Shown piece by piece: positions 1 to 64,000 of a stretch of 64,000 nucleotides of DNA. Below the pieces are notes generated by a model. The model searched no databases, was not told the origin of the DNA, and worked only from the letters and a program-made list of their open reading frames with translations. The translations under genes were made by a program, and so were the position numbers. This stretch comes from Prochlorococcus sp. AG-347-J21 (GTDB lineage Bacteria > Cyanobacteriota > Cyanobacteriia > PCC-6307 > Cyanobiaceae), in NCBI GenBank assembly GCA_003281455.1, contig QCBX01000001.1:124001-188000 (forward strand). The letters are read 5' to 3'. How positions within the stretch are numbered: position 1 is the first letter of the stretch; the number at the start of each line of letters is the position of its first letter.

Positions 1-464
<464 letters not shown>

Positions 465-470
465 TCTAAA

Positions 471-1475
471 TTAATCTAATCCAACCAATTGGCTTGTTAA
501 ATCATAAGTTTGTTGAGAGGTCTTCGTATCAATTATTCGTTTTGACAACTTTTGAGAAAAAGCTTTTCTGCCAGTTTTCTGACGATTTCCCCAGCTCCAA
601 TGGACTGATGGTTTGGCAAATTCTTTATAAGTTGCCACTTGAGCGACCCTCTCTCCTGCCAGTCTTTGTGAAACATATCCTTTTGTTATGAATTTTTGAA
701 ATATCGGGAAAAGGAATCTAAATAACCAAGGTGTATCTCTAAAAAGTTTTGTATCAGCAACACATCCAGGATATAGAGAATTTACAATAATCTTCTCTGC
801 AGTATATCTTTTTGATAATTCCTGAACGGTCACCATATTGCAAAGTTTACTATCCTTATAAGCCTTGCCAGGTTTAAATTTCTTTCCATTCGCCATACTT
901 ATTGGAGATAAAAAACCATTTTTGAATCCAGATAAATCTCCCAAATCAGCTGGGGCAGGAATGGGAATCCTTCCTCCAAGTTCTGAATAATTAGCCGTAA
1001 CAGTCCCTAATACTGTAATTCTTGGCTTAAATACAATTGAATTGCCATTTAAAACAATTTCTCTTTCAGAAGATAAAATATTTCCCATAAGTAGGTTTAT
1101 CATAAGAAAATGCCCAAAATGATTTACTGCCATAGAGTTTTCAAACCCCTGCGCAGACCTTTCAGGTCTCTTTAGTCTCGGTTTATAAACTGCTGCATTA
1201 CAAATAAGAGAATTTATTGGCTTCTTAAATCTTTCTAATATTTCATCGCAACCTTTTCTCACATCATTCAAGTTAGAAAGATCTATTTCTATAAAGTGAA
1301 CATTTTCAACTTCCTCCTTTGTCAAGAATTCCTCAGCTATTTTTATAGCTCTTTTATTTGATCGATTAACTGCTATAACCTCCCATCCAAATCTTAAAAG
1401 AGGTTTTAGAGTATTTAATCCAACTCCTGAAGTTGTTCCTGTTATTAGGACTAAACCCTTAATGTTCTTACTCAC
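471..1475 (-). CDS. por: Light-dependent protochlorophyllide oxidoreductase
   Basis: Light-driven NADPH-dependent reduction of protochlorophyllide to chlorophyllide. A short-chain dehydrogenase fold is clear: the nucleotide-binding TGTTSGVG motif lies at residues 12-19 and the catalytic YKDSK (Tyr206, Lys210) is in place; the long insertion between strand and active site is typical of POR. Length 334 aa agrees with the family. The start is uncertain: there is no ATG, and I chose GTG at 1475; a TTG two codons upstream (1481) would also work. No Shine-Dalgarno is visible for either. It converges on chlL, which carries out the same chemistry without light. Confidence 0.93.
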   Translation of the reverse strand: MSKNIKGLVLITGTTSGVGLNTLKPLLRFGWEVIAVNRSNKRAIKIAEEFLTKEEVENVHFIEIDLSNLNDVRKGCDEILERFKKPINSLICNAAVYKPRLKRPERSAQGFENSMAVNHFGHFLMINLLMGNILSSEREIVLNGNSIVFKPRITVLGTVTANYSELGGRIPIPAPADLGDLSGFKNGFLSPISMANGKKFKPGKAYKDSKLCNMVTVQELSKRYTAEKIIVNSLYPGCVADTKLFRDTPWLFRFLFPIFQKFITKGYVSQRLAGERVAQVATYKEFAKPSVHWSWGNRQKTGRKAFSQKLSKRIIDTKTSQQTYDLTSQLVGLD

Positions 1476-1529
1476 TAGCAAAAAAGTTAATTGAAAAATG
1501 AAAAGTAGGATGATTCAAGATCATCCTTA

Positions 1530-1877
1530 TCAACGCCATATTACTCTGATAATGTCCCTAGAAATTATTTGATCCTGATCCTTCATAAATCTTTGCTCAC
1601 CTTCAGAAGAGAATAAATCATCAAACTTATCTGTTAAAAGATTAAATCTATATTTTTCGTATAAAAATGATTCTTCAATTTCCCTTAATCTGGTCAACCT
1701 TACTTTAGAACTATAGCCAAGCTTAATCAGGCTTATTATTGCTAAAAGGGAAAAGCTAATTTTTATAATTAAAAAAATCAATGATACAAAATTATCCTGT
1801 TTCTCTTGTCTTTTTATAAATACAGACCCAAAATATTTTTTGATGAAAATACTATTTTTATAAAAAGATTTTGACAA
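1530..1877 (-). CDS. Small membrane protein of unknown function
   Basis: I do not recognise a family. The 115-aa product has a basic N-terminus, one hydrophobic helix at about residues 30-52, and a charged C-terminal half likely to be helical or coiled-coil, consistent with a single-pass membrane protein. The start is TTG at 1877. It sits between por and psaM, on the same strand as both, with 54 bases to por and 85 to psaM. The base composition matches its neighbours, and the long open frame in AT-rich DNA supports a real gene, but no function can be assigned. Confidence 0.6.
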   Translation of the reverse strand: MSKSFYKNSIFIKKYFGSVFIKRQEKQDNFVSLIFLIIKISFSLLAIISLIKLGYSSKVRLTRLREIEESFLYEKYRFNLLTDKFDDLFSSEGEQRFMKDQDQIISRDIIRVIWR

Positions 1878-1962
1878 ATTAAGTACTTGATATTTTTACT
1901 GAATAAATCAATTCAGTCTTACTTTATTATTACCTTATAAATTTTAAATATTCTAATAGACT

Positions 1963-2067
1963 TTAATTCCTACCTAAACTAATTCCTAGTCTTAATGCTA
2001 AAACTCCTGCATGCATAACAACTATGAGGCTTAATGCAATAAGATTTATTGTTTGAGTTGGCTCCAT
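1963..2067 (-). CDS. psaM: Photosystem I reaction centre subunit XII (PsaM)
   Basis: A 34-aa single-helix thylakoid protein found at the monomer-monomer interface of photosystem I. The product reads [18 protein letters not shown] and then [16 protein letters not shown] before the TAA, which matches PsaM in length, in the hydrophobic helix and in the LRLGISL ending. It starts with ATG at 2067 and stops at 1963-1965. I found it by translating the gap between the small membrane-protein gene and the lipoyl-pathway gene. It lies on the same strand as por, about 490 bases upstream of it, so light-linked co-expression is possible but not shown. Confidence 0.9.
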
Positions 2068-2168
2068 GGTAAAAAAATTATTTTCTATATTCTCCACCGA
2101 AAAGAGAAGATTTGAAACACTATTACAAAATGATGTTACGTAATTAACAAATTGAAAGAAAAAATTTA

Positions 2169-2897
2169 TTGAAAATTATCATAAATAAACCTACAAAGTT
2201 AATTTTGGGAATAGAAAATCAGGCTTTAATTTTTTCAACAAATAATTTACCTGGATTTGATCAAATGGCTTTAGATTTAAATTCTTTAGATCAGACAATT
2301 TCGAATCCCGAAATAATTTTCACATTGAGGTTCTACTATTGGACTGGGGATTGGCTTTCAATTGGCTATCACCAAAAGGAAATTCCTCTACATTGGGAAA
2401 ATTTAATATCAAATGGGGAAATTAATATTGTTAGACGTCCCTCCGGAGGTGGGGCAGTTCTGCATTCAGGAGGAATAACATATGCATTAACATTTAAAAA
2501 AAATTACTATAAAGTCTTAAGTTATGAAATGGTTAATAATTGGTTAATTAAAAGTTTTGAAGAATTAGGTCTAAATTTACGATATGGTAATTCACGAAAA
2601 TCAAGCATTAAAACAAATTGTTTTGGGACTTCATTAATTTCTGATTTAGTTGATCAGGATGGGTTTAAGAGAATAGGTAGTGCCCAATTTCGTAAAAAAG
2701 GTGCATTCCTTCAACATGGAGAGATTCAAACAAATCCTTCAAGAGATTTGTGGTTCAAATTATTCAAAGAAGAAGCCCCACCAAAAGTAAATTTAAAACT
2801 AAAAAATGATGAAATAGTTCAACATTTGAGAAATTCATTTCTGAAAAATAAACCAAATATAAATTTCAAAAATATTGACATAGAAAATAAAAAATAG
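2169..2897 (+). CDS. LipM-like octanoyltransferase / lipoate-protein ligase family protein
   Basis: Member of the biotin/lipoate protein ligase (BPL/LplA/LipB) family, expected to move octanoyl or lipoyl groups onto lipoyl domains of 2-oxoacid dehydrogenases or the glycine cleavage H protein. The [19 protein letters not shown] motif near residues 90-110 forms the substrate pocket. An NCFG cysteine resembles the acyl-thioester Cys of LipM, and the Lys of K-x-x-G-S-A (FKRIGSAQ) followed by LQHGEI is the conserved lysine. Having both favours LipM-type octanoyltransferase over a simple ligase, which is an inference. 242 aa; start TTG at 2169. It converges on the M50 protease gene with 21 bases between stops. 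Confidence 0.8.
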
Positions 2898-2918
2898 AAA
2901 TTTTAATTCCAAGAATTT

Positions 2919-4142
2919 TTAAAGATCTCCTTTTTGCTTCATTGAATTAATTATTTTTGGCAATTCAATTCCTAAGGGATAATGATTTTTAACGTTTAAT
3001 TTGTTAACAATCTCTGAAGGCAAATTAAAACCTAATTTATTTAATACAAAGTTTCCAATTTTTGACCTATCAATTATACCCAAAGGGATATCTGCAGCAT
3101 TGAGAACCAACAAAAAACCTTCATTTGTTTCTTCAAGTCTTTCTATAGTTTTCCATAATTTATCTTTATAAGATACAGTTTCAAAACTATCGATTGGCTT
3201 CTTAAAATCTCCAACAAAGTTCCGTTCCCATTTTTTTAAGGAAACACTTTTTAAAATATTCTCATCAACAAAACCAGTCCATCTACCATTATTCGTAACA
3301 AAAAAATATTTATCCGATGCATCCTTTTTATTTTTTATTAATGTATTAAATTCTGAGAAATTTGAATCGTATTCAATTTTTCTCAAAGGCTTTAATTTTA
3401 TCTCAGAAACATTACTAAATTTAAGTATGTTTTCAATTTTAAAAAATTGACTTTCAGATTTTGAAGAATTAACACCAAACAAGCCCAAAAAAGAAAGAAT
3501 AAAACCAAAGTAAAAGTTAAATCTAAATAAACAAAGTATCCCAAAAAATAAAACAAAAAAAGATAATAATAAATTTACTTTATTGAGGAAATTTCTTCCT
3601 TTATTTTTACTCCCTGAAAAATGCCAAATAATACTTTTTAATAAATTCCCTCCATCTAAAGAACCAACTGGAATCAAATTTAAGAAACCTAAGAATAAAT
3701 TAAATATACCTACTCTAGAAATTACATTAACTACTATTTGTTCTTGAGATGCACTGTTATTACTAATTAAAAGGAGGATAGATGCTGTCGCAAAACATAA
3801 AAGAGGTCTAACAATTGCAATTTTTATATTACCTAAAGCAGTTTGACAATACTTATCTATTTGTAAAATTGCTCCTAGAAAATAAAAAGTAATTTTTTTT
3901 ATTTTTACACCCTGATTAAGTGAAACAAAAGTATGAAAAACCTCATGAAAAATAATTGAAGATAATAAGAAAAAAGAAGTTAAAAATCCTATAATCCAAG
4001 ATTCTTTAATATTAAAAATATCACTAGAAGTTAAATTAACCTGATTACTTATACTCCATGAAAATAAAAAGAGAATAGCAAACCAATAAGGATGAACTTT
4101 AAAGGGAATTCCCCATATTTTGAAAATTTGCCAACTTCTCAA
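2919..4142 (-). CDS. M50 family (site-2-protease-like) membrane zinc metalloprotease
   Basis: Intramembrane zinc protease of the SpoIVFB-like branch. The zinc motif HEVFH is at residues 66-70 within a membrane segment, and the third ligand motif, SLDGGNLL, is at about 161-168. Around six hydrophobic segments fill the first 230 residues. The remaining C-terminal part is soluble and contains two weak repeats that look like the CBS pair usually fused to this branch (for example the segments ending in FVDENIL and GIIDRSKI). Substrate unknown; such proteases often cleave anti-sigma factors or remnant signal peptides. 407 aa, start TTG at 4142. It is divergent from trpF with 55 bases between. Confidence 0.85.
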   Translation of the reverse strand: MRSWQIFKIWGIPFKVHPYWFAILFLFSWSISNQVNLTSSDIFNIKESWIIGFLTSFFLLSSIIFHEVFHTFVSLNQGVKIKKITFYFLGAILQIDKYCQTALGNIKIAIVRPLLCFATASILLLISNNSASQEQIVVNVISRVGIFNLFLGFLNLIPVGSLDGGNLLKSIIWHFSGSKNKGRNFLNKVNLLLSFFVLFFGILCLFRFNFYFGFILSFLGLFGVNSSKSESQFFKIENILKFSNVSEIKLKPLRKIEYDSNFSEFNTLIKNKKDASDKYFFVTNNGRWTGFVDENILKSVSLKKWERNFVGDFKKPIDSFETVSYKDKLWKTIERLEETNEGFLLVLNAADIPLGIIDRSKIGNFVLNKLGFNLPSEIVNKLNVKNHYPLGIELPKIINSMKQKGDL

Positions 4143-4197
4143 AAATAATCTCCGCTATATTTAGCAATAATATTAATTTTACATACAGGCTAATAAT

Positions 4198-4854
4198 ATG
4201 CCCAAGAGTAATACTTTAATTAAAATTTGCGGCCTAACGTCAGCAGAACAAGCTCTTCAAGTCGCACAATTAGGAGCGCATGCTATCGGCATTATTTCAG
4301 TGGAAGAGTCACCAAGATATATATCAGCTGAAATTAAGAAAAATATTTTTACAACCTTAGGAAGGTTGTATCCAAAAATCGAGAGGGTATCAGTTGTACA
4401 AAATTGTCCAATAGACTTAATTATTAAAAATTTTTTAGGGAAACCAAGTGAAACTATCATTCAACTACATGGAGATGAAGATATTGATTATTGCAAAAAA
4501 TTGAGGGAAAAAATTCCCAATATTGGCCTATGGAAGGCTTTCAGAATAAAAACGGAAGAGGACATAGATAAAATTAAACCTTTTGAGGATTTTGTAGATG
4601 CGATACTACTTGATTCTTGGAATAAAGAAACTTATGGAGGTTCAGGGAAAAAAATAAATTCTATTTATCTAAAGAATTTGCAATTTAGCAAACCATGGTG
4701 GTTAGCTGGTGGAATATCAATTGAATGGATTGATGAAATCCTGACTAATTTCAAACCAGATGGATTAGATATTTCAAGTAGTATTGAGATATCTCCGGGT
4801 TTAAAAGATATAAAAAAAACAGAGGATCTTTTTAATTTTTTAAAAAGAAATTAG
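4198..4854 (+). CDS. trpF: Phosphoribosylanthranilate isomerase
   Basis: Catalyses the Amadori rearrangement of N-(5'-phosphoribosyl)anthranilate, the third step of tryptophan synthesis. The N-terminal KICGLTS motif holds the catalytic Cys, the mid-protein LHGDE is typical, and LLDSW with GGSGK gives the general-acid Asp and phosphate loop. The C-terminal LAGGIS and GLDISSSIE segments complete a (beta/alpha)8 barrel phosphate site. 218 aa with ATG at 4198. Its TAG overlaps the stop of the convergent folE. It is not in a trp operon here, as is usual for cyanobacteria where trp genes are scattered. Confidence 0.95.
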   Translation: MPKSNTLIKICGLTSAEQALQVAQLGAHAIGIISVEESPRYISAEIKKNIFTTLGRLYPKIERVSVVQNCPIDLIIKNFLGKPSETIIQLHGDEDIDYCKKLREKIPNIGLWKAFRIKTEEDIDKIKPFEDFVDAILLDSWNKETYGGSGKKINSIYLKNLQFSKPWWLAGGISIEWIDEILTNFKPDGLDISSSIEISPGLKDIKKTEDLFNFLKRN

Positions 4855-5591
4855 TAATTATTAGTAGCGGACTGCTGTTTTACAAGCTCAAAAAATTCTT
4901 GTTTTAAACTTAGATCGTGTCTAAAATCACCTCTCACCACAGAATTAATCATACTTGTATTTGGTTCTTTGACTCCCCTCCACTTCATGCAATAATGTTG
5001 GGCCTTTACAATAATGCCTAAACCTTTAGGTTCACATAATTTTTCAATTTCATCTGCAAGGATCATTACAGCTTCTTCCTGTATATGAGGCCTTGAAAAA
5101 ACCCAATCAGCAACTCTCGCAAATTTTGAAAGTCCTATGACTTTATTACCAGGTTTAATACCTATCCAGCACTCTCCTAAAATTGGAACTAAGTGATGTG
5201 AACATGCTGATCTGACAGAAATTGGTCCAACTGTATAAATTTCATCAAGATTCTTGTCATTAGGGAAACTTGTAACTTTAGGTTGTTCATGATATCTGCC
5301 TTTAAAAACTTCATTTAAATACATTTTTGAAACTCTTTCAGCAGTTTCTTGAGTATTGTGATCATTTTCAACGTCTATTACGAGGGACTTTAGTAAGTCT
5401 TTAACTCTTGAGGCTACTTCTTTTTCTAAAATTTCTAATTCACCAGGATTTATAAAATCAGCAATATTATCGTTAGCACTAAATCTTGTCCCAGAATTCT
5501 TAATTCTGTCTCTTATAATTTCAGAAATTAGTTTATTAGTAATCTGGTCGTCAAAGTTTCTAATATTATCGTTGGGTAATGTAGAGGTCAT
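4851..5591 (-). CDS. folE: GTP cyclohydrolase I (FolE type)
   Basis: Opens GTP to 7,8-dihydroneopterin triphosphate, the first step of folate and pterin synthesis. Zinc ligands are kept: Cys and second His of SACSHHLVP, and the Cys of AQHYC, followed by the WRG arginine. GLSKFARV is the usual core motif. Two departures from the common form are visible: the Glu of CEHH is Ser (CSHH), and the QVQERL stretch reads HIQEEA. The N-terminal 50 residues are variable. 246 aa, ATG at 5591. The end overlaps trpF by a few bases. A pterin-4a-carbinolamine dehydratase homologue lies 41 kb away, giving a second pterin-linked gene in the window. Confidence 0.92.
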   Translation of the reverse strand: MTSTLPNDNIRNFDDQITNKLISEIIRDRIKNSGTRFSANDNIADFINPGELEILEKEVASRVKDLLKSLVIDVENDHNTQETAERVSKMYLNEVFKGRYHEQPKVTSFPNDKNLDEIYTVGPISVRSACSHHLVPILGECWIGIKPGNKVIGLSKFARVADWVFSRPHIQEEAVMILADEIEKLCEPKGLGIIVKAQHYCMKWRGVKEPNTSMINSVVRGDFRHDLSLKQEFFELVKQQSATNNY

Positions 5592-5744
5592 AAAATTTTA
5601 AACAGAAAATTGTATGCAACTTAATTAACTGTATCTTCCAAAAGCTTAATTGCTCATATACTATATCACATTCTCTTGTTCAATCGGGTTCAAATAGCAC
5701 TAAAAAAAATCACTGTTTTAAGATTAGGCAGATCAACAGAATGT

Positions 5745-6452
5745 TTAAAAGGCTCCGCCAGAAGGCATCAAAGTCAAGTCTTCGATCAATTGTGATTCAG
5801 GTTTTTCAGCCATGTAGAGAATAGTTTCTGATACCTCATTTGAAGAGAGCATAGAAGTTCTATCAAAATCAGAATTGATTGATTCAGAGTCCCAGAGAGG
5901 AGTATTTACTGAGCCAAGAGTTATTGTGCACGCTCTTATTGAATTAGATCTCTCCTCCTCCCTCAAACATTTAGTAAACATAGCTAGTGCGGATTTTGAA
6001 ACACAATAAGCTCCCCATTGGGGGAATGCATTATAAGAGGCATGACTACTAACATTAATAACTAAACCACCATTTTTTCTCATTTGAGGAATTATTGAAC
6101 TGCAAATTTGAAAAACACTTGTGAGGTTTATTTGAATAGTTTTTTCCCATTGACCTATTTCCATTTCAACTAAAGGACCATTAAAGGCGCAACCGGCATT
6201 ATTTATCAATACCGAAGGGCACCCATACTTCTCAATTGCCTCTTTAACACAATGCTCTATTTCTAGAGGATTAGATAAATCACATTTTACGAGGTTAATT
6301 TTTGATTCAGTGGTCAACAGCTCTCTCTTTAGTTTCTCCATTAAATCCATATTCCTGGAGAGTAAAATCAAATCCCAGCCAGCATTGGCAAAAGTAATTG
6401 CGGTGGATCTACCAATACCTTTCGTAGCACCCGTTATAAAAGCTAGTTTCAA
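5745..6452 (-). CDS. Short-chain dehydrogenase/reductase (SDR)
   Basis: Rossmann-fold oxidoreductase of unknown substrate. The cofactor motif TGATKGIG is about ten residues from the start, NNAG follows in the middle, and the catalytic YCVSK motif is present. 235 aa from a TTG at 6452 that lies one base past the stop of accA; this start places the first beta strand at the N-terminus as in most SDRs. An upstream TTG at 6494 (249 aa) would overlap accA by 41 bases and is less likely. It follows accA and aar on one strand, so it may be co-transcribed with fatty-acid genes, but a role there is only an inference. Confidence 0.85.
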   Translation of the reverse strand: MKLAFITGATKGIGRSTAITFANAGWDLILLSRNMDLMEKLKRELLTTESKINLVKCDLSNPLEIEHCVKEAIEKYGCPSVLINNAGCAFNGPLVEMEIGQWEKTIQINLTSVFQICSSIIPQMRKNGGLVINVSSHASYNAFPQWGAYCVSKSALAMFTKCLREEERSNSIRACTITLGSVNTPLWDSESINSDFDRTSMLSSNEVSETILYMAEKPESQLIEDLTLMPSGGAF

Positions 6453-6453
6453 T

Positions 6454-7461
6454 TTATTCAGTTTTTTGGGGGATTTCACTATAAATCTCTTCAATATTAT
6501 TTGCTTCGATAAATTTACCTAAAACCCTAAATTTTTTGTATCTTTCCTCAATTAATTCTTCTTCAGGCATTTGCAGTAAAGCATTAAGGTGTTTCTCAAT
6601 AGCATTCTTTAGTGTATTTCCTGCTTCTAAAGGAGCCCAATTATTCCCGCCAGAAGGTTCTGGTAATACTTCATCAATTACCCCCAATTTAAGTAAATCT
6701 TTACCTGTGATTTTAAGTGCTGATGCAGCTTCTGAAGCCTTTGCAGCATCTCTCCACAAAATTGATGCACATGCTTCAGGACTGGCAACTGTATAAACAC
6801 TGTGTTCAAACATTAGTAAGCGATCAGCAACACCTATCCCAAGTGCACCTCCTGATCCACCTTCTCCAATAACAGTAGCCACAATTGGAACTTTCAATCC
6901 AAACATCTCTCGAAGGTTCCTCGCTATAGCTTCTCCTTGCCCCTGCTCTTCAGCTTTTAAACCTGCATAAGCTCCCGGGGTATCAATAAATGTAAGAATT
7001 GGCAAAGCGAATCTATTTGCATGCTGCATTAATCTAAGAGCTTTTCTGTAACCTCCTGGTTTTGCCATCCCAAAGTTTCTTACTACATTTTCTTTTGTAT
7101 CCCTTCCTTTTTGATGTCCTAACATCAACACTGGTCTATTATTTATCGAACCTATCCCCCCAATTAATGCCATATCATCGCCTCCATTTCTGTCTCCATG
7201 TAATTCGATCCAGTCATCACAAAACATTTGAACAAAGTCCAAAGTACTTGGTCTTTGAGGATGTCTAGCTACCTGAATCTTTTGAGCAGGGGTGAGAGAT
7301 TTAAATATTTCTTCTCTTCTTCTAGCAGCTAAGGTTTCAAGCTGAAGAAGCTGTTGACTAACATCTACCTCTGAATCGCGAGCTAATTCTTTAATTTGCT
7401 CTATCTGCTTCTCAAGTTCAACAAGAGGCTTTTCAAAATCAAGAAGGTAACGTTTAGCCAT
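6454..7461 (-). CDS. accA: Acetyl-CoA carboxylase carboxyltransferase subunit alpha
   Basis: Alpha subunit of the carboxyltransferase that, with AccD, makes malonyl-CoA for fatty-acid synthesis. The 335-aa length and the segments [15 protein letters not shown] at the N-terminus, HGDRNGGDD, the LGHQKGRDT motif, and [16 protein letters not shown] with the oxyanion-forming glycines are typical of AccA. ATG at 7461 follows the aar stop by three bases, so accA lies directly downstream of aar in the same transcript; the neighbouring pair supplies and then diverts acyl chains. A short-chain dehydrogenase gene follows one base after the stop. Confidence 0.97.
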
Positions 7462-7464
7462 GAT

Positions 7465-8505
7465 TTAGACAGTTAATACTTTAGGCTGCTTATCAAGTCC
7501 GATAGCCGAAAAACCATGCTTTAAAGAAGCTGCGCCAATAAATTCCATTTTTTCAAGGGAAATGTTATTTCTTCCCCAACTAAAGTTTGTATGACACTTT
7601 TCAAATTCTAAAATCATAGCTTCTGCAAAACAAGCAAACATCTCTCGCTGAGGGTTTTGCATTTCCGCAAGTTCCATCATATTCCAACCAATATCATTGA
7701 AAAACTCTACTATACCTCCTTTTAAAACATAAATATTTTCACCCTGAAATTTCTCATCAAGATTTTTGGGGTATCCACCATCAATCATTAAACAAGGTTT
7801 TTTTAAGTTGTAAGTATCAATTTCAATAGTTTTAGGCATACTTGCAACCCACACAACAATGTCCGCCTGAGGCAATGCCTCATCCAAACTTGTTATGGTG
7901 CCACCATCTAATTCTTTTTGTAACAGCGCTAGAGGTTCTTGTTGTCTTGCTACCATAAGAAGCTCTGAAATCCCAGTTTTATTGATAAGCCACCTACAAA
8001 CGGCGCTACCAATATCACCTGTAGCACCAATTACAGCAACAGTTGCTTTTTTAAGGTCTATCCCAATGCGAGGAGCATTTATTTCTAGTTGCTTACAAAT
8101 AACCCAGGCGGTATGAGTATTGCCAGTAGTAAACCTTTCCCACTCTAATGAAGTATTTCTAATTTGTTTATGCTGTAGAAGATTAAAATTTTCAAAAATA
8201 ATAGAAGTAAATCCTCCTAAAGCGGTAATATTAATCCCTTTTTTCTGAGCTAGTTCCATAGCATTTAGTACTTTTCTTCTAGCGGTTTTAAACCTAGAAA
8301 GCATTTCAGGAACAAAGCACGAATCTATATAAGAACCTTCAATAGATATTCCAGTTGCACTCTTAACTTCTACATTTTCAACAAGCTGAGGAGGAGCAGT
8401 ACACCAAACATCCAAGTCTCCATCAGCAATATGATCAAAGCCTAGCATCGAAGCTTTTCTTTTTGCATCTTCAAAACTGGTTGAGTGGCCTATTAACCCA
8501 AACAT
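7465..8505 (-). CDS. aar: Long-chain acyl-ACP reductase (alkane pathway)
   Basis: NADPH-dependent reduction of fatty acyl-ACP to fatty aldehyde, the first step of cyanobacterial alkane synthesis. The N-terminus [18 protein letters not shown] is characteristic; a Rossmann motif [13 protein letters not shown] is near the middle, and MFACFAEA carries the Cys matching the acyl-enzyme nucleophile known for AAR. 346 aa, ATG at 8505. It is in one run with accA (downstream) and ado (upstream, 108 bases away), the standard order in marine picocyanobacteria. Confidence 0.96.
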
Positions 8506-8613
8506 TTAAAATTTATAAATGGTTTCTATACGATGTTATGAACAATAGCATAGAGGTAACTACTTAAATAGGTTTGATTAATTATTAAAAGCCTTAATTA
8601 ATTAGAAATGTAA

Positions 8614-9342
8614 TTAGACGATAGCTGCCATAGCCATTCTTGCAATTTCTCTATTATCTAGACCTATTTCCATCAATGTATCTTGATAAGCAATCATAAA
8701 TTCTTCCATTAATTCTTCTCTGTCCATAGCTAAAACTGATGCGTCATCTGCTACTTCATCTAACATCTTTTTAATTAACGGAAGATTAACCTTATTAGCT
8801 TCCATTAATTCCTCTTTACAAGTTGATAGATTCTCTTTAAGCCACTCTTGACCGTAATTTAAATGAAGATATTCATCTTTAACAACTCCCTCTGTTATTT
8901 TTTTTGCGAAAGGATCCGCAACTCTTATGTAGACGTTGTAAGCAGAAATTGCAAATGCTTCAATTAAGATAGCCTGTATTAAAAGACATGTTGTTAAATT
9001 TCCTTTTTCAAGAGCAACTTGAAAATTACCATGTAATTTAGAAAAGAATTTTTTAGCAAAATCCATATCAGCTACTACACCTAAATTTCTTCCACATGCA
9101 GTAAAGCCTTTTTTATGCTTCATTTCCATTCTCGCCAATTTAGTTAATTCCTCTAACTCATTTGGAATTAAAGTTGCTATTGAAATGTAATTATCATGAG
9201 CCTCTTGCTCTCCCTCTATAACAATTGCATTTATTCTGCTGTATGCATCTTTATAAGAATCTGTAGTGAAGTCAGGTAAATCTAAAGAAATCGGGTTAAT
9301 CGATTCTTCAATAGTTTTTTTATTTGATTCTAGAGTTTGCAT
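8614..9342 (-). CDS. ado: Aldehyde-deformylating oxygenase (alkane synthase)
   Basis: Non-haem di-iron oxygenase that turns fatty aldehydes into alkanes plus formate. With the ATG at 9342 the protein has 242 aa and the metal ligands fall at Glu45, Glu73, His76, Glu128, Glu157 and His160, seen in the motifs EGEQEAH, EMKH, IEAF and DEYLH. This numbering matches what I recall for the structurally studied Prochlorococcus enzyme, which supports this start over a longer form beginning at 9369. The gene is upstream of aar on the same strand. Ferredoxin or another reductant must be supplied elsewhere. Confidence 0.97.
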   Translation of the reverse strand: MQTLESNKKTIEESINPISLDLPDFTTDSYKDAYSRINAIVIEGEQEAHDNYISIATLIPNELEELTKLARMEMKHKKGFTACGRNLGVVADMDFAKKFFSKLHGNFQVALEKGNLTTCLLIQAILIEAFAISAYNVYIRVADPFAKKITEGVVKDEYLHLNYGQEWLKENLSTCKEELMEANKVNLPLIKKMLDEVADDASVLAMDREELMEEFMIAYQDTLMEIGLDNREIARMAMAAIV

Positions 9343-9453
9343 GTCAGTAATCTTTAGCTCATTATGCATGAATATTACACGATTATAGAGAGTTTATTTA
9401 AATATCATGAAAATAGTTTCAATTGTTAAGTCACATTTTTTACTTAAACTTAT

Positions 9454-10248
9454 TTAAGAATTGTTTGGCCAATCTGATTGCATCAGATTCATAATCAATT
9501 TGAACCAATGATTAATCAATAATTCCTTTAAATTTTTTCCTAAAGACTCATTTGCTCCTCTACTATCTCCAATAACACCTGATTTACTGAAGTCGTCAGT
9601 AAGCCAAGCAGTAGGCGCATTCCCCTCTAGACTCCAGCCTTCTGGGATTTGTCCTTTAATGCCCTCATTTGGGCGTTCATCACCTACTAATTCTGGTTTC
9701 AAAGCGAGCATCAAACTTGTTTCAGCTAAAGAGGCATGAAGCCCATTCTCGATCTCAGTTTTTGTTAACAATTCACTTAATCCTTTAACACCACTCCATA
9801 GAAAACAAGGGAAAACTGCCATCCCTGGTGAGAAACTTCTTAGCTCTCTTGCCGCTGTATTTAATAGTGAGATTTGACCTCCATGTCCATTTATTAATAT
9901 CAATCTTTTAAAACCCATTTCAGATAATTGACCTCCGACTTCCTTAATCATTGAGGTTATTAAATTTGAGGAAAGTGAAATTGTCCCAGCAAAACCTTTA
10001 TGTTCTGGCGAAAACCCAATATATTGAGTTGGAAGTTTTTTTAATGGAATATCGGCAGGTAATAATTTAAAAACTTCGCTAATGATGTCATCAACAAAAA
10101 TACTATCTGTAGCAAGAGGCAAATGAGGTCCATGTTGCTCAACAGCACCAAATGGCCAAATCAATGTAGATCTTTTTTCTTTTGCAATACTATCAATTTC
10201 TTGCCAATTTAAATATTCAAATTTATTAGATATTGGTTTAAAGTTCAT
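9454..10248 (-). CDS. Creatininase-family amidohydrolase
   Basis: Metal-dependent amidohydrolase of the creatininase superfamily. The motif AVEQHGPHLPLATDS gives the Glu, His and Asp metal ligands; INGHGGQ and the LAETSLMLAL stretch (Glu ligand) complete the site. 264 aa with ATG at 10248. True creatininase activity is unlikely in this organism; the superfamily also contains enzymes for riboflavin/F420 intermediates and mycofactocin maturation, so the substrate is open. It is upstream of ado on the same strand with 111 bases between, and divergent from the S1-domain gene. Confidence 0.8.
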   Translation of the reverse strand: MNFKPISNKFEYLNWQEIDSIAKEKRSTLIWPFGAVEQHGPHLPLATDSIFVDDIISEVFKLLPADIPLKKLPTQYIGFSPEHKGFAGTISLSSNLITSMIKEVGGQLSEMGFKRLILINGHGGQISLLNTAARELRSFSPGMAVFPCFLWSGVKGLSELLTKTEIENGLHASLAETSLMLALKPELVGDERPNEGIKGQIPEGWSLEGNAPTAWLTDDFSKSGVIGDSRGANESLGKNLKELLINHWFKLIMNLMQSDWPNNS

Positions 10249-10314
10249 TAATTTTAATTTTGAGTACTAACATTTAGAGTATGTTAATAATTAATTATTC
10301 TTATTTTACCTACG

Positions 10315-11520
10315 ATGGGAGCAAGTAATAAAAATGCCCAAGATAATATCCAACCAAAGGGCAATAAAAAACCTCTTCAGGTACTTCACATAAGCAAGAA
10401 AGATTCTCAAGAAATAAATAATGAGCAAAACAATTCGCAAGAAGATATAAAAAAAGAAAATATTGCAATCAAACCTCAAATCATTAAAGATAATTCAGTA
10501 AAAGAAATTGAGGACAGTAATGAAAAGACTAAGGATTTTGATATTTCTCAACAAGATTTAACTCAACAAGACTTAAATAGACCGCTTAATTTTTCTGAGC
10601 AAAATACAGATTTTCAATTAGAAAGAACAGTTGATGAATTCGATTTTGATGAAAGTGCTTTTTTGGAGGCTTTAAATGCAAATGAGCCAATTGGGGCTAC
10701 TGGAGAAACAATTTCAGGTAAGGTTATAGCAATCGAAAGTGATGGATTATATGTTGACATTGGTGGAAAGGCACCTGGTTATATGCCCAAAAAAGAATGT
10801 GGTTTGGGTGTCATAACTAACTTTAAAGAAAAGTTTTCTATAGGCCTTGAAATGGAAGTTTTGGTTATCAAAGAACAAAATGCTGATGGGATGGTAACAG
10901 TGAGCGCTCGGGCATTAATTCTCAGGCAAAGTTGGGAGAAAGTATCAAGTTCCGCAAAAAATGGGGAATTAATTAACGTCTTAATTAATGGATTTAACAG
11001 AGGTGGGCTTACTTGTGATGTAGATGGATTAAGAGGATTTATCCCCAGATCCCAACTTGAAGATGGTCAAGATTATCAATCTTTTGTTGGCAAAAATCTA
11101 AAAGTGGCGTTTCTTGAGGTTAATCCAGAATCCAGAAAATTAGTTCTCTCTGAGAAGAAAGCATCATTAGTTTCTAAACTTACAAGTCTAGAATTAGGTC
11201 AATTAATTGAAGGAGAAGTTTTAGCTGTAAAACCATATGGCTTTTTTATTGATTTAGGGGGAGCTAGTGGACTTCTTCATCAATCCTCACTAACAAATGG
11301 ATCGATTCGTTCTTTAAGAGAAGTTTTTAGAGAAGGGGAAATTATAAAAGCTTTGATATCTGAAATTGACCTCGAAAAAGGGCGCATTGGTCTCAATACA
11401 GCACTCCTGGAAAACTCTGCGGGAGAATTAATTATTGATAAGCGAAAAGTTATGCAAGAAGCCACAGAGAGAGCATCAAAAACTAAAGCACTCTTCGATA
11501 AAAAAGAACAAGATAAATGA
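10315..11520 (+). CDS. S1 RNA-binding domain protein (ribosomal protein S1 homologue)
   Basis: 401-aa protein with a polar, Gln/Asn/Lys-rich N-terminal third (about residues 1-110) and three S1 (OB-fold) repeats: about 130-203 (beginning GETISGKVIAIESDG), 215-287 and 298-370 (beginning GQLIEGEVLAVKPYG). Short S1 homologues of this kind in cyanobacteria have been annotated as a second rpsA or as a nucleic-acid-binding protein; whether it sits on the ribosome cannot be told from sequence. ATG at 10315. The stop overlaps the start of the Tab2-like gene (ATGA), so the two are translationally coupled. Confidence 0.85.
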   Translation: MGASNKNAQDNIQPKGNKKPLQVLHISKKDSQEINNEQNNSQEDIKKENIAIKPQIIKDNSVKEIEDSNEKTKDFDISQQDLTQQDLNRPLNFSEQNTDFQLERTVDEFDFDESAFLEALNANEPIGATGETISGKVIAIESDGLYVDIGGKAPGYMPKKECGLGVITNFKEKFSIGLEMEVLVIKEQNADGMVTVSARALILRQSWEKVSSSAKNGELINVLINGFNRGGLTCDVDGLRGFIPRSQLEDGQDYQSFVGKNLKVAFLEVNPESRKLVLSEKKASLVSKLTSLELGQLIEGEVLAVKPYGFFIDLGGASGLLHQSSLTNGSIRSLREVFREGEIIKALISEIDLEKGRIGLNTALLENSAGELIIDKRKVMQEATERASKTKALFDKKEQDK

Positions 11521-12422
11521 ACATCAACAAAAAAATAGAGTCAAGTCTTAAATTAAAAATTTCAGATTGGGAATTAGACTTTTACTCAAGACCAATTATT
11601 GAATCAAACGAAAAAAAAAGGTGGGAGTTAATTATTTGCTCTACAAGAAGTTATAAGACAGAAGATATTTTTCTTTGGAATAAAAAATGCCCTGCCAATG
11701 AAGTTAACTCAGTATGGCTTACAAAAGCACTAAATGAAGCAATAAGTGAAGCAAAAAAACAAGGGTGGGAGAAACCTTCAATAGTTCGATTCTGGAGGTC
11801 TTCAATGAAATCGATCATTAAAAAATCTCTGGAGGCCCTTAGTATTGAGGCTATTGTAAGTAGGAGAACTTACGATTTATTTGATAGAATCGAATTTCTC
11901 GAGAAAGAGATTTATCCAAAGGAAAAAGGTTATATAAGAGGTGTATTAGCCCCTACTTTTTCTTCTAAAATGGAAAACCCTCCTCAACCTCTGCCAGAAG
12001 CAGTGAGGGGAGATGCTTTAACTATCTCTGAAATATCAATTGGCGAATTAAAAACAGCCGAAAATTGGCCTATAGAATTTGGAGATATTTTCCCAATTCA
12101 GCCAGATTTAGATGATAATTACTTAGTTCCTGGATTAAGACTTTTTAGCAAAGATAGATCTTTAGCACTTTCTGCATGGTTCAGTTGTTTAGAACCTGTT
12201 AAATTAGTAATGAATAAGAACCAACTCATACTTGAAGCTTCGGAAGATGATAAGTGGCTGGTAACTGATTTACCAGAAAAAGATGCAAACATTTTGAATA
12301 CAAAGTTTTTAAAGAATAAAAAAAATTCTTTTGGTTATCAATTTATTTCCATACAGTCAACGCCTTATATCGAAAAATTTGCAGGATTCTGGATCTTAAG
12401 AGATATTGAATTAATTACATAA
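11517..12422 (+). CDS. Tab2/Atab2-like RNA-binding protein
   Basis: 301-aa homologue of Tab2, the chloroplast factor needed for translation of the photosystem I psaB mRNA in Chlamydomonas and its plant relative Atab2. The N-terminal ISDWELDFYSRPI and RWELIICST segments, the IVRFWRSSM region, and the C-terminal GFWILRDI are family features. In cyanobacteria the role is inferred to be photosystem gene expression or assembly. The ATG overlaps the stop of the S1-domain gene by four bases, and an RNA-binding partner directly upstream fits a shared job in RNA handling. Confidence 0.83.
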   Translation: MNINKKIESSLKLKISDWELDFYSRPIIESNEKKRWELIICSTRSYKTEDIFLWNKKCPANEVNSVWLTKALNEAISEAKKQGWEKPSIVRFWRSSMKSIIKKSLEALSIEAIVSRRTYDLFDRIEFLEKEIYPKEKGYIRGVLAPTFSSKMENPPQPLPEAVRGDALTISEISIGELKTAENWPIEFGDIFPIQPDLDDNYLVPGLRLFSKDRSLALSAWFSCLEPVKLVMNKNQLILEASEDDKWLVTDLPEKDANILNTKFLKNKKNSFGYQFISIQSTPYIEKFAGFWILRDIELIT

Positions 12423-12431
12423 ATTCTGTTT

Positions 12432-12436
12432 AGGAG
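12432..12436 (+). promoter_or_regulatory. Shine-Dalgarno AGGAG ahead of the ATT start
   Basis: AGGAG ten bases past the TAA of the Tab2-like gene, eight bases before ATT at 12445. Strong ribosome-binding sites are rare at neighbouring genes, so its position here decides the start of the YfiH-like gene. Confidence 0.6.
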
Positions 12437-12444
12437 CAGGAACT

Positions 12445-13227
12445 ATTCCTTACAAAGAAATATATTTCTCAAAAGATGAAATTTATATTCAAAACAAAAA
12501 ATTTGAGTATTATTCATCACCTATTCTTAGTCAAAATAATTTCAAACATGCATACTTCACAAAGTCTTGCTCTGAGAAATTTCTTCAATTATTAGGGAAT
12601 CACTTTAATGGAAATTCCATAAATTGTGTTTCCAATCAAATTCACAGTAATGTGATAGTGTTTGGATCTCATTCGCAAAAAGGTACTAAGACTGATGCAG
12701 ATGGTCTTGTTGGCAATAAATGCAGTCAAAACTTATGGGTTTACACAGCTGATTGTATGCCAATATTTTTTGCAGATAAAAGGACAAGAAATGTAGCGAC
12801 CTTGCATTGTGGAAGAAAAGGTTTAGAAAAAAAAATAATAAAAAATCTAGTAAAAATTTTCGATACTTTTGGGACATCAAGAGATGACTTACTTGTTGCA
12901 ATAGGACCAGCGATTTCTAAGGAACATTATCTAGTTGATAAAATGACACTCAATGAATTTTATAGAAAGGCCGAAAACAAAAACATAACTTTCAAATTGA
13001 CTAAAACTAAAAAAGATCTTTGTTTTAGTGATTCAAATCACTTCAGAGAGCAAAACTTTAATCAACTTGATATAAAAAGATCTGCTTATAGACAACTTTT
13101 AAATGAGAACATCCCTCATACAAATATTGACATCTCAAATTTATGCACATACAAATTCAATAATGAATTTTATTCCTGGAGAAGGAGCAAAACAATCTCG
13201 AGACAATGGAATCTTATTTGCTCATAA
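12445..13227 (+). CDS. YfiH/laccase-domain protein, probable ATT start
   Basis: Member of the YfiH (PgeF, polyphenol-oxidase-like) family, which hydrolyses purine nucleosides or damaged peptidoglycan precursors in characterised relatives. The frame is open from 12415 to the TAA at 13225-13227. The three zinc/active-site residues are present: His67 (NQIHSN), Cys104 (TADC) and His121 (LHCG), with spacing 37 and 17, close to the 36 and 17 of the E. coli protein (His71, Cys107, His124). There is no ATG, GTG, TTG or CTG in frame between the upstream stop and 12652; GTG at 12652 would begin three codons after His67. An AGGAG at 12432-12436 lies eight bases before ATT at 12445, which I take as the start (260 aa). 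A sequencing error of an ATG is the main alternative. Confidence 0.75.
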   Translation: MPYKEIYFSKDEIYIQNKKFEYYSSPILSQNNFKHAYFTKSCSEKFLQLLGNHFNGNSINCVSNQIHSNVIVFGSHSQKGTKTDADGLVGNKCSQNLWVYTADCMPIFFADKRTRNVATLHCGRKGLEKKIIKNLVKIFDTFGTSRDDLLVAIGPAISKEHYLVDKMTLNEFYRKAENKNITFKLTKTKKDLCFSDSNHFREQNFNQLDIKRSAYRQLLNENIPHTNIDISNLCTYKFNNEFYSWRRSKTISRQWNLICS

Positions 13228-13233
13228 AGATAA

Positions 13234-13584
13234 TTAGCTTGGACAAATTTCACTACTTAAGTTTTTAGCGACCAATAATTCCGTCATCTCCTTAGTACCT
13301 TTAATATTAAAAACTTTGGCTAACAACACATTCTCTTTGAAACCAAAAGGCTTTATTTTTACTTTGCTCCCCCTTGGGAATTCACTCTTAAGTAAATTAG
13401 TTGCTTCAATCTCATCATTTTCATTTACATCTACACAAAATAATCCAATAGTTAAATTTCTATTTTGATCCCCCACCAAAATAGTATTTGAACTTTTAAT
13501 TTGAAGAATTTCGGCCGAGTTTACTATTACAGGATTAGCAACAATCAAGCAGACTATAATTAAGATTTTTGATAATTTTTTCAA
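13234..13584 (-). CDS. Small exported protein with weak staphylococcal-nuclease-like features
   Basis: 116-aa product with a signal peptide (hydrophobic residues about 5-22, likely cleavage after NSAE or nearby). The mature part has beta-rich segments (TIGLFCVDV, VKIKPFG) that recall the OB-fold of thermonucleases (G-L-x-x-V-D), but the catalytic arginines and acidic cluster are not evident. I would not assign nuclease activity. Start TTG at 13584. It converges on the YfiH gene (stops 6 bases apart) and lies 63 bases downstream of ilvB on the same strand. Confidence 0.6.
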   Translation of the reverse strand: MKKLSKILIIVCLIVANPVIVNSAEILQIKSSNTILVGDQNRNLTIGLFCVDVNENDEIEATNLLKSEFPRGSKVKIKPFGFKENVLLAKVFNIKGTKEMTELLVAKNLSSEICPS

Positions 13585-13647
13585 TTCAGAAATATATAAG
13601 TTTTTTGAATTATTTTAAAGTTAATTTTTCAAAATGACGAAAAAAAA

Positions 13648-15411
13648 TCAGTCTTCACAATTAACATATCCAACCATTTGAGCATTACTTTTACCAGGAG
13701 GAACCATTGGATAACAATTTTCACCTCTTCTGACAAGGATATTAATCAAGGCAGGGCCGTCATGATCAAGCGCATTTTTTAATTCATCCTGTAATTGTTT
13801 TCTATTAGAAATTAAGTATCCTTTAACTCCAAAAGACTCTGCAAGTTTTACAAAATCAGGTTCACCACAACTCATATCAGATGAGGAATATCTTTCATCA
13901 TAGAAACTTTCCTGCCATTGTCTAACCATCCCTTGCCAGCGATTATTGATAATAATCAATTTCACCTTTAGACCATATTGGGATAAGGTTCCTAATTCTT
14001 GAATATTCATTAAGACACTTGCATCTCCTGCAATACAAATTACATCTGAATTAGGTAAAGCTGCTTTTACTCCAATTGCCGCTGGTAATCCAAAACCCAT
14101 AGTTCCTAAGCCTGCACTACTAATCCATTTTCTTGGAGAATTCCTAAGATATTGAGCAGCCCACATCTGATGTTGTCCTACATCTGTAGTTATATAAGCT
14201 TCTGGTGAAAGTTCCCTCACTTTTAAAAGAACTTCCTGAGGGTAAATTTCTCCTTCTTTAGGCGGGTCATATAAAGGGTGTTTATTTTTCCAAAAATCAA
14301 TTTTTTCTAACCAGTTTTTCGTCTGAGAAGTAAATTTATTTTTTAGAGATTGTTCATTAATTTTCAGAACAGCTTTTGAAACATCAGCAACAATTGCAAC
14401 ATCTACACGTCTATTTTTATTAACTTCTGCTGGGTCGATATCTATATGAATTACCTTTGCATTAGGTGCAAAAGTATCTAGTTTCCCTGTCACCCTATCA
14501 TCAAATCTAGCTCCAATAGCAATTAAAAGATCGCATTCTGTAACAGCGAAATTTGCGTAAGCAGTTCCATGCATTCCTAACATCCCTACTGATAAATTGT
14601 CCTTTTCATCAAAAGCACCCTTCCCCATTAAGGTTGTGGTAACTGGTATTTGATAATTCTTTGCCAAAGTTTTTATTTCATCATGAGCTCCTGAAGATAT
14701 TGCCCCACCTCCTACGTATAGAAGAGGTCTCTCAGAATCTTCTATTAACTTAATTGCTTTATTGATATTGCAATCATTAATTTCTCCATTCCTTTTAAAT
14801 CCTTTAGGAATAATCTCACCAGGCAAAACTCTTTGGTAATTAAAGAACTCCTGGCCAACATCTTTGGGTATATCTATTAAAACAGGGCCAGGCCTTCCAG
14901 ATGAGGCTATAAAAAAAGCTTCAGAAACTACTTTCGCGATATCTGATGGATCCCTTATTACCCATGAATGTTTCACTATTGGAAGAGTTATGCCAAAAAT
15001 ATCAGTTTCTTGAAAAGCGTCTGTGCCTATAGCAGGTCTTGGGACTTGACCTGTAACTACAACAAGAGGGACTGAATCCATTTGGGCAGTGGCAATTCCA
15101 GTTACTAAATTTGTTGCACCTGGGCCTGAGGTTCCAAAACATACTCCTACTTCACCAGTAGATCTTGCATATCCATCAGCCGCATGTGAACCACCTTGTT
15201 CATGCCTAACCATGTAGTGCTTTAACCAACCATCTTGTTCTGCCTTATGAACAGCGTCATATATTGGTAGTATGGCTCCCCCAGGATATCCAAATATAAC
15301 TTTTACTCCATGAATTTTTAAAGAATCCATTAGTGCATCTGCACCAGTTATCCAAACTGGATCTTCATGTTTTGAACTACCCTTTGAAAAGGATCTCGAA
15401 GTAAGGGTCAC
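13648..15411 (-). CDS. ilvB: Acetolactate synthase large subunit
   Basis: Thiamine-diphosphate enzyme making acetolactate or acetohydroxybutyrate, the first common step of valine, leucine and isoleucine synthesis. The N-terminal [15 protein letters not shown] and [15 protein letters not shown] hold the ThDP-activating Glu; the central domain binds [17 protein letters not shown] and [13 protein letters not shown] give the ThDP/Mg2+ site. 587 aa with a GTG start at 15411. The regulatory small subunit (ilvN) is not adjacent. The following 136 bases up to hemH hold no gene I can support. Confidence 0.97.
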
Positions 15412-15547
15412 TAAAGAAATTCAATATTTACTATAAATATTAAACTCAATTAAATACTTTTGCCTCATTTAGAAATGTAATGTCAGAAATGTATTCAAAA
15501 AAATCTTACATTAAATTAAAAATTATCGAATAAATTTCATTTGTTCT

Positions 15548-16723
15548 TTATAAGATGCCTAATTTATGTAGAGGTCCAGAGCCTGAAATAAGTTCAATAA
15601 AAAGCACAAGAAAAATAATCATAGCAACCCTTCCGTTCCACACCTCTGAACTATTATTCCAGCCCCATTGCCACTTCTCTTGGGGATAAAGTTTAACTTT
15701 TTCAGGCAACTGAGAAGCCTCCTCTATATTAATTAGAGGCCCATCCAAGCAGGAAATTACTAGATCACTAAGACCTTCAATAAAAGTAGGATGAGTATTT
15801 AGAGCCTTAACTCTCCGAAAGTTTTTAATACCAGCCTTTTCAGCAATTTCTTTATATTCAATATCAATTTCTTGCAATGTTTCGATATGCTCTCCAACGA
15901 AACTTATAGGAACCACAATCAAATCATTAACATTTGCCCTTCCAAGATCGGCCAACACTTCTTCTGTATAAGGCTTCAACCATTCAACAGGACCAACTCT
16001 ACTTTGATAAGAAAGTGTATGAGGATTACTATGCCCTAAACTTTTTTCCAGCTCATTTATTATTAATAAAGAACAATCTTCAATTTGTTGTTTGTAAGGG
16101 TCTCCAGCTTCCTCTACGTAACTCTTAGGAACTCCATGAGCAGTGAAAAATATATGGGCTTTTGAAGGTGCTTCACAAAGGGAAATTTGTTCAGAAATTA
16201 ATTCAACCATAGACTTTAAATAACCTGATTGACTGAACCAACTCCTTACACATCTCATTGGAACCTTCTTAAATTCATCATCAGAATCGCGCAATTTTTT
16301 TAATTCCCTAAAGCTCGAACCACTAGTACTTATCGAAAAATGTGGATACAAAGGTATTACAACAACTTGATCTATGCCATCTGCTTTCATATCAGCAATA
16401 GCTGATTCGGTAAAAGGATGCCAATACCTCATAGCGATATAGGTAGTAACATTAAACCCTTTGTCTCTTAATTTAGATTGTAATTCTCTTGCTTGTTGTT
16501 CAGTTATCCTTCTGATAGGTGAACCTCCACCTATAGAGAGGTAGGCCTGTTGTGAAGTTGTACTCCTAAGCGTACTAATTAACCAAGCTAGTGGTTTTTG
16601 AAAAACAGGGAAGGGTGTCCTGATTATTTCTGGATCAGAAAAGAGATTGTATAAGAATGGGCCTACATCAGTAATGCGTTCAGGCCCTCCTAAATTCATT
16701 AGTAAGACGCCTATTTTATCCAT
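15548..16723 (-). CDS. hemH: Ferrochelatase with C-terminal chlorophyll-binding-like helix
   Basis: Inserts Fe2+ into protoporphyrin IX, the last step of haem synthesis. Family signatures include LLMNLGGPE at the N-terminus, the [11 protein letters not shown] segment with the metal-binding His, and [18 protein letters not shown]. The 391-aa length exceeds the bacterial norm because of an added tail (about residues 345-391) whose [10 protein letters not shown] motif matches the conserved helix of light-harvesting/HLIP proteins; this tail is usual in cyanobacterial and plastid type II enzymes and links the enzyme to the membrane. ATG at 16723; divergent from the recombinase gene. Confidence 0.96.
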
Positions 16724-16788
16724 TTAAAATTTATGGAGATTGAAAATCAACATTTAAAACGTCATTATATGGACAATTATATAAGTAA

Positions 16789-17958
16789 ATGAACGTAATT
16801 CAGGAAATTAATAATGTCAATGATAAATTTGCTACTCAAGGCAGCAAGCTTAAAATTGAGAAAAGAGGAGAGAAATTAAATATCCGTGGTTCACTACCCT
16901 CTAAAGAAGATAAAAATAACTTTAAAATTCAAAGAATATCTCTTGGTTTAAAGGCTGATATTTCTGGATTAGAGGAGGCCAAAAAAAAATTACAATTAAT
17001 CAATTTGCAATTGGAATTGAATCAATTTGATTGGATTAATTGGATAGGCAAACCTAATAAAAAGGAAATAAGAGATGGTTTTGAATTCCCAAATAGATTA
17101 AATCAATTTGAGGAATTTTTTTTTAAAGAAAATAAAAGTGATTTTCGAACCAGCACTAGAAAAACTACTTGGAGAAGTTCTTACAAACCATATATGAAAA
17201 GAATCCTAAATATTTACAATGACTATCAGAATGAAGCTTTAGAAAAAATATTTCAAAAAACACTTGAGAGTTATAAGGAGGGGACTAGAAGTAGGAAACA
17301 ATGCGCTACTTCTTTAAGTGTTCTGGCTAAGTTTTTGGAAATTAAACTACCAGAAGATTGGAAATTAAACTCTAGAGGATATGGTCTTAGCAAAGCAGGA
17401 TTTAGGGATCTTCCTAAAGACGAGTTAATAGAAAAACTTTGGGAGAAGATACCAAACAATTCTTGGAAATTTGTTTTTGGTTTGATGGCTACATATGGAT
17501 TAAGAAATCATGAAGTATTTTTTTGTGATTTAAGTTCTCTTACTAATTTTGGGGACAAAATTATAAGAGTTTTACCTACCACTAAAACTGGGGAGCATCA
17601 AGTTTGGCCATTTCATCCTGAATGGGTAGAAAAGTTCGAATTATCAAAACTTGGTGAAAATCCAGAACTTCTACCAAATATCAATAGAGACCTTAAAATT
17701 ACAACCTTACAAAATATTGGAAAAAAAATTACAGACCAGTTTAAGCGTTACTCTTTAGAAATAAAACCTTATGATCTGAGGCATGCTTGGGCAGTAAGAA
17801 CAATTTTTTATGATTTACCTGATACTGTGGCTGCCAGAATGATGGGACATTCGGTTAGTTTACATACTCAAACTTATCACCATTGGATTACTAAAAGAGA
17901 TCAACAACAGGCAGTAAATAATGCACTTTTAAAAGTTAACAGAGTTAAAAATATTTAA
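16789..17958 (+). CDS. Tyrosine recombinase/integrase family protein
   Basis: 389-aa lambda-integrase-type recombinase. The catalytic set can be placed as Arg239 (GLRNHEV), Lys266 (TKTGEH), Arg331 (YDLRHAW), His354 (MMGHS) and Tyr363 (TYHHW). The His of the HxxR box is Tyr328 here, a variant seen in some phage integrases. The first 150 residues form a SAM-like arm and core-binding region. No adjacent excisionase, attachment repeat, tRNA or phage gene is visible, and the base composition is like its neighbours, so this appears to be a resident gene rather than part of a recent island. ATG at 16789. Confidence 0.85.
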   Translation: MNVIQEINNVNDKFATQGSKLKIEKRGEKLNIRGSLPSKEDKNNFKIQRISLGLKADISGLEEAKKKLQLINLQLELNQFDWINWIGKPNKKEIRDGFEFPNRLNQFEEFFFKENKSDFRTSTRKTTWRSSYKPYMKRILNIYNDYQNEALEKIFQKTLESYKEGTRSRKQCATSLSVLAKFLEIKLPEDWKLNSRGYGLSKAGFRDLPKDELIEKLWEKIPNNSWKFVFGLMATYGLRNHEVFFCDLSSLTNFGDKIIRVLPTTKTGEHQVWPFHPEWVEKFELSKLGENPELLPNINRDLKITTLQNIGKKITDQFKRYSLEIKPYDLRHAWAVRTIFYDLPDTVAARMMGHSVSLHTQTYHHWITKRDQQQAVNNALLKVNRVKNI

Positions 17959-17996
17959 AGATTTATAATAAATAAATAAATAAAAATAAGGTTCAT

Positions 17997-18689
17997 ATGC
18001 AAGAAAAACCTTCATCTTCCGAGAAAATATTTAACCTCGATAATCAAGCAAATAAACTTGGGATGGGAGGTAAATTATCACCGGATAGTGATGAAAGTTC
18101 TTATAAAAAAAGAATGCAGAAAAGAAAAGATATTCAAGCCGAAAGACTACAAATTAGAAAAACAAAAAAAGGATTATTGATTGTTTTTACAGGAAATGGC
18201 AAGGGCAAGACAACTGCATCTTTAGGTATGGCTTTAAGGACTATAGGGCATGGTTATAAAGTGGCGATAATTCAATTTATCAAGGGAGGCTGGACTACTG
18301 GAGAAGAAAAAGCACTTAAAAACTTGTCTGCAAACATATCTTGGCATTCATTAGGAGAAGGATTTACTTGGGAAACTCAAGACAGAATAAGAGATGAAAA
18401 ATTAGTTCAAGAGGCTTGGCAATTAGCCAAAAAATACATCCAAAACGAATCTTATAAACTTATCATTCTTGATGAAATTAATATTGCAACAAAACTTGGT
18501 TATCTTGCACCCGAAGAAATAATCACCTTTTTAAAAAGCTTTAATAATAGAAGAAATCATATTGTTTTAACTGGAAGGGGAGCATCTGATTCAATTATCA
18601 ATTACGCTGATTTAGTTACTGAGATGAAACTAATAAGACATCCATTTAAAGAACAAGGAATAAAAGCGCAAAAGTGTGTTGAATTTTAG
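17997..18689 (+). CDS. cobO: Cob(I)alamin adenosyltransferase (CobO/BtuR type)
   Basis: Transfers the adenosyl group of ATP to the cobalt of corrinoids, late in cobalamin (in this lineage probably pseudocobalamin) synthesis. The P-loop TGNGKGKTTASLGMA, the IIQFIKGGW segment, LIILDEIN and the LTGRGA motif identify the CobA/CobO/BtuR family. 230 aa, with a polar N-terminal extension of about 55 residues before the domain. ATG at 17997. It follows the recombinase gene by 38 bases. A cobK-like gene at 34.9-35.7 kb is the only other B12 gene in the window. Confidence 0.94.
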   Translation: MQEKPSSSEKIFNLDNQANKLGMGGKLSPDSDESSYKKRMQKRKDIQAERLQIRKTKKGLLIVFTGNGKGKTTASLGMALRTIGHGYKVAIIQFIKGGWTTGEEKALKNLSANISWHSLGEGFTWETQDRIRDEKLVQEAWQLAKKYIQNESYKLIILDEINIATKLGYLAPEEIITFLKSFNNRRNHIVLTGRGASDSIINYADLVTEMKLIRHPFKEQGIKAQKCVEF

Positions 18690-18817
18690 TTGAAGTAAAT
18701 TATTATTTAAAATTTTCATTAGGCAAGTTTAGAAATGTTTAAAGACGCAAGCAATATCTGAACAAAAAATAAAATTGGTGCATTTACTTGCTAAGGTCTT
18801 AAAAGTACAATTATTGA

Positions 18818-19522
18818 ATGGCTTACAAAAGAGTTCTCTTAAAACTTAGTGGTGAAGCACTAATGGGTGAAAAACCTTATGGTATTGATCCTGCTATAGT
18901 CCAGTCAATTGCAGAGGATGTTTCAAAAGTAGTTGAAAATAATGTACAACTTGCAATAGTTGTTGGTGGTGGAAACATTTTTAGGGGGCTTAAAGGATCT
19001 GCAGACGGAATGGATCGCGCGACTGCTGATTATGTAGGGATGCTGGCAACAGTAATGAACGCAATTTCACTCCAAGATGGTCTTGAGAGAGTAGGAGTTG
19101 CAACCAGAGTGCAAACTGCAATCGAAATGCAGGAAATTGCCGAACCCTATATCAGAAGAAGAGCCATGAGGCACCTAGAAAAAGGAAGAGTTGTAGTATT
19201 CGGAGGTGGATGCGGAAATCCATTTTTTACAACTGATACTACGGCAGCTTTGAGGGCAGCAGAGATAAACGCTGAAGTTGTTATGAAGGCTACTAAAGTT
19301 GATGGAGTATACGATCGTGATCCTAATCAATTTAAAGATGCCAAAAAATATTCCTCTCTCAGTTATCAACAGGTTCTTAGTGATGAAATTGCAGTAATGG
19401 ACAGTACTGCGATTGCACTCTGCAAAGACAATAATATCCCAATTATGGTTTTTGATATATTCAAAAAAGGAAATATTTCCAAAGCTGTCGCTGGTGAGCC
19501 AATAGGCTCTTTAATTAGTTAA
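18818..19522 (+). CDS. pyrH: UMP kinase
   Basis: Phosphorylates UMP to UDP. The amino-acid-kinase fold is evident from [10 protein letters not shown] at the N-terminus, [11 protein letters not shown], the [22 protein letters not shown] stretch split around the UMP site, and [14 protein letters not shown]. 234 aa, ATG at 18818. It is followed after 22 bases by frr, the common bacterial pyrH-frr pair, and the two are very likely in one operon. Confidence 0.97.
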
Positions 19523-19544
19523 AGATCATTTAATTTTTTTAATT

Positions 19545-20093
19545 ATGAAAGAAAAAGAAATTCAAGAAAATATGAATAAAAGTATTGAAGCCACACAAAG
19601 GAACTTTAATACAATCAGGACAGGCAGAGCTAATGCTTCCTTATTAGACAGAGTAAGTGTTGAGTACTATGGAGCAGAAACACCAATCAAATCGCTTGCC
19701 ACTATAAGTACTGTTGATTCGCAAACAATTTCAATACAACCTTTTGATATTTCATGTTTACAAGCGATAGAGAAATCTATTTCTATGAGTGATTTAGGTA
19801 TTACTCCAAATAATGATGGGAAAGTAATAAGAATAAATGTTCCTCCTTTAACAGAAGAAAGAAGAAAAGAATTTTGTAAATTAGCCTCTAAATATGCAGA
19901 GGAAGGAAAAGTAGCTTTGAGAAATATCAGAAGAGATGCTGTTGATAAAGAAAAAAAAGACGAAAAAGATGGCCTTATTTCTATTGACGAATCGAGAGAT
20001 AATCAATCTGAAATTCAGAAAATTACCGATAAATATATTGCTTTAATAGAAACTAAATTGTCTGAAAAAGAGAAGGAAATTCTAAAAGTTTGA
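19545..20093 (+). CDS. frr: Ribosome recycling factor
   Basis: Splits post-termination ribosomes together with EF-G. The 182-aa product has the two-domain pattern: helix one with the conserved [15 protein letters not shown], the small beta domain with ISIQPFD, and [12 protein letters not shown] leading into the long helices. ATG at 19545; its final TGA overlaps the TTG start of the flavoprotein gene downstream, which suggests translational coupling. Confidence 0.97.
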
Positions 20094-21223
20094 TAGAATT
20101 TGATGTTGTAATAATTGGTGGAGGTTTATCAGGATCTTCCACCGCCCTTAACCTATCAAAGAAAGGATATTCAGTTTTAATTATTGAAAAAGAAAAATCT
20201 CAAGATTACAAACCATGTGCAGGGGGGATGGCATCTTCAATGCAAAGATTTCTTCCTTTAAATATTGAAGATTGCATAGAATCAAAAATTAAGAATGTTG
20301 AATTCAGATGGAAGGCTGCAGATAATGTAACTGCTGATCTGACTGGTGAATCCCCATTTTGGATTGTTAAAAGAGAAAAACTAGATCAATTATTACTTGA
20401 TGAATCCTTGAGTAATGGAGCTCAGATAATGAGGCTATTATTAATAGAAAAAATTATAAAAAAAAATGATAAATGGGAAATTACTTGCAATAACAAAATA
20501 AAATATATTACAAAATTTCTTGTAATTGCAGATGGGTCCCAATCGAAATGGGCGAGTTATTTCAATTTAGGGCCAAGAAAACCGAAATTTGCAAACACAC
20601 TCTCATTAAGATTGAAAGGTTTAGGTGAAATACCTAGAGATGCAGTTAGATTTGAGTTTGGATTTATAAAATATGGCTTTGCATGGGCGTTCCCATTAAG
20701 AGAAAGCTTAAATATTGGTTTAGGTACTTTTATAAATAATGGTCTTTTAGAAAATCAGGCTATAAATAAACAAGTAATCAGGAGCTTCGGCTTTGATGAT
20801 TTTCCCCATGAAACAATTACTAAGAAACTGAGAATATGGAATGGATTCCACTCAATTAATGGTGACAAAGTTTTAGCGGTTGGAGATGCAGCATCTCTAT
20901 GTGATCCATTTTTAGCTGAAGGAATTAGACCATCTTTAATTAGCAGTTTTTATGCTGCAGAATACATAGACCAGTCCCTATCAGGAAAAGTAGATGATTT
21001 AAATCTTTATACAAAAAAAATTAACAACATTTGGGGGAAATCAATGGCTTGGGGGAGGAGAATAGCCCAAGTATTTTATAGATTTCCCAGAACTGGATAT
21101 CAATTAGGTGTCAAAAGAAAAACAGCACCTAAACGTATTGCTCAAATATTATCAGGAGAAATGAGTTATGAAGATATTGCAAAAAGAGTTATCAAGAGGC
21201 TTTTAACAAAAAGTGGGACTTAA
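20090..21223 (+). CDS. Geranylgeranyl-reductase-family FAD oxidoreductase
   Basis: FAD-dependent reductase related to ChlP (geranylgeranyl diphosphate/chlorophyll reductase). The dinucleotide motif [17 protein letters not shown] is at the N-terminus, a DGSQSKWA segment in the middle, and the second FAD motif [18 protein letters not shown] near residues 263-280. The substrate is not certain: a canonical chlP is expected elsewhere, so this 377-aa paralogue may act on another isoprenoid tail. Start TTG at 20090 overlaps the stop of frr by four bases. It converges on tal. Confidence 0.85.
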
Positions 21224-21246
21224 TTCTTTTCAATTCAAACTTAAAT

Positions 21247-22248
21247 TTAGTTAGCAGAAATCAATTTATGATTTTTAATCTCTGAATATCTCTTTAGTAG
21301 CAGCTCTTCCAATTCTTCTATAGCCTTACTGAATCCAGTAATACCTTCACTAAGCTTTTCACTTGCCATTTGATCTTCTAACATACTTAATCTGAAATCT
21401 TTTTCTTCAAATGCATAGTCAAGAGAATTATTTATTTGTGTACTTACGTCTAATTTCCTAACTAACTCTCCTTTTTCTTTTTTCAGTTCCTCAAGAAATT
21501 TTGGTGCGATTGTTAAAAGATCGCAACCTGCTAATTCTTTTATTTCATCAAGATTCCTAAAACTTGCCCCCATTACTTCTGTCTTGAATCCTTTTTCTTT
21601 AAAGTACTTGTATATTTGCGTAACCGAAATAACACCAGGGTCTTCAGCACCAACAAAACTAGTTTTACCAGTTTTTGCTTTATGCCAATCTAATATACGG
21701 CCAACAAACGGAGAAATTAGAGTTATCTTTGCATTGGCACAGGTTACCGCTTGGCAGAAGTTAAAAAGTAAAGTTAAGTTGCACTTAATACCCTCTTTTT
21801 CCAAAATTTCAGCTGCCTTAATTCCCTCCCAAGTGGCAGCAATCTTAATCAAAATTCTTTCCTTTTCAATTCCAAAATTTTTGTAAAGATTGATCAATTT
21901 TCTCGCTTTTTCTACCGTAGCTTCGGTGTCAAAGCTCAGTCTTGCATCAACTTCAGTAGATACGCGCCCTGAAATAATTTTCAATATTTCTTTTCCAAAA
22001 AATACTGAAACTTGGTCAACAGTTTCTTTGATTAATTCAATCTCGGAGAATCCTTGGGGCAATGCATTTTCTGAATTTTCTAAAGCTTTATCAATTAATT
22101 TCACATAATCAGGGTTCTTAGCAGCAGCAAGTATTAGAGATGGATTGGTGGTGGCGTCCCTTGGTTGAAATTTTTTTATCGAATCTAAATCTCCAGTATC
22201 AGCAACAACAACGGTCATTGAGGACAATTGTTCTAAAATTGATTTCAT
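21247..22248 (-). CDS. tal: Transaldolase
   Basis: Transfers dihydroxyacetone units between sugar phosphates in the pentose phosphate pathway; in Prochlorococcus it also runs at night and is a frequent cyanophage auxiliary gene. TalB-type signatures are present: [10 protein letters not shown], the VDARLSFDT motif, and [13 protein letters not shown] with the Schiff-base Lys, then [10 protein letters not shown]. 333 aa from ATG at 22248; an upstream TTG-like alternative at 22272 adds eight residues without similarity. C-terminal EF-hand additions seen in some cyanobacteria are absent. Confidence 0.96.
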
Positions 22249-22338
22249 ATCTAGATAATCATATATATACATAAACTAGCTTTTATTCCTAATGAAATCA
22301 TCAGATAATGAACTAAATATTTATAAAATTGGAAAATT

Positions 22339-24090
22339 TTAGGGTTTTTTAACAATCATTCCATGATCTTTAATCTTAGGAGGTATTTTTTCAATTACTA
22401 TCAAACTCTCGATAATTTCTTTAGCAACTGGTACAGCAACAGTTGAACCATATGCATAAGATTTAGATGGCTCATCAACGACTACAAGGACAACATATTT
22501 AGGATCATTAACTGGTAAGGTCGCCACAAAACTGCAAACTTTTTTATTTGTATAGGAACCATTCAAGGCTTTTTGGGAAGTGCCCGTTTTACCTGCTATT
22601 CTATAACCCTCGATTTTCACTCCAGATCCACTACCTTTATCAACTACGCTCTCCATCCATTCAAGAACAGTTTTAGAGACTTCGTGTGAAAAAAATTGTT
22701 TTTTTGGATTTTTATTAACTCTTTCTTTGAAAGTTGAGGTTACATGTGGAGTAACTTCATAACCACCATTTGCTAGAGCCGCATGAAGTTGAAGCAATTT
22801 AAGTGGCGAGATTGAGAAACCCTTACCAAAAGAAGTCACAGCAGGCTCAATTGATTGATTTACAAATAAATCTTTTCTCTTTAGTTGGCCAGCATTTGAT
22901 TCAAATAAGTCAGTCTCTAAATTTTTATTTATACCTAAATTCTCTAACCAATCCCAATAAATTGAAGGGTCTAAATTTTGCATTATTTTTACCATCCCAA
23001 CATTACTTGAAACCTGCAAAACTCTTGGATAGTCAATGTATCCATTACCTTGTTTATCCCAATTAGAAAGTGTCCATCCTCCAACCTTAATCTTTCCAAT
23101 ATCTTCAACTAATCCATCTTTCTGGATTACTTTTTCTTCTAACGCTAAGGCAAGATTAATAGGTTTAAAAGTTGAACCAGGCTCAAATAAATCTTGAGAA
23201 TACCAACCCCTAAAGAGTTCAGAATCATACTGCCAAAATTTATTTGGATCATATGACGGGACTGTAACCAAAGAGAGGATACGACCATTATTAACATCCA
23301 TAACTATGGCAAATCCCTTCTTTGCGCTCCATTCGCTTACTTGCTTTGATAATGCATTGAATGACGCTTTCTGTAATTTTGAGTCTATAGTTAGTCCTAA
23401 ACTTTTGTAATCATAAATAAAATCACCTGGAGCCGAATTATCCGGGAGAGGAGTTCCATCTCCTCCTCTTTTTATTAAATTACTTTTATTAAAAACTTTA
23501 ATTTGATTATCTAAATGAAGCTCTAAACCTGCTGAACCTTTATTTTCATCATTAACAAAACCTACAAGATTAGAGTAAAGCTCTCCTTGGGGATAATATC
23601 TCTGCGAATATTTAAACAAATCAAGTCCGCTTATTTGAAGGTTCTTAATCTTTTCTGCCTTTTCTTCAGAAATCTTATCCAAAAGCTTGATACCAACCAT
23701 TTTATTATTAAATTTCTTAACCAGTATTTCATTATTAATATCCAAGATAGATGACAATTTTTTTGTAACTTCTTCAATACTACGAACTTTATTAATTGAA
23801 TCCCCAGGAAAATTAAAATATTGTGGATGGGCCCATAATTTGTAGAGAGGTTTATCGTAAGCAATTAGTCTATTATTTCTATCAACAATTGATCTCCTGT
23901 TTTTTAAGGCGTTAATTTTAGAAGACTGTATTAATCTAGCTTTCCTTTGCAAATCAGATGCATTAAAGACTTGCAATTTAACTAACCTGCCAAACAAACA
24001 AAATATTAGTAGTAAACTAAATATATAGAGAAATTTAAATCTTATTTGATCCAGTGGTGTTAGACGAACAATTTTTTTGTATTTTTTCAT
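22339..24090 (-). CDS. ftsI: Peptidoglycan transpeptidase FtsI (PBP2b-type), cell division
   Basis: Class B penicillin-binding protein that cross-links septal peptidoglycan. A membrane anchor lies at about residues 20-40, followed by the dimerisation domain and the transpeptidase domain with active-site STFK (Ser306, Lys309), SSN at 361-363 and KTGTS near the C-terminus. 583 aa from the ATG at 24090. Its ATG overlaps the TGA of the small membrane gene upstream in the arrangement TGATG, indicating tight coupling. The two together look like an ftsL-ftsI pair. Confidence 0.95.
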   Translation of the reverse strand: MKKYKKIVRLTPLDQIRFKFLYIFSLLLIFCLFGRLVKLQVFNASDLQRKARLIQSSKINALKNRRSIVDRNNRLIAYDKPLYKLWAHPQYFNFPGDSINKVRSIEEVTKKLSSILDINNEILVKKFNNKMVGIKLLDKISEEKAEKIKNLQISGLDLFKYSQRYYPQGELYSNLVGFVNDENKGSAGLELHLDNQIKVFNKSNLIKRGGDGTPLPDNSAPGDFIYDYKSLGLTIDSKLQKASFNALSKQVSEWSAKKGFAIVMDVNNGRILSLVTVPSYDPNKFWQYDSELFRGWYSQDLFEPGSTFKPINLALALEEKVIQKDGLVEDIGKIKVGGWTLSNWDKQGNGYIDYPRVLQVSSNVGMVKIMQNLDPSIYWDWLENLGINKNLETDLFESNAGQLKRKDLFVNQSIEPAVTSFGKGFSISPLKLLQLHAALANGGYEVTPHVTSTFKERVNKNPKKQFFSHEVSKTVLEWMESVVDKGSGSGVKIEGYRIAGKTGTSQKALNGSYTNKKVCSFVATLPVNDPKYVVLVVVDEPSKSYAYGSTVAVPVAKEIIESLIVIEKIPPKIKDHGMIVKKP

Positions 24091-24518
24091 CAATATCCCC
24101 TTTGATATTTGCTATCTACATAACCTTCAATGAAACTACTTAAATTTTTCTTAAATAAACTTTCTTTTTTTTCTGGAAGTTTATCTAGATAGATTAAATC
24201 TTTAGGTTTAGTTTTTGTATAAATATTAATAGACTCAATTTCACTAATATAAAATTCCTCAATTTTGGAAATATAATCAATAAGATTATTATTGATAGCT
24301 CTTGTTTTAGATAAGTTTTTATATATATTTGACCATTTTCTTTGACTATTGAAAGATAAGAAAAATAAGGTAAAAATTAATAACAAAAGAGAGATATTAA
24401 TAGTGTCGAAAATTTGATGTATTAATTTGACATTAAATATAGATATTTTTTCAGAGTTTCTTTTACTTTCATATGAAACTTTTTTTTTTAAATTAAGTTG
24501 ATTACCATAAGGTTTCAT
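24090..24518 (-). CDS. Small single-pass membrane protein, candidate FtsL
   Basis: 142-aa bitopic protein: about 39 mostly basic cytoplasmic residues, one hydrophobic helix at roughly 40-56, then an outside stretch likely to form a coiled coil (about 57-95) and a KPKDLIYLD segment. This is the topology, size and genomic position (directly upstream of and overlapping ftsI) of FtsL, the divisome protein with very low sequence conservation. I see no sequence identity that proves it. ATG at 24518. Function is inferred from place and shape only. Confidence 0.7.
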   Translation of the reverse strand: MKPYGNQLNLKKKVSYESKRNSEKISIFNVKLIHQIFDTINISLLLLIFTLFFLSFNSQRKWSNIYKNLSKTRAINNNLIDYISKIEEFYISEIESINIYTKTKPKDLIYLDKLPEKKESLFKKNLSSFIEGYVDSKYQRGY

Positions 24519-24602
24519 CTATGATTTATTTTTTAAATAAAAGAAGTGTTATTAATTAAATAAACATCTTTTTGTTTGATTCGCAAGTAAAAATTAAATT
24601 CT

Positions 24603-25964
24603 TTATGTCCTCAATAGGAACAAATTTAAGAAAGTCAATCCATTCCATAAAGAATGCATAATTACTGAGGAAAACAAACTCCCTGAAGCAATTCTTGTAA
24701 TTGCTAATCCAATCCCTAGAACAAATAATGGCGGCATTTCTCCCAAACTTAAATGGGCTAATGCAAAGATAAAAGCTGAAACTATGATGCCCGAAATTAC
24801 TCCAAAATCTCTTGAAAGAGTTGGCAGTAAAATACCGCGAAATATAATCTCTTCAAATAGAGGAGCTAATAGCGTTGTTGTTACAAATAATAGAAAAAAT
24901 GATAAGTAATTATTATTATTAAGAACAATTTCCAGTAAGGGGTTACTACCATTCTGATTATCGATCAGACTATTCATAATTAGAGAGATCAATAAAACAA
25001 AAGGAACTATTGTTAACCAACCTTTAATTCCCTGAATAGTTGCATATTTTATTGGAAAGAAATTGAACTGTAAATAATCCTTTTTAAAAGTAAATTCACC
25101 ATTCAAGGATTTAATTTGATAAAAAACTATCAATAATGGGGGAATAGCCATAAAAAGATATCCAAAGAAAATTTTTAAAGATTGAGACAATTCATTAGAG
25201 ATATTTTTAGAAAAAAGTTCAACCAAAGTGATAGAAAATAAAGGTGATACCACTTCTCCTAAAACAACAAACCCACCTGCAATTAATAAAACCATATCTA
25301 TTAATTCTAAATCTAAGGATTTAATTTCTTTCCAACCAAACTTTTTCAAAGATATGGTTTTCCATAATATTTTTAAAGCCAGAATAGAGCCAATAAGTAT
25401 TGTTAAAAGCGGAATTAGTCTTATGGCTAATATTTTAAAAAACATTTTTCTTGAAAATGATTTTGTTATTAATGCACTATCGTCAAAATCAAATTTCCTG
25501 CTTAAAAGGTGATATAAAAATCTATCACCTTTAAATAAATCAAATTTATCAGAATTTGCTTTATATAAATTATTATTAGATTTTTTTTCTATCTCATCAA
25601 TCAGAAATTTAAAGTTTTTATCTTTAAAATCTTTGGATATATTTTTATAAATTAAAGAATCATTTGATTCTGAAGTGATTATTCGAATTAATTTATTTCT
25701 TTCTGTTAGTTCTTCAAATGAGACATCAGATAGTGTTTTATTTATTTGATCAACAGGATTATTAACAATAAAAAATTTTTTAAGATTTACAGGTATTGAT
25801 TGGACAGATAATTCAGCAATTTCTTGCTCTTTTTGACTAATATCAAATGAAACAGATGGTCTATTTAAACTGTCTCTTAAGCCTTGTTGCCATACAAAAA
25901 AAGTTATGACGATAGAAATAAAAGCTAAAGTGAGTTTTGACTTAGAAATATTTTTAAAGATCAT
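24603..25964 (-). CDS. CPBP-family intramembrane metalloprotease with long N-terminal extension
   Basis: Abi/CAAX-type membrane protease. The EExxxR motif appears as Glu371-Glu372...Arg376 (FEEIIFRGIL), with a second-motif His404 (ALAHLSL) and HSLWNG near the C-terminus. About seven hydrophobic segments follow residue 175. The first 170 residues are unusual: a signal-anchor helix (about 10-24) and a charged extracytoplasmic region of about 140 residues before the core. ATG at 25964. The role of such proteases in cyanobacteria is mostly unknown. Confidence 0.82.
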   Translation of the reverse strand: MIFKNISKSKLTLAFISIVITFFVWQQGLRDSLNRPSVSFDISQKEQEIAELSVQSIPVNLKKFFIVNNPVDQINKTLSDVSFEELTERNKLIRIITSESNDSLIYKNISKDFKDKNFKFLIDEIEKKSNNNLYKANSDKFDLFKGDRFLYHLLSRKFDFDDSALITKSFSRKMFFKILAIRLIPLLTILIGSILALKILWKTISLKKFGWKEIKSLDLELIDMVLLIAGGFVVLGEVVSPLFSITLVELFSKNISNELSQSLKIFFGYLFMAIPPLLIVFYQIKSLNGEFTFKKDYLQFNFFPIKYATIQGIKGWLTIVPFVLLISLIMNSLIDNQNGSNPLLEIVLNNNNYLSFFLLFVTTTLLAPLFEEIIFRGILLPTLSRDFGVISGIIVSAFIFALAHLSLGEMPPLFVLGIGLAITRIASGSLFSSVIMHSLWNGLTFLNLFLLRT

Positions 25965-26081
25965 AACTTATTATATTCTTGAAAACTACAGTTAGTTATC
26001 ATTGAATTTCCTTATATTTATGTATCTATTTTAATCACGCCATGAGATGATTAAATTATCTTAATTTTCAAATTTATATTA

Positions 26082-27410
26082 ATGACTATAAGATTAGTTT
26101 TAGTTAGGCACGGACTAAGCAGTTTCAATGCAAAAGGATTAATTCAAGGGAGAACAGACGATTCATTATTAACCGATGAAGGATACGAACAAGCCAGAAA
26201 AGCAGGAAAAGCATTATCAAAAATAAACTTCGATAAAATCTATTCCTCCCCACTTGTGAGAGCTGCAGAGACTGCAAAAACGATTAAAAAGACCTTCAAT
26301 AAAGAACAAAATATTGTATTCGACGATAATTTGCTAGAGGTAGATCTTAGTGAATGGTCGGGTCTAAAAATTGATGAAATAAAAAAGAAATTTCCAGAAA
26401 TTTACCCTACATGGAAAAATGATCCAGAAAATCTTATCTTAAAAAAAAATGACCATAAAACTTATAAACCAATTCAAGAGTTATTTTTTCAAGCAACAAA
26501 TTTTATAGAAGATATTTTAAAAATTTATCAAGACAAAGATGATATAAATATTTTAGTTATTGGACATAATGCAATTCTCAGATGTTTAATACTTTTGTTA
26601 TTAGGAAAGCCTAAGCAAGGTTTTAGAAAAATAAGATTAGAAAATGCTTCTTTCTCGATACTCAATATTTCAAAGAATGATAACTCTTTTAAGACTCAAA
26701 TTGAATGCTTAAATCAAACTTCTCATCTTAATAAAAATATTCCAAATAAAATTGGAGATTCCAGAATATTTTTAATAAGGCATGGTGAAACTAACTGGAA
26801 CAAAGAAGGTAGATTTCAAGGCCAAATTGATATCCCTTTAAATGAAAACGGGAAAGATCAGGCTAGAAAGACTTTTGAATATTTGAGAAATATTTCTTTC
26901 AATAAGGCATTTTCAAGTTCAATGCATAGGCCTTATGAGACTGCACAAATAATCCTTCAAAATAACAAAGATTTAAAAATTGAAAAAATAGATTCACTCG
27001 TAGAAATCAGTCACGGATTATGGGAGGGTAAATTGGAAGCAGAAATTAGAGAAGAGTGGCCTACTTTACTAAAAAATTGGCATGACAAACCTGAAGAAGT
27101 AATAATGCCCGAAGGTGAATGTATAAAAGATGTATCAGAAAGGTCAGTAGAAGCTTTTGACAAAATTTGTTTATCTCAAAAGGATAATGATCAAAGCCTC
27201 ATAGTTGCTCATGATGCAGTCAATAAAACTCTAATTTGTAATATCCTTGGGATTAATTATTCAAATATTTGGATGATAAAACAGGGTAATGGTGGCATAA
27301 CTATAATTGATCTTTTTAATGATCCTAATAAGCCCCCTGTGATTAGCGCTCTAAACATTACAACACACCTAGGGGGAATACTTGATTCAACTGCTTCAGG
27401 AGCACTTTAA
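26082..27410 (+). CDS. Tandem histidine-phosphatase (phosphoglycerate-mutase-like) protein
   Basis: 442-aa protein made of two complete histidine-phosphatase domains. The first begins LVRHGLSSFN (about residues 7-16) and has VIGHNA; the second begins LIRHGETNWN (about 230-239) and has VAHDA. Each has a phospho-accepting RHG and a second His, so both may be active. Genes of this type are labelled gpmB, but in Synechocystis a phosphoserine phosphatase belongs to this superfamily, so a role in serine synthesis is a possibility. ATG at 26082. It converges on lepB with 53 bases between. Confidence 0.85.
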   Translation: MTIRLVLVRHGLSSFNAKGLIQGRTDDSLLTDEGYEQARKAGKALSKINFDKIYSSPLVRAAETAKTIKKTFNKEQNIVFDDNLLEVDLSEWSGLKIDEIKKKFPEIYPTWKNDPENLILKKNDHKTYKPIQELFFQATNFIEDILKIYQDKDDINILVIGHNAILRCLILLLLGKPKQGFRKIRLENASFSILNISKNDNSFKTQIECLNQTSHLNKNIPNKIGDSRIFLIRHGETNWNKEGRFQGQIDIPLNENGKDQARKTFEYLRNISFNKAFSSSMHRPYETAQIILQNNKDLKIEKIDSLVEISHGLWEGKLEAEIREEWPTLLKNWHDKPEEVIMPEGECIKDVSERSVEAFDKICLSQKDNDQSLIVAHDAVNKTLICNILGINYSNIWMIKQGNGGITIIDLFNDPNKPPVISALNITTHLGGILDSTASGAL

Positions 27411-27463
27411 ATTAAGCCTTGTTAAAAATTTATTTTGATAAAGTCAGAGTCAGGGAAAAAGCT

Positions 27464-28123
27464 TCATTTTCTGAAAAAGCCAACTTGACTAAGAGGCCAA
27501 AATCTGAAATATGCTTTACCAATTATCTCTTTTTTATGAAGAAATTTACTTCCAGGCCAATATCTTCCATCCCAGCTATTTGCCCTATTATCACCTAAAA
27601 CTAAAAAATGATCTTCTGGCACTTTTATGTTTTCAAATTTACCACATTTATTAAATAGGGGTAATGAGCACTTATAAGAGACATAGGGCTCAGGAATTAA
27701 TTTATTATTTATTATTAATTCACCATTAGAGTTTACACTTACAATTTCTCCTGGAAGGGCCACCACTCTTTTAATATAAGCATCGCAGGCTTGATCCCTC
27801 AAACCAGGAATAAACGACATTGGAGGAAAACTCATAAAAAAACAATATCTTTTTTTTGGTAAAGGCTTAGATCTTGATGAAATTAATTTCTTGTCAAACG
27901 AGTAAGGTGAGTTAAAAACAACAATATCTCCTCTTTTTGGTAAAGAGTTTCTTAGCGAGAATTTTTCAATAATTAACCTATCATTAATTTGTAATTCTGG
28001 GAGCATTGAACCAGAAGGGATATAACGTGGTTCTGCAAAAAATGATCTACAAGAAGAAACAAAAAAAGTTAATAGAATTAGTAGACCCCATTCTTTTAAA
28101 AAACTTTTTATGGAACTACGCAT
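27464..28123 (-). CDS. lepB: Signal peptidase I
   Basis: Removes signal peptides from exported proteins at the membrane. The N-terminal helix (about 12-24) is followed by YIPSGSMLP with nucleophile Ser39, then KRVVALPGE with general-base Lys118, and GDNRANSWDGR. 219 aa from ATG at 28123; a TTG four codons upstream is possible. An insertion of about 30 residues between the two catalytic motifs carries extra cysteines. It sits in a same-strand run below an Spx-like gene. Confidence 0.93.
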   Translation of the reverse strand: MRSSIKSFLKEWGLLILLTFFVSSCRSFFAEPRYIPSGSMLPELQINDRLIIEKFSLRNSLPKRGDIVVFNSPYSFDKKLISSRSKPLPKKRYCFFMSFPPMSFIPGLRDQACDAYIKRVVALPGEIVSVNSNGELIINNKLIPEPYVSYKCSLPLFNKCGKFENIKVPEDHFLVLGDNRANSWDGRYWPGSKFLHKKEIIGKAYFRFWPLSQVGFFRK

Positions 28124-28152
28124 AGGATTAATCAAGTCTTGATTTTCTAAAC

Positions 28153-28509
28153 TTATATAAATTGTTTTGCATATTCAATTTCGTTAAAACCTAATATTAC
28201 TTTTTTCCCTTCATAAATCAAAAATGGTCTTTTTATTAATTTACCATCACTTAAAAGAAGTTGAATAATTTCTTCCTTTGACAAACGATCAATATCAAGA
28301 TCAAGAGTTTTAAAGGCTTTACCTCTTGTATTAAAAATCCTTTTCTTATCATCAGAGTATTGTTCTAAGGCTAGATTTAAATAATTAACAAGTGGAGGTT
28401 CTTTTACAATATCAATTAACTGAAATTCAAAATCTTTGCTTTCAAGCCACTTTGCAGCTTTTCGGCATGTAGAGCATTTTAAATAACTATAAAAAATTAT
28501 TTTTTTCAA
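28153..28509 (-). CDS. Spx/ArsC-family thioredoxin-fold protein
   Basis: 118-aa member of the arsenate reductase/Spx/MgsR family. The CxxC pair is Cys12-Cys15 (KCSTCRKA), and the central IDIVKEPP and C-terminal KRPFLIYEGKKVILGF motifs are typical (the RP is the conserved Arg-Pro region). In cyanobacteria such proteins are more often regulators or redox factors than true arsenate reductases. TTG start at 28509 overlaps the TGA of the pyrophosphatase-like gene. Which branch it belongs to needs phylogeny. Confidence 0.8.
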   Translation of the reverse strand: MKKIIFYSYLKCSTCRKAAKWLESKDFEFQLIDIVKEPPLVNYLNLALEQYSDDKKRIFNTRGKAFKTLDLDIDRLSKEEIIQLLLSDGKLIKRPFLIYEGKKVILGFNEIEYAKQFI

Positions 28510-29060
28510 TTTAATTTACTAATATTTGATTTCTTAAGTACTTTAAAGTTTTTCTTTTTTAGAGGCATACAACTTTTCAATAAATTTTCAACTACATCAA
28601 AATCCCTCCAACCATCAATTTGAACTGTTCTTCCATCGAGTCCTTTACTTGTTCTAAAAAATTCTGCAACATCCTCAAGCTGATTAGGGGCAATTTGATT
28701 AATACTAACTATGTTAGCCTGCCTAGGATTAGCCATAGGCACACATAAAAGTTTTCCATCATATGCACCACAATCATGCATATCCAAAACTCCAATAGGT
28801 CTAGCTTTTATTAGACAGCCCGCAAAAGTAGGTTCGTCCATTATCACCATTGCATCAAGGGGAGCTCCATCTTCAGCAAGGGTATTTGGGATAAAACCAT
28901 AATCAAAAGGGTACCTCACTGAAGAATGTAATACTCTGTCTAGGGCCATTATTCCTGCCTCAGAGCAATATTCATATTTATTCCTACTCCCTGCAGGTAT
29001 TTCAACAACAATATTCACTATTCCCTTCATTGGAGATGGAGGTATTGAACTAAGGTCCAT
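28506..29060 (-). CDS. Family I pyrophosphatase-like protein with altered active site
   Basis: 184-aa homologue of soluble inorganic pyrophosphatase. Most metal and phosphate residues align with the E. coli enzyme: Glu20, Lys28, Glu30, Arg42, Tyr50, Tyr54, Asp64, Asp69, Asp96, Asp101, Lys103 and Lys139. Two do not: the position of E. coli Asp67 is Ala66 (EDGAPLDA, codon GCT), and Tyr141 is Ser138 (RTSKGL). Asp67 is considered the general base, so activity is doubtful or altered. A second copy with all of these residues lies at 43801-44388. ATG at 29060; overlaps the next gene by 11 bases. Confidence 0.85.
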   Translation of the reverse strand: MDLSSIPPSPMKGIVNIVVEIPAGSRNKYEYCSEAGIMALDRVLHSSVRYPFDYGFIPNTLAEDGAPLDAMVIMDEPTFAGCLIKARPIGVLDMHDCGAYDGKLLCVPMANPRQANIVSINQIAPNQLEDVAEFFRTSKGLDGRTVQIDGWRDFDVVENLLKSCMPLKKKNFKVLKKSNISKLN

Positions 29061-29304
29061 CTTTTTTAAAATCGTGATTATGAATTATCTCATTTCCTTC
29101 AGATAAAGGTCTGCCAATTAAAATGCTTATTGAAGGTAAAAAAATTGTCAAAAAGGCAAAAATAATACCTAAAGATGTTATTGATAAACTCCTTATACTT
29201 AAGGGGTCATCATCATCTCTTTCAAAATCATTTCGAGCAGAACCATGAGAAGATTCTTCGCTTGATTTACTTTGAATAAACTGCTTTGATTTCGTGTAAC
29301 TCAA
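29050..29304 (-). CDS. Small single-pass membrane protein of unknown function
   Basis: 84 aa. The first 35 residues are polar and rich in Ser and Asp; a hydrophobic helix at about 45-65 follows (ITSLGIIFAFLTIFLP), then a short polar tail. I recognise no family. TTG start at 29304. It overlaps the start of the pyrophosphatase-like gene by 11 bases, so the two are probably co-transcribed and the stop-start overlap supports a real gene. Conservation in related genomes would confirm this. Confidence 0.6.
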   Translation of the reverse strand: MSYTKSKQFIQSKSSEESSHGSARNDFERDDDDPLSIRSLSITSLGIIFAFLTIFLPSISILIGRPLSEGNEIIHNHDFKKDGP

Positions 29305-29400
29305 GAACTCTTAATTGGTGAAGATTAAGGAGATAATTAAACATCATTATCCTACATTCAAAATGTCAATAAATCAAAACATTGATTGGTGACTTTTTAA

Positions 29401-29751
29401 TTAATCTTTTTCTAGCAAAGACCTAATAGATTTTAGTTCGTCTAATATTTGCGCCAGTATATTTTGAGCAGCTGACGAAGGTGTATTAAAGACCTCTACA
29501 GTAACTTCCTTTATTCTTAAAATATCTTTTGCAAATCTTGCTATTTCATTAGGATGGAATTTTAAAGGATCTTTTTGATCAGTCCGAAATTCGGGATTTA
29601 ATTTTCTTGGATTAAAACTAGGGTTTAGATTTCTTAAATCTGTATTTGTATACCTATAGACAGAAGCTCTTGATCTATTTAGGAATTTTTGAACTTCATC
29701 AATACCTACTAATTCCTCTTCACTAGAAATATTGGAATCTATATTTTCCAT
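29401..29751 (-). CDS. Putative DNA-binding protein with excisionase-like helix-turn-helix
   Basis: 116 aa. A helix-turn-helix of the MerR/excisionase type can be seen at about residues 16-38 (GIDEVQKFLNRSRASVYRY), where the RASVYR helix would contact DNA. The C-terminal end is a helical segment suited to dimerisation. The target is unknown. ATG at 29751. It is divergent from proS, and the 175-base gap between them contains a nine-base inverted repeat (29774-29810) that could be its operator. Confidence 0.65.
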   Translation of the reverse strand: MENIDSNISSEEELVGIDEVQKFLNRSRASVYRYTNTDLRNLNPSFNPRKLNPEFRTDQKDPLKFHPNEIARFAKDILRIKEVTVEVFNTPSSAAQNILAQILDELKSIRSLLEKD

Positions 29752-29773
29752 AAACTTAAGAAAAAGATTAAGT

Positions 29774-29810
29774 AGTAATGAACTTTTTTAAGAGTTTGAA
29801 CTTCATTACT
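29774..29810. repeat. Inverted repeat between the HTH gene and proS
   Basis: AGTAATGAA at 29774-29782 is exactly complementary to TTCATTACT at 29802-29810, separated by 19 bases. It lies in the divergent control region, 23 bases upstream of the HTH gene's start. It could be an operator or a stem in a 5' leader or small RNA. A shorter repeat, TTGAG-GGA-CTCAA, follows at about 29852-29864. Confidence 0.5.
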
Positions 29811-29926
29811 GAAGAAGTTAGCAGAAAGAACATTCTTAGACTAGCCGCGTTGAGGGACTCAAGACACTTTGAATTATTTTTTCATCTTAATTGATAAAAT
29901 TAAATATTATCTAAGGATTTTTCTGT

Positions 29927-31729
29927 ATGCGCGTGACCACCTCATTTCCTCTGGGGACACTTCGTGACACACCTTCTGAAGCTGAGATTATTTCACATCA
30001 ATTACTCTTAAAAGCTGGGTATATTCGCAGAGTTAACAGCGGTATTTATGCATACATGCCACTAATGCTTAGAGTTATTGAAAAAATATCCACAATAATA
30101 GAGAAAGAACTCAATAGTATTGGTTGTACAAAATTACTATTACCCCAACTTCATCCTGCAGATTTATGGAAAAAAAGTGAAAGGTGGGAAGGATATACCG
30201 CAGGTGAAGGAATAATGTTTAATCTCAAAGATAGACAAGGTAAAGAATTTGGTTTAGCACCGACTCACGAAGAGGTGATCACGAGTATTGCATCAGAGAC
30301 AATCAACTCCTATAAGCAATTACCTCAATGTTTTTACCAAATTCAGACAAAATTTAGAGATGAAATAAGGCCAAGGTTTGGATTGATGAGAAGTAGAGAA
30401 TTCATAATGAAAGATGGTTATTCTTTTCATTCTTCAGAGAACGATCTAGCTTCTTTCTATGAAAAAGTGGGCAATGCTTATGAAAATATTTTTAAATCTT
30501 GTGGACTGCAGACAGTAGGGGTTGAAGCTGATAGTGGAGCAATTGGCGGTGCTTCATCTAAAGAATTTATGGTCACTGCTGATGCTGGGGAAGATTCCAT
30601 TTTGTTCACTAAAAGCGGTTCTTATGCTGCCAATATCGAAAAAGCTGTTTCTCTACCCTCTAAACCTATTCCACTAAAAGATAACATAACAGAGTGGTTG
30701 GAAACGCCTCATCAAAAAACAATCCTAGAAGTTTGCGATAATAACAATTTAGACCCAAGTCAGATTATTAAAGTAGTAATATTCCTTGCACAGTTCGAAG
30801 GTAAATTTGAGGTCCCAATTCTTGCATGCATAAGAGGCGATCAACACATTAATGAAGTAAAGCTTTTTAACTTAATCAATAGACTTCATCACTTCAATCT
30901 CCTTAATCTTAAAAAGATTGAAGACAAAAATACTATCGAAAAAAATCTAGTTGATTTACCCTTAGGTTTTATCGGGCCAGATTTAAATAATAAAACTATT
31001 AAAGCTAGTTCTAATTGGGAAAAAAAATGGACAAGAATAATTGACCATTCTGCAAGCGACCTTTCAAAGTTTATAAGTGGTGGGAATAAAGTTGATTTCC
31101 ATAAAGTTTTTCAAGAATTTTCTTTTGATTCGAAAGACTATCTAATTGGGGATATCAGGAATGCAAAAAAAGGAGATAAAGTAAGTATTTATGATGATGA
31201 AGAACTTAAAGAAAAAAAAGGTATCGAGATTGGACATATTTTCCAACTAGGTCAGAAATATAGTGAAAAATTAAATGCAAAGTTCTCTGATAAAGACGGT
31301 CAGTTAAAAAATTTATGGATGGGTTGTTACGGAATAGGAGTTACAAGAATAGCTCAAGCGGCTATCGAACAGAATCATGATCAAAAAGGAATTTGTTGGC
31401 CTATCCAGATTTCTCCTTTTGAAGTTATTATTATCCCAACAAACCTAAAAGATCCTATTCAAAGTGATCTTACTGAGCAAATCTATAACAACTTTTTAAT
31501 TAATAAAATTGATGTCCTTCTTGATGATAGAAACGATAGAGCTGGAGTTAAATTTAAAGATGCGGAATTAATTGGTATTCCTTTTCAGATAATTATTGGC
31601 AGAGATTCTATTAATAGAGAAGTAGAACTTTTATGCAGAACAAATAGTACTAAGCTTAAAATCAGTACTGATAAATTGTTAGAAACATTTATTTCTGAAT
31701 CTGAAATAATGTACAATAAAAAGTCTTGA
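29927..31729 (+). CDS. proS: Prolyl-tRNA synthetase
   Basis: Charges tRNA-Pro. The bacterial-type layout is seen in 600 aa: class II motif 1 near residues 50-80, the TAGEGIMFNLKDR and GLAPTHEEV motifs, motif 2 with FRDEIRPRFGLMRSREFIMKD-type residues, an inserted editing domain (about 220-400), and the C-terminal anticodon-binding domain (about 490-590) with DDRNDRAGVKFKDAELIG. Motif 3 (GCYGIGVTR) is present. ATG at 29927 after a 175-base leader with possible secondary structure. Confidence 0.97.
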   Translation: MRVTTSFPLGTLRDTPSEAEIISHQLLLKAGYIRRVNSGIYAYMPLMLRVIEKISTIIEKELNSIGCTKLLLPQLHPADLWKKSERWEGYTAGEGIMFNLKDRQGKEFGLAPTHEEVITSIASETINSYKQLPQCFYQIQTKFRDEIRPRFGLMRSREFIMKDGYSFHSSENDLASFYEKVGNAYENIFKSCGLQTVGVEADSGAIGGASSKEFMVTADAGEDSILFTKSGSYAANIEKAVSLPSKPIPLKDNITEWLETPHQKTILEVCDNNNLDPSQIIKVVIFLAQFEGKFEVPILACIRGDQHINEVKLFNLINRLHHFNLLNLKKIEDKNTIEKNLVDLPLGFIGPDLNNKTIKASSNWEKKWTRIIDHSASDLSKFISGGNKVDFHKVFQEFSFDSKDYLIGDIRNAKKGDKVSIYDDEELKEKKGIEIGHIFQLGQKYSEKLNAKFSDKDGQLKNLWMGCYGIGVTRIAQAAIEQNHDQKGICWPIQISPFEVIIIPTNLKDPIQSDLTEQIYNNFLINKIDVLLDDRNDRAGVKFKDAELIGIPFQIIIGRDSINREVELLCRTNSTKLKISTDKLLETFISESEIMYNKKS

Positions 31730-31755
31730 GGCTTATTTTTTTTGGGAGCTAAGTT

Positions 31756-32193
31756 ATGTTACTGAAATGGACATCAAAATTATTTTTTAAGAATCTTACC
31801 AAAGCTATATCTTTTGCAATATCCTTAATTGTTGCTTTTACATTATTTAGTTCCCCTTCCATAGCTGCAAAAACCGCTATGACAGGTGACTATACAAAGG
31901 ATACAATTTCAGTTGTTAAAACATTACAAACAGCTGTTGATACTCCAAAAGATTCTCCTAATAAAGATGAAGTAAGAAGTGAGGCTCTTACACTCATAAC
32001 TGACTATATTTCAAGATATAGAAATAGAGGGATGGTTAATAAAACACAATCATTTACCACAATGCAAACAGCATTAAATGCTATGGCAGGTCATTACAAA
32101 AACTTTGCAAGTAGACCTTTACCAGATAAACTTAAAGAGCGTTTAACAAAAGAATTTTCTCTTGCTGAAAAAATGGTTCTAAGAGAAAGTTGA
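31756..32193 (+). CDS. psb27: Photosystem II assembly protein Psb27
   Basis: Lumenal helical-bundle protein that binds CP43 during photosystem II assembly and repair. 145 aa: an N-terminal hydrophobic stretch to about residue 38 followed by a mature part with GDYTKDTISVVKTLQ, ISRYRNRGMVN and the four-helix pattern of Psb27. The signal ends with PSIAAKTA and holds no cysteine, so the lipoprotein lipidation site known from freshwater cyanobacteria is absent and the protein is likely soluble. ATG at 31756, 26 bases after proS. Confidence 0.9.
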   Translation: MLLKWTSKLFFKNLTKAISFAISLIVAFTLFSSPSIAAKTAMTGDYTKDTISVVKTLQTAVDTPKDSPNKDEVRSEALTLITDYISRYRNRGMVNKTQSFTTMQTALNAMAGHYKNFASRPLPDKLKERLTKEFSLAEKMVLRES

Positions 32194-32202
32194 TACAATT
32201 CA

Positions 32203-33585
<1,383 letters not shown>

Positions 33586-33600
33586 TTTAATTCCAAATTA

Positions 33601-34602
33601 ATGAAGGAATGCTTTAGACATTTAGAACATAAAAAAGTTGATCTCATTGGCCTGGGAAACGCAATAGTAGATATCATTGTAAATATTGAAGATGAGTTTC
33701 TTGAGATAAATAATCTCGATAAAGGATCAATGAATCTAATTAATTCTGATGAATCTCAGAGATTGTTAGAAAATTGCAAAGTGATCAAACAAATTTCAGG
33801 TGGGTCCTCAGCAAATACCGTTGTTTCTTTAGCAGAATTAGGCAATCATGTGCAGTTTATAGGAAGAGTGAAAAATGATCGATTTGGGGATTTCTTTTCT
33901 GACGATATAAAAAAAAGTAAAACAATATTTAATACTCCACCAACTATTGAAGGTGCTCCAACAGCTCATTCAATCATTTTGGTTACACCTGATGCACAAA
34001 GAACTATGTGCACTTACCTTGGAGCATCTGTAGAGTTTGAACCAAAAGACATTGACTTTACTGTAATTAAAGAAAGTAAATACTTATATTTAGAAGGATA
34101 TTTATGGGACAGCGAATTAGCTAAAAAAGCTTTTATTAAAGCCGCCCAAATTGCAAAACAATCTAATACAAAAATAATTCTTTCTTTGTCTGATTCATTT
34201 TGTGTAGATAGACATCGTGAAAGTTTCTTGGAATTAATTTATGAATATGTAGATATTGTTTTTTGTAATGAATCCGAAGTGTTAAGTCTATTTAAAAATG
34301 ATAAATTATCAAGCTGCCAAGAAGACCTATCTTCCCTATGTGAATTAGTTATAGTAACTCTTGGAAGCAATGGATCTCTCATAGTTAACAAAAATAATGT
34401 TGAAATAATTGAGTCAATAACGAAAGGCAAGATTATTGATACTACAGGAGCGGGAGATATCTATGCGGGAGGATTTATCCATGGATTAATAAACAATTGT
34501 TCCCTCAAAAAATGCGGAGAGATAGCTTCAATTTGTGCGGGGCAAATTATAACGCAATTAGGATCTAGATCGGATATTGATCTTAAACAGTTAATAAAAT
34601 AG
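33601..34602 (+). CDS. PfkB-family carbohydrate/nucleoside kinase
   Basis: 333-aa ribokinase-fold kinase. The first PfkB motif is in ISGGSSANTVVSLAELG (about residues 62-80) and the second is DTTGAGDIYAGGF (about 280-292) with the catalytic Asp. Relatives phosphorylate adenosine, ribose or fructose; the GNAIVDI start and location after purA hint at an adenosine-kinase-like role, but this is an inference. ATG at 33601, 15 bases after purA, so a shared transcript is likely. It converges on cutA. Confidence 0.88.
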   Translation: MKECFRHLEHKKVDLIGLGNAIVDIIVNIEDEFLEINNLDKGSMNLINSDESQRLLENCKVIKQISGGSSANTVVSLAELGNHVQFIGRVKNDRFGDFFSDDIKKSKTIFNTPPTIEGAPTAHSIILVTPDAQRTMCTYLGASVEFEPKDIDFTVIKESKYLYLEGYLWDSELAKKAFIKAAQIAKQSNTKIILSLSDSFCVDRHRESFLELIYEYVDIVFCNESEVLSLFKNDKLSSCQEDLSSLCELVIVTLGSNGSLIVNKNNVEIIESITKGKIIDTTGAGDIYAGGFIHGLINNCSLKKCGEIASICAGQIITQLGSRSDIDLKQLIK

Positions 34603-34608
34603 ATTTAA

Positions 34609-34914
34609 TCAAATAGTCTTATTCAACCAATCATAATATTTCATCTCAGCATGGTATTTTTTGTAAATAATTTGAGGGACATCATATGTGGAATTTTTAT
34701 TTAAGAAATCAATTAAACAATCTTTAAATTTTTGTTTACTTTTTATTGTAATTTCATACTCTTTAGTTTCTTGAATATTATCATCCCACTCATAAACTGA
34801 AAAAATTTGCTTTATGGAAACACAAGCTGCAATTTTTTCTTTTATGAGTAATTTAGCCATTCGCACAGCATTTGTTTTACTTGATTCAGTTGTGATCATA
34901 ACTAATAATTCCAT
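34609..34914 (-). CDS. cutA: CutA1 divalent-ion tolerance protein homologue
   Basis: 101-aa trimeric PII-like fold protein. The family features are seen: AKLLIKEKIAACVSI, the VYEWDDNIQETKEYEITIKS segment (beta bulge and Trp), and VPQIIYKK. Its cellular role is not settled; it was first linked to copper tolerance. ATG at 34914. The gene converges on the kinase with six bases between the stops and lies 13 bases below cobK on the same strand. Confidence 0.92.
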   Translation of the reverse strand: MELLVMITTESSKTNAVRMAKLLIKEKIAACVSIKQIFSVYEWDDNIQETKEYEITIKSKQKFKDCLIDFLNKNSTYDVPQIIYKKYHAEMKYYDWLNKTI

Positions 34915-34927
34915 AATGAATTAAACA

Positions 34928-35725
34928 TCAATATTTTTTAATTATGTGATTTATCAAATTGTGATATTGATCAAAAGAGTAAGAATAATCATTTTTAACT
35001 TTCGGCCTTTTAATCAAAAATAACTTCATTTTACTTCCAGAAACTATACTCTCCCAGTTTTTCTGAGAATAACTTCCAGATTCTCTGCATAAAACATAAT
35101 CTATCTCCCAAAAATCACAAAGTTTTTTTTCTAAAATACTTTTATTATTTTTACTCGGTTCAAGTATCGCTATGTTTGAATTTTTAATACATGATCGAAA
35201 AGCTTTTGTTATACTCTCATGAGTTGGAAGTACCCTTGTAAATACATTTGCTTTACAATTCATATAATAATTAGCTGTATCGTTTAGGAATCTTGATCCT
35301 ATTGCAAGAAGAATATTTTTATTCTCAATATCAACGTTATTTATATCCTTTAAATCATCAATATAAAAAAAATTATTAGTATTTTTCATTAAAGATTTCC
35401 TCTCAAATAGTAAAAGAGGTGTATTAATCTCTTTACATGCATTATTAAGATTTTGAGAAATTATTACGGCAAACGGATGAGTAGCATCGACAACGCATGT
35501 GATTTTATTTTTATTTATGAAATTAATTATTTGATCTTTATTATTTAATTTCCCCGTAATGATATGTAACTTTGGATTTTCAATATAAGCTTGCCCTGCT
35601 TTATAAGTCAAAACACTTGCAAAGACTGAATAATTAAGTTCAAGAAGCCTATTAGCTATTACAGGTCCATCCGAAGTCCCTGATAGGATCCAAACATTTT
35701 TATAGCAATTTCCTTGATTCTGCAT
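34928..35725 (-). CDS. cobK: Precorrin-6A / cobalt-precorrin-6A reductase
   Basis: NADPH-dependent reduction in corrin-ring synthesis. The N-terminus WILSGTSDGPVIANRLLELNY and the VVDATHPFA motif are typical of CobK/CbiJ, with the CRESG segment (residues near 215) toward the C-terminus. 265 aa, ATG at 35725. Aerobic (cobK) and anaerobic (cbiJ) versions are not separable here; cyanobacteria usually run the anaerobic-type route. It is divergent from ssb with 28 bases between starts. Confidence 0.88.
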   Translation of the reverse strand: MQNQGNCYKNVWILSGTSDGPVIANRLLELNYSVFASVLTYKAGQAYIENPKLHIITGKLNNKDQIINFINKNKITCVVDATHPFAVIISQNLNNACKEINTPLLLFERKSLMKNTNNFFYIDDLKDINNVDIENKNILLAIGSRFLNDTANYYMNCKANVFTRVLPTHESITKAFRSCIKNSNIAILEPSKNNKSILEKKLCDFWEIDYVLCRESGSYSQKNWESIVSGSKMKLFLIKRPKVKNDYSYSFDQYHNLINHIIKKY

Positions 35726-35753
35726 CAGTATGTCTTTAATTAAATAGTAAGTA

Positions 35754-36179
35754 ATGAATCATTGTTTAATTCAGGGGGTCATTAATAGCGCTCCCCAAAT
35801 GAGGTATACAAAAGAAAACCAAACTCCAATTGCAGAAATGATTGTTAATTTTAAAGGATTACGTAGTGAAGATCCAACCAGAGATCTCAAGATCATAGGA
35901 TGGGGAAATATTGCCCAAGAGATGGTAAATGAACTAAGAGAGGGTCAAAATATTGTTATTGAAGGACGTCTAAAGATGAATTCTGTCACTAGAAAAGACG
36001 GAACGAAAGAAAAGCAACCAGAACTAACAGCTTCAAAAATTCATCAAATATCGCCAGTTGATGTTATTAAGTCTGATCAAAAAGAAAATAATAAGTCATT
36101 TGAAAAAAAAGAAAGCACCAAAAATTCCAGTTGGGATAGTTCACCTTTAGTACCTGAAGTTGACGAAATACCCTTTTAA
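35754..36179 (+). CDS. ssb: Single-stranded DNA-binding protein
   Basis: 141-aa OB-fold protein coating single-stranded DNA in replication and repair. The OB core fills residues 1-105 with the PIAEMIVNF and GWGNIAQEM segments, then a disordered acidic linker ends in VDEIPF, the tip that recruits PriA, RecO and others. priA is found 3 kb downstream. ATG at 35754. Its small size compared with the E. coli protein is usual for cyanobacteria. Confidence 0.93.
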   Translation: MNHCLIQGVINSAPQMRYTKENQTPIAEMIVNFKGLRSEDPTRDLKIIGWGNIAQEMVNELREGQNIVIEGRLKMNSVTRKDGTKEKQPELTASKIHQISPVDVIKSDQKENNKSFEKKESTKNSSWDSSPLVPEVDEIPF

Positions 36180-36180
36180 A

Positions 36181-36363
36181 TCAAATATCAACATTATTTT
36201 CTTGAACACTTATAATTAATTTGCTTATTTTTCTTTCAAGTGCGGCAAGTTCGCCTCTAATTTCTGGCCATTTACCCTTATCAAGATTTTCTAATAGCCA
36301 TGCTCTATCTTGATCAAGTTTAAAAATTAAATCTCCTTGATTTGCAGTATTAGGATCTTGCAT
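36181..36363 (-). CDS. Small conserved protein of unknown function
   Basis: 60 aa, acidic-basic, predicted helical, with DRAWLLENLDKGKWPEIR near the middle. I recognise this as the style of a small cyanobacterial conserved protein but do not know a function. ATG at 36363; its stop is one base past the ssb stop in convergent orientation. The reading frame is compact and well bounded, supporting expression, but conservation must be checked. Confidence 0.6.
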   Translation of the reverse strand: MQDPNTANQGDLIFKLDQDRAWLLENLDKGKWPEIRGELAALERKISKLIISVQENNVDI

Positions 36364-36405
36364 AATACTTGTTAGACCATTTATAACCCATTCTACTAAA
36401 TCAAA

Positions 36406-36936
36406 ATGAAGAAATACCTATCGCCTGGAAACTTAATCGTAACCACAGGGGGTATATTAGCTTTTGTTGGAATGACTGCTTATTTTACAGACTCAGTAAA
36501 TTTAAGTGTACCTACTTTTTTTTATGGAGTACCTATTTTTTTAATCGGATTAGGTTTAAAGACTTCCGAAATACCTCCGGTAGAGTTGTTTGACAAGAAA
36601 AATTTTGCGATAAATAAATTTAATAGACCAAAAGAATTAACAGCGCTAGTTAAAGATGTTACAAGATGGAGATATGGGATAAAAGCTCATCTTGAATCGT
36701 CATTAGAATCTTTAAATTTGTGGGACGAGGATAATCCCCCCCAACTAAAAGAAATAGAAGAAATTAGAAAGGAAGAAAAAAATGGTCTCAGAATGCGTTT
36801 CGAATTAAACGCTGTCCCTCTAGAAAAATGGATTGAAAAGCAAGAAAGATTAAACAGGTTTTTCGTCAAAGGTCTTGAATCAGAATTTATTATCGACGAT
36901 AATAAAAAAGAATTTGATTTTATTCTCTTTTATTGA
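36406..36936 (+). CDS. DUF2854-type membrane protein
   Basis: 176 aa. Two hydrophobic helices at about residues 10-28 and 38-55 are followed by a conserved soluble part (SEIPPVELFDKKNF, then a DVTRWRYGI region). The arrangement matches the cyanobacterial and plastid family DUF2854 as I recall it; no biochemical function is known to me. ATG at 36406. It is divergent from the 60-aa gene with 42 bases between, and argB follows after 64 bases. Confidence 0.75.
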   Translation: MKKYLSPGNLIVTTGGILAFVGMTAYFTDSVNLSVPTFFYGVPIFLIGLGLKTSEIPPVELFDKKNFAINKFNRPKELTALVKDVTRWRYGIKAHLESSLESLNLWDEDNPPQLKEIEEIRKEEKNGLRMRFELNAVPLEKWIEKQERLNRFFVKGLESEFIIDDNKKEFDFILFY

Positions 36937-37000
36937 AAAAAGAGATATATTTGTAAAAACCTAATTTCTCAATTCAATCGAGTTTTAATAAATTTAAATA

Positions 37001-37852
37001 ATGAATGATTCTCAAAGAGTATCAATATTAAGCGAAGCACTTCCATATATACAAAGTTTCTCAGGTAGAAAAATTGTTATCAAGTATGGCGGTTCTGTTA
37101 TGGAGAGTGATAATTTAAAAAATGCTTTTTTTAGAGACATAGCACTTTTATCAACAGTTGGGGTTTGTCCAATAGTAATTCATGGAGGTGGACCCGAGAT
37201 TAATAATTGGTTAAAGAAATTAGAAATATCTCCTAAATTCGAAAATGGATTAAGAATTACTGATCAAAAAACAATGGAAATTGTAGAGATGGTTCTAATG
37301 GGTAGAGTTAACAAACAAATTGTAAAAGGCATTAATAAAACTGGATCCTTAGCTGTGGGAATATCAGGTCTTGATGGCAACTTAATTCAATCTAGAGAAC
37401 TAGGAGATGGGAGTCATGGGTTAGTAGGAGAGGTTACAAAAATCAATCCTGAAATATTAGATCCTCTTATTTCTAAAGGATACATCCCAATTATTTCTAG
37501 CATTGGATCAACCTTAGAGGGTATTTCCCATAACATAAATGCAGATTTTGTTGCTGGAGAAATTGCTGCTGCAATAAATGCTGAAAAACTTATTCTTCTT
37601 ACTGATACGCAAGGGATTTTAAAAGAAAAAGATAACAAAAAAAGCCTTATTGAAAAAACTAATCTCAAAGAGGCAAGAGATTTTATTGATAAAAAAATTG
37701 TGACTGAAGGTATGATTCCAAAGACAGAATGCTGTATAAGAGCTTTAGCACAAGGAGTAAAAGCAGCTCACATAATTGATGGAAGAATAGAACATTCATT
37801 ACTCCTTGAGATTTTTACAAATTCCGGAATAGGTACAATGATAGTCGCCTAA
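37001..37852 (+). CDS. argB: Acetylglutamate kinase
   Basis: Phosphorylates N-acetylglutamate in arginine synthesis and is the target of feedback and, in cyanobacteria, PII control. The 283-aa product shows [17 protein letters not shown], the [18 protein letters not shown] stretch and [12 protein letters not shown] at 37001. The last codons run just before the DUF3153 gene (three bases between), so the pair is probably co-transcribed. Confidence 0.96.
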
Positions 37853-37855
37853 CCC

Positions 37856-38965
37856 ATGAAAACTTATGAGCAAGTTTTAGAAACAGTAGAACTTGCTTTA
37901 GCTAAAGGTGAGTATCATTATTGTATTGAATTTCTTTTGCCCATAATCGAATCATTTCCTTTATCAAGCAAAGAGGGAGTAAATTTAAGAACAATCTTAA
38001 TTACTGCTCTTTGTGGTATCAATAAAAAAGTGGAGGCTAAAAGGTTTTGTAAAGAACTTCTAAAATCTTACGATAATAAGACGAGAGAAAATGCAAAATA
38101 CTTGATGGAAGTTATAGACTCTCCTGACATTAAAAAGCCAGAAAATTGGAACGTACAGTTTGAAAGCGACCCATCACTCAATAAAAAATCTTTTAACTCA
38201 CTGCGCAAAAAAAGAGAAGTGTTGAAGAAAAAAAAATTTATTAATGTAACTGAGACACCAACTGGTGAAACAAAACCCTTTCAGAAAGGCTTTACACTGA
38301 TCATTTTTTTAATACTATTATTATTAATTCCACTTTTAAGTGGCTGCGTTAAAATTGAGGATACCCTTGACCTTAGTGAACTTGATTCAATAACCAATAA
38401 TTTAGTAATAGAAAGTAAATACATAAAGAAATTTCCTTGGCAATTAAAATTTGAAGAGAAGATGAAAGATATTTTTCCTGAAGCAGAAATTGAACAAGAC
38501 GAATCAACCTTTTCTTTGAAACATAAAAATCTTAATTTAGAAGATACAAAGAAAGTTCTTAAAATCACTCAAAATAAAGCTGGAGAGTTAGCGGGAGAAT
38601 CAACAAATATAGAAATTAATACTACTCAAAAAAACTTCATTTTTTTTAAAAAATACTTTTACAGGTTAGATTTGGATCTGAACTCTATTCAAGGTATTGA
38701 TAATTTAGAACTCATTTTCAAAATTATTCATCCTAATAAAACTATCCTTACCGATAAAAATAATTCAAATTTAGAAATCACAAAAAATCTAATAATTTGG
38801 AATTTAAATCAAGGGCAGATAAATAGTCTTGAATTTTCTTTCTGGAACCTCAACAAACTTTTGATTGGGATATCTATTATTTTTATAATTATAATATTGG
38901 CTTATTTATTAAGATTATATAGATTTAAATTAGGTTCAGATTTACCTCAACTTCCATCAAAGTAA
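37856..38965 (+). CDS. DUF3153-type membrane protein with N-terminal helical domain
   Basis: 369 aa. Residues 1-90 look like a helical repeat (TPR-like) region. A hydrophobic helix at about 147-161 runs into PLLSGCVKIED, with Cys164 in a lipobox-like setting, followed by a soluble domain of the DUF3153 kind and a final helix near 335-352. In related genomes the second part is commonly a lipoprotein, so this looks like a fusion of a soluble protein to a lipoprotein-like domain. ATG at 37856 follows argB by three bases. Confidence 0.65.
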   Translation: MKTYEQVLETVELALAKGEYHYCIEFLLPIIESFPLSSKEGVNLRTILITALCGINKKVEAKRFCKELLKSYDNKTRENAKYLMEVIDSPDIKKPENWNVQFESDPSLNKKSFNSLRKKREVLKKKKFINVTETPTGETKPFQKGFTLIIFLILLLLIPLLSGCVKIEDTLDLSELDSITNNLVIESKYIKKFPWQLKFEEKMKDIFPEAEIEQDESTFSLKHKNLNLEDTKKVLKITQNKAGELAGESTNIEINTTQKNFIFFKKYFYRLDLDLNSIQGIDNLELIFKIIHPNKTILTDKNNSNLEITKNLIIWNLNQGQINSLEFSFWNLNKLLIGISIIFIIIILAYLLRLYRFKLGSDLPQLPSK

Positions 38966-41242
38966 TTACAACTCTGCTGGATTAACGTCTACTGTTAAAA
39001 AAATATTTTTTGGAATAAGTTTCCATAATATTGATCTATCAGGTAAAGGTATCTTTGATCCTTCAGGACCATGTATTAATATTTGCCATCTAAATTTTTT
39101 ACCTACTTTAGCAATTAAACTAGGAGCAGGACCAATTAATTTCCAGTTCTTTTTTTCACAAATATTGAGTAGATATTTTGCTAATTTAATTGCAATTGAC
39201 TCAGTTAATTCATAATTTTCACCTGATAATTTAAGAAGGCAAATCGTGCAAAATGGAAATAAATTAGAATCTTTTCTCAATTTTGAGTTTTCACTTAAGA
39301 ATCTTTCATAGTCTCTTTTCTGAAGATACGAAATTACCGGGTGGTTAGGTTTATATGTTTGAAAAATTACTTTTCCTTTTTTTTGAGCCCTGCCTGCCCT
39401 GCCAGCTAATTGCAAAAACAATTGTAATGATTTTTCTTCTGCCGAAATATCTGGGCGATGAAGCAACCCATCTGCCGCAATAACTACTGAGAGAGTAATG
39501 TTGGGGATGTCAATCCCTTTTGCCAACATTTGAGTTCCCACAAGAATATCAGCATCACCTTTAGAGAACTTTGAAAGAATATCTCTATGACCATCTTTTC
39601 CTGAGGTTGTATCTCTATCAAAGCGAAGTACTCTTAAGTCAGGAAATTCTTCATTTAAAAACTCTATTACCCTTTGTGTACCTATTCCAAAAGGTTTAAA
39701 GGCAGTTGAATGACAATCTGGGCAACGATTGATCAATCTCGATTTATGATCACACCAATGACAGCTTAACCATTTTTTTCCTTGTGAACCGAGATGTACT
39801 GATAAAGGAACGTCACAGTTAGGGCAATTTATTAAATATCCGCAATTTCTACAACTTAAAAACCCACTGTGCCCCCTCCTTGGGATCAAAATTATTGCCT
39901 GCTCCTTTTTTAAGCGTAGTTGGGGAAGCAATTGTAATAATTCATTGGAAAAAATTTTCATATTTCCTTTCTTGAACTCATCCCGCATATCAATAATTCT
40001 TATTTCAGGAATCTCATTACTGGATATCCTTTGAATCATTCTTACCAATTTAAAATTTTTTTCAAAAATACACTTTTTCCATGTCTTCATTGATGGCGTT
40101 GCGCTCCCTAAAATTAACTTTGCGGAATTCCTTTTTACTATTTCAATAGCAATCTCTCTTGCGTCATAACAAGGCATAGGACTTTCTTGTTTATAAGAAA
40201 CATCATGTTCTTCATCCATTATTATTAATCCTAGATTTTTCATTGGAAGAAAAACTGCGGACCTTGTTCCTATTACAATCAAAGGCTCATTAGCATTAAT
40301 AATTTTCTTCCAAACTTGGGTTCTATGATTGGGAGAACAATTACTATGATATTCGTAAACGACGTTATTAAATCGCCGACTAAACCTATCAATAAGTTGA
40401 GGAATTAGTCCAATTTCTGGGGCGAGTACCAAACAACTTTTTTTCTTAAGAAATTGCTCTTCAGCAATTCTCATATAAACTTCTGTTTTACCTGAACCTG
40501 TTTCGCCCCACAGAAGTAAAGCATCTCCTGGTTTCATTGTTTGACATTCTTGAAATGCAATTTCTTGCTCATTTGTAAGATTTGGTTTTTTCGTTGCAAT
40601 ATGATCATTTAAAAGGGATTTTAATTTACTATTGATATTCTTTTTTCTTTTAGATTTAACAAGGTAATTTTTACTGACCATTGAGTTAATTAGAGTGTAA
40701 TTAAAACCAGACTTTATTAATTCACTTTGCCAATTACCTTTTTCAGATAAGGTATTCATTAAGAAAAATTCTTTTTTGGTTAATCCATTTTTCTTAATAT
40801 CAAATTCTTTTTTAGTTTCAATCCATATTTGATCTTTTAAACCTTTAGAAAAATTCTTATATTTACCAATCCAGCCAGGAGGAAATGCAGTTTTAAGCAT
40901 TTTTAAATTACTAACCATATAAAAAGATGCTAGGGACTCTATCAATTCTCTCCAAGAATCATCAATTATTTTTTTCTGCAAAATACTTTCAACAAACAAA
41001 TATCTTATGCTTTTTCCTCCAGTAATATTTGCTTCATCGTTATTAATTGTCGAAAAGTTTTTTTTGGAGATCACCAACCCATTCAATAATCTCCCTCTTA
41101 GTCTCACACTTACAATATCTCCAACTTCTGCTCCAAGATTATTTCCATCTAAATAGTAAAAGCTTTCATTAATACTGCCTACATCAAGCAAAATTTCCAA
41201 TTTGTAGGAGATATTTAATAACTGATTACTTGCCGGCTTCAA
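38966..41242 (-). CDS. priA: Primosomal replication protein N' (DNA helicase PriA)
   Basis: 3'-5' helicase that reloads the replicative helicase at stalled forks. In 758 aa, Walker A is WGETGSGKTEVYMR, Walker B is IMDEEHD, and the helicase C-terminal motifs (GTQMLAKGID, QLAGRAGRAQ) are intact. A zinc-binding region has the CRNCGYLINCPNCD cysteines followed by further CxxC pairs. TTG start at 41242 with no better candidate. The gene is convergent with the DUF3153 gene and lies 322 bases from rpoD. Confidence 0.94.
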   Translation of the reverse strand: MKPASNQLLNISYKLEILLDVGSINESFYYLDGNNLGAEVGDIVSVRLRGRLLNGLVISKKNFSTINNDEANITGGKSIRYLFVESILQKKIIDDSWRELIESLASFYMVSNLKMLKTAFPPGWIGKYKNFSKGLKDQIWIETKKEFDIKKNGLTKKEFFLMNTLSEKGNWQSELIKSGFNYTLINSMVSKNYLVKSKRKKNINSKLKSLLNDHIATKKPNLTNEQEIAFQECQTMKPGDALLLWGETGSGKTEVYMRIAEEQFLKKKSCLVLAPEIGLIPQLIDRFSRRFNNVVYEYHSNCSPNHRTQVWKKIINANEPLIVIGTRSAVFLPMKNLGLIIMDEEHDVSYKQESPMPCYDAREIAIEIVKRNSAKLILGSATPSMKTWKKCIFEKNFKLVRMIQRISSNEIPEIRIIDMRDEFKKGNMKIFSNELLQLLPQLRLKKEQAIILIPRRGHSGFLSCRNCGYLINCPNCDVPLSVHLGSQGKKWLSCHWCDHKSRLINRCPDCHSTAFKPFGIGTQRVIEFLNEEFPDLRVLRFDRDTTSGKDGHRDILSKFSKGDADILVGTQMLAKGIDIPNITLSVVIAADGLLHRPDISAEEKSLQLFLQLAGRAGRAQKKGKVIFQTYKPNHPVISYLQKRDYERFLSENSKLRKDSNLFPFCTICLLKLSGENYELTESIAIKLAKYLLNICEKKNWKLIGPAPSLIAKVGKKFRWQILIHGPEGSKIPLPDRSILWKLIPKNIFLTVDVNPAEL

Positions 41243-41564
41243 AACTTTTTCTTAGTATTGGATTGTTGAACATTCCACAAAGTGTTTTTTGCACATTGTA
41301 AGTATCCTGCTCTTAAGGGAGACATGAAGCTTTGATCATTGACTTAAAATTCAAAAAGTGATCTGCCTGTCTGAGAAATCCCAAGACTTTTTACTTTAGG
41401 TAATCTATAGCACTATTTAAATTTTTCAACAATTTAGAAAACTTTTCTTATTCTCATTTTGTGAAAAAGTTTTTTTAACATTAAGGGGACTTTACTACTA
41501 AATGTACAAATTAGTCCTAAATAAAATTTTATCTAGTTAAATTCACCGTAGAAAGGAGTCAATC
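41243..41564. other. Intergenic region between priA and the principal sigma factor
   Basis: 322 bases between divergent starts, the longest gene-free stretch in the window. I find no open frame of note. It holds a 12-base palindrome (ATAAAATTTTAT, 41521-41532) that overlaps a possible -10 element, and an AAGGAG ribosome-binding site at 41553-41558. Regulatory sequence for both genes is likely; an unrecognised small RNA cannot be excluded. Confidence 0.6.
41553..41558 (+). promoter_or_regulatory. Ribosome-binding site of the principal sigma factor
   Basis: AAGGAG six bases before the ATG at 41565. It is one of the strongest Shine-Dalgarno matches I saw and fixes the start. Confidence 0.75.
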
Positions 41565-42746
41565 ATGTGTCCAGTTGCAGCAGAATCAAAAGATTCCAAG
41601 CCTAGCTCAAAAAAAAAGATTAGTAAAAAAATTAACACAAAGTTAGAGACAGTTATTGAAGAAGACAGTAATATCAATAGCCAAAGCTTACAAACATCAT
41701 CTGATTCAAACGGAAGCAGCTTAGATACCAATAATGATTTTAGTGATTCTGAAGATGAAGATAAAGGCCTAGGGAACATAAAGCTTGGACCAAAAGGTAT
41801 ATATACTGAAGATTCAATAAGAGTTTACCTCCAAGAAATTGGGAGAATTAGACTTTTAAGACCGGATGAAGAAATTGAACTTGCAAGAAAAATTGCTGAC
41901 TTACTCCAACTAGAAGAACTAGCAACCCAATATGAGTCAGAAAAAGGCCGCTTCCCATCTGTTAAAGAATGGGCTGAATTAATAGATATGCCTCTTCCCA
42001 AATTCAGGAGAAGACTTCTTTTAGGGAGAAGAGCTAAAGAAAAAATGGTTCAATCAAACTTAAGATTAGTTGTTTCGATTGCGAAAAAATATATGAATAG
42101 AGGATTATCATTTCAAGACTTAATACAGGAAGGAAGTTTGGGTCTAATTAGGGCAGCGGAAAAATTTGACCATGAAAAGGGTTACAAATTCTCTACTTAT
42201 GCCACTTGGTGGATTCGTCAAGCAATCACTAGAGCAATAGCGGACCAAAGTAGGACAATTAGACTGCCAGTTCACTTATATGAGACAATTTCCAGAATAA
42301 AAAAAACCACAAAGGTTCTTAGCCAAGAATTTGGGAGAAAACCTAGTGAAGAAGAGATAGCTGAGAGTATGGAAATGACAATTGAAAAATTAAGATTTAT
42401 TGCTAAAAGTGCTCAGCTGCCTATTTCTTTAGAAACTCCAATAGGTAAGGAAGAAGACTCAAGACTTGGAGACTTTATCGAAGCTGACATAGAAAATCCA
42501 GAGCAAGATGTTTCTAAAACTTTATTAAGAGAAGATTTAGAAGGAGTTTTAGCGACTCTTAGTCCAAGAGAAAGAGATGTTCTCAGATTGAGATATGGAA
42601 TTGATGATGGAAGAATGAAAACTCTTGAAGAAATTGGCCAGATTTTTGATGTGACTAGAGAAAGAATTAGACAAATAGAGGCAAAAGCCCTAAGAAAACT
42701 TAGACATCCAAATAGAAATGGGGTTTTAAAAGAATATATAAAATAA
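41565..42746 (+). CDS. rpoD: RNA polymerase principal sigma factor (RpoD/SigA type)
   Basis: Primary sigma-70 factor. In 393 aa: region 1.2 ([16 protein letters not shown]), region 2 with the [17 protein letters not shown] and TIRLP -10-recognition segments, region 3, and region 4.2 helix-turn-helix ([27 protein letters not shown]). The first 75 residues are a variable, charged region 1.1-like extension. Length, completeness of region 1.2 and the match to group 1 factors favour the housekeeping sigma over a group 2 relative. ATG at 41565 after a strong ribosome-binding site. Confidence 0.88.
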
Positions 42747-42843
42747 AAAAAGTTAAGTAAAATATTTAGCTTTAAAAACTTGCAAAAGAATAGCTTAAAA
42801 TAAATTCGACTTTATTTTTAATTCAAACTCAAAATAATATTTA

Positions 42844-43800
42844 ATGACTAATTTTAAGCTGAAAATAGCTAGTAGAAGAAGTAAACTAGCAATGGTTCAA
42901 ACTTTATGGGTTAAAGATCAACTAGAAAGGAATATTCCCAATTTAGAGGTATCTATAGAAGCTATGGCAACTCAAGGGGACAAAATCCTGGATGTAGCCT
43001 TAGCAAAAATAGGCGACAAAGGCTTATTTACAAAAGAACTTGAAGCACAAATGCTCGTAGGCCATGCAGATATAGCAGTACATTCTCTGAAAGATTTACC
43101 AACCAATTTACCAAATGGCCTTAAATTAGGATGCATTACCAAAAGGGAAGATCCTGCAGATGCTTTAGTAGTAAACAAAAAAAATAACTGTTATAAATTA
43201 GAAACCTTACCTGAAGGTTCGATTGTTGGAACAAGTTCTCTAAGAAGACTTGCGCAACTAAGAAATAAGTATCCACATCTTGTTTTCAAAGATATCAGGG
43301 GAAATGTTATTACAAGAATTGAAAAATTAGATGCAGGAGAATTTGATTGTATAATTCTTGCGGCCGCTGGTTTAAAGAGATTAGGCTTTGAATCAAGAAT
43401 TCACCAGATTATCCCAAGCGAAGTTTCTCTTCATGCCGTTGGCCAAGGTGCTCTAGGCATTGAATGTAAATCTGATGATAAAAAGGTTTTAGAAATTATA
43501 AATGTCTTAGAAGATAAACCCACTAGTCAAAGATGTCTGGCAGAAAGAGCTTTTTTAAGACAGCTTGAAGGTGGATGCCAAGTCCCAATAGGTGTTAATA
43601 GTAATATTGATAATGGACAACTTTACCTTACTGGTATGGTGGCCTCTCTTGATGGAGAAAGGCTTATAAAAGATCAAGTTATTGGCAATATTAATGACCC
43701 TGAACTGGTAGGCATAAAACTAGCAAAGAAACTAAAGCTCCAAGGTGCCGACAAAATACTCAGCGAAATATTTGAAGAATTTAGAGAAAACAAAAATTAG
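42844..43800 (+). CDS. hemC: Porphobilinogen deaminase (hydroxymethylbilane synthase)
   Basis: Joins four porphobilinogens into hydroxymethylbilane, upstream of both haem and chlorophyll. 318 aa with the [16 protein letters not shown] and DIRGNVITR motifs; GGCQVPIG carries the Cys that holds the dipyrromethane cofactor. ATG at 42844, 97 bases after rpoD. It converges on the canonical pyrophosphatase gene. Together with hemL and hemH this is the third tetrapyrrole gene in the window, though they are not clustered. Confidence 0.97.
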
Positions 43801-44388
43801 TTAATTTACTAATTTAGGATCAATTTCTTTTTTGTATCTCTCTTCACAATCTTTGATCACTTTAACAGCTTCTTCTATACCAAAAAAACCATTAACAGTA
43901 CATGTTCCAGGTTTTTTTAGATCTTTATAGTGCTCCCAATAATACTTTGTTTCTTTTAACCAATGTTCTCCAAGGTCTTCATAACTTGAGATATGATCCA
44001 TTCGTTTATCATCTGCGAGAACCGCTATTACCTTATCATCGACCTCTCCACCATCATCAAATTTCATCACCCCAATAATCCTTGCCTCCACAATAGATCC
44101 AGGAATCAATGGCTCAGTTACACTAACAATTTCGACATCAAGTGGATCTCCATCTTCATCCCATGTCCTTGGTATACATCCATAAGCGAAAGGATAAGCA
44201 AGTGAAGAATAACCTACTCTATCAAGTTTAAGGTGGCCCGTTTCTGTAATTAATTCATATTTATTTATGGTATTAGAGTTCAATTCAACAATAGTATTTA
44301 TTACTTTATTTGAGCTATCAGTGAAAGCATTTAGTATGTGCAATAAATTTGGTGTAACCCTGCTTGGGGGTTGATTAAGGTTTGCCAT
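43801..44388 (-). CDS. ppa: Inorganic pyrophosphatase, family I, canonical
   Basis: Hydrolyses pyrophosphate from biosynthetic reactions. 195 aa with all expected residues: Glu35, Lys43, Glu45, Arg57, Tyr65, Tyr69, Asp79, Asp81, Asp84 (DEDGDPLDVE), Asp112, Asp117, Lys119, and Tyr154-Lys155 (EHYKDL). This contrasts with the altered paralogue at 28506-29060. ATG at 44388; a TTG one codon upstream is less likely. Convergent with hemC: the stop adjoins its end. Confidence 0.95.
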   Translation of the reverse strand: MANLNQPPSRVTPNLLHILNAFTDSSNKVINTIVELNSNTINKYELITETGHLKLDRVGYSSLAYPFAYGCIPRTWDEDGDPLDVEIVSVTEPLIPGSIVEARIIGVMKFDDGGEVDDKVIAVLADDKRMDHISSYEDLGEHWLKETKYYWEHYKDLKKPGTCTVNGFFGIEEAVKVIKDCEERYKKEIDPKLVN

Positions 44389-44451
44389 CAAAAAATAATT
44401 TTTATTTATATTACATCCTCACACTCAACCAAATTCTTTAAAAGTAATGTT

Positions 44452-45960
44452 TCAGCAAAAATCATTTATTTTAGACTTTAAATGATTAATAAAATAGTTT
44501 GGGGATAGTTCTTCTTTAGTGACCGTTCTTATCAATTCCATAGAATTAACTGACCTGCCATATTTATGAACATTATTTCTTAACCAAGATATGATTTTTT
44601 GATATTCACCATTTTGGACTAAATCATCTATCAAACCAATGTCTCTTTCCATTTGAGTAGATATTTGCGCACTTATAAGATGACCTAACAAATATGAAGG
44701 GAAATATCCAAACGCACCTTCACTCCAATGAACATCTTGAAGACAACCTTCTGAATCATTAGATGGTTTTATTCCTAAAAGTTCACCATATCTTTTATTC
44801 CATTCCTCAGGAATATCTTCAGCAGGCAACCCTCCTTCAATTAAATCTATTTCAAGTTCCGTTCTAACCAGAATGTGTAAACCATAGGTCAATTCATCTG
44901 CCTCAACCCTATTTAATCCTGCTTCCAAATGATTAATAGATTTCCATAGATCAAAATAATTATTTAATTTACATCCAGCTGAAACAAATTTTTTAAAAAA
45001 TCTTTTCGAAAAAGATTTGGATTTAACTATTCTATTTTCCCAAAATAATGATTGACTTTCATGTATTCCCATAGAAGTTGCTTGACCTAAAGGCCAAGCA
45101 AACCATTGATGACTTTGTGATGGCAGACCCTGCTCATAAATTGAATGTCCCCATTCATGTGCAGTTGCTAAAAAACTTGATAATGGTTCACCTTCAACAA
45201 TTCTTGTCGTAATCCTATAATCATTAGGTCCTAATGTAATTGAAAAAGGATGGGGAGATTTACCAACAACAACTAAATCTTTATCTCTCCCAAACTCATC
45301 AAGTAATTTAGAACATAAATTGTGTTGAGATTCTGGACTTAAATCCCAGTTATATTTCTTAGGCTTATTAATTCCTCTAATCAACTCTGGAAGAGTGTCT
45401 TTCAAAGGCTGAAACATTTTATTCAACCACTTTAAAGTTAATTCAGGCTCAAAGGGTTGGGCTAGAGTTTCCCATGGTGAATATTGATCTGATATTTGTT
45501 TTGCCTCTTCAATCCTTAATTTGACTAGTTCTTCAAAGAATGGGAAGAAAACCTTAAAATCTGATTTTTTCTTGGCTTCTTGCCAACTTTCATATCCTTT
45601 AGATTTTGCCTTTGCTAAAGACTCAACTAATTTAGGATCTAAATTTTTCGCTTTATTAAATTCCTTGATTAAAAGATTAATATTTCTCTCTTTAGCTCTA
45701 ATGAAGAGTTGATTATTGGAATTTTGTTCAGTATCTAATAATTCATTTTTAGCGGATTGTATTAGATTAGAAAATTCTTCAGAAGAATTTCTTCTATGCA
45801 AGATTTTCGCAATATAGGTAAGTTGTTCAGATCTCCAAGAAGCTCCTTTCTTGGGCATCCCAGTATTCTGATCCCAATAAAGTGTACTTTGGATTGAACC
45901 TAAAATTTGAGTTTCTTTAAGATAAGCCCCCAGCTTATTCCATTGAATTTCTGCCAACAA
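44452..45960 (-). CDS. M32-family metallocarboxypeptidase (Taq type)
   Basis: 502-aa zinc carboxypeptidase. HEWGH (ATAHEWGHSIYEQG) gives the two His ligands and catalytic Glu; the downstream HESQSLFWE stretch provides a third ligand. The all-helical M32 pattern with DPRITTRI-like segments fits Thermus aquaticus carboxypeptidase. Start is TTG at 45960 with no ATG in the vicinity. No partner gene is evident nearby. Confidence 0.92.
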   Translation of the reverse strand: MLAEIQWNKLGAYLKETQILGSIQSTLYWDQNTGMPKKGASWRSEQLTYIAKILHRRNSSEEFSNLIQSAKNELLDTEQNSNNQLFIRAKERNINLLIKEFNKAKNLDPKLVESLAKAKSKGYESWQEAKKKSDFKVFFPFFEELVKLRIEEAKQISDQYSPWETLAQPFEPELTLKWLNKMFQPLKDTLPELIRGINKPKKYNWDLSPESQHNLCSKLLDEFGRDKDLVVVGKSPHPFSITLGPNDYRITTRIVEGEPLSSFLATAHEWGHSIYEQGLPSQSHQWFAWPLGQATSMGIHESQSLFWENRIVKSKSFSKRFFKKFVSAGCKLNNYFDLWKSINHLEAGLNRVEADELTYGLHILVRTELEIDLIEGGLPAEDIPEEWNKRYGELLGIKPSNDSEGCLQDVHWSEGAFGYFPSYLLGHLISAQISTQMERDIGLIDDLVQNGEYQKIISWLRNNVHKYGRSVNSMELIRTVTKEELSPNYFINHLKSKINDFC

Positions 45961-46065
45961 TTTATATATAAATTAGATTCATATTAAGATAAAAATTTTG
46001 ATGTTTGAATAAAACATACATCGTTTATCCATAATAGAATATTAATTAATTGAGTTTTTACCTAT

Positions 46066-46533
46066 ATGGAACAAATATTTTCAAAATTAGAATTTATAAC
46101 TCATGGTGAGGGTTTTATTGACATAACTAATAATTTAAATTTATTTATTGAAAAAAATAATTTTGATTCAGGAATTTTAAATTTAACTTCACTTCATACG
46201 AGTTGCAGCTTAACTATTAATGAGAATGCTGATCCAAACGTACTAAAAGACTTGAGAGAATATATGCAATCCATAGTCCCATATAATTCCTACTTAACTT
46301 TATCAAAAAGTAGAGAAGAAATTTCTTATAAACATTATCAAGAGGGAGCTGACGATATGCCAGCACATATTAAAACATCCCTAACAAACACTTGTTTATC
46401 TTTAAGTTTTCAGGACAGTAATCTTATGCTTGGCACATGGCAAGCAGTGTATTTATGGGAACATAGATTTGATCAAAAAGAAAGGGTTTTGAATGTACAT
46501 ATAGTTGGTGAAAAAAAGGCAAAATATTTATAA
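46066..46533 (+). CDS. YjbQ/UPF0047-family protein
   Basis: 155 aa. The family fingerprints are plain: GFIDITNNLN, HTSCSLTINENADPNV, the GADDMPAHIKTSL motif and MLGTWQAVYLWEHR. E. coli YjbQ has weak thiamine-phosphate synthase activity, but its true job is not established. ATG at 46066. The next three genes (pterin dehydratase, COG0523 GTPase, ABC permease) are on the same strand with 29-41 base gaps and may form one transcription unit. Confidence 0.9.
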   Translation: MEQIFSKLEFITHGEGFIDITNNLNLFIEKNNFDSGILNLTSLHTSCSLTINENADPNVLKDLREYMQSIVPYNSYLTLSKSREEISYKHYQEGADDMPAHIKTSLTNTCLSLSFQDSNLMLGTWQAVYLWEHRFDQKERVLNVHIVGEKKAKYL

Positions 46534-46565
46534 TGTAATTAATAAAAACTAATATTAATTATTTA

Positions 46566-46856
46566 ATGGAACCTTACCTTTTGCAAGATGAAGAATTAAA
46601 GGAATTAGTTGTAAAAATACCCGGCTGGGAGATTAACAAGGCACAAATTCAGAGAGAATTTAAATTTTCTAATTTTATTGAAGCCTTCTCATTTATGACA
46701 AAAATTGCTTTAATCTGCGAAAAATATAACCATCATCCTAACTGGGAAAACGTTTATTCAAAAGTAATAATTAGGTTTAGTACCCATGATTTGGGAGGCA
46801 TAACAAATCTGGATCAAACGTTAGCTTCAGAAATAAATAAAGTTTTCGATCAATAA
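46566..46856 (+). CDS. Pterin-4a-carbinolamine dehydratase-like protein
   Basis: 96-aa DCoH/PCD-fold protein. The catalytic-site motif EKYNHHPNWENVY and STHDLGGIT identify the family. It may recycle pterin cofactors; in plants and some bacteria PCD-like proteins affect molybdopterin or carbon-fixation enzyme function. ATG at 46566. It precedes the COG0523 GTPase by 41 bases. Confidence 0.9.
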   Translation: MEPYLLQDEELKELVVKIPGWEINKAQIQREFKFSNFIEAFSFMTKIALICEKYNHHPNWENVYSKVIIRFSTHDLGGITNLDQTLASEINKVFDQ

Positions 46857-46897
46857 AATTACAAATTTAAATTTTTTCATTAAAAAAATTCTTCAAA

Positions 46898-47986
46898 ATG
46901 TCTAAAAAATTGTTACCTGTTACGATTATTAGTGGATTTTTAGGTTCTGGCAAAACCACGCTTTTGAATCATATTTTAAAAAATCAAGTTGGTCTTAAAA
47001 CAGCTGTTTTGGTTAATGAATTTGGTGAGATAGGAATAGATAATGACTTAATAATAGAAGGCTCAGAAGATATGATCGAATTAAATAATGGCTGTATATG
47101 TTGCTCTATTAATGGTGAATTATTAAATACAGTATCTAAAGTCTTAGAAAGATCTGAAAAAATAGACTATTTGATTGTTGAGACTACTGGGCTAGCAGAT
47201 CCATTGCCAGTAGCCATGACTTTTGCAGCCGGAGATCTTAGAGAAAAAGTAAGATTAGATTCGATAATCACTGTTATTGATGGAGAAAATTTTAATTTTG
47301 AAATTAGTAATACAAGTGTCGCCTATTCTCAAATTTTATATGGAGATATCCTTCTCCTAAATAAATGTGATTTAGTCAACGAAGATCAATTAAAGAAAGT
47401 CGAAAAATTTATAAATAAAATAAAAAAAGAACCAAGGATATTGAGATCAACCAATAGTGAAGTTGGATTACAAACAATAATGAGTGTAGGTCTATTTGAA
47501 ACAGATACTTTTAAATTTGATAAGGATAAAGAAGATGTAGAAGACAATTCAAAATATCACTCTTCTCATTCTCACGATCACTCTTCTCATTCACACGATC
47601 ACTCTTCCCATTCACACGATCACTCTTCCCATTCACACGATCACTCTTCCCATTCTCACGATCACTCTTCCCATTCTCACGATTTGAATAATAATATAGA
47701 GGGTTTTACATCAGTTTCTTATGAGACATTTGAACCATTCTCCTTAAGGAAGTTTCAATATTTCTTAGATAATCAAATCTCACAAAATGTATTTAGGGCG
47801 AAAGGAATATTATGGTTTATGGAAAGTGATAGAAAACACATTTTTCACCTATCTGGAAAACGATTTTCTCTAGATGATGAAGAATGGACAAAAGAAAAAT
47901 CTAACAAGATAGTATTAATTGGTAAAAACTTAGATCATCAAACTATTAAGAATCAACTTTCATCATGTAGATTTAGTACAGATTAG
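46898..47986 (+). CDS. COG0523/CobW-family metal-binding GTPase with histidine repeat
   Basis: 362-aa GTPase of the metallochaperone family. The P-loop GFLGSGKTTLLNH is near residues 12-24, the metal-binding CxCC motif is NGCICCSI (about 64-71), and NKCDLV supplies guanine specificity. Between the GTPase and C-terminal domains lies a histidine repeat of six HSSHSHD heptads (residues 221-262). This suggests zinc or another transition metal is stored or delivered; which enzyme receives it is unknown. ATG at 46898. A permease for iron lies directly downstream. Confidence 0.92.
   Translation: MSKKLLPVTIISGFLGSGKTTLLNHILKNQVGLKTAVLVNEFGEIGIDNDLIIEGSEDMIELNNGCICCSINGELLNTVSKVLERSEKIDYLIVETTGLADPLPVAMTFAAGDLREKVRLDSIITVIDGENFNFEISNTSVAYSQILYGDILLLNKCDLVNEDQLKKVEKFINKIKKEPRILRSTNSEVGLQTIMSVGLFETDTFKFDKDKEDVEDNSKYHSSHSHDHSSHSHDHSSHSHDHSSHSHDHSSHSHDHSSHSHDLNNNIEGFTSVSYETFEPFSLRKFQYFLDNQISQNVFRAKGILWFMESDRKHIFHLSGKRFSLDDEEWTKEKSNKIVLIGKNLDHQTIKNQLSSCRFSTD
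47558..47683 (+). repeat. Six tandem 21-base repeats encoding histidine heptads
   Basis: Six in-frame copies of a unit encoding HSSHSHD, total 126 bases, within the COG0523 GTPase gene. Copies differ by only one or two synonymous bases (TCT/TCC, TCA/TCT), so the array is young and probably varies in copy number between strains by slippage. Confidence 0.95.
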
Positions 47987-48015
47987 TGTTTACATATTTA
48001 GGATTTGATTAATTT

Positions 48016-49554
48016 TTGAAAATACTTATTAAAGGATTTAAAAAAACATTAACCGAATTAAATTTTTTTTATTTTACTTCGTTTATTGTCGCACTTTTTG
48101 TAATCATTCCAATTTCCAATTTTCTTCTTGAAGGAGTCCAATATGTTGTAAGTGGGAATTTTTCATTAGGCATTGCTGGGGGAGAAGAGGTCTTAGAAAC
48201 TTTAAAAGTTTTAGTACTAACAAGTTTTTTTGGAGGTGGATTAGGAACCTTAAATGGATGGTTACTTTCAAATTGTGATTTTAAGTTCAGAAAAGTTCTC
48301 CGTATTTGTCAGCTCATTCCACTAGCAGCCCCAGCATATCTAATAACAGCTGTTTTGCAGGATTTAGGAAGTATTTTTGGGTATCAAGTAACCGGTTTAT
48401 GGTGGGGGGTATTAATACTTTCAATTTCTACTTATCCATACGTATTCATTCTTGCTAACGAAAGTTTTAATAAATTTGGACTTAATCAAATCAATGCTAG
48501 TAGAGGATTAGGAGTTGGGCCGTGGAGGAGCTTCTTTAAAATCGCTTTTCCAATGGCGTTACCAGCACTAATAACAGGAATAAGTTTAATGTGTATGGAA
48601 GTAATGAATGAGTTAGGTACATTTGCATTATTAAATATTCCAAGTATTTCTACAGGTATAGCCGAAAATTGGATAATTGAAGGTAATCCAAAAAGTGCTA
48701 TTGGACTATCCTTGGTAGCTTTATTAATAATTTTCACTTTAATTATTTTTGAAAAATTCTCTAGAAGAAAATCAAAGAGGTGGAGTGAAAATCCTGCATC
48801 AAAAGATTCACAAGGGTGGGAATTAAAAAAAACAAGAGCCCTTTTAGCAATATTAATATCTTTATTTCCTCCAATATTCTCTTTTGGAATTCCATGTTTT
48901 TGGGTTCTGCTCAATATCGATCAAATTCAAAAAGGATTATCTGTAGAATTACTTACCCTATCATTCAGGACTATAAGTCTAGGATTTTTTACTGCATTAA
49001 TAACGATGTTTTTCTCCTTAATAATTTCCTTAGCAAGACGTCCAAATAAAAGCTTATTACTAAGACTAATAACAAATCTTGCTGGAATAGGTTATGCAAT
49101 TCCAGGCACTGTATTAGCTTTATCTTTAATAAGCATTTCTTCTCCAAGATTAAATTTCATTGCTATTTGCTTACTAATTTGGGGTTATCTTGTTCGATTT
49201 CTAACTATTTCTAAGGGTTCTATTGATTCAAGTCTTGAGAGGATTTCTCCTGGTCTAGATGAAGCTGCACTTGGACTAGGAGAGAATTGGCCGGGAATCA
49301 TCAAAAAAATTCATCTACCTCTTCTTCAGGGTCCAATATTCGTAGGATCACTTTTAGTTTTTGTAGACACAATAAAAGAATTACCAATTACCTTTATTTT
49401 GAGACCATTTGATTTTGATACATTATCTGTGAGGATATATCAATATGCTGGAGATGAAAGAATGGTAGAGGCAATATTACCAGCTATTATTATCATGACT
49501 CTAGGCCTTATTGCTTCAATTACATTGATACCAAGTTTAGAGAAAAAAAACTAA
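48016..49554 (+). CDS. ABC-transporter permease, iron(III) type (FutB-like)
   Basis: 512-aa membrane permease with about 12 helices in two homologous halves. Each half has an EAA-type loop: ASRGLGVGPWRSFFKIAFPMALPAL (split here around residues 166-190) and AALGLGENWPGIIKKI (about 411-426). Such fused permeases belong to the Fe3+/thiamine/sulfate-type importers (FbpB, FutB). No periplasmic binding protein or ATPase is adjacent. TTG start at 48016, 29 bases after the metal GTPase. Confidence 0.85.
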   Translation: MKILIKGFKKTLTELNFFYFTSFIVALFVIIPISNFLLEGVQYVVSGNFSLGIAGGEEVLETLKVLVLTSFFGGGLGTLNGWLLSNCDFKFRKVLRICQLIPLAAPAYLITAVLQDLGSIFGYQVTGLWWGVLILSISTYPYVFILANESFNKFGLNQINASRGLGVGPWRSFFKIAFPMALPALITGISLMCMEVMNELGTFALLNIPSISTGIAENWIIEGNPKSAIGLSLVALLIIFTLIIFEKFSRRKSKRWSENPASKDSQGWELKKTRALLAILISLFPPIFSFGIPCFWVLLNIDQIQKGLSVELLTLSFRTISLGFFTALITMFFSLIISLARRPNKSLLLRLITNLAGIGYAIPGTVLALSLISISSPRLNFIAICLLIWGYLVRFLTISKGSIDSSLERISPGLDEAALGLGENWPGIIKKIHLPLLQGPIFVGSLLVFVDTIKELPITFILRPFDFDTLSVRIYQYAGDERMVEAILPAIIIMTLGLIASITLIPSLEKKN

Positions 49555-50507
49555 ATTCTTTTATAAAGTTTTCTTATTAAGAAAGGGAAGCTTAACAACA
49601 AATCTGCCGAGGTAGATATAACCCTAAAATAAACTAAACTAATAATAATTATATTTTGTGGAATACTTTTGCCTACAAATAAAAGTAGGCAAGCCTCAAA
49701 AACTCCAACTCCTCCTGGAGCTGCTGGGACTACCAAGCCTAAAGACCAAGACAAAGAAAAGATTACCAATAAAAATATAACGTTTAGAGTATTACTCGCA
49801 TAAAAAGTATTTAAGCAAATATAAAACCCAACAAATTTAGATAAAACAAATCCAATTTCAAGAAATAAAGCTCTAGTAGGGAAAAATGAAATTATATTTA
49901 TTCTCTCTTCAAATTGATCCTTTGAATTTGGAAGTCTCAAGACATCAAATACTTTTCCCTTAAGAGACCCTAGTCTTTTTAAAATCAGAAAAATAAATTT
50001 CCTATTTAGGAATACCAAAGGAACAATTAAAAAAATATAAATTGGTGAAAAAATCAATCCCATCGATGCCAAGAGAAAAGATCCACTCAACATAAAATAA
50101 GGTTCTATAAGTGTCGAATACAAAGCAATTTTAGGATTACTTATTTTTTTTATAAAATCAAATCTTTCTACAAAATGCCAAACCCCTCCTGGAACGTATT
50201 TAAGAATATTGGTTAAAACATAAAAAGATATTAGATTATTACTTTTAAATTCTTTCCCGAACCATCTAACAATATATTTCCATGCATAAGCGTTCAAGTA
50301 AATACTTAAAATACAAAATAAAAATGATAAAAATAGATTAATTCCATTTCTTTCTAAATTGACATCAAAAGAAATTTGGTCAATATTTTTAAAAAAATAG
50401 ATACAAAAATAGGACAAGCTTGTAATAAAAAAAATACTCTTCAAACAAGCAAAATTAATTTTTTTAAGGAATTTAGGATATATTTGATTACTTGAGTTAA
50501 ATCTCAT
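49551..50507 (-). CDS. UPF0104/LPG-synthase-like polytopic membrane protein
   Basis: 318 aa with eight to nine hydrophobic helices. The motif VVPAAPGGVGVFEACL (about residues 262-277) and KYVPGGVWHF are characteristic of the family related to the membrane part of MprF/AglD, thought to flip or transfer lipids. ATG at 50507 overlaps the stop of larC (ATGA), so the two are coupled. Its end overlaps the convergent permease gene by four bases. Confidence 0.8.
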   Translation of the reverse strand: MRFNSSNQIYPKFLKKINFACLKSIFFITSLSYFCIYFFKNIDQISFDVNLERNGINLFLSFLFCILSIYLNAYAWKYIVRWFGKEFKSNNLISFYVLTNILKYVPGGVWHFVERFDFIKKISNPKIALYSTLIEPYFMLSGSFLLASMGLIFSPIYIFLIVPLVFLNRKFIFLILKRLGSLKGKVFDVLRLPNSKDQFEERINIISFFPTRALFLEIGFVLSKFVGFYICLNTFYASNTLNVIFLLVIFSLSWSLGLVVPAAPGGVGVFEACLLLFVGKSIPQNIIIISLVYFRVISTSADLLLSFPFLIRKLYKRI

Positions 50508-51736
50508 TTCCAATTTTCAAATGCTTTAAATTTTTGGCTTGATTCTTTTATTATTTTTCTTATTTCGTACGTTGATATTTTATGCCTTAGTTGTAATCTC
50601 AAAACCTCATCATTTTCTGGTTTCATAATTATTGATCCATCTGGTTTCAAAGTTTGTTTAACTTTTATATTTCCAAAAGTCGTTGAACATTCTCCTCTGC
50701 GTCTAAGTAATATCCACCTAGATTGGGTCCTTTCACGAACCCCAATAGTGTTGGAATAATCAAACCATAATCTCCTAAAAAACTCTTTTTTCTCTATGGG
50801 CAAGATTACTTGAATAGAAAATCCAATTCTATTTTTTTTCATATTGATAGGTTGATAGGAAACGTCGTAAGCTCCCTCAATTCTCAGTTTCTCCACAAAA
50901 TTAGATATATCTTCAGGTGTTTGATCATCAATCCATGCTTCTTGAATAGATATCTCTTCACACTTTGGACTAATTTGTTCATTATCTTTAATAGAAAAAT
51001 CCTCAAATGAAGTAATTTTATAAACTCTTACCAAATTAGGGAATGTAAATTTTAGATTACCAATACCGACTCCATAAGAGTTGATAGAATATTTTAAAGG
51101 AGGTTCAAGATAGTCGACTAAATTAGCAAGTAACGCAATGCCAGTTGGTGTTGAGAGTTCCCCATCTATTGAGTTAAAGCTTTTCAAAACCTTGATATTT
51201 TTTTGTCTTATTAGCTCTATTACAGCAGGAGGTGGTACAGATAATGTTCCATGTTCAGTTTGCACAAAACCTTTCCCCAACATTGGTTCATTACAAAAAA
51301 CCCTCTTTGGATTTAAGAAATTCAATGCAGCACATACTCCAATTATATCAACCAATGAATCTATAGCTCCAATTTCATGAAAATGAACTTCATCAGATTT
51401 AATGCCATGAACTTTTCCTTCGGCAATTGCTAAAGATTCAAATACTTCATAAATTATTTTTTTTAATTTATCTTCTAAGTGCCCATTTGAAATAAGTGCT
51501 TTAATATCTCTCCAAGTTCTTTTAATAGGACTACAGTCAATATTCTCAACCTTTACCTTGATGCCTCGGATTGAACAACTTTTTGATTCCTTAAAGTCTA
51601 GTTGATATAGATCCTTTAATCCAAGATCAATAAGTGGCTGTTCAATAACTTTTTTAGGCACCCCTAAATCATAAAAAGCTCCTAACAACATATCTCCAGA
51701 AATACCAGGAGAACATTCAATTAAAATATCTTCCAT
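50504..51736 (-). CDS. larC: LarC-type nickel-pincer cofactor protein (DUF111)
   Basis: 410 aa. The N-terminus DILIECSPGISGDMLLGAF and the FHEIGAIDSLVDIIG and TPTGIALL motifs are diagnostic of the LarC family, which inserts nickel into the lactate-racemase pincer cofactor. In Lactobacillus the protein is made by a programmed frameshift, whereas here the two halves form one open frame. No larA, larB or larE is seen nearby, so the client enzyme is unclear. ATG at 51736; its stop overlaps the start of the membrane protein gene. Confidence 0.88.
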   Translation of the reverse strand: MEDILIECSPGISGDMLLGAFYDLGVPKKVIEQPLIDLGLKDLYQLDFKESKSCSIRGIKVKVENIDCSPIKRTWRDIKALISNGHLEDKLKKIIYEVFESLAIAEGKVHGIKSDEVHFHEIGAIDSLVDIIGVCAALNFLNPKRVFCNEPMLGKGFVQTEHGTLSVPPPAVIELIRQKNIKVLKSFNSIDGELSTPTGIALLANLVDYLEPPLKYSINSYGVGIGNLKFTFPNLVRVYKITSFEDFSIKDNEQISPKCEEISIQEAWIDDQTPEDISNFVEKLRIEGAYDVSYQPINMKKNRIGFSIQVILPIEKKEFFRRLWFDYSNTIGVRERTQSRWILLRRRGECSTTFGNIKVKQTLKPDGSIIMKPENDEVLRLQLRHKISTYEIRKIIKESSQKFKAFENWK

Positions 51737-51788
51737 AAATCTAAGATTCTTTGTTTAGTAAAATTGTGATGAAAATCAGACTCTCATT

Positions 51789-52388
51789 CTAGTTATCTCT
51801 AGAAATATCTTTTTCAATAACTTCATACCTTATTAATTTCAAAGTATTGCCATCACGGTTGATATCTAGACTTACAAAACTATTTATAAATTCAATAGGA
51901 ATTTCCCCTTTTATGACTAATTTAAAGCTTTTATTTTTAAAATTCTTTATCTTTGAGACAGAACAAATTCTAATAACAATTTCTTTTTTTTTAGCATTGA
52001 CAAAAACTAATTCTCCTCTTACTGAAAAATAGTTATCTTTTAAATCTAATTCTTCCAATAATTTAGAGAAGTTTGCTTTTGAACAATCATTTGAGAAATC
52101 ATTCAGTTGATAAGGATCCCAGATACCTACAACCTGTAAATGCAAGTTTTGAGTGTTTTTATTCTTTGGATAAACAACCCAATAATAATTTTTCTTTAAA
52201 TCGATATGCTTTTTTAAAAGTGATAATGCTTTACCTAATACTACTGTTTCAATTTTTTCGCCTTTATCATCGATTAAAGAGCCTCTATTTAAATGCTTAC
52301 TATCAATGGGTGTAAATTTACCACAAATAATACCTATTGCTCTGTACTGCAATTGGTTAGTAACTTTTGGGATAGGGTTTTTTAACAT
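51789..52388 (-). CDS. Conserved protein of unknown function
   Basis: 199 aa without a motif I can name. It is probably soluble, rich in beta strands with AIGIICGKF, NYYWVVYP and GIWDPYQL segments that look like a conserved cyanobacterial family. ATG at 52388 is preferred to a TTG seven codons upstream. It lies 52 bases upstream of larC and 39 bases below the next gene, all on the same strand. Confidence 0.65.
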   Translation of the reverse strand: MLKNPIPKVTNQLQYRAIGIICGKFTPIDSKHLNRGSLIDDKGEKIETVVLGKALSLLKKHIDLKKNYYWVVYPKNKNTQNLHLQVVGIWDPYQLNDFSNDCSKANFSKLLEELDLKDNYFSVRGELVFVNAKKKEIVIRICSVSKIKNFKNKSFKLVIKGEIPIEFINSFVSLDINRDGNTLKLIRYEVIEKDISRDN

Positions 52389-52427
52389 ATTAAAAATTTG
52401 AAATGACAATTTATCGCATTAAATTTC

Positions 52428-52712
52428 TTAATTTTCCTCCAAAGTATTAAAAGACTTTAATGCATCGTCAATAGCATCAGAAGGATTAGTCGCGTCATTC
52501 ATACTATTTTGTCTCCTAATCATTTCCACAATTTCTAATGGATTGGTTGGAAGAACTGCACTATCCTCTTCTGTTTTAGTTGAAGTATCGATATCTAATT
52601 CTTCAAATAAATATTCAGCATTTAGTATAGTTCCTTTTAAGGAAATTATGGAAATACAGGAAATTATTAAAGGTATTGAGTTAAGTAGACCCTTCAAAAA
52701 ACATTTTTTCAT
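52428..52712 (-). CDS. Small exported or membrane-anchored hypothetical protein
   Basis: 94 aa from ATG at 52712. A basic start and hydrophobic stretch to about residue 28 resemble a signal peptide, followed by an acidic, Asp/Ser/Thr/Asn-rich tail (SDAIDDAL near the end). No known family. It is divergent from xth. Alternative TTG at 52727 adds five residues. Confidence 0.55.
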   Translation of the reverse strand: MKKCFLKGLLNSIPLIISCISIISLKGTILNAEYLFEELDIDTSTKTEEDSAVLPTNPLEIVEMIRRQNSMNDATNPSDAIDDALKSFNTLEEN

Positions 52713-52783
52713 TTTATTTAATTTCAAAATTCTTTAACGCCAAAATTTTTTGCTAACTTAATTTTACATAAATTGGTAGAAAA

Positions 52784-53629
52784 TTGTTAATAGCAACTTG
52801 GAATGTTAACTCAATAAGAACCAGACTTTCACAAATATTAGATTGGATTAATCAAGTCAATCCAGACATTCTATGTTTGCAAGAAACAAAAGTGATGGAC
52901 AATATTTTCCCAGTTGAACCTTTTGAAAATTTAGGGTACTCAGTGGAGATATACGGACAAAAATCCTACAATGGTGTTGCTATTATTTCAAAAATAAAAC
53001 CAGAAAATGTCAGAAAAGGATTCTACAGTAGTACCGACTCTGATCAAAATATCGAGGTATTCCTAGATCAGAAAAGATTAATTTCTGCTGACATTAGTGG
53101 TATTAAAATTATAAATGTCTATGTGCCAAATGGATCAGAATTAGGATCTAATAAATTTGAATACAAAATAAATTGGCTGAATTGTTTAGCTTCATTTTTG
53201 GATGAACAAGAAAAAAAAGGAGAATTAATATGTTTGTTGGGTGACTTTAATATTGCTCCATCAAACTTAGATATTCATGATCCAAAGAAATATAAAGGAG
53301 GAATAATGGCATCAGAGGTAGAAAGGAATGCACTAAACAATGTTCTGAAAGGAAGATTAATAGACTCTTTCAGAATTTTTGAAAAAAACAGTGGTCATTG
53401 GTCTTGGTGGGATTACCGTAATAACGCATTTGAATTAAATAAAGGATGGAGAATAGACCATATCTACATCAGTAAAGAATTAACATCAAAACTTAAAAGC
53501 TGTGTTATAGACAGCTTGCCAAGGGAGAATTTACGCCCGAGTGATCATACCCCAGTAATGATTAATCTTGAATTGAACAATATAAATGTGGATTCTTTTG
53601 AGGATGAGGATAATTTTTACGAAATATAA
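52784..53629 (+). CDS. xth: Exodeoxyribonuclease III (AP endonuclease)
   Basis: Removes 3' blocks and cleaves abasic sites in base-excision repair. 281 aa: ATWNVNSIRTR at the N-terminus, LCLQETKV with the metal-binding Glu, the GDFNIAP motif, and RIDHIYIS with SDHTPV (catalytic Asp-His) are all found. The start is TTG at 52784 and leaves the first beta strand at the N-terminus; no ATG upstream is in frame. Divergent from the small hypothetical gene. Confidence 0.95.
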   Translation: MLIATWNVNSIRTRLSQILDWINQVNPDILCLQETKVMDNIFPVEPFENLGYSVEIYGQKSYNGVAIISKIKPENVRKGFYSSTDSDQNIEVFLDQKRLISADISGIKIINVYVPNGSELGSNKFEYKINWLNCLASFLDEQEKKGELICLLGDFNIAPSNLDIHDPKKYKGGIMASEVERNALNNVLKGRLIDSFRIFEKNSGHWSWWDYRNNAFELNKGWRIDHIYISKELTSKLKSCVIDSLPRENLRPSDHTPVMINLELNNINVDSFEDEDNFYEI

Positions 53630-53856
53630 ATAAAATATTTTGGAATTCTGTGATAGCTGAAAACGCTTATAAATAAAGAGATATCTAGGATAACAACTAA
53701 TTTGTCCTGTGTTTTCTAAAAAATTAACAATTTACAATTAAACTATCGCACTAAAAATATCATAATGTAGAATTTCAATTTGAATTGACAAAATTTTTAC
53801 TTATTTCTAACTTAGAACATGACTAAATTTTTCTCAAAGCTTTATTTATTTAAATC

Positions 53857-55158
53857 GTGACTGACATATTAAATTGCACCAAATCAGAAGAAGTTTTCTA
53901 TGCTGCTCAAGATTTAATGCCAGGTGGAGTTAGTTCCCCAGTGAGAGCTTTCAAATCTGTAGGAGGAAAGCCGATTGTTTTCGATAGGGTTAAAGGCCCA
54001 TTTGCTTGGGATATTGATGGCAATAGATATATTGACTATATAGGTAGTTGGGGACCTGCCATATGTGGACATGCCCACCCTGAAGTTACAACGGCATTAC
54101 AAGAAGCAATAGATAAAGGTACTAGCTTTGGGGCTCCATGCGTATTAGAGAACAAGCTTGCAGAGATGGTTATAGAAGCTGTCCCGTCTGTAGAGATGGT
54201 TAGATTTGTTAATAGTGGAACTGAAGCTTGCATGGCTGTTTTAAGGCTTATGAGAGCATTCACCGGAAGAGATAAAGTTATTAAATTTGAGGGTTGCTAT
54301 CACGGTCATGCTGATATGTTTTTAGTGAAAGCAGGTTCTGGTGTAGCCACTTTAGGATTACCAGATTCACCAGGGGTCCCAAGAACAACAACTGCTAACA
54401 CACTGACTGCGCCTTACAATGATCTTGAAGCAGTCAAAAAATTATTTTCCGAAAATCCTGATGCCATTTCTGGGGTAATCCTTGAACCTATTGTAGGTAA
54501 TGCTGGATTTATTACTCCTGAGCCAGGATTCTTAGAAGGATTAAGAGAATTAACCACTGAGAACGGATCTCTATTGGTTTTTGATGAAGTCATGACTGGG
54601 TTCAGAATCAGTTATGGAGGTGCGCAAGAAAAATTTGGGGTTACTCCTGATTTAACTACCCTCGGGAAAGTTATTGGTGGAGGACTACCTGTTGGAGCGT
54701 ATGGAGGGAAAAAAGAAATAATGTCAATGGTAGCTCCTGCCGGCCCGGTTTACCAGGCAGGTACCTTGAGCGGAAACCCACTGGCAATGACTGCTGGTAT
54801 AAAAACTCTTGAACTGCTCAAGCAAGAAGGTACTTATGAGAAACTAGATTCAATAACATCCAGATTAATTGATGGCATAATGCAGTCTGCTGAAAATAAT
54901 GGTATCGCTATAAACGGAGGACATGTAAGTGCAATGTTTGGATTTTTCTTATGTGATGGGCCAGTAAGAAACTTTAGTGAGGCAAAAACGAATGATTCTG
55001 AACTCTTTGGCAAATTACATAGGGAGATGCTTCATAATGGAATTTACTTGGCACCAAGTCCTTTTGAGGCTGGCTTCACTTCTCTCGCTCATAGTGAAGA
55101 AGAAATAGATAAAACTATCGAGGCATTTGATAAATCATTTAATGCTATAAAAAATTAG
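53857..55158 (+). CDS. hemL: Glutamate-1-semialdehyde 2,1-aminomutase
   Basis: PLP enzyme making 5-aminolaevulinate, the precursor of all tetrapyrroles. 433 aa with VNSGTEACM, the HGHADMF segment, [10 protein letters not shown] and [17 protein letters not shown] holding the PLP Lys. GTG start at 53857; the first residues [12 protein letters not shown] fit the usual N-terminus. A 227-base gap precedes it with no feature I can identify apart from AT-rich sequence. Confidence 0.97.
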
Positions 55159-55219
55159 TAGACCATTACCTAATTTCTGAAAGCCAGAAGGTATTTAATA
55201 TTAAATAAATTCCAAATAA

Positions 55220-56023
55220 TTATTTTCTGCCACCAACAATGACTGGCGGTGTACCCCCTTCAGAACCTGGCAAGCCTGGAACTACTTGTGTACTACCATC
55301 CCATTTGTCTAGAAACAATTTAAAAAGTACTTGATCATCAAGACTTCTATTTAATGTTTCGTATCTTAGTGCTTCTTGTTCTGCTATTTCAACTTCTGTT
55401 TTTGCTCTTAGTAGTTGTTGTCCAGCTATTTGCTTTTGTTCGATAGCTGCTCTATATTCTTCAGCGATCTCTAAACCAGTCAAATCAAGACTTTTAACAT
55501 CAACATAGTCGAATGAATTTAGTTCTTGGGCAACAGTATCTCCAACTTTTTCAGAAATGACCGCGAATTCAGTAGCTATTGTTTCTAGTTCATACTGAGA
55601 AAAAACTGATTTAAGAGCCTTAAGTAGAGATGGCTGAACGATTTTTTGATAAACATCACTATTTCTGCTTGCAATTGTAGCGAAAATTCTTCCTGCTTCA
55701 TTTGGCTTAACAGAATACTTGACTGTGGCGGTAGCCCTGATAACCTGAAGGTCCTTTGTTAAAGTTTCAAATTTTTCAGGTTGTACTTGCGTTTTAATAT
55801 CAAACGGATAAACAGATTGAACAAATGGAAGTTTAAAGTTTAGACCAGCTCTCCTAGATGGGCCACTTACCTTCCCTAAAGTGGTGACTACTGCAACTTG
55901 TCCAGAAGGAACTACAAAGAGAGATTGGGTGAGTAGAAGAAAGCCAGTAAAAGACAATACAATTAATAAAGTGGCAGTCCCACCAGGGCCTGTTGGTGTG
56001 ACATTTTTAAAAGATGTTGACAT
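55220..56023 (-). CDS. Prohibitin/SPFH (band 7) membrane protein
   Basis: 267 aa. A single N-terminal helix (about 18-40) is followed by the band-7 domain (PSGQVAVVTTLGKVSGPS, then KYSVKPNEAGRI) and a coiled-coil-like segment (EEYRAAIEQKQIAGQQLLRA). Prohibitin homologues form large rings at membranes and, in cyanobacteria, are linked with quality control of photosystem proteins. ATG at 56023. Convergent with hemL. Confidence 0.9.
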   Translation of the reverse strand: MSTSFKNVTPTGPGGTATLLIVLSFTGFLLLTQSLFVVPSGQVAVVTTLGKVSGPSRRAGLNFKLPFVQSVYPFDIKTQVQPEKFETLTKDLQVIRATATVKYSVKPNEAGRIFATIASRNSDVYQKIVQPSLLKALKSVFSQYELETIATEFAVISEKVGDTVAQELNSFDYVDVKSLDLTGLEIAEEYRAAIEQKQIAGQQLLRAKTEVEIAEQEALRYETLNRSLDDQVLFKLFLDKWDGSTQVVPGLPGSEGGTPPVIVGGRK

Positions 56024-56144
56024 TAAATTATTACCTTTTTTTTATCATATTTAATCAATTAACTTAGTGCATTAATAAGACATTTAATTAAAATATTTTT
56101 TTAATAATTATAAAGAAAATACGAATTTTATTTTTTAAAGATAT

Positions 56145-56342
56145 TTATTTAAATTTTTGCAAAAGTTGTAAATATAGATCCTCATCTATCTCCCTTATGT
56201 CATATTCAGAGGGCAATACTCCATGTTTATGTTCATGAACTGCCATCCAACAAAATTTCTCTATTTCTCCAATTGAGAAACGAGGATATTCTTTGACCTT
56301 TGTAAACAATGCTTTAATAAGTGATTCTGGATAATCAGCCAA
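56145..56342 (-). CDS. Small conserved protein of unknown function
   Basis: 65 aa, acidic, mostly helical, with the segment FCWMAVHEHKHG near the middle. No named family. TTG start at 56342. It is 27 bases below yajQ on the same strand and may be co-transcribed; the coding potential is otherwise supported only by the closed, gene-sized frame. Confidence 0.6.
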   Translation of the reverse strand: MADYPESLIKALFTKVKEYPRFSIGEIEKFCWMAVHEHKHGVLPSEYDIREIDEDLYLQLLQKFK

Positions 56343-56369
56343 ATTTTTTATGTATTATTACTCGAAATC

Positions 56370-56867
56370 TTATCTAAAATTATTAGCCTTTAGGGGAATG
56401 TTCAAAGTCTCTTCCAACTTACTAATAAGCTTAATTGCTAATTGAAGATCATTTTTGCTCTTACTCGATACTCTTAGTGTTTCGCCATTGATACTGACGT
56501 TTATTTTTTTTATTTGATCCCTAATATTTTTACTGATTTTTTTTGCTATTTCCTGTTTAATTCCTTGTTTTAATATAATTTCCTGTTTCACTTTATTACC
56601 ACTTACAATCTCAATTACACCGTAGTCGAAGATTTTTAAAGATAAACTTCTTTTTATTGCTTTTTGTCTAACTATATCATTTACAGCATTTAATGTTAGT
56701 TCACTATTAGTAGTTATAAAAATATTTTCTTTATCTAATTCAATTGCCGTATCTGTCCCTTTCAGATCGTAACGCTGAGAAATTTCTCTTCTTACTTGAT
56801 CCAGAGTGTTAACTAATTCCTGTCTGTCAAAATCAGAAACTATATCAAAGGAAAAACTATCTGCCAT
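56370..56867 (-). CDS. yajQ: YajQ-family nucleotide-binding protein
   Basis: 165 aa UPF0234 protein. SFDIVSDFDRQELVNTLDQ at the N-terminus, RYDLKGT, the GIKQEIAKKI stretch and VRVSSKSKNDLQ-like end are the family's marks. YajQ homologues bind tRNA, GTP, or in Xanthomonas cyclic di-GMP; the native role here is unknown. ATG at 56867, with a GTG one codon before it. It precedes the 65-aa gene. Confidence 0.92.
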   Translation of the reverse strand: MADSFSFDIVSDFDRQELVNTLDQVRREISQRYDLKGTDTAIELDKENIFITTNSELTLNAVNDIVRQKAIKRSLSLKIFDYGVIEIVSGNKVKQEIILKQGIKQEIAKKISKNIRDQIKKINVSINGETLRVSSKSKNDLQLAIKLISKLEETLNIPLKANNFR

Positions 56868-56932
56868 CACAAAATTTAAACGCTAAATATTTGTACCATA
56901 AATCATCTTTAAATAGTTGGGAATGGATTAAT

Positions 56933-57445
56933 TTAATCAAAAAATAACAAACTAACTACTTTTCCCATCTCTTCAGCGCATCTACAACTGTTTAGTAAGG
57001 TTTCACTATCATGAAAGGCAAAGCATATTAATTGATCACATCTAGTAATAATTTCTTGATTACAAAGACTGCTTGCTAGCGGCAAAGGTAATTCATCATT
57101 TTCACTTTTTTCAACCAAATGCATAACCCTTTCAAGTTGATCCTTTATTTCGGGTATTTGTCTATCAAGGCTTTGTGGTAATAAAACGGTCAATAATGAT
57201 GGATTAATATCTAACACAGCTCGAATAACAGCAGCATTAACTCCTTGAGATCCAGATGTAAGGATATTATGACCTTCTTCTGCTAATGACCTTGCAATCA
57301 ATTCAATCAAGTGAATATCCACAACAGGTACATGTCTACTACCCAAAAAAGCAATCCTCCTTTTTCCATTATTTTGGAGTTTTGCTAGTTCTTGGGCTAA
57401 TGTATCAACGCCTTCGGTTGCTGGTAAATCTAAAGAGCGACTCAA
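56933..57445 (-). CDS. DprA-like Rossmann-fold protein
   Basis: 170 aa related to the DprA/LOG fold: FLGSRHVP at the first strand, then ILTSGSQGVNAAVIRAVL, where DprA has its GGA-type nucleic-acid loop. The C-terminal part is truncated compared with full-length DprA. Such short proteins are conserved in cyanobacteria, and relation to competence or recombination is only an inference from the fold. TTG start at 57445, 25 bases after the BioD-like gene's stop. Confidence 0.75.
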   Translation of the reverse strand: MSRSLDLPATEGVDTLAQELAKLQNNGKRRIAFLGSRHVPVVDIHLIELIARSLAEEGHNILTSGSQGVNAAVIRAVLDINPSLLTVLLPQSLDRQIPEIKDQLERVMHLVEKSENDELPLPLASSLCNQEIITRCDQLICFAFHDSETLLNSCRCAEEMGKVVSLLFFD

Positions 57446-57470
57446 AATAAAATGGTTCCTATATTTGAAA

Positions 57471-58580
57471 TTAGCATTTATCTGAAAAATTGCAGGGAAA
57501 ATCTATCTTTTCTAAAATTCTTTTGAGATTTACATTCTCTTGAACTAATTGAATCGCATAAGAAGCTTTAATTGATTCATGTATTCTGACATGACCAAAA
57601 GCTTGTTCAATAATTTCTACGGAAGCAAGAGTATCTAACTCCACTTTTAAAATTGGAACCTCCAATTCTTCTGCTCTATGAATCAATTGTGATAAAGGTT
57701 CTCCTAAACCAGTTAAAATAAGACATTGAGTCGATGCTTCTAAAGCAGCAAGTTGGATATCAGTTCTATCAGCTCCAGTAACTACTGCCATATTTCTTCT
57801 TCTTCTGAAAAATTCCATTGCAGAATTTACCCCCATTGCACCAATACTTAATGTTTCAACAAGTAAATGATCTTTTTCAGGACAACAAATTACTTGGGCA
57901 TCTAGTCTTCTGACAAGCTCACCGACGGTGACGCTTCTGAGCAGTGGTGATTTAGGCATCACCCCAAACACTTCAATATTGAGATCTTTAAGAGAAGGTA
58001 TTATTGAATTTTTAACTTTTTCGACTTCTTGAGGTAAAACTGCATTTAGTACCACGCCAGCCAAACGATCTCCTAGTTGTTTTTTGGCATCAAGTAATGC
58101 ATCAACGCTTTTACAATCTTCCCATAAATTCACAATTAAGACTTTCGCATCTAAACTCTCAGCGAGTTGCGGGAGACTCAAACCATAAATCATTCCTTCA
58201 TGAAGACTTCCAGCTGCTTCTAGAATATTCAACCCCTCAAAATCATCACTGGCCAATGCCTCAATTTGTTCAAAACCTTTCCCTGGAAATAAGTCTTTAT
58301 TAGATATTCTTTTTTCAGCTGATATATTATCCAATAATCCTACTGAAGAAATTAAATTCTCCTCTTCGATATTTAATGTAGAACCAATAAACTTTACGTC
58401 ATCATCTATTAATCCTTCATAAGACATTGCAGGTAAATTAGTAAGTTCTATGCATGTTGCTAGTGGTTTACCAATCCGTACTTTTTTTTTCTCCAGTAAA
58501 AGCCTTTTTGCTATTCCAAGAACCAATGCAGACTTACCACTAAATGACTCACATGAACCAATTAATAATATATCGCTCAT
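57471..58580 (-). CDS. BioD-like P-loop plus DRTGG domain protein
   Basis: 369 aa. The N-terminal part is a dethiobiotin-synthetase-like P-loop domain (GSCESFSGKSALVLG), followed by a DRTGG-type domain (about 215-320, including GADRTDIQLAALEAS). This is the architecture of the N-terminal half of phosphate acetyltransferase but without its catalytic domain, so it probably acts as a regulator. ATG at 58580. The DprA-like gene follows on the same strand after 25 bases. Confidence 0.8.
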   Translation of the reverse strand: MSDILLIGSCESFSGKSALVLGIAKRLLLEKKKVRIGKPLATCIELTNLPAMSYEGLIDDDVKFIGSTLNIEEENLISSVGLLDNISAEKRISNKDLFPGKGFEQIEALASDDFEGLNILEAAGSLHEGMIYGLSLPQLAESLDAKVLIVNLWEDCKSVDALLDAKKQLGDRLAGVVLNAVLPQEVEKVKNSIIPSLKDLNIEVFGVMPKSPLLRSVTVGELVRRLDAQVICCPEKDHLLVETLSIGAMGVNSAMEFFRRRRNMAVVTGADRTDIQLAALEASTQCLILTGLGEPLSQLIHRAEELEVPILKVELDTLASVEIIEQAFGHVRIHESIKASYAIQLVQENVNLKRILEKIDFPCNFSDKC

Positions 58581-58726
58581 AATTTAGTAGAGTAATTGAT
58601 TAATAGGTATAAGATAATATTTTTTTCAATACTAAACAAATATTTATTTATGAGTTTTAATCAAATAAATAAAGATTTTTTTAGTAAGTTTATTTTAATT
58701 TTTTGTTATCTCATCAAAATAAAACA

Positions 58727-59446
58727 ATGATAAATTCAATTAATAACAAAAAGACTGTAGGTATTACTGGCGCTTCCGGGGCACTAGGGAAAGAACTAAC
58801 AAAATTGTTTCGCCAAAAAGGATATAGCGTGATTGGATTTACTCATAGTAAAGCTGATTCTGAAATAAATCTTGAATCTCCTAATGTATGGATTAAATGG
58901 GAATGCGGGCAAGAATCAAAATTAACAAAACATCTAAAAAATATTGATATTTTAATTTTGAACCATGGCATTTATAACCTTAGTAGAGAAAACACCAATT
59001 ATGAAAATTCAATAGAAATAAATGCATTAAGCAATTTCAAGTTTTTAAATTTATTCGAAGATATTGCCATAAAAAATGAGTCATTAATAAAAAAAGAGAT
59101 CTGGATAAACACATCTGAAGCAGAAATATTGCCAGCCTTAAATCCATCATATGAAATAAGCAAATCCTTGCTTGGCCAATTAGTTTCATTCAAAAGAAAC
59201 CTACAAGAAAAAGATACAAAAAAAAAATTAATTATTAAAAAAATCATCTTAGGGCCTTTCAAATCAGAACTAAATCCTATAGGAATTATGAACCCTAAAT
59301 TTGTATCCAAAAGGATTTTAGAATTGGCCAATTCTAAAAGATACTTAATAATAATTAGTCCAAACCCTTTAAGCTACTTACTTTTCCCGTTAAAAGAACT
59401 TTTAAATTTTTTGTATTGCCAAATTATTTTTAAATATAAAAATTAG
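58727..59446 (+). CDS. Short-chain dehydrogenase-like protein
   Basis: 239 aa with a Rossmann start (VGITGASGALGKEL, glycine motif) and YEISK as the catalytic pair. The DILILNHG segment parallels the NNAG motif of SDRs. A hydrophobic C-terminal end (about 205-230) could attach it to the membrane. The substrate is unknown. ATG at 58727 is chosen over a TTG eight codons upstream. It converges on map with three bases between stops. Confidence 0.75.
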   Translation: MINSINNKKTVGITGASGALGKELTKLFRQKGYSVIGFTHSKADSEINLESPNVWIKWECGQESKLTKHLKNIDILILNHGIYNLSRENTNYENSIEINALSNFKFLNLFEDIAIKNESLIKKEIWINTSEAEILPALNPSYEISKSLLGQLVSFKRNLQEKDTKKKLIIKKIILGPFKSELNPIGIMNPKFVSKRILELANSKRYLIIISPNPLSYLLFPLKELLNFLYCQIIFKYKN

Positions 59447-59449
59447 TGT

Positions 59450-60289
59450 TTAAAAATCTCTGTCTGTCAAAATTTCAATACCATCTTTTAAAACAACTAT
59501 TGTGTGCTCCCATTGCGCCGATAATTTTCCATCTTTTGTTATTACGGTCCATCTATCATTTAATGTTTTACAAAATTTAGACCCTTCGTTAACAATAGGT
59601 TCCACAGCTAATGTCATCCCTTCACGAAGAACGACGTTGGGTAATTCTTTTGTCCGAAAATTAAATACAGATGGTTCTTCGTGAAGATTTCTACCAACTC
59701 CATGCCCTGTATAGTCTTCAACAACACTAAAACCATTCTTTATAACAACATCTTCGATTTCCCCAGCCACATCAAAAAGTGTAATCCCTGCTTTGATTTT
59801 TGCAAGCCCGGCATACAATGCCTTATAAGCTACATCGCTAAGATTTTTAGCCTTTGAACCAACTTCTCCAACACAAATTGATATACAACTATCCCCATGG
59901 AAGCCATCTAAATATGCTCCGGTATCAATCTTAACTAAGTCACCATTTTTAATTATTTTATTTTTATTTGGTATTCCGTGGACAACCTCATTATTAATAC
60001 TTGAACAAATACTAGATGGGAAACCATGGTAACCCTTAAAACTTGGAACAGCTCCAAAACTTTTTATTCTCTTTTCTGCATAATTATCTAAATCTTTTGT
60101 ACTCATTCCCGGTTTAATTAAGTCATTTATTTCCCGCAAAACTGTTGCGACTATCCTGCTAGATTTTTTCATCAAATTTATTTCACGTGCAGACTTAATT
60201 TCAATTCCTCTTCTCCTCTGTATAAAAGGAACTTGATCATTATTTTTGGAATTATTTTTATTTAATAAAAGATCTGCAAAATGTTTCAT
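59450..60289 (-). CDS. map: Methionine aminopeptidase
   Basis: Removes N-terminal methionine. In 279 aa the metal ligands are visible: KIDTGAYLDGFHGD (two Asp), the GHGVGRNLHEEP (His), then VEPIV (Glu) and the final QWEHT (Glu). YHGFPSSIC holds the substrate-site His. An N-terminal basic extension of about 30 residues precedes the catalytic domain. ATG at 60289; divergent from the PepSY-like gene. Confidence 0.95.
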   Translation of the reverse strand: MKHFADLLLNKNNSKNNDQVPFIQRRRGIEIKSAREINLMKKSSRIVATVLREINDLIKPGMSTKDLDNYAEKRIKSFGAVPSFKGYHGFPSSICSSINNEVVHGIPNKNKIIKNGDLVKIDTGAYLDGFHGDSCISICVGEVGSKAKNLSDVAYKALYAGLAKIKAGITLFDVAGEIEDVVIKNGFSVVEDYTGHGVGRNLHEEPSVFNFRTKELPNVVLREGMTLAVEPIVNEGSKFCKTLNDRWTVITKDGKLSAQWEHTIVVLKDGIEILTDRDF

Positions 60290-60380
60290 TGGAATAAATA
60301 ATGGTAGTAGATAAATATGATCAAAATAGCCATTATGATCTTGGCCATCTTAAATCTATCAATAACAATAGGAAACAGGA

Positions 60381-60689
60381 ATGAATTTTTTATCTAATTC
60401 TAGGCAATTTCATAAAGCTTTGGCGCCTTGGATTTTTCTTCCATTATTAATTTCTTCAATTACCGGTCTTCTATATCGGGTTTCAAAAGATTTTTTAGGT
60501 TACTCCAGAGATCAAGTTCATTGGTTAATGTCCCTCCACGAGGGAGAATGGCTTGGAGATTATGGAGAATTAATATATGTATTATTTAATTCCCTGGGAG
60601 TTTTATGGATGCTGATAACAGGATTCCAAATGTTTTCAAAAACAATTTCATTTACCAAAAAGGTTACTAAAGGTGAGTCAAAAGGTTAA
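60381..60689 (+). CDS. PepSY-like small membrane protein
   Basis: 102 aa with two hydrophobic helices (about 14-32 and 64-82) separated by a soluble loop of about 30 residues. The first helix ITGLLYRVSKD and LMSLHEGEWLGD resemble the PepSY-TM family. Its role is not known; it may anchor a metal or redox protein. ATG at 60381. It lies 32 bases upstream of rplS on the same strand. Confidence 0.7.
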   Translation: MNFLSNSRQFHKALAPWIFLPLLISSITGLLYRVSKDFLGYSRDQVHWLMSLHEGEWLGDYGELIYVLFNSLGVLWMLITGFQMFSKTISFTKKVTKGESKG

Positions 60690-60721
60690 GATAATAAACT
60701 TGTAGGATAAAAAAGACCAAA

Positions 60722-61192
60722 ATGGCCAAAGAGAAACAAGAAAATGAATTAGAAACCAGTATTGAAGCTGACGGGTCAATTGATGTGGCAGTTGAACAAA
60801 AAGAAAAAAAATTGGTTTCTGAAACTACAAAAACTATAAGCATTTCAAACCTTATTGAGGAATTTGAAAATGCACAACTAAAAAAAGAATTGCCTGAAAT
60901 TTATGTTGGGGACACTGTTAAAGTTGGAGTAAAAATTACAGAGGGGAACAAACAAAGGGTTCAACCCTACGAAGGTGTTGTAATTGCAAAAAGACATGGT
61001 GGTCTTAACCAGACAATTACAGTTAGAAGGATTTTCCAAGGCATAGGTGTTGAAAGAGTATTTATGCTACATAGTCCACAAGTTGCCTCTCTAAAAGTTG
61101 AGCGTAGAGGTAAAGTAAGAAGAGCTAAGTTATTCTATCTGAGAGATAGAGTAGGAAAAGCTACTCGCGTAAAACAACGCTTTGATCGATAA
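60722..61192 (+). CDS. rplS: 50S ribosomal protein L19
   Basis: 156 aa. The L19 core begins near residue 40, with the [11 protein letters not shown] and [30 protein letters not shown] motifs (shown in part) and the [18 protein letters not shown] end. The first 38 residues are a polar extension absent from E. coli L19. ATG at 60722. tRNA-Trp follows 53 bases later. Confidence 0.97.
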
Positions 61193-61212
61193 AGTTGTAA
61201 ATTAATCAACTT
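61192..61212 (+). terminator. Weak hairpin at the rplS stop
   Basis: AAGTTG (61192-61197) pairs with CAACTT (61207-61212) across nine bases; the stem overlaps the TAA. No clear U tract follows, so read-through to the tRNA is equally possible. Confidence 0.3.
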
Positions 61213-61245
61213 ATTGGTCACAAAGGCGCTTATAATCACTTAAAT

Positions 61246-61318
61246 GCGTCGTTAGTTCAGTTGGTAGAACGCAGGTCTCCAAAACCTGATGTCGGGGGTT
61301 CAAGTCCTCCACGACGCG
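61246..61318 (+). tRNA. trnW: tRNA-Trp (CCA)
   Basis: 73 bases forming a full cloverleaf: acceptor GCGTCGT/ACGACGC, anticodon stem CAGGT/ACCTG with loop CTCCAAA at 61277-61283, anticodon CCA at 61279-61281, and the TTCAAGT T-loop. The 3' CCA is not encoded, as is common in cyanobacteria. Confidence 0.95.
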
Positions 61319-61353
61319 TTTGATCAACATTATGTAAATCATTTTTTCATAAG

Positions 61354-61548
61354 ATGGAGTTAGATCTTCAACCTGGGGATGTAGTTAAAGTCCTCGAATC
61401 AGCTGCTTTAGGATGGGTTCGTGCAAGAGTCATCAGAGTTAAGTCTGGTGGAAGAGTTGTTGTACAAAGTGACCAAGGTAGAGAATTTACTGCTAGAGGC
61501 AACCAAGTTAGGTTAATAGAACCTGCCGGTTTTAGACCTCAAAAATAA
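61354..61548 (+). CDS. Small conserved KOW/SH3-like protein
   Basis: 64 aa, nearly all in one beta-barrel-like motif: LQPGDVVKVLESAALGWVRA, then RVVVQSDQG and a final VRLIEP segment. The order resembles KOW or NdhS-like SH3 folds, but the protein has no firm assignment. ATG at 61354, 36 bases after tRNA-Trp; the codon use is typical. I consider it real because the strong hydrophobic pattern suggests selection. Confidence 0.7.
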   Translation: MELDLQPGDVVKVLESAALGWVRARVIRVKSGGRVVVQSDQGREFTARGNQVRLIEPAGFRPQK

Positions 61549-61669
61549 ATGGTTGTTTTTAATATGGCAGCTGTAAAACTAATTATTTCTGTAAATCCTC
61601 AAATTAATAAATTTTTTTTATTACAACACCATAAATTAAGCATTATGATCTGATAATTTTAAGAATGAA

Positions 61670-61689
61670 GTTCTAAATAAATTTAGAAC
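61670..61689. repeat. Perfect palindrome eight bases before tRNA-Asp
   Basis: GTTCTAAA-TAAA-TTTAGAAC, an eight-base stem with a four-base loop. It may be a promoter element or a 5'-processing signal of the tRNA transcript; there is no T tract, so termination is unlikely. Confidence 0.6.
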
Positions 61690-61697
61690 AAAACTCT

Positions 61698-61771
61698 GGG
61701 ACCGTAGTTCAACTGGTTAGAGCACCGCCCTGTCACGGCGGAAGTTGCGGGTTCGAATCCCGTCGGTCCCG
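61698..61771 (+). tRNA. trnD: tRNA-Asp (GTC)
   Basis: 74-base cloverleaf: acceptor GGGACCG/CGGTCCC, anticodon stem CCGCC/GGCGG around CTGTCAC with anticodon GTC, and a standard TTCGAAT T-loop. CCA is not encoded. gltX starts 18 bases downstream. Confidence 0.95.
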
Positions 61772-61789
61772 TTTTTTCTAAAAAATAAT

Positions 61790-63229
61790 TTGGAAAAGCG
61801 TTTAAGACTAGCCCCGAGTCCAACGGGTTTATTTCATATTGGGACAGCGCGAACAGCATTATTCAACTGGTTGTATGCACAAAAAATAGGCGGAAAATTT
61901 CTTATCAGAATAGAAGATACAGATTTTCTTCGATCTAAATCTGAATATACAAAAAATATATTAGAGGGCTTGAAATGGCTTGGACTTAAATGGGATGAAG
62001 AACCTATAAAGCAAAGTGACCGAATTTCGATTCATAAAAGCTACATCAAAAAGCTATTGGAATGTGGAGCTGCATATAGGTGTTTTACAACAGAAGATGA
62101 AATTTCTGAATTAAGAGAAGAACAAAAAAAGAAAGGATTACCTCCAAAACATGATAATAGACACAGAAGTCTTTCAAAAGAAGAAATAGAAACATTTATA
62201 TCCCAAGGGAGGACTTCAGTAATAAGGTTTAAGATTGATGAAAAAATTGAAATTAAATGGGTAGATCAGATAAGGGGGGAAATCAAATGGCAGGGAAAGG
62301 ACTTGGGTGGTGATTTAGTTTTGTCAAGAAGGGCAAAGGGATATGAGATTGGAGATCCTTTATATAATCTTGCAGTTGTAGTTGATGATAATTTTATGAA
62401 TATTACTCATGTTGTAAGGGGTGAAGACCATATCTCTAACACTGCAAAACAAATATTGATTTATAAATCATTAAATTTTAAATTGCCAACTTTTTCACAT
62501 ACACCTCTAATACTAAATAGTGAAGGGAAAAAATTATCTAAGAGAGATTGCGTTACTTCAATCGACGAATTTAGAAATATGGGATATTTACCTGAGGCAT
62601 TATCAAACTATATGGCCTTTTTAGGTTGGTCTCCAAAATCTGCCGACAGAGAAATACTTTCACTTAATGAGATATCTAAAATTTTTGAGTTATCAGACAT
62701 AAACAAAGCTGGAGCCAAATTTAGTTGGGAAAAACTCAACTGGATTAATTCTCAATATATAAAAAATATGGGATCAATAAAGTTAAGTGAGATCATGAAG
62801 CAATACTGGGATGATAATGGTTGGGTCCCGCCATCTAAAGAATGGGCTTATAAATTAGCAATTTTACTTAGAGACTCTATGACTCTTTTAAAAGATGCCA
62901 TTGATCAATCAAAACCATTTTTCTTAATACCTCCAATTCAAAAAGAAGGTCAAGTTTTTCTGGGAAATAAGGATAGCAAAGCATCTCTAAAACTAATCTT
63001 AAATTATCTACTTGAGCAAAATACTACAAAACTAGACAAAGAAAATGCCCGAGAAATAATAAACGAAATCTCAAAAATGCATAATATTAAAAAAGGGATA
63101 TTAATGAAATCATTAAGAGTAGCCTTTTTTGGATCTCTCAGTGGGCCAGATTTAATTCAAAGCTGGGAACTTTTCTCAGAGACTAAAACTGATATATCTC
63201 GAATTGAAAGATGTCTTAAATCAATCTAA
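61790..63229 (+). CDS. gltX: Glutamyl-tRNA synthetase
   Basis: Charges tRNA-Glu, and the charged tRNA also starts tetrapyrrole synthesis via GluTR and HemL. 479 aa with HIGH-type FHIGTAR near the N-terminus and KLSKRD as the KMSKS motif. TTG at 61790 gives MEKRLRLAPSPTG, the expected start; longer forms would begin inside tRNA-Asp and are wrong. The close spacing after tRNA-Asp suggests a joint transcript. Confidence 0.96.
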   Translation: MEKRLRLAPSPTGLFHIGTARTALFNWLYAQKIGGKFLIRIEDTDFLRSKSEYTKNILEGLKWLGLKWDEEPIKQSDRISIHKSYIKKLLECGAAYRCFTTEDEISELREEQKKKGLPPKHDNRHRSLSKEEIETFISQGRTSVIRFKIDEKIEIKWVDQIRGEIKWQGKDLGGDLVLSRRAKGYEIGDPLYNLAVVVDDNFMNITHVVRGEDHISNTAKQILIYKSLNFKLPTFSHTPLILNSEGKKLSKRDCVTSIDEFRNMGYLPEALSNYMAFLGWSPKSADREILSLNEISKIFELSDINKAGAKFSWEKLNWINSQYIKNMGSIKLSEIMKQYWDDNGWVPPSKEWAYKLAILLRDSMTLLKDAIDQSKPFFLIPPIQKEGQVFLGNKDSKASLKLILNYLLEQNTTKLDKENAREIINEISKMHNIKKGILMKSLRVAFFGSLSGPDLIQSWELFSETKTDISRIERCLKSI

Positions 63230-63230
63230 A

Positions 63231-64000
63231 TTATTTTTTTTGGCCTAATTCAAGCCGGTTCGCCAAAGGTTTAGCTGAAAGGCCTTGGATCCCTACCGTA
63301 ATCAATATAGTTAGAAAAACTAAACCTTGGAGACGGCCAGCCCCAAGGATACCGGCCTGCTCTAATCTGATAGAAAAAAGAGAGGCTACCGCTGCAGTAA
63401 CAATACCTCTTGGGGCTAACCAGGCTAAAAATACTTTTTCCTTTAATTCTAAATCTTTTCCAATTGTTGCTATCCAAATAGAAATAGGGCGAACAATTAC
63501 CATCAACATAAAAACGCAAACAACCCCTCCCCAGCCAAGCGGACTTAATTCACCCCAAGAAACGTCAGCGGCCAAAAGAGGGAAAAGAACTGTAATTGCT
63601 AATTGAGCTAATTCACCTATTAGATTATCCAATCGCTCCTTATCAATAACTTCTCTTTTGCCTACAACAAAACCTGCTGCGACAGAAGCCGGCAAGCCTG
63701 ATTCTGGTAAAAAATATTCACAAATTCCATACACAAGGAAAATAAAGCCAAGGGTAACTTGCAACTCTATTCCAATTGAAGCATCATTTTTTATTTTTTT
63801 TAAAATTTCTGAAAGTAACCACCCTGCACTTAATCCTATTAGAACACCACCTCCTAACCTTTGCATTAATGCAATAAATACCTCATTGATCCCATGTAGG
63901 TCCCCTAAAGTAAGTTCTAAAAGTAATAAAGCCAGTACTGCACCAATTGGTTCAAGTAACAAGCCCTCAGCTTTTAATATCTCCGAAAGAGGGGAAACTA
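63231..64000 (-). CDS. Na+/H+ antiporter, C-terminal part (gene continues beyond window)
   Basis: The visible 256 or so codons hold about seven hydrophobic helices. The segments GLSAGWLLSEI, GLPASVAAGFVVG, WLAPRGIVTAAVASLF and LVFLTILITVGIQG are typical of the CPA1/NhaP-type cation-proton antiporter family, where the APRGIVT motif is important for transport. The frame is open through the window's end at 64000, so the N-terminus is missing. Stop is next to the gltX end (convergent). Confidence 0.88.
   Translation of the reverse strand, partial: VSPLSEILKAEGLLLEPIGAVLALLLLELTLGDLHGINEVFIALMQRLGGGVLIGLSAGWLLSEILKKIKNDASIGIELQVTLGFIFLVYGICEYFLPESGLPASVAAGFVVGKREVIDKERLDNLIGELAQLAITVLFPLLAADVSWGELSPLGWGGVVCVFMLMVIVRPISIWIATIGKDLELKEKVFLAWLAPRGIVTAAVASLFSIRLEQAGILGAGRLQGLVFLTILITVGIQGLSAKPLANRLELGQKK

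Follow-up and report, generated by a model that had tools for sequence, protein, structure and literature searches.

A probable AUU start codon, compensated by a Shine-Dalgarno sequence, in the pgeF (yfiH) gene of Prochlorococcus

The window, that is, the whole 64,000-nt stretch of Prochlorococcus sp. AG-347-J21 DNA that was analysed, contains a run of three genes of which pgeF (yfiH) is the last (Table 1). The genes for the S1-domain protein and the Tab2-like protein overlap by 4 nt, and 22 nt lie between the TAA of the Tab2-like gene and the ATT at position 12445. The preliminary description of this stretch had stated that the pgeF frame contains no ATG, GTG, TTG or CTG between the upstream stop and the GTG at position 12652, and direct inspection of the sequence confirmed that this is the case.

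Table 1. Features of the pgeF locus, numbered from the first nucleotide of the window
Feature	Position	Strand	Remarks
S1-domain protein gene	10315..11520	+	First of three tightly packed co-directional genes; Pfam PF00575 (S1)
Tab2-like RNA-binding protein gene	11517..12422	+	Upstream of pgeF, co-directional; Pfam PF06485 and PF20429
In-frame upstream stop TAA	12412..12414	+	5' bound of the open pgeF frame
Shine-Dalgarno (SD) sequence AGGAG	12432..12436	+	8-nt spacer to ATT; conserved among relatives
Probable start codon ATT	12445..12447	+	ATT in 137 of 144 close relatives; ATG, GTG or TTG in 19 of 20 second-group loci
pgeF (yfiH) CDS, read from ATT	12445..13227	+	260 codons plus TAA (13225-13227)
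Conserved His67 codon CAC (numbered from ATT)	12643-12645	+	
GTG, first canonical in-frame start codon	12652..12654	+	Judged not to be the start; 3' of the conserved His67

The pgeF product scores 159.1 bits against the PgeF equivalog profile TIGR00726 (curated cut-off, 141.15) and 141.8 against Pfam PF02578 (cut-off, 22.9), and many homologues match it over residues 1-260. In E. coli YfiH, the catalytic triad is formed by C107, H124 and D89, and H71 also has a role (PMC8844914). Here C104, H121 and D86 align to chain 1u05 and the QIHS motif aligns with 1rv9; in an alignment of 30 sequences H67, D86, C104 and H121 are invariant, so that the Cys-His-Asp triad and the additional His are all present. 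The residue spacing from the ATT, previously said to match that of E. coli YfiH, agrees approximately, not exactly (C104, H121 and D86 versus C107, H124 and D89). By these profile and residue matches the product is PgeF, a predicted cell-wall quality-control enzyme of the UDP-MurNAc-L-Ser amidase family. In 141 of the 144 close loci described below, the frame runs uninterrupted for 253-265 codons, and the shorter pieces in the remaining three are taken to be cut by contig ends. A pgeF-like match in a related genus (G404:C15:2703-3449) has three TGA and six TAA codons in frame and is a probable pseudogene. Six genomes that are 99-100% complete, namely G115, G169, G189, G219, G230 (genus g79) and G399 (of the same genus as the present genome), gave no match to this PgeF query; other members of those same genera do match it, which may reflect a patchy loss of the gene or copies that have diverged beyond the reach of the query.

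Codons of the form NTG make up 2.7% of the two genes upstream of pgeF, and the probability that 79 codons of the pgeF frame would lack them by chance is about 0.11. The lack of a canonical start codon could thus be fortuitous by itself, and the case rests on homology and conservation among relatives. The relatives were sampled as the best 80 of 151 from genomes of named species, together with 400 genomes drawn from the larger family; within the genus, matches were recognized in 217 of 266 genomes, and loci were taken for part of these. The 233 loci with a readable N-terminus collapsed to 173 distinct ones, comprising 144 close relatives (58% identity or more), 20 loci of a second Prochlorococcus group and nine distant loci; the division between close and second groups was set after the codons had been seen, and the tree gives the same split. 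Three loci without the N-terminus (L252, L263 and L266) and 30 infC loci were left out. Of the 164 rows in the two Prochlorococcus groups, 162 (143 and 19, respectively) entered the tree, which was built with the start codon excluded and was rooted with L262. Analyses that required gapless columns drew on sets of 120 and 102 rows, and an earlier, smaller set of 124 close rows has been replaced by the 144 except where stated.

At the position of the ATT, the 144 close loci have ATT (137), ATA (four), ATC (two) or TTT (one), so that a near-cognate codon of the AUU, AUA or AUC type is present in all but one of them. The 20 loci of the second group have ATG (17), GTG (one), TTG (one) or TAT (one; L264) at the same position, which in 11 of them lies within a match that begins at the first residue and in the other nine was extrapolated over 5-7 residues from a match beginning at residue 6-8. 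No canonical codon occurs between the upstream stop and the start position in 132 of the 144 close rows. The A and the T of the ATT have changed once and not at all, respectively; the third base changes at about the rate seen in Ile codons inside the gene and is therefore no mark of a start by itself. In L073 and L117, which are counted as ATT, the start region reads ATA ACT ATT. This looks like the duplication of a 6-base unit and provides two near-cognate candidates in tandem; the start in these two loci may be the ATA two codons before the ATT, which lies at the usual distance from the SD sequence.

The two groups also differ in what precedes the codon. A strong SD motif (GGAG, GAGG or AGGA) is present in 138 of the 144 close rows versus none of the 20 rows of the second group, and the median anti-SD duplex energies are -6.5 and -0.2 kcal/mol, respectively. 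AGGAG itself was found in 130 of the close rows; the spacer between a GGAG and the codon measures 8 nt in 124 close rows and 7 nt in eight. Such motifs are uncommon in the window, occurring in six of 47 genes when the first ATG is taken as the start. The number of changes per base is 0-5 in AGGAG, 7-10 in the spacer from -8 to -4 and 1-3 from -3 to -1, and is followed by codon periodicity after the start; two conserved islands, AGGAG and the A and T of the ATT, are thus split by a variable spacer. The stop of the Tab2-like gene and the pgeF start are 22 nt apart in 125 of the 144 close loci versus 10 nt in 15 of the 20 loci of the second group (this stop was not found in one close and two second-group rows), and the SD sequence is therefore accompanied by extra sequence. 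The start proposed in the preliminary description, namely the ATT eight bases past AGGAG, is strongly supported by these relatives, and ATT and AGGAG are both kept in other Prochlorococcus, the pattern that the preliminary description had named as support for its claim.

A hairpin hiding the SD sequence, in which AGGAG would pair with a UUCCU on the far side of the start codon (-3.2 kcal/mol when 26 nt are folded), was considered as a regulator and rejected. The codon after the start has 9-10 changes at each base, which counts against such a structure. All four pairs of an alternative GGAA/UUCC stem are retained in 95 of the 144 rows, and the folding energy around the start is alike in the close and second groups (medians, -8.5 and -8.4).

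On the tree, a single change from ATG to ATT falls on the branch leading to the clade of 143 rows, and the SD motif was gained on the same branch, which has a low SH-aLRT support of 46 under the rooting used. After this switch, the tree shows three changes from ATT to ATA, two to ATC and one to TTT, with no return to ATG. The SD motif was lost five times within the tree. An in-frame ATG or GTG has been regained just upstream in L023 and in the clade of L159, L160 and L245 (support, 90), and the SD motif is absent from three of these four rows versus three of the 140 others (Fisher p 1.6e-4), a value that overstates the case because the four rows represent two independent lineages. In L159, an ATG is present three codons upstream, the SD motif is absent and TTT replaces ATT; similarly, L161 has an in-frame TTG and no SD motif. 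Against this pattern, L160 has the GTG yet keeps GAGG, L245 keeps ATT, L020 and L053 have lost the SD motif (to GGGG) although no start was regained, and GGAG persists in five rows that have TTG at codon -5.

Comparison of the relatives places the start on the ATT position or very close to it, with ATG as the ancestral codon there, and shows that the weak codon and the SD sequence go together. Translation of pgeF thus very probably begins at a genuine AUU at 12445 that is compensated by its SD sequence. The 30S subunit would be positioned by the AGGAG 8 nt upstream, the AUU would be read by the initiator tRNA, and ribosomes finishing the Tab2-like gene 22 nt upstream may help pgeF initiation, since coupling at this distance is plausible. 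In the ancestor of the clade, ATG was replaced by ATT, and the SD motif and the longer intergenic gap appeared. The weak codon has since been kept, varying only within AUU, AUA and AUC except in the TTT lineage with an in-frame ATG three codons upstream. AUU with a strong SD sequence would then give about the same modest rate of initiation as the AUG without an SD sequence in the second group, and such roughly equal rates would amount to a stabilized trade-off between start codon and SD sequence.

In addition to an AUU start, and not in place of it, selection may have maintained the codon to throttle translation, with IF3 discriminating against it so that the output of PgeF follows the IF3 level or the growth state; we regard this as rather doubtful. 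IF3 disfavours start codons that lack a 3' G (PMC4611024), the GTC start of sigR is repressed by IF3 (PMC5472188), and ATG is found at the position in none of the 144 loci though changes to ATA and ATC occur. However, at 4-fold sites T-to-G accounts for four of 36 changes from T, so that only about 0.6 reversions to ATG are expected; the absence of any is not significant and is no proof of selection for a weak start. Some lineages also carry an upstream ATG or GTG. The analogy with infC drawn in the preliminary description, in which AUU serves IF3-dependent feedback, finds no support: infC of Prochlorococcus starts with ATG in all 15 loci with an intact 5' end (loci were obtained for 16 of the 19 same-genus genomes with a match, one being cut by a contig end), and the product of the present gene is PgeF, not an initiation factor, so feedback of the infC type is not expected here. 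By analogy, a general sensitivity of the pgeF AUU start to IF3 is likely in principle. A fuller scenario, in which a single AUG-to-AUU switch was fixed with a new SD sequence and then selected as a throttle on peptidoglycan editing across more than 100 species-level lineages, with PgeF output following the initiation-factor level or growth state, seems slightly more doubtful still. As a whole, the earlier interpretation is therefore partly supported, and the observation from which it started is real.

A start further downstream, either at GTG 12652 or at a near-cognate codon such as ATA 12460 or ATT 12481, is improbable. GTG 12652 is the first canonical codon, and the Pfam match largely survives truncation to it (135.3 bits). 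As noted at the outset, however, this GTG follows the active-site His codon and is unfit as a start: the product would lose His67 and other invariant residues, those upstream of the GTG in the 30-row alignment being S25, F33, T39, L50, Q65 and H67. Codons 1-68 are under frame-specific purifying selection, with 291 synonymous and 361 non-synonymous changes in frame; read in the two shifted frames, the same 102 rows give 104/576 and 110/564. Nor is the GTG universal: among the 113 rows of the smaller set that have no canonical codon upstream, the next one downstream is GTG at codon 69 in 52 rows and GTG at codon 71 in 12, and there is none within 79 codons in another 12. By eye, no such downstream codon lies at SD distance. 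The constraint signal rises further into the gene (190 synonymous and 230 non-synonymous changes in codons 1-44); codons 1-10 taken alone (30/71) show no greater constraint than the ten codons before the ATT (39/90). A start a few codons downstream therefore passes this test, and the first codon is pinpointed by the SD spacing together with the indels, the stops and the ATG found in the second group.

Even less probable is a start further upstream, or a joining of the Tab2-like gene and pgeF by frameshift or readthrough, in either of which the ATT would be an internal Ile codon. The frame is open for ten codons upstream in 118 of the 144 rows, and ATT, ATA and ATC are synonymous for Ile. Against this, an in-frame stop within seven codons upstream, or a shift of phase relative to the Tab2-like stop, is seen in 19 of 143 rows and traces to about 13 separate changes on the tree, and 17 of the 20 second-group loci carry ATG where the close group has ATT. 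In L014, L016, L018, L127, L133, L143, L147, L151 and L238, for example, TAA or TGA stands just before the SD core. These close stops and phase shifts exclude fusion, readthrough and well-upstream starts in the lineages concerned. Changes involving stops number five in codons -10 to -1 versus none in codons 1-68 and 70-199 (102 rows). That an assembly or sequencing error hides a true ATG, or that the gene is decaying, is scarcely credible even for a draft genome (26 contigs, 93% complete), because ATT is common to 137 of 144 distinct loci, including those of single-contig genomes (G413, locus L032; G154, locus L046) and of the named strains MIT 9201 (L068) and MIT 9314 (L077), and the frame is intact over its 253-265 codons in 141 of the 144.

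The probable AUU start of pgeF has counterparts in other bacteria. It shares AUU initiation with pcnB of E. coli, which reportedly starts with AUU and is said to be translationally limited by this inefficient start. The infC gene of E. coli also starts with AUU, but is autoregulated by IF3 (PMC5472188). According to the same source, sigR of Streptomyces is another gene outside infC with a non-canonical start, and differs from pgeF in that the codon is GTC and repression by IF3 was shown experimentally. In Borrelia burgdorferi, pncA (BBE22) encodes, like pgeF, a metabolic enzyme with an AUU start; a truncated product is listed in databases, and the start is backed by biochemistry, genetics and a crystal structure (PMC13398362), whereas that of pgeF is backed by sequence. 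A likeness is also seen to cvfC1 (AUU), ccpN (AUA) and infC (AUA) of Staphylococcus, which combine a non-canonical start with an extended SD sequence as pgeF does, and in the case of cvfC1 both elements are said to be conserved among staphylococci, as they are for pgeF in its clade (PMC13009471). These starts were mapped by ribosome profiling, and those of cvfC1 and ccpN were tested with reporters, according to that paper, whereas the start of pgeF is predicted from sequence comparison; the Staphylococcus cases concern other genes, and for pgeF the switch from AUG and the gain of the SD sequence can be placed on a tree.

In a survey of switches among AUG, GUG and UUG, Belinky et al. (2017) described a tendency of weaker start codons toward stronger SD sequences, as in pgeF, and counted one AUG-to-AUU switch among 61,358 ancestral AUG starts; their survey could not settle the direction of the joint changes in codon and SD sequence (PMC5622118). 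Our literature search for Prochlorococcus with AUU or non-canonical start codons found no papers, and among the Prochlorococcus papers listed for start codons, Shine-Dalgarno sequences, translation initiation or ribosome profiling, no title or opening of an abstract concerns the pgeF start. AUU starts are thus a small kind already known elsewhere, and pgeF is unusual for its clade-wide retention of the codon and for the visible compensation. Switches to AUU being extremely rare, it is of interest that the pgeF switch, the SD gain and the partial reversals can be followed on a dense tree of a phototroph abundant in the ocean, and their presence on one tree makes compensation between start codon and SD sequence testable in a single gene. 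It is also implied that gene callers limited to ATG, GTG and TTG would truncate or miss PgeF across the clade.

Within the window, two of the 67 long frames have no ATG, GTG or TTG in their first 25 codons, one being pgeF and the other the frame beginning at 52432. The latter (52432-52737, plus strand) looks by eye like the antisense of a minus-strand gene and is judged spurious. At about 52785-53000 on the plus strand there is an apparent TTG start, the N-terminus read by eye being LIATWNVNSIR..., which we take to be the start of an exonuclease III-type protein.
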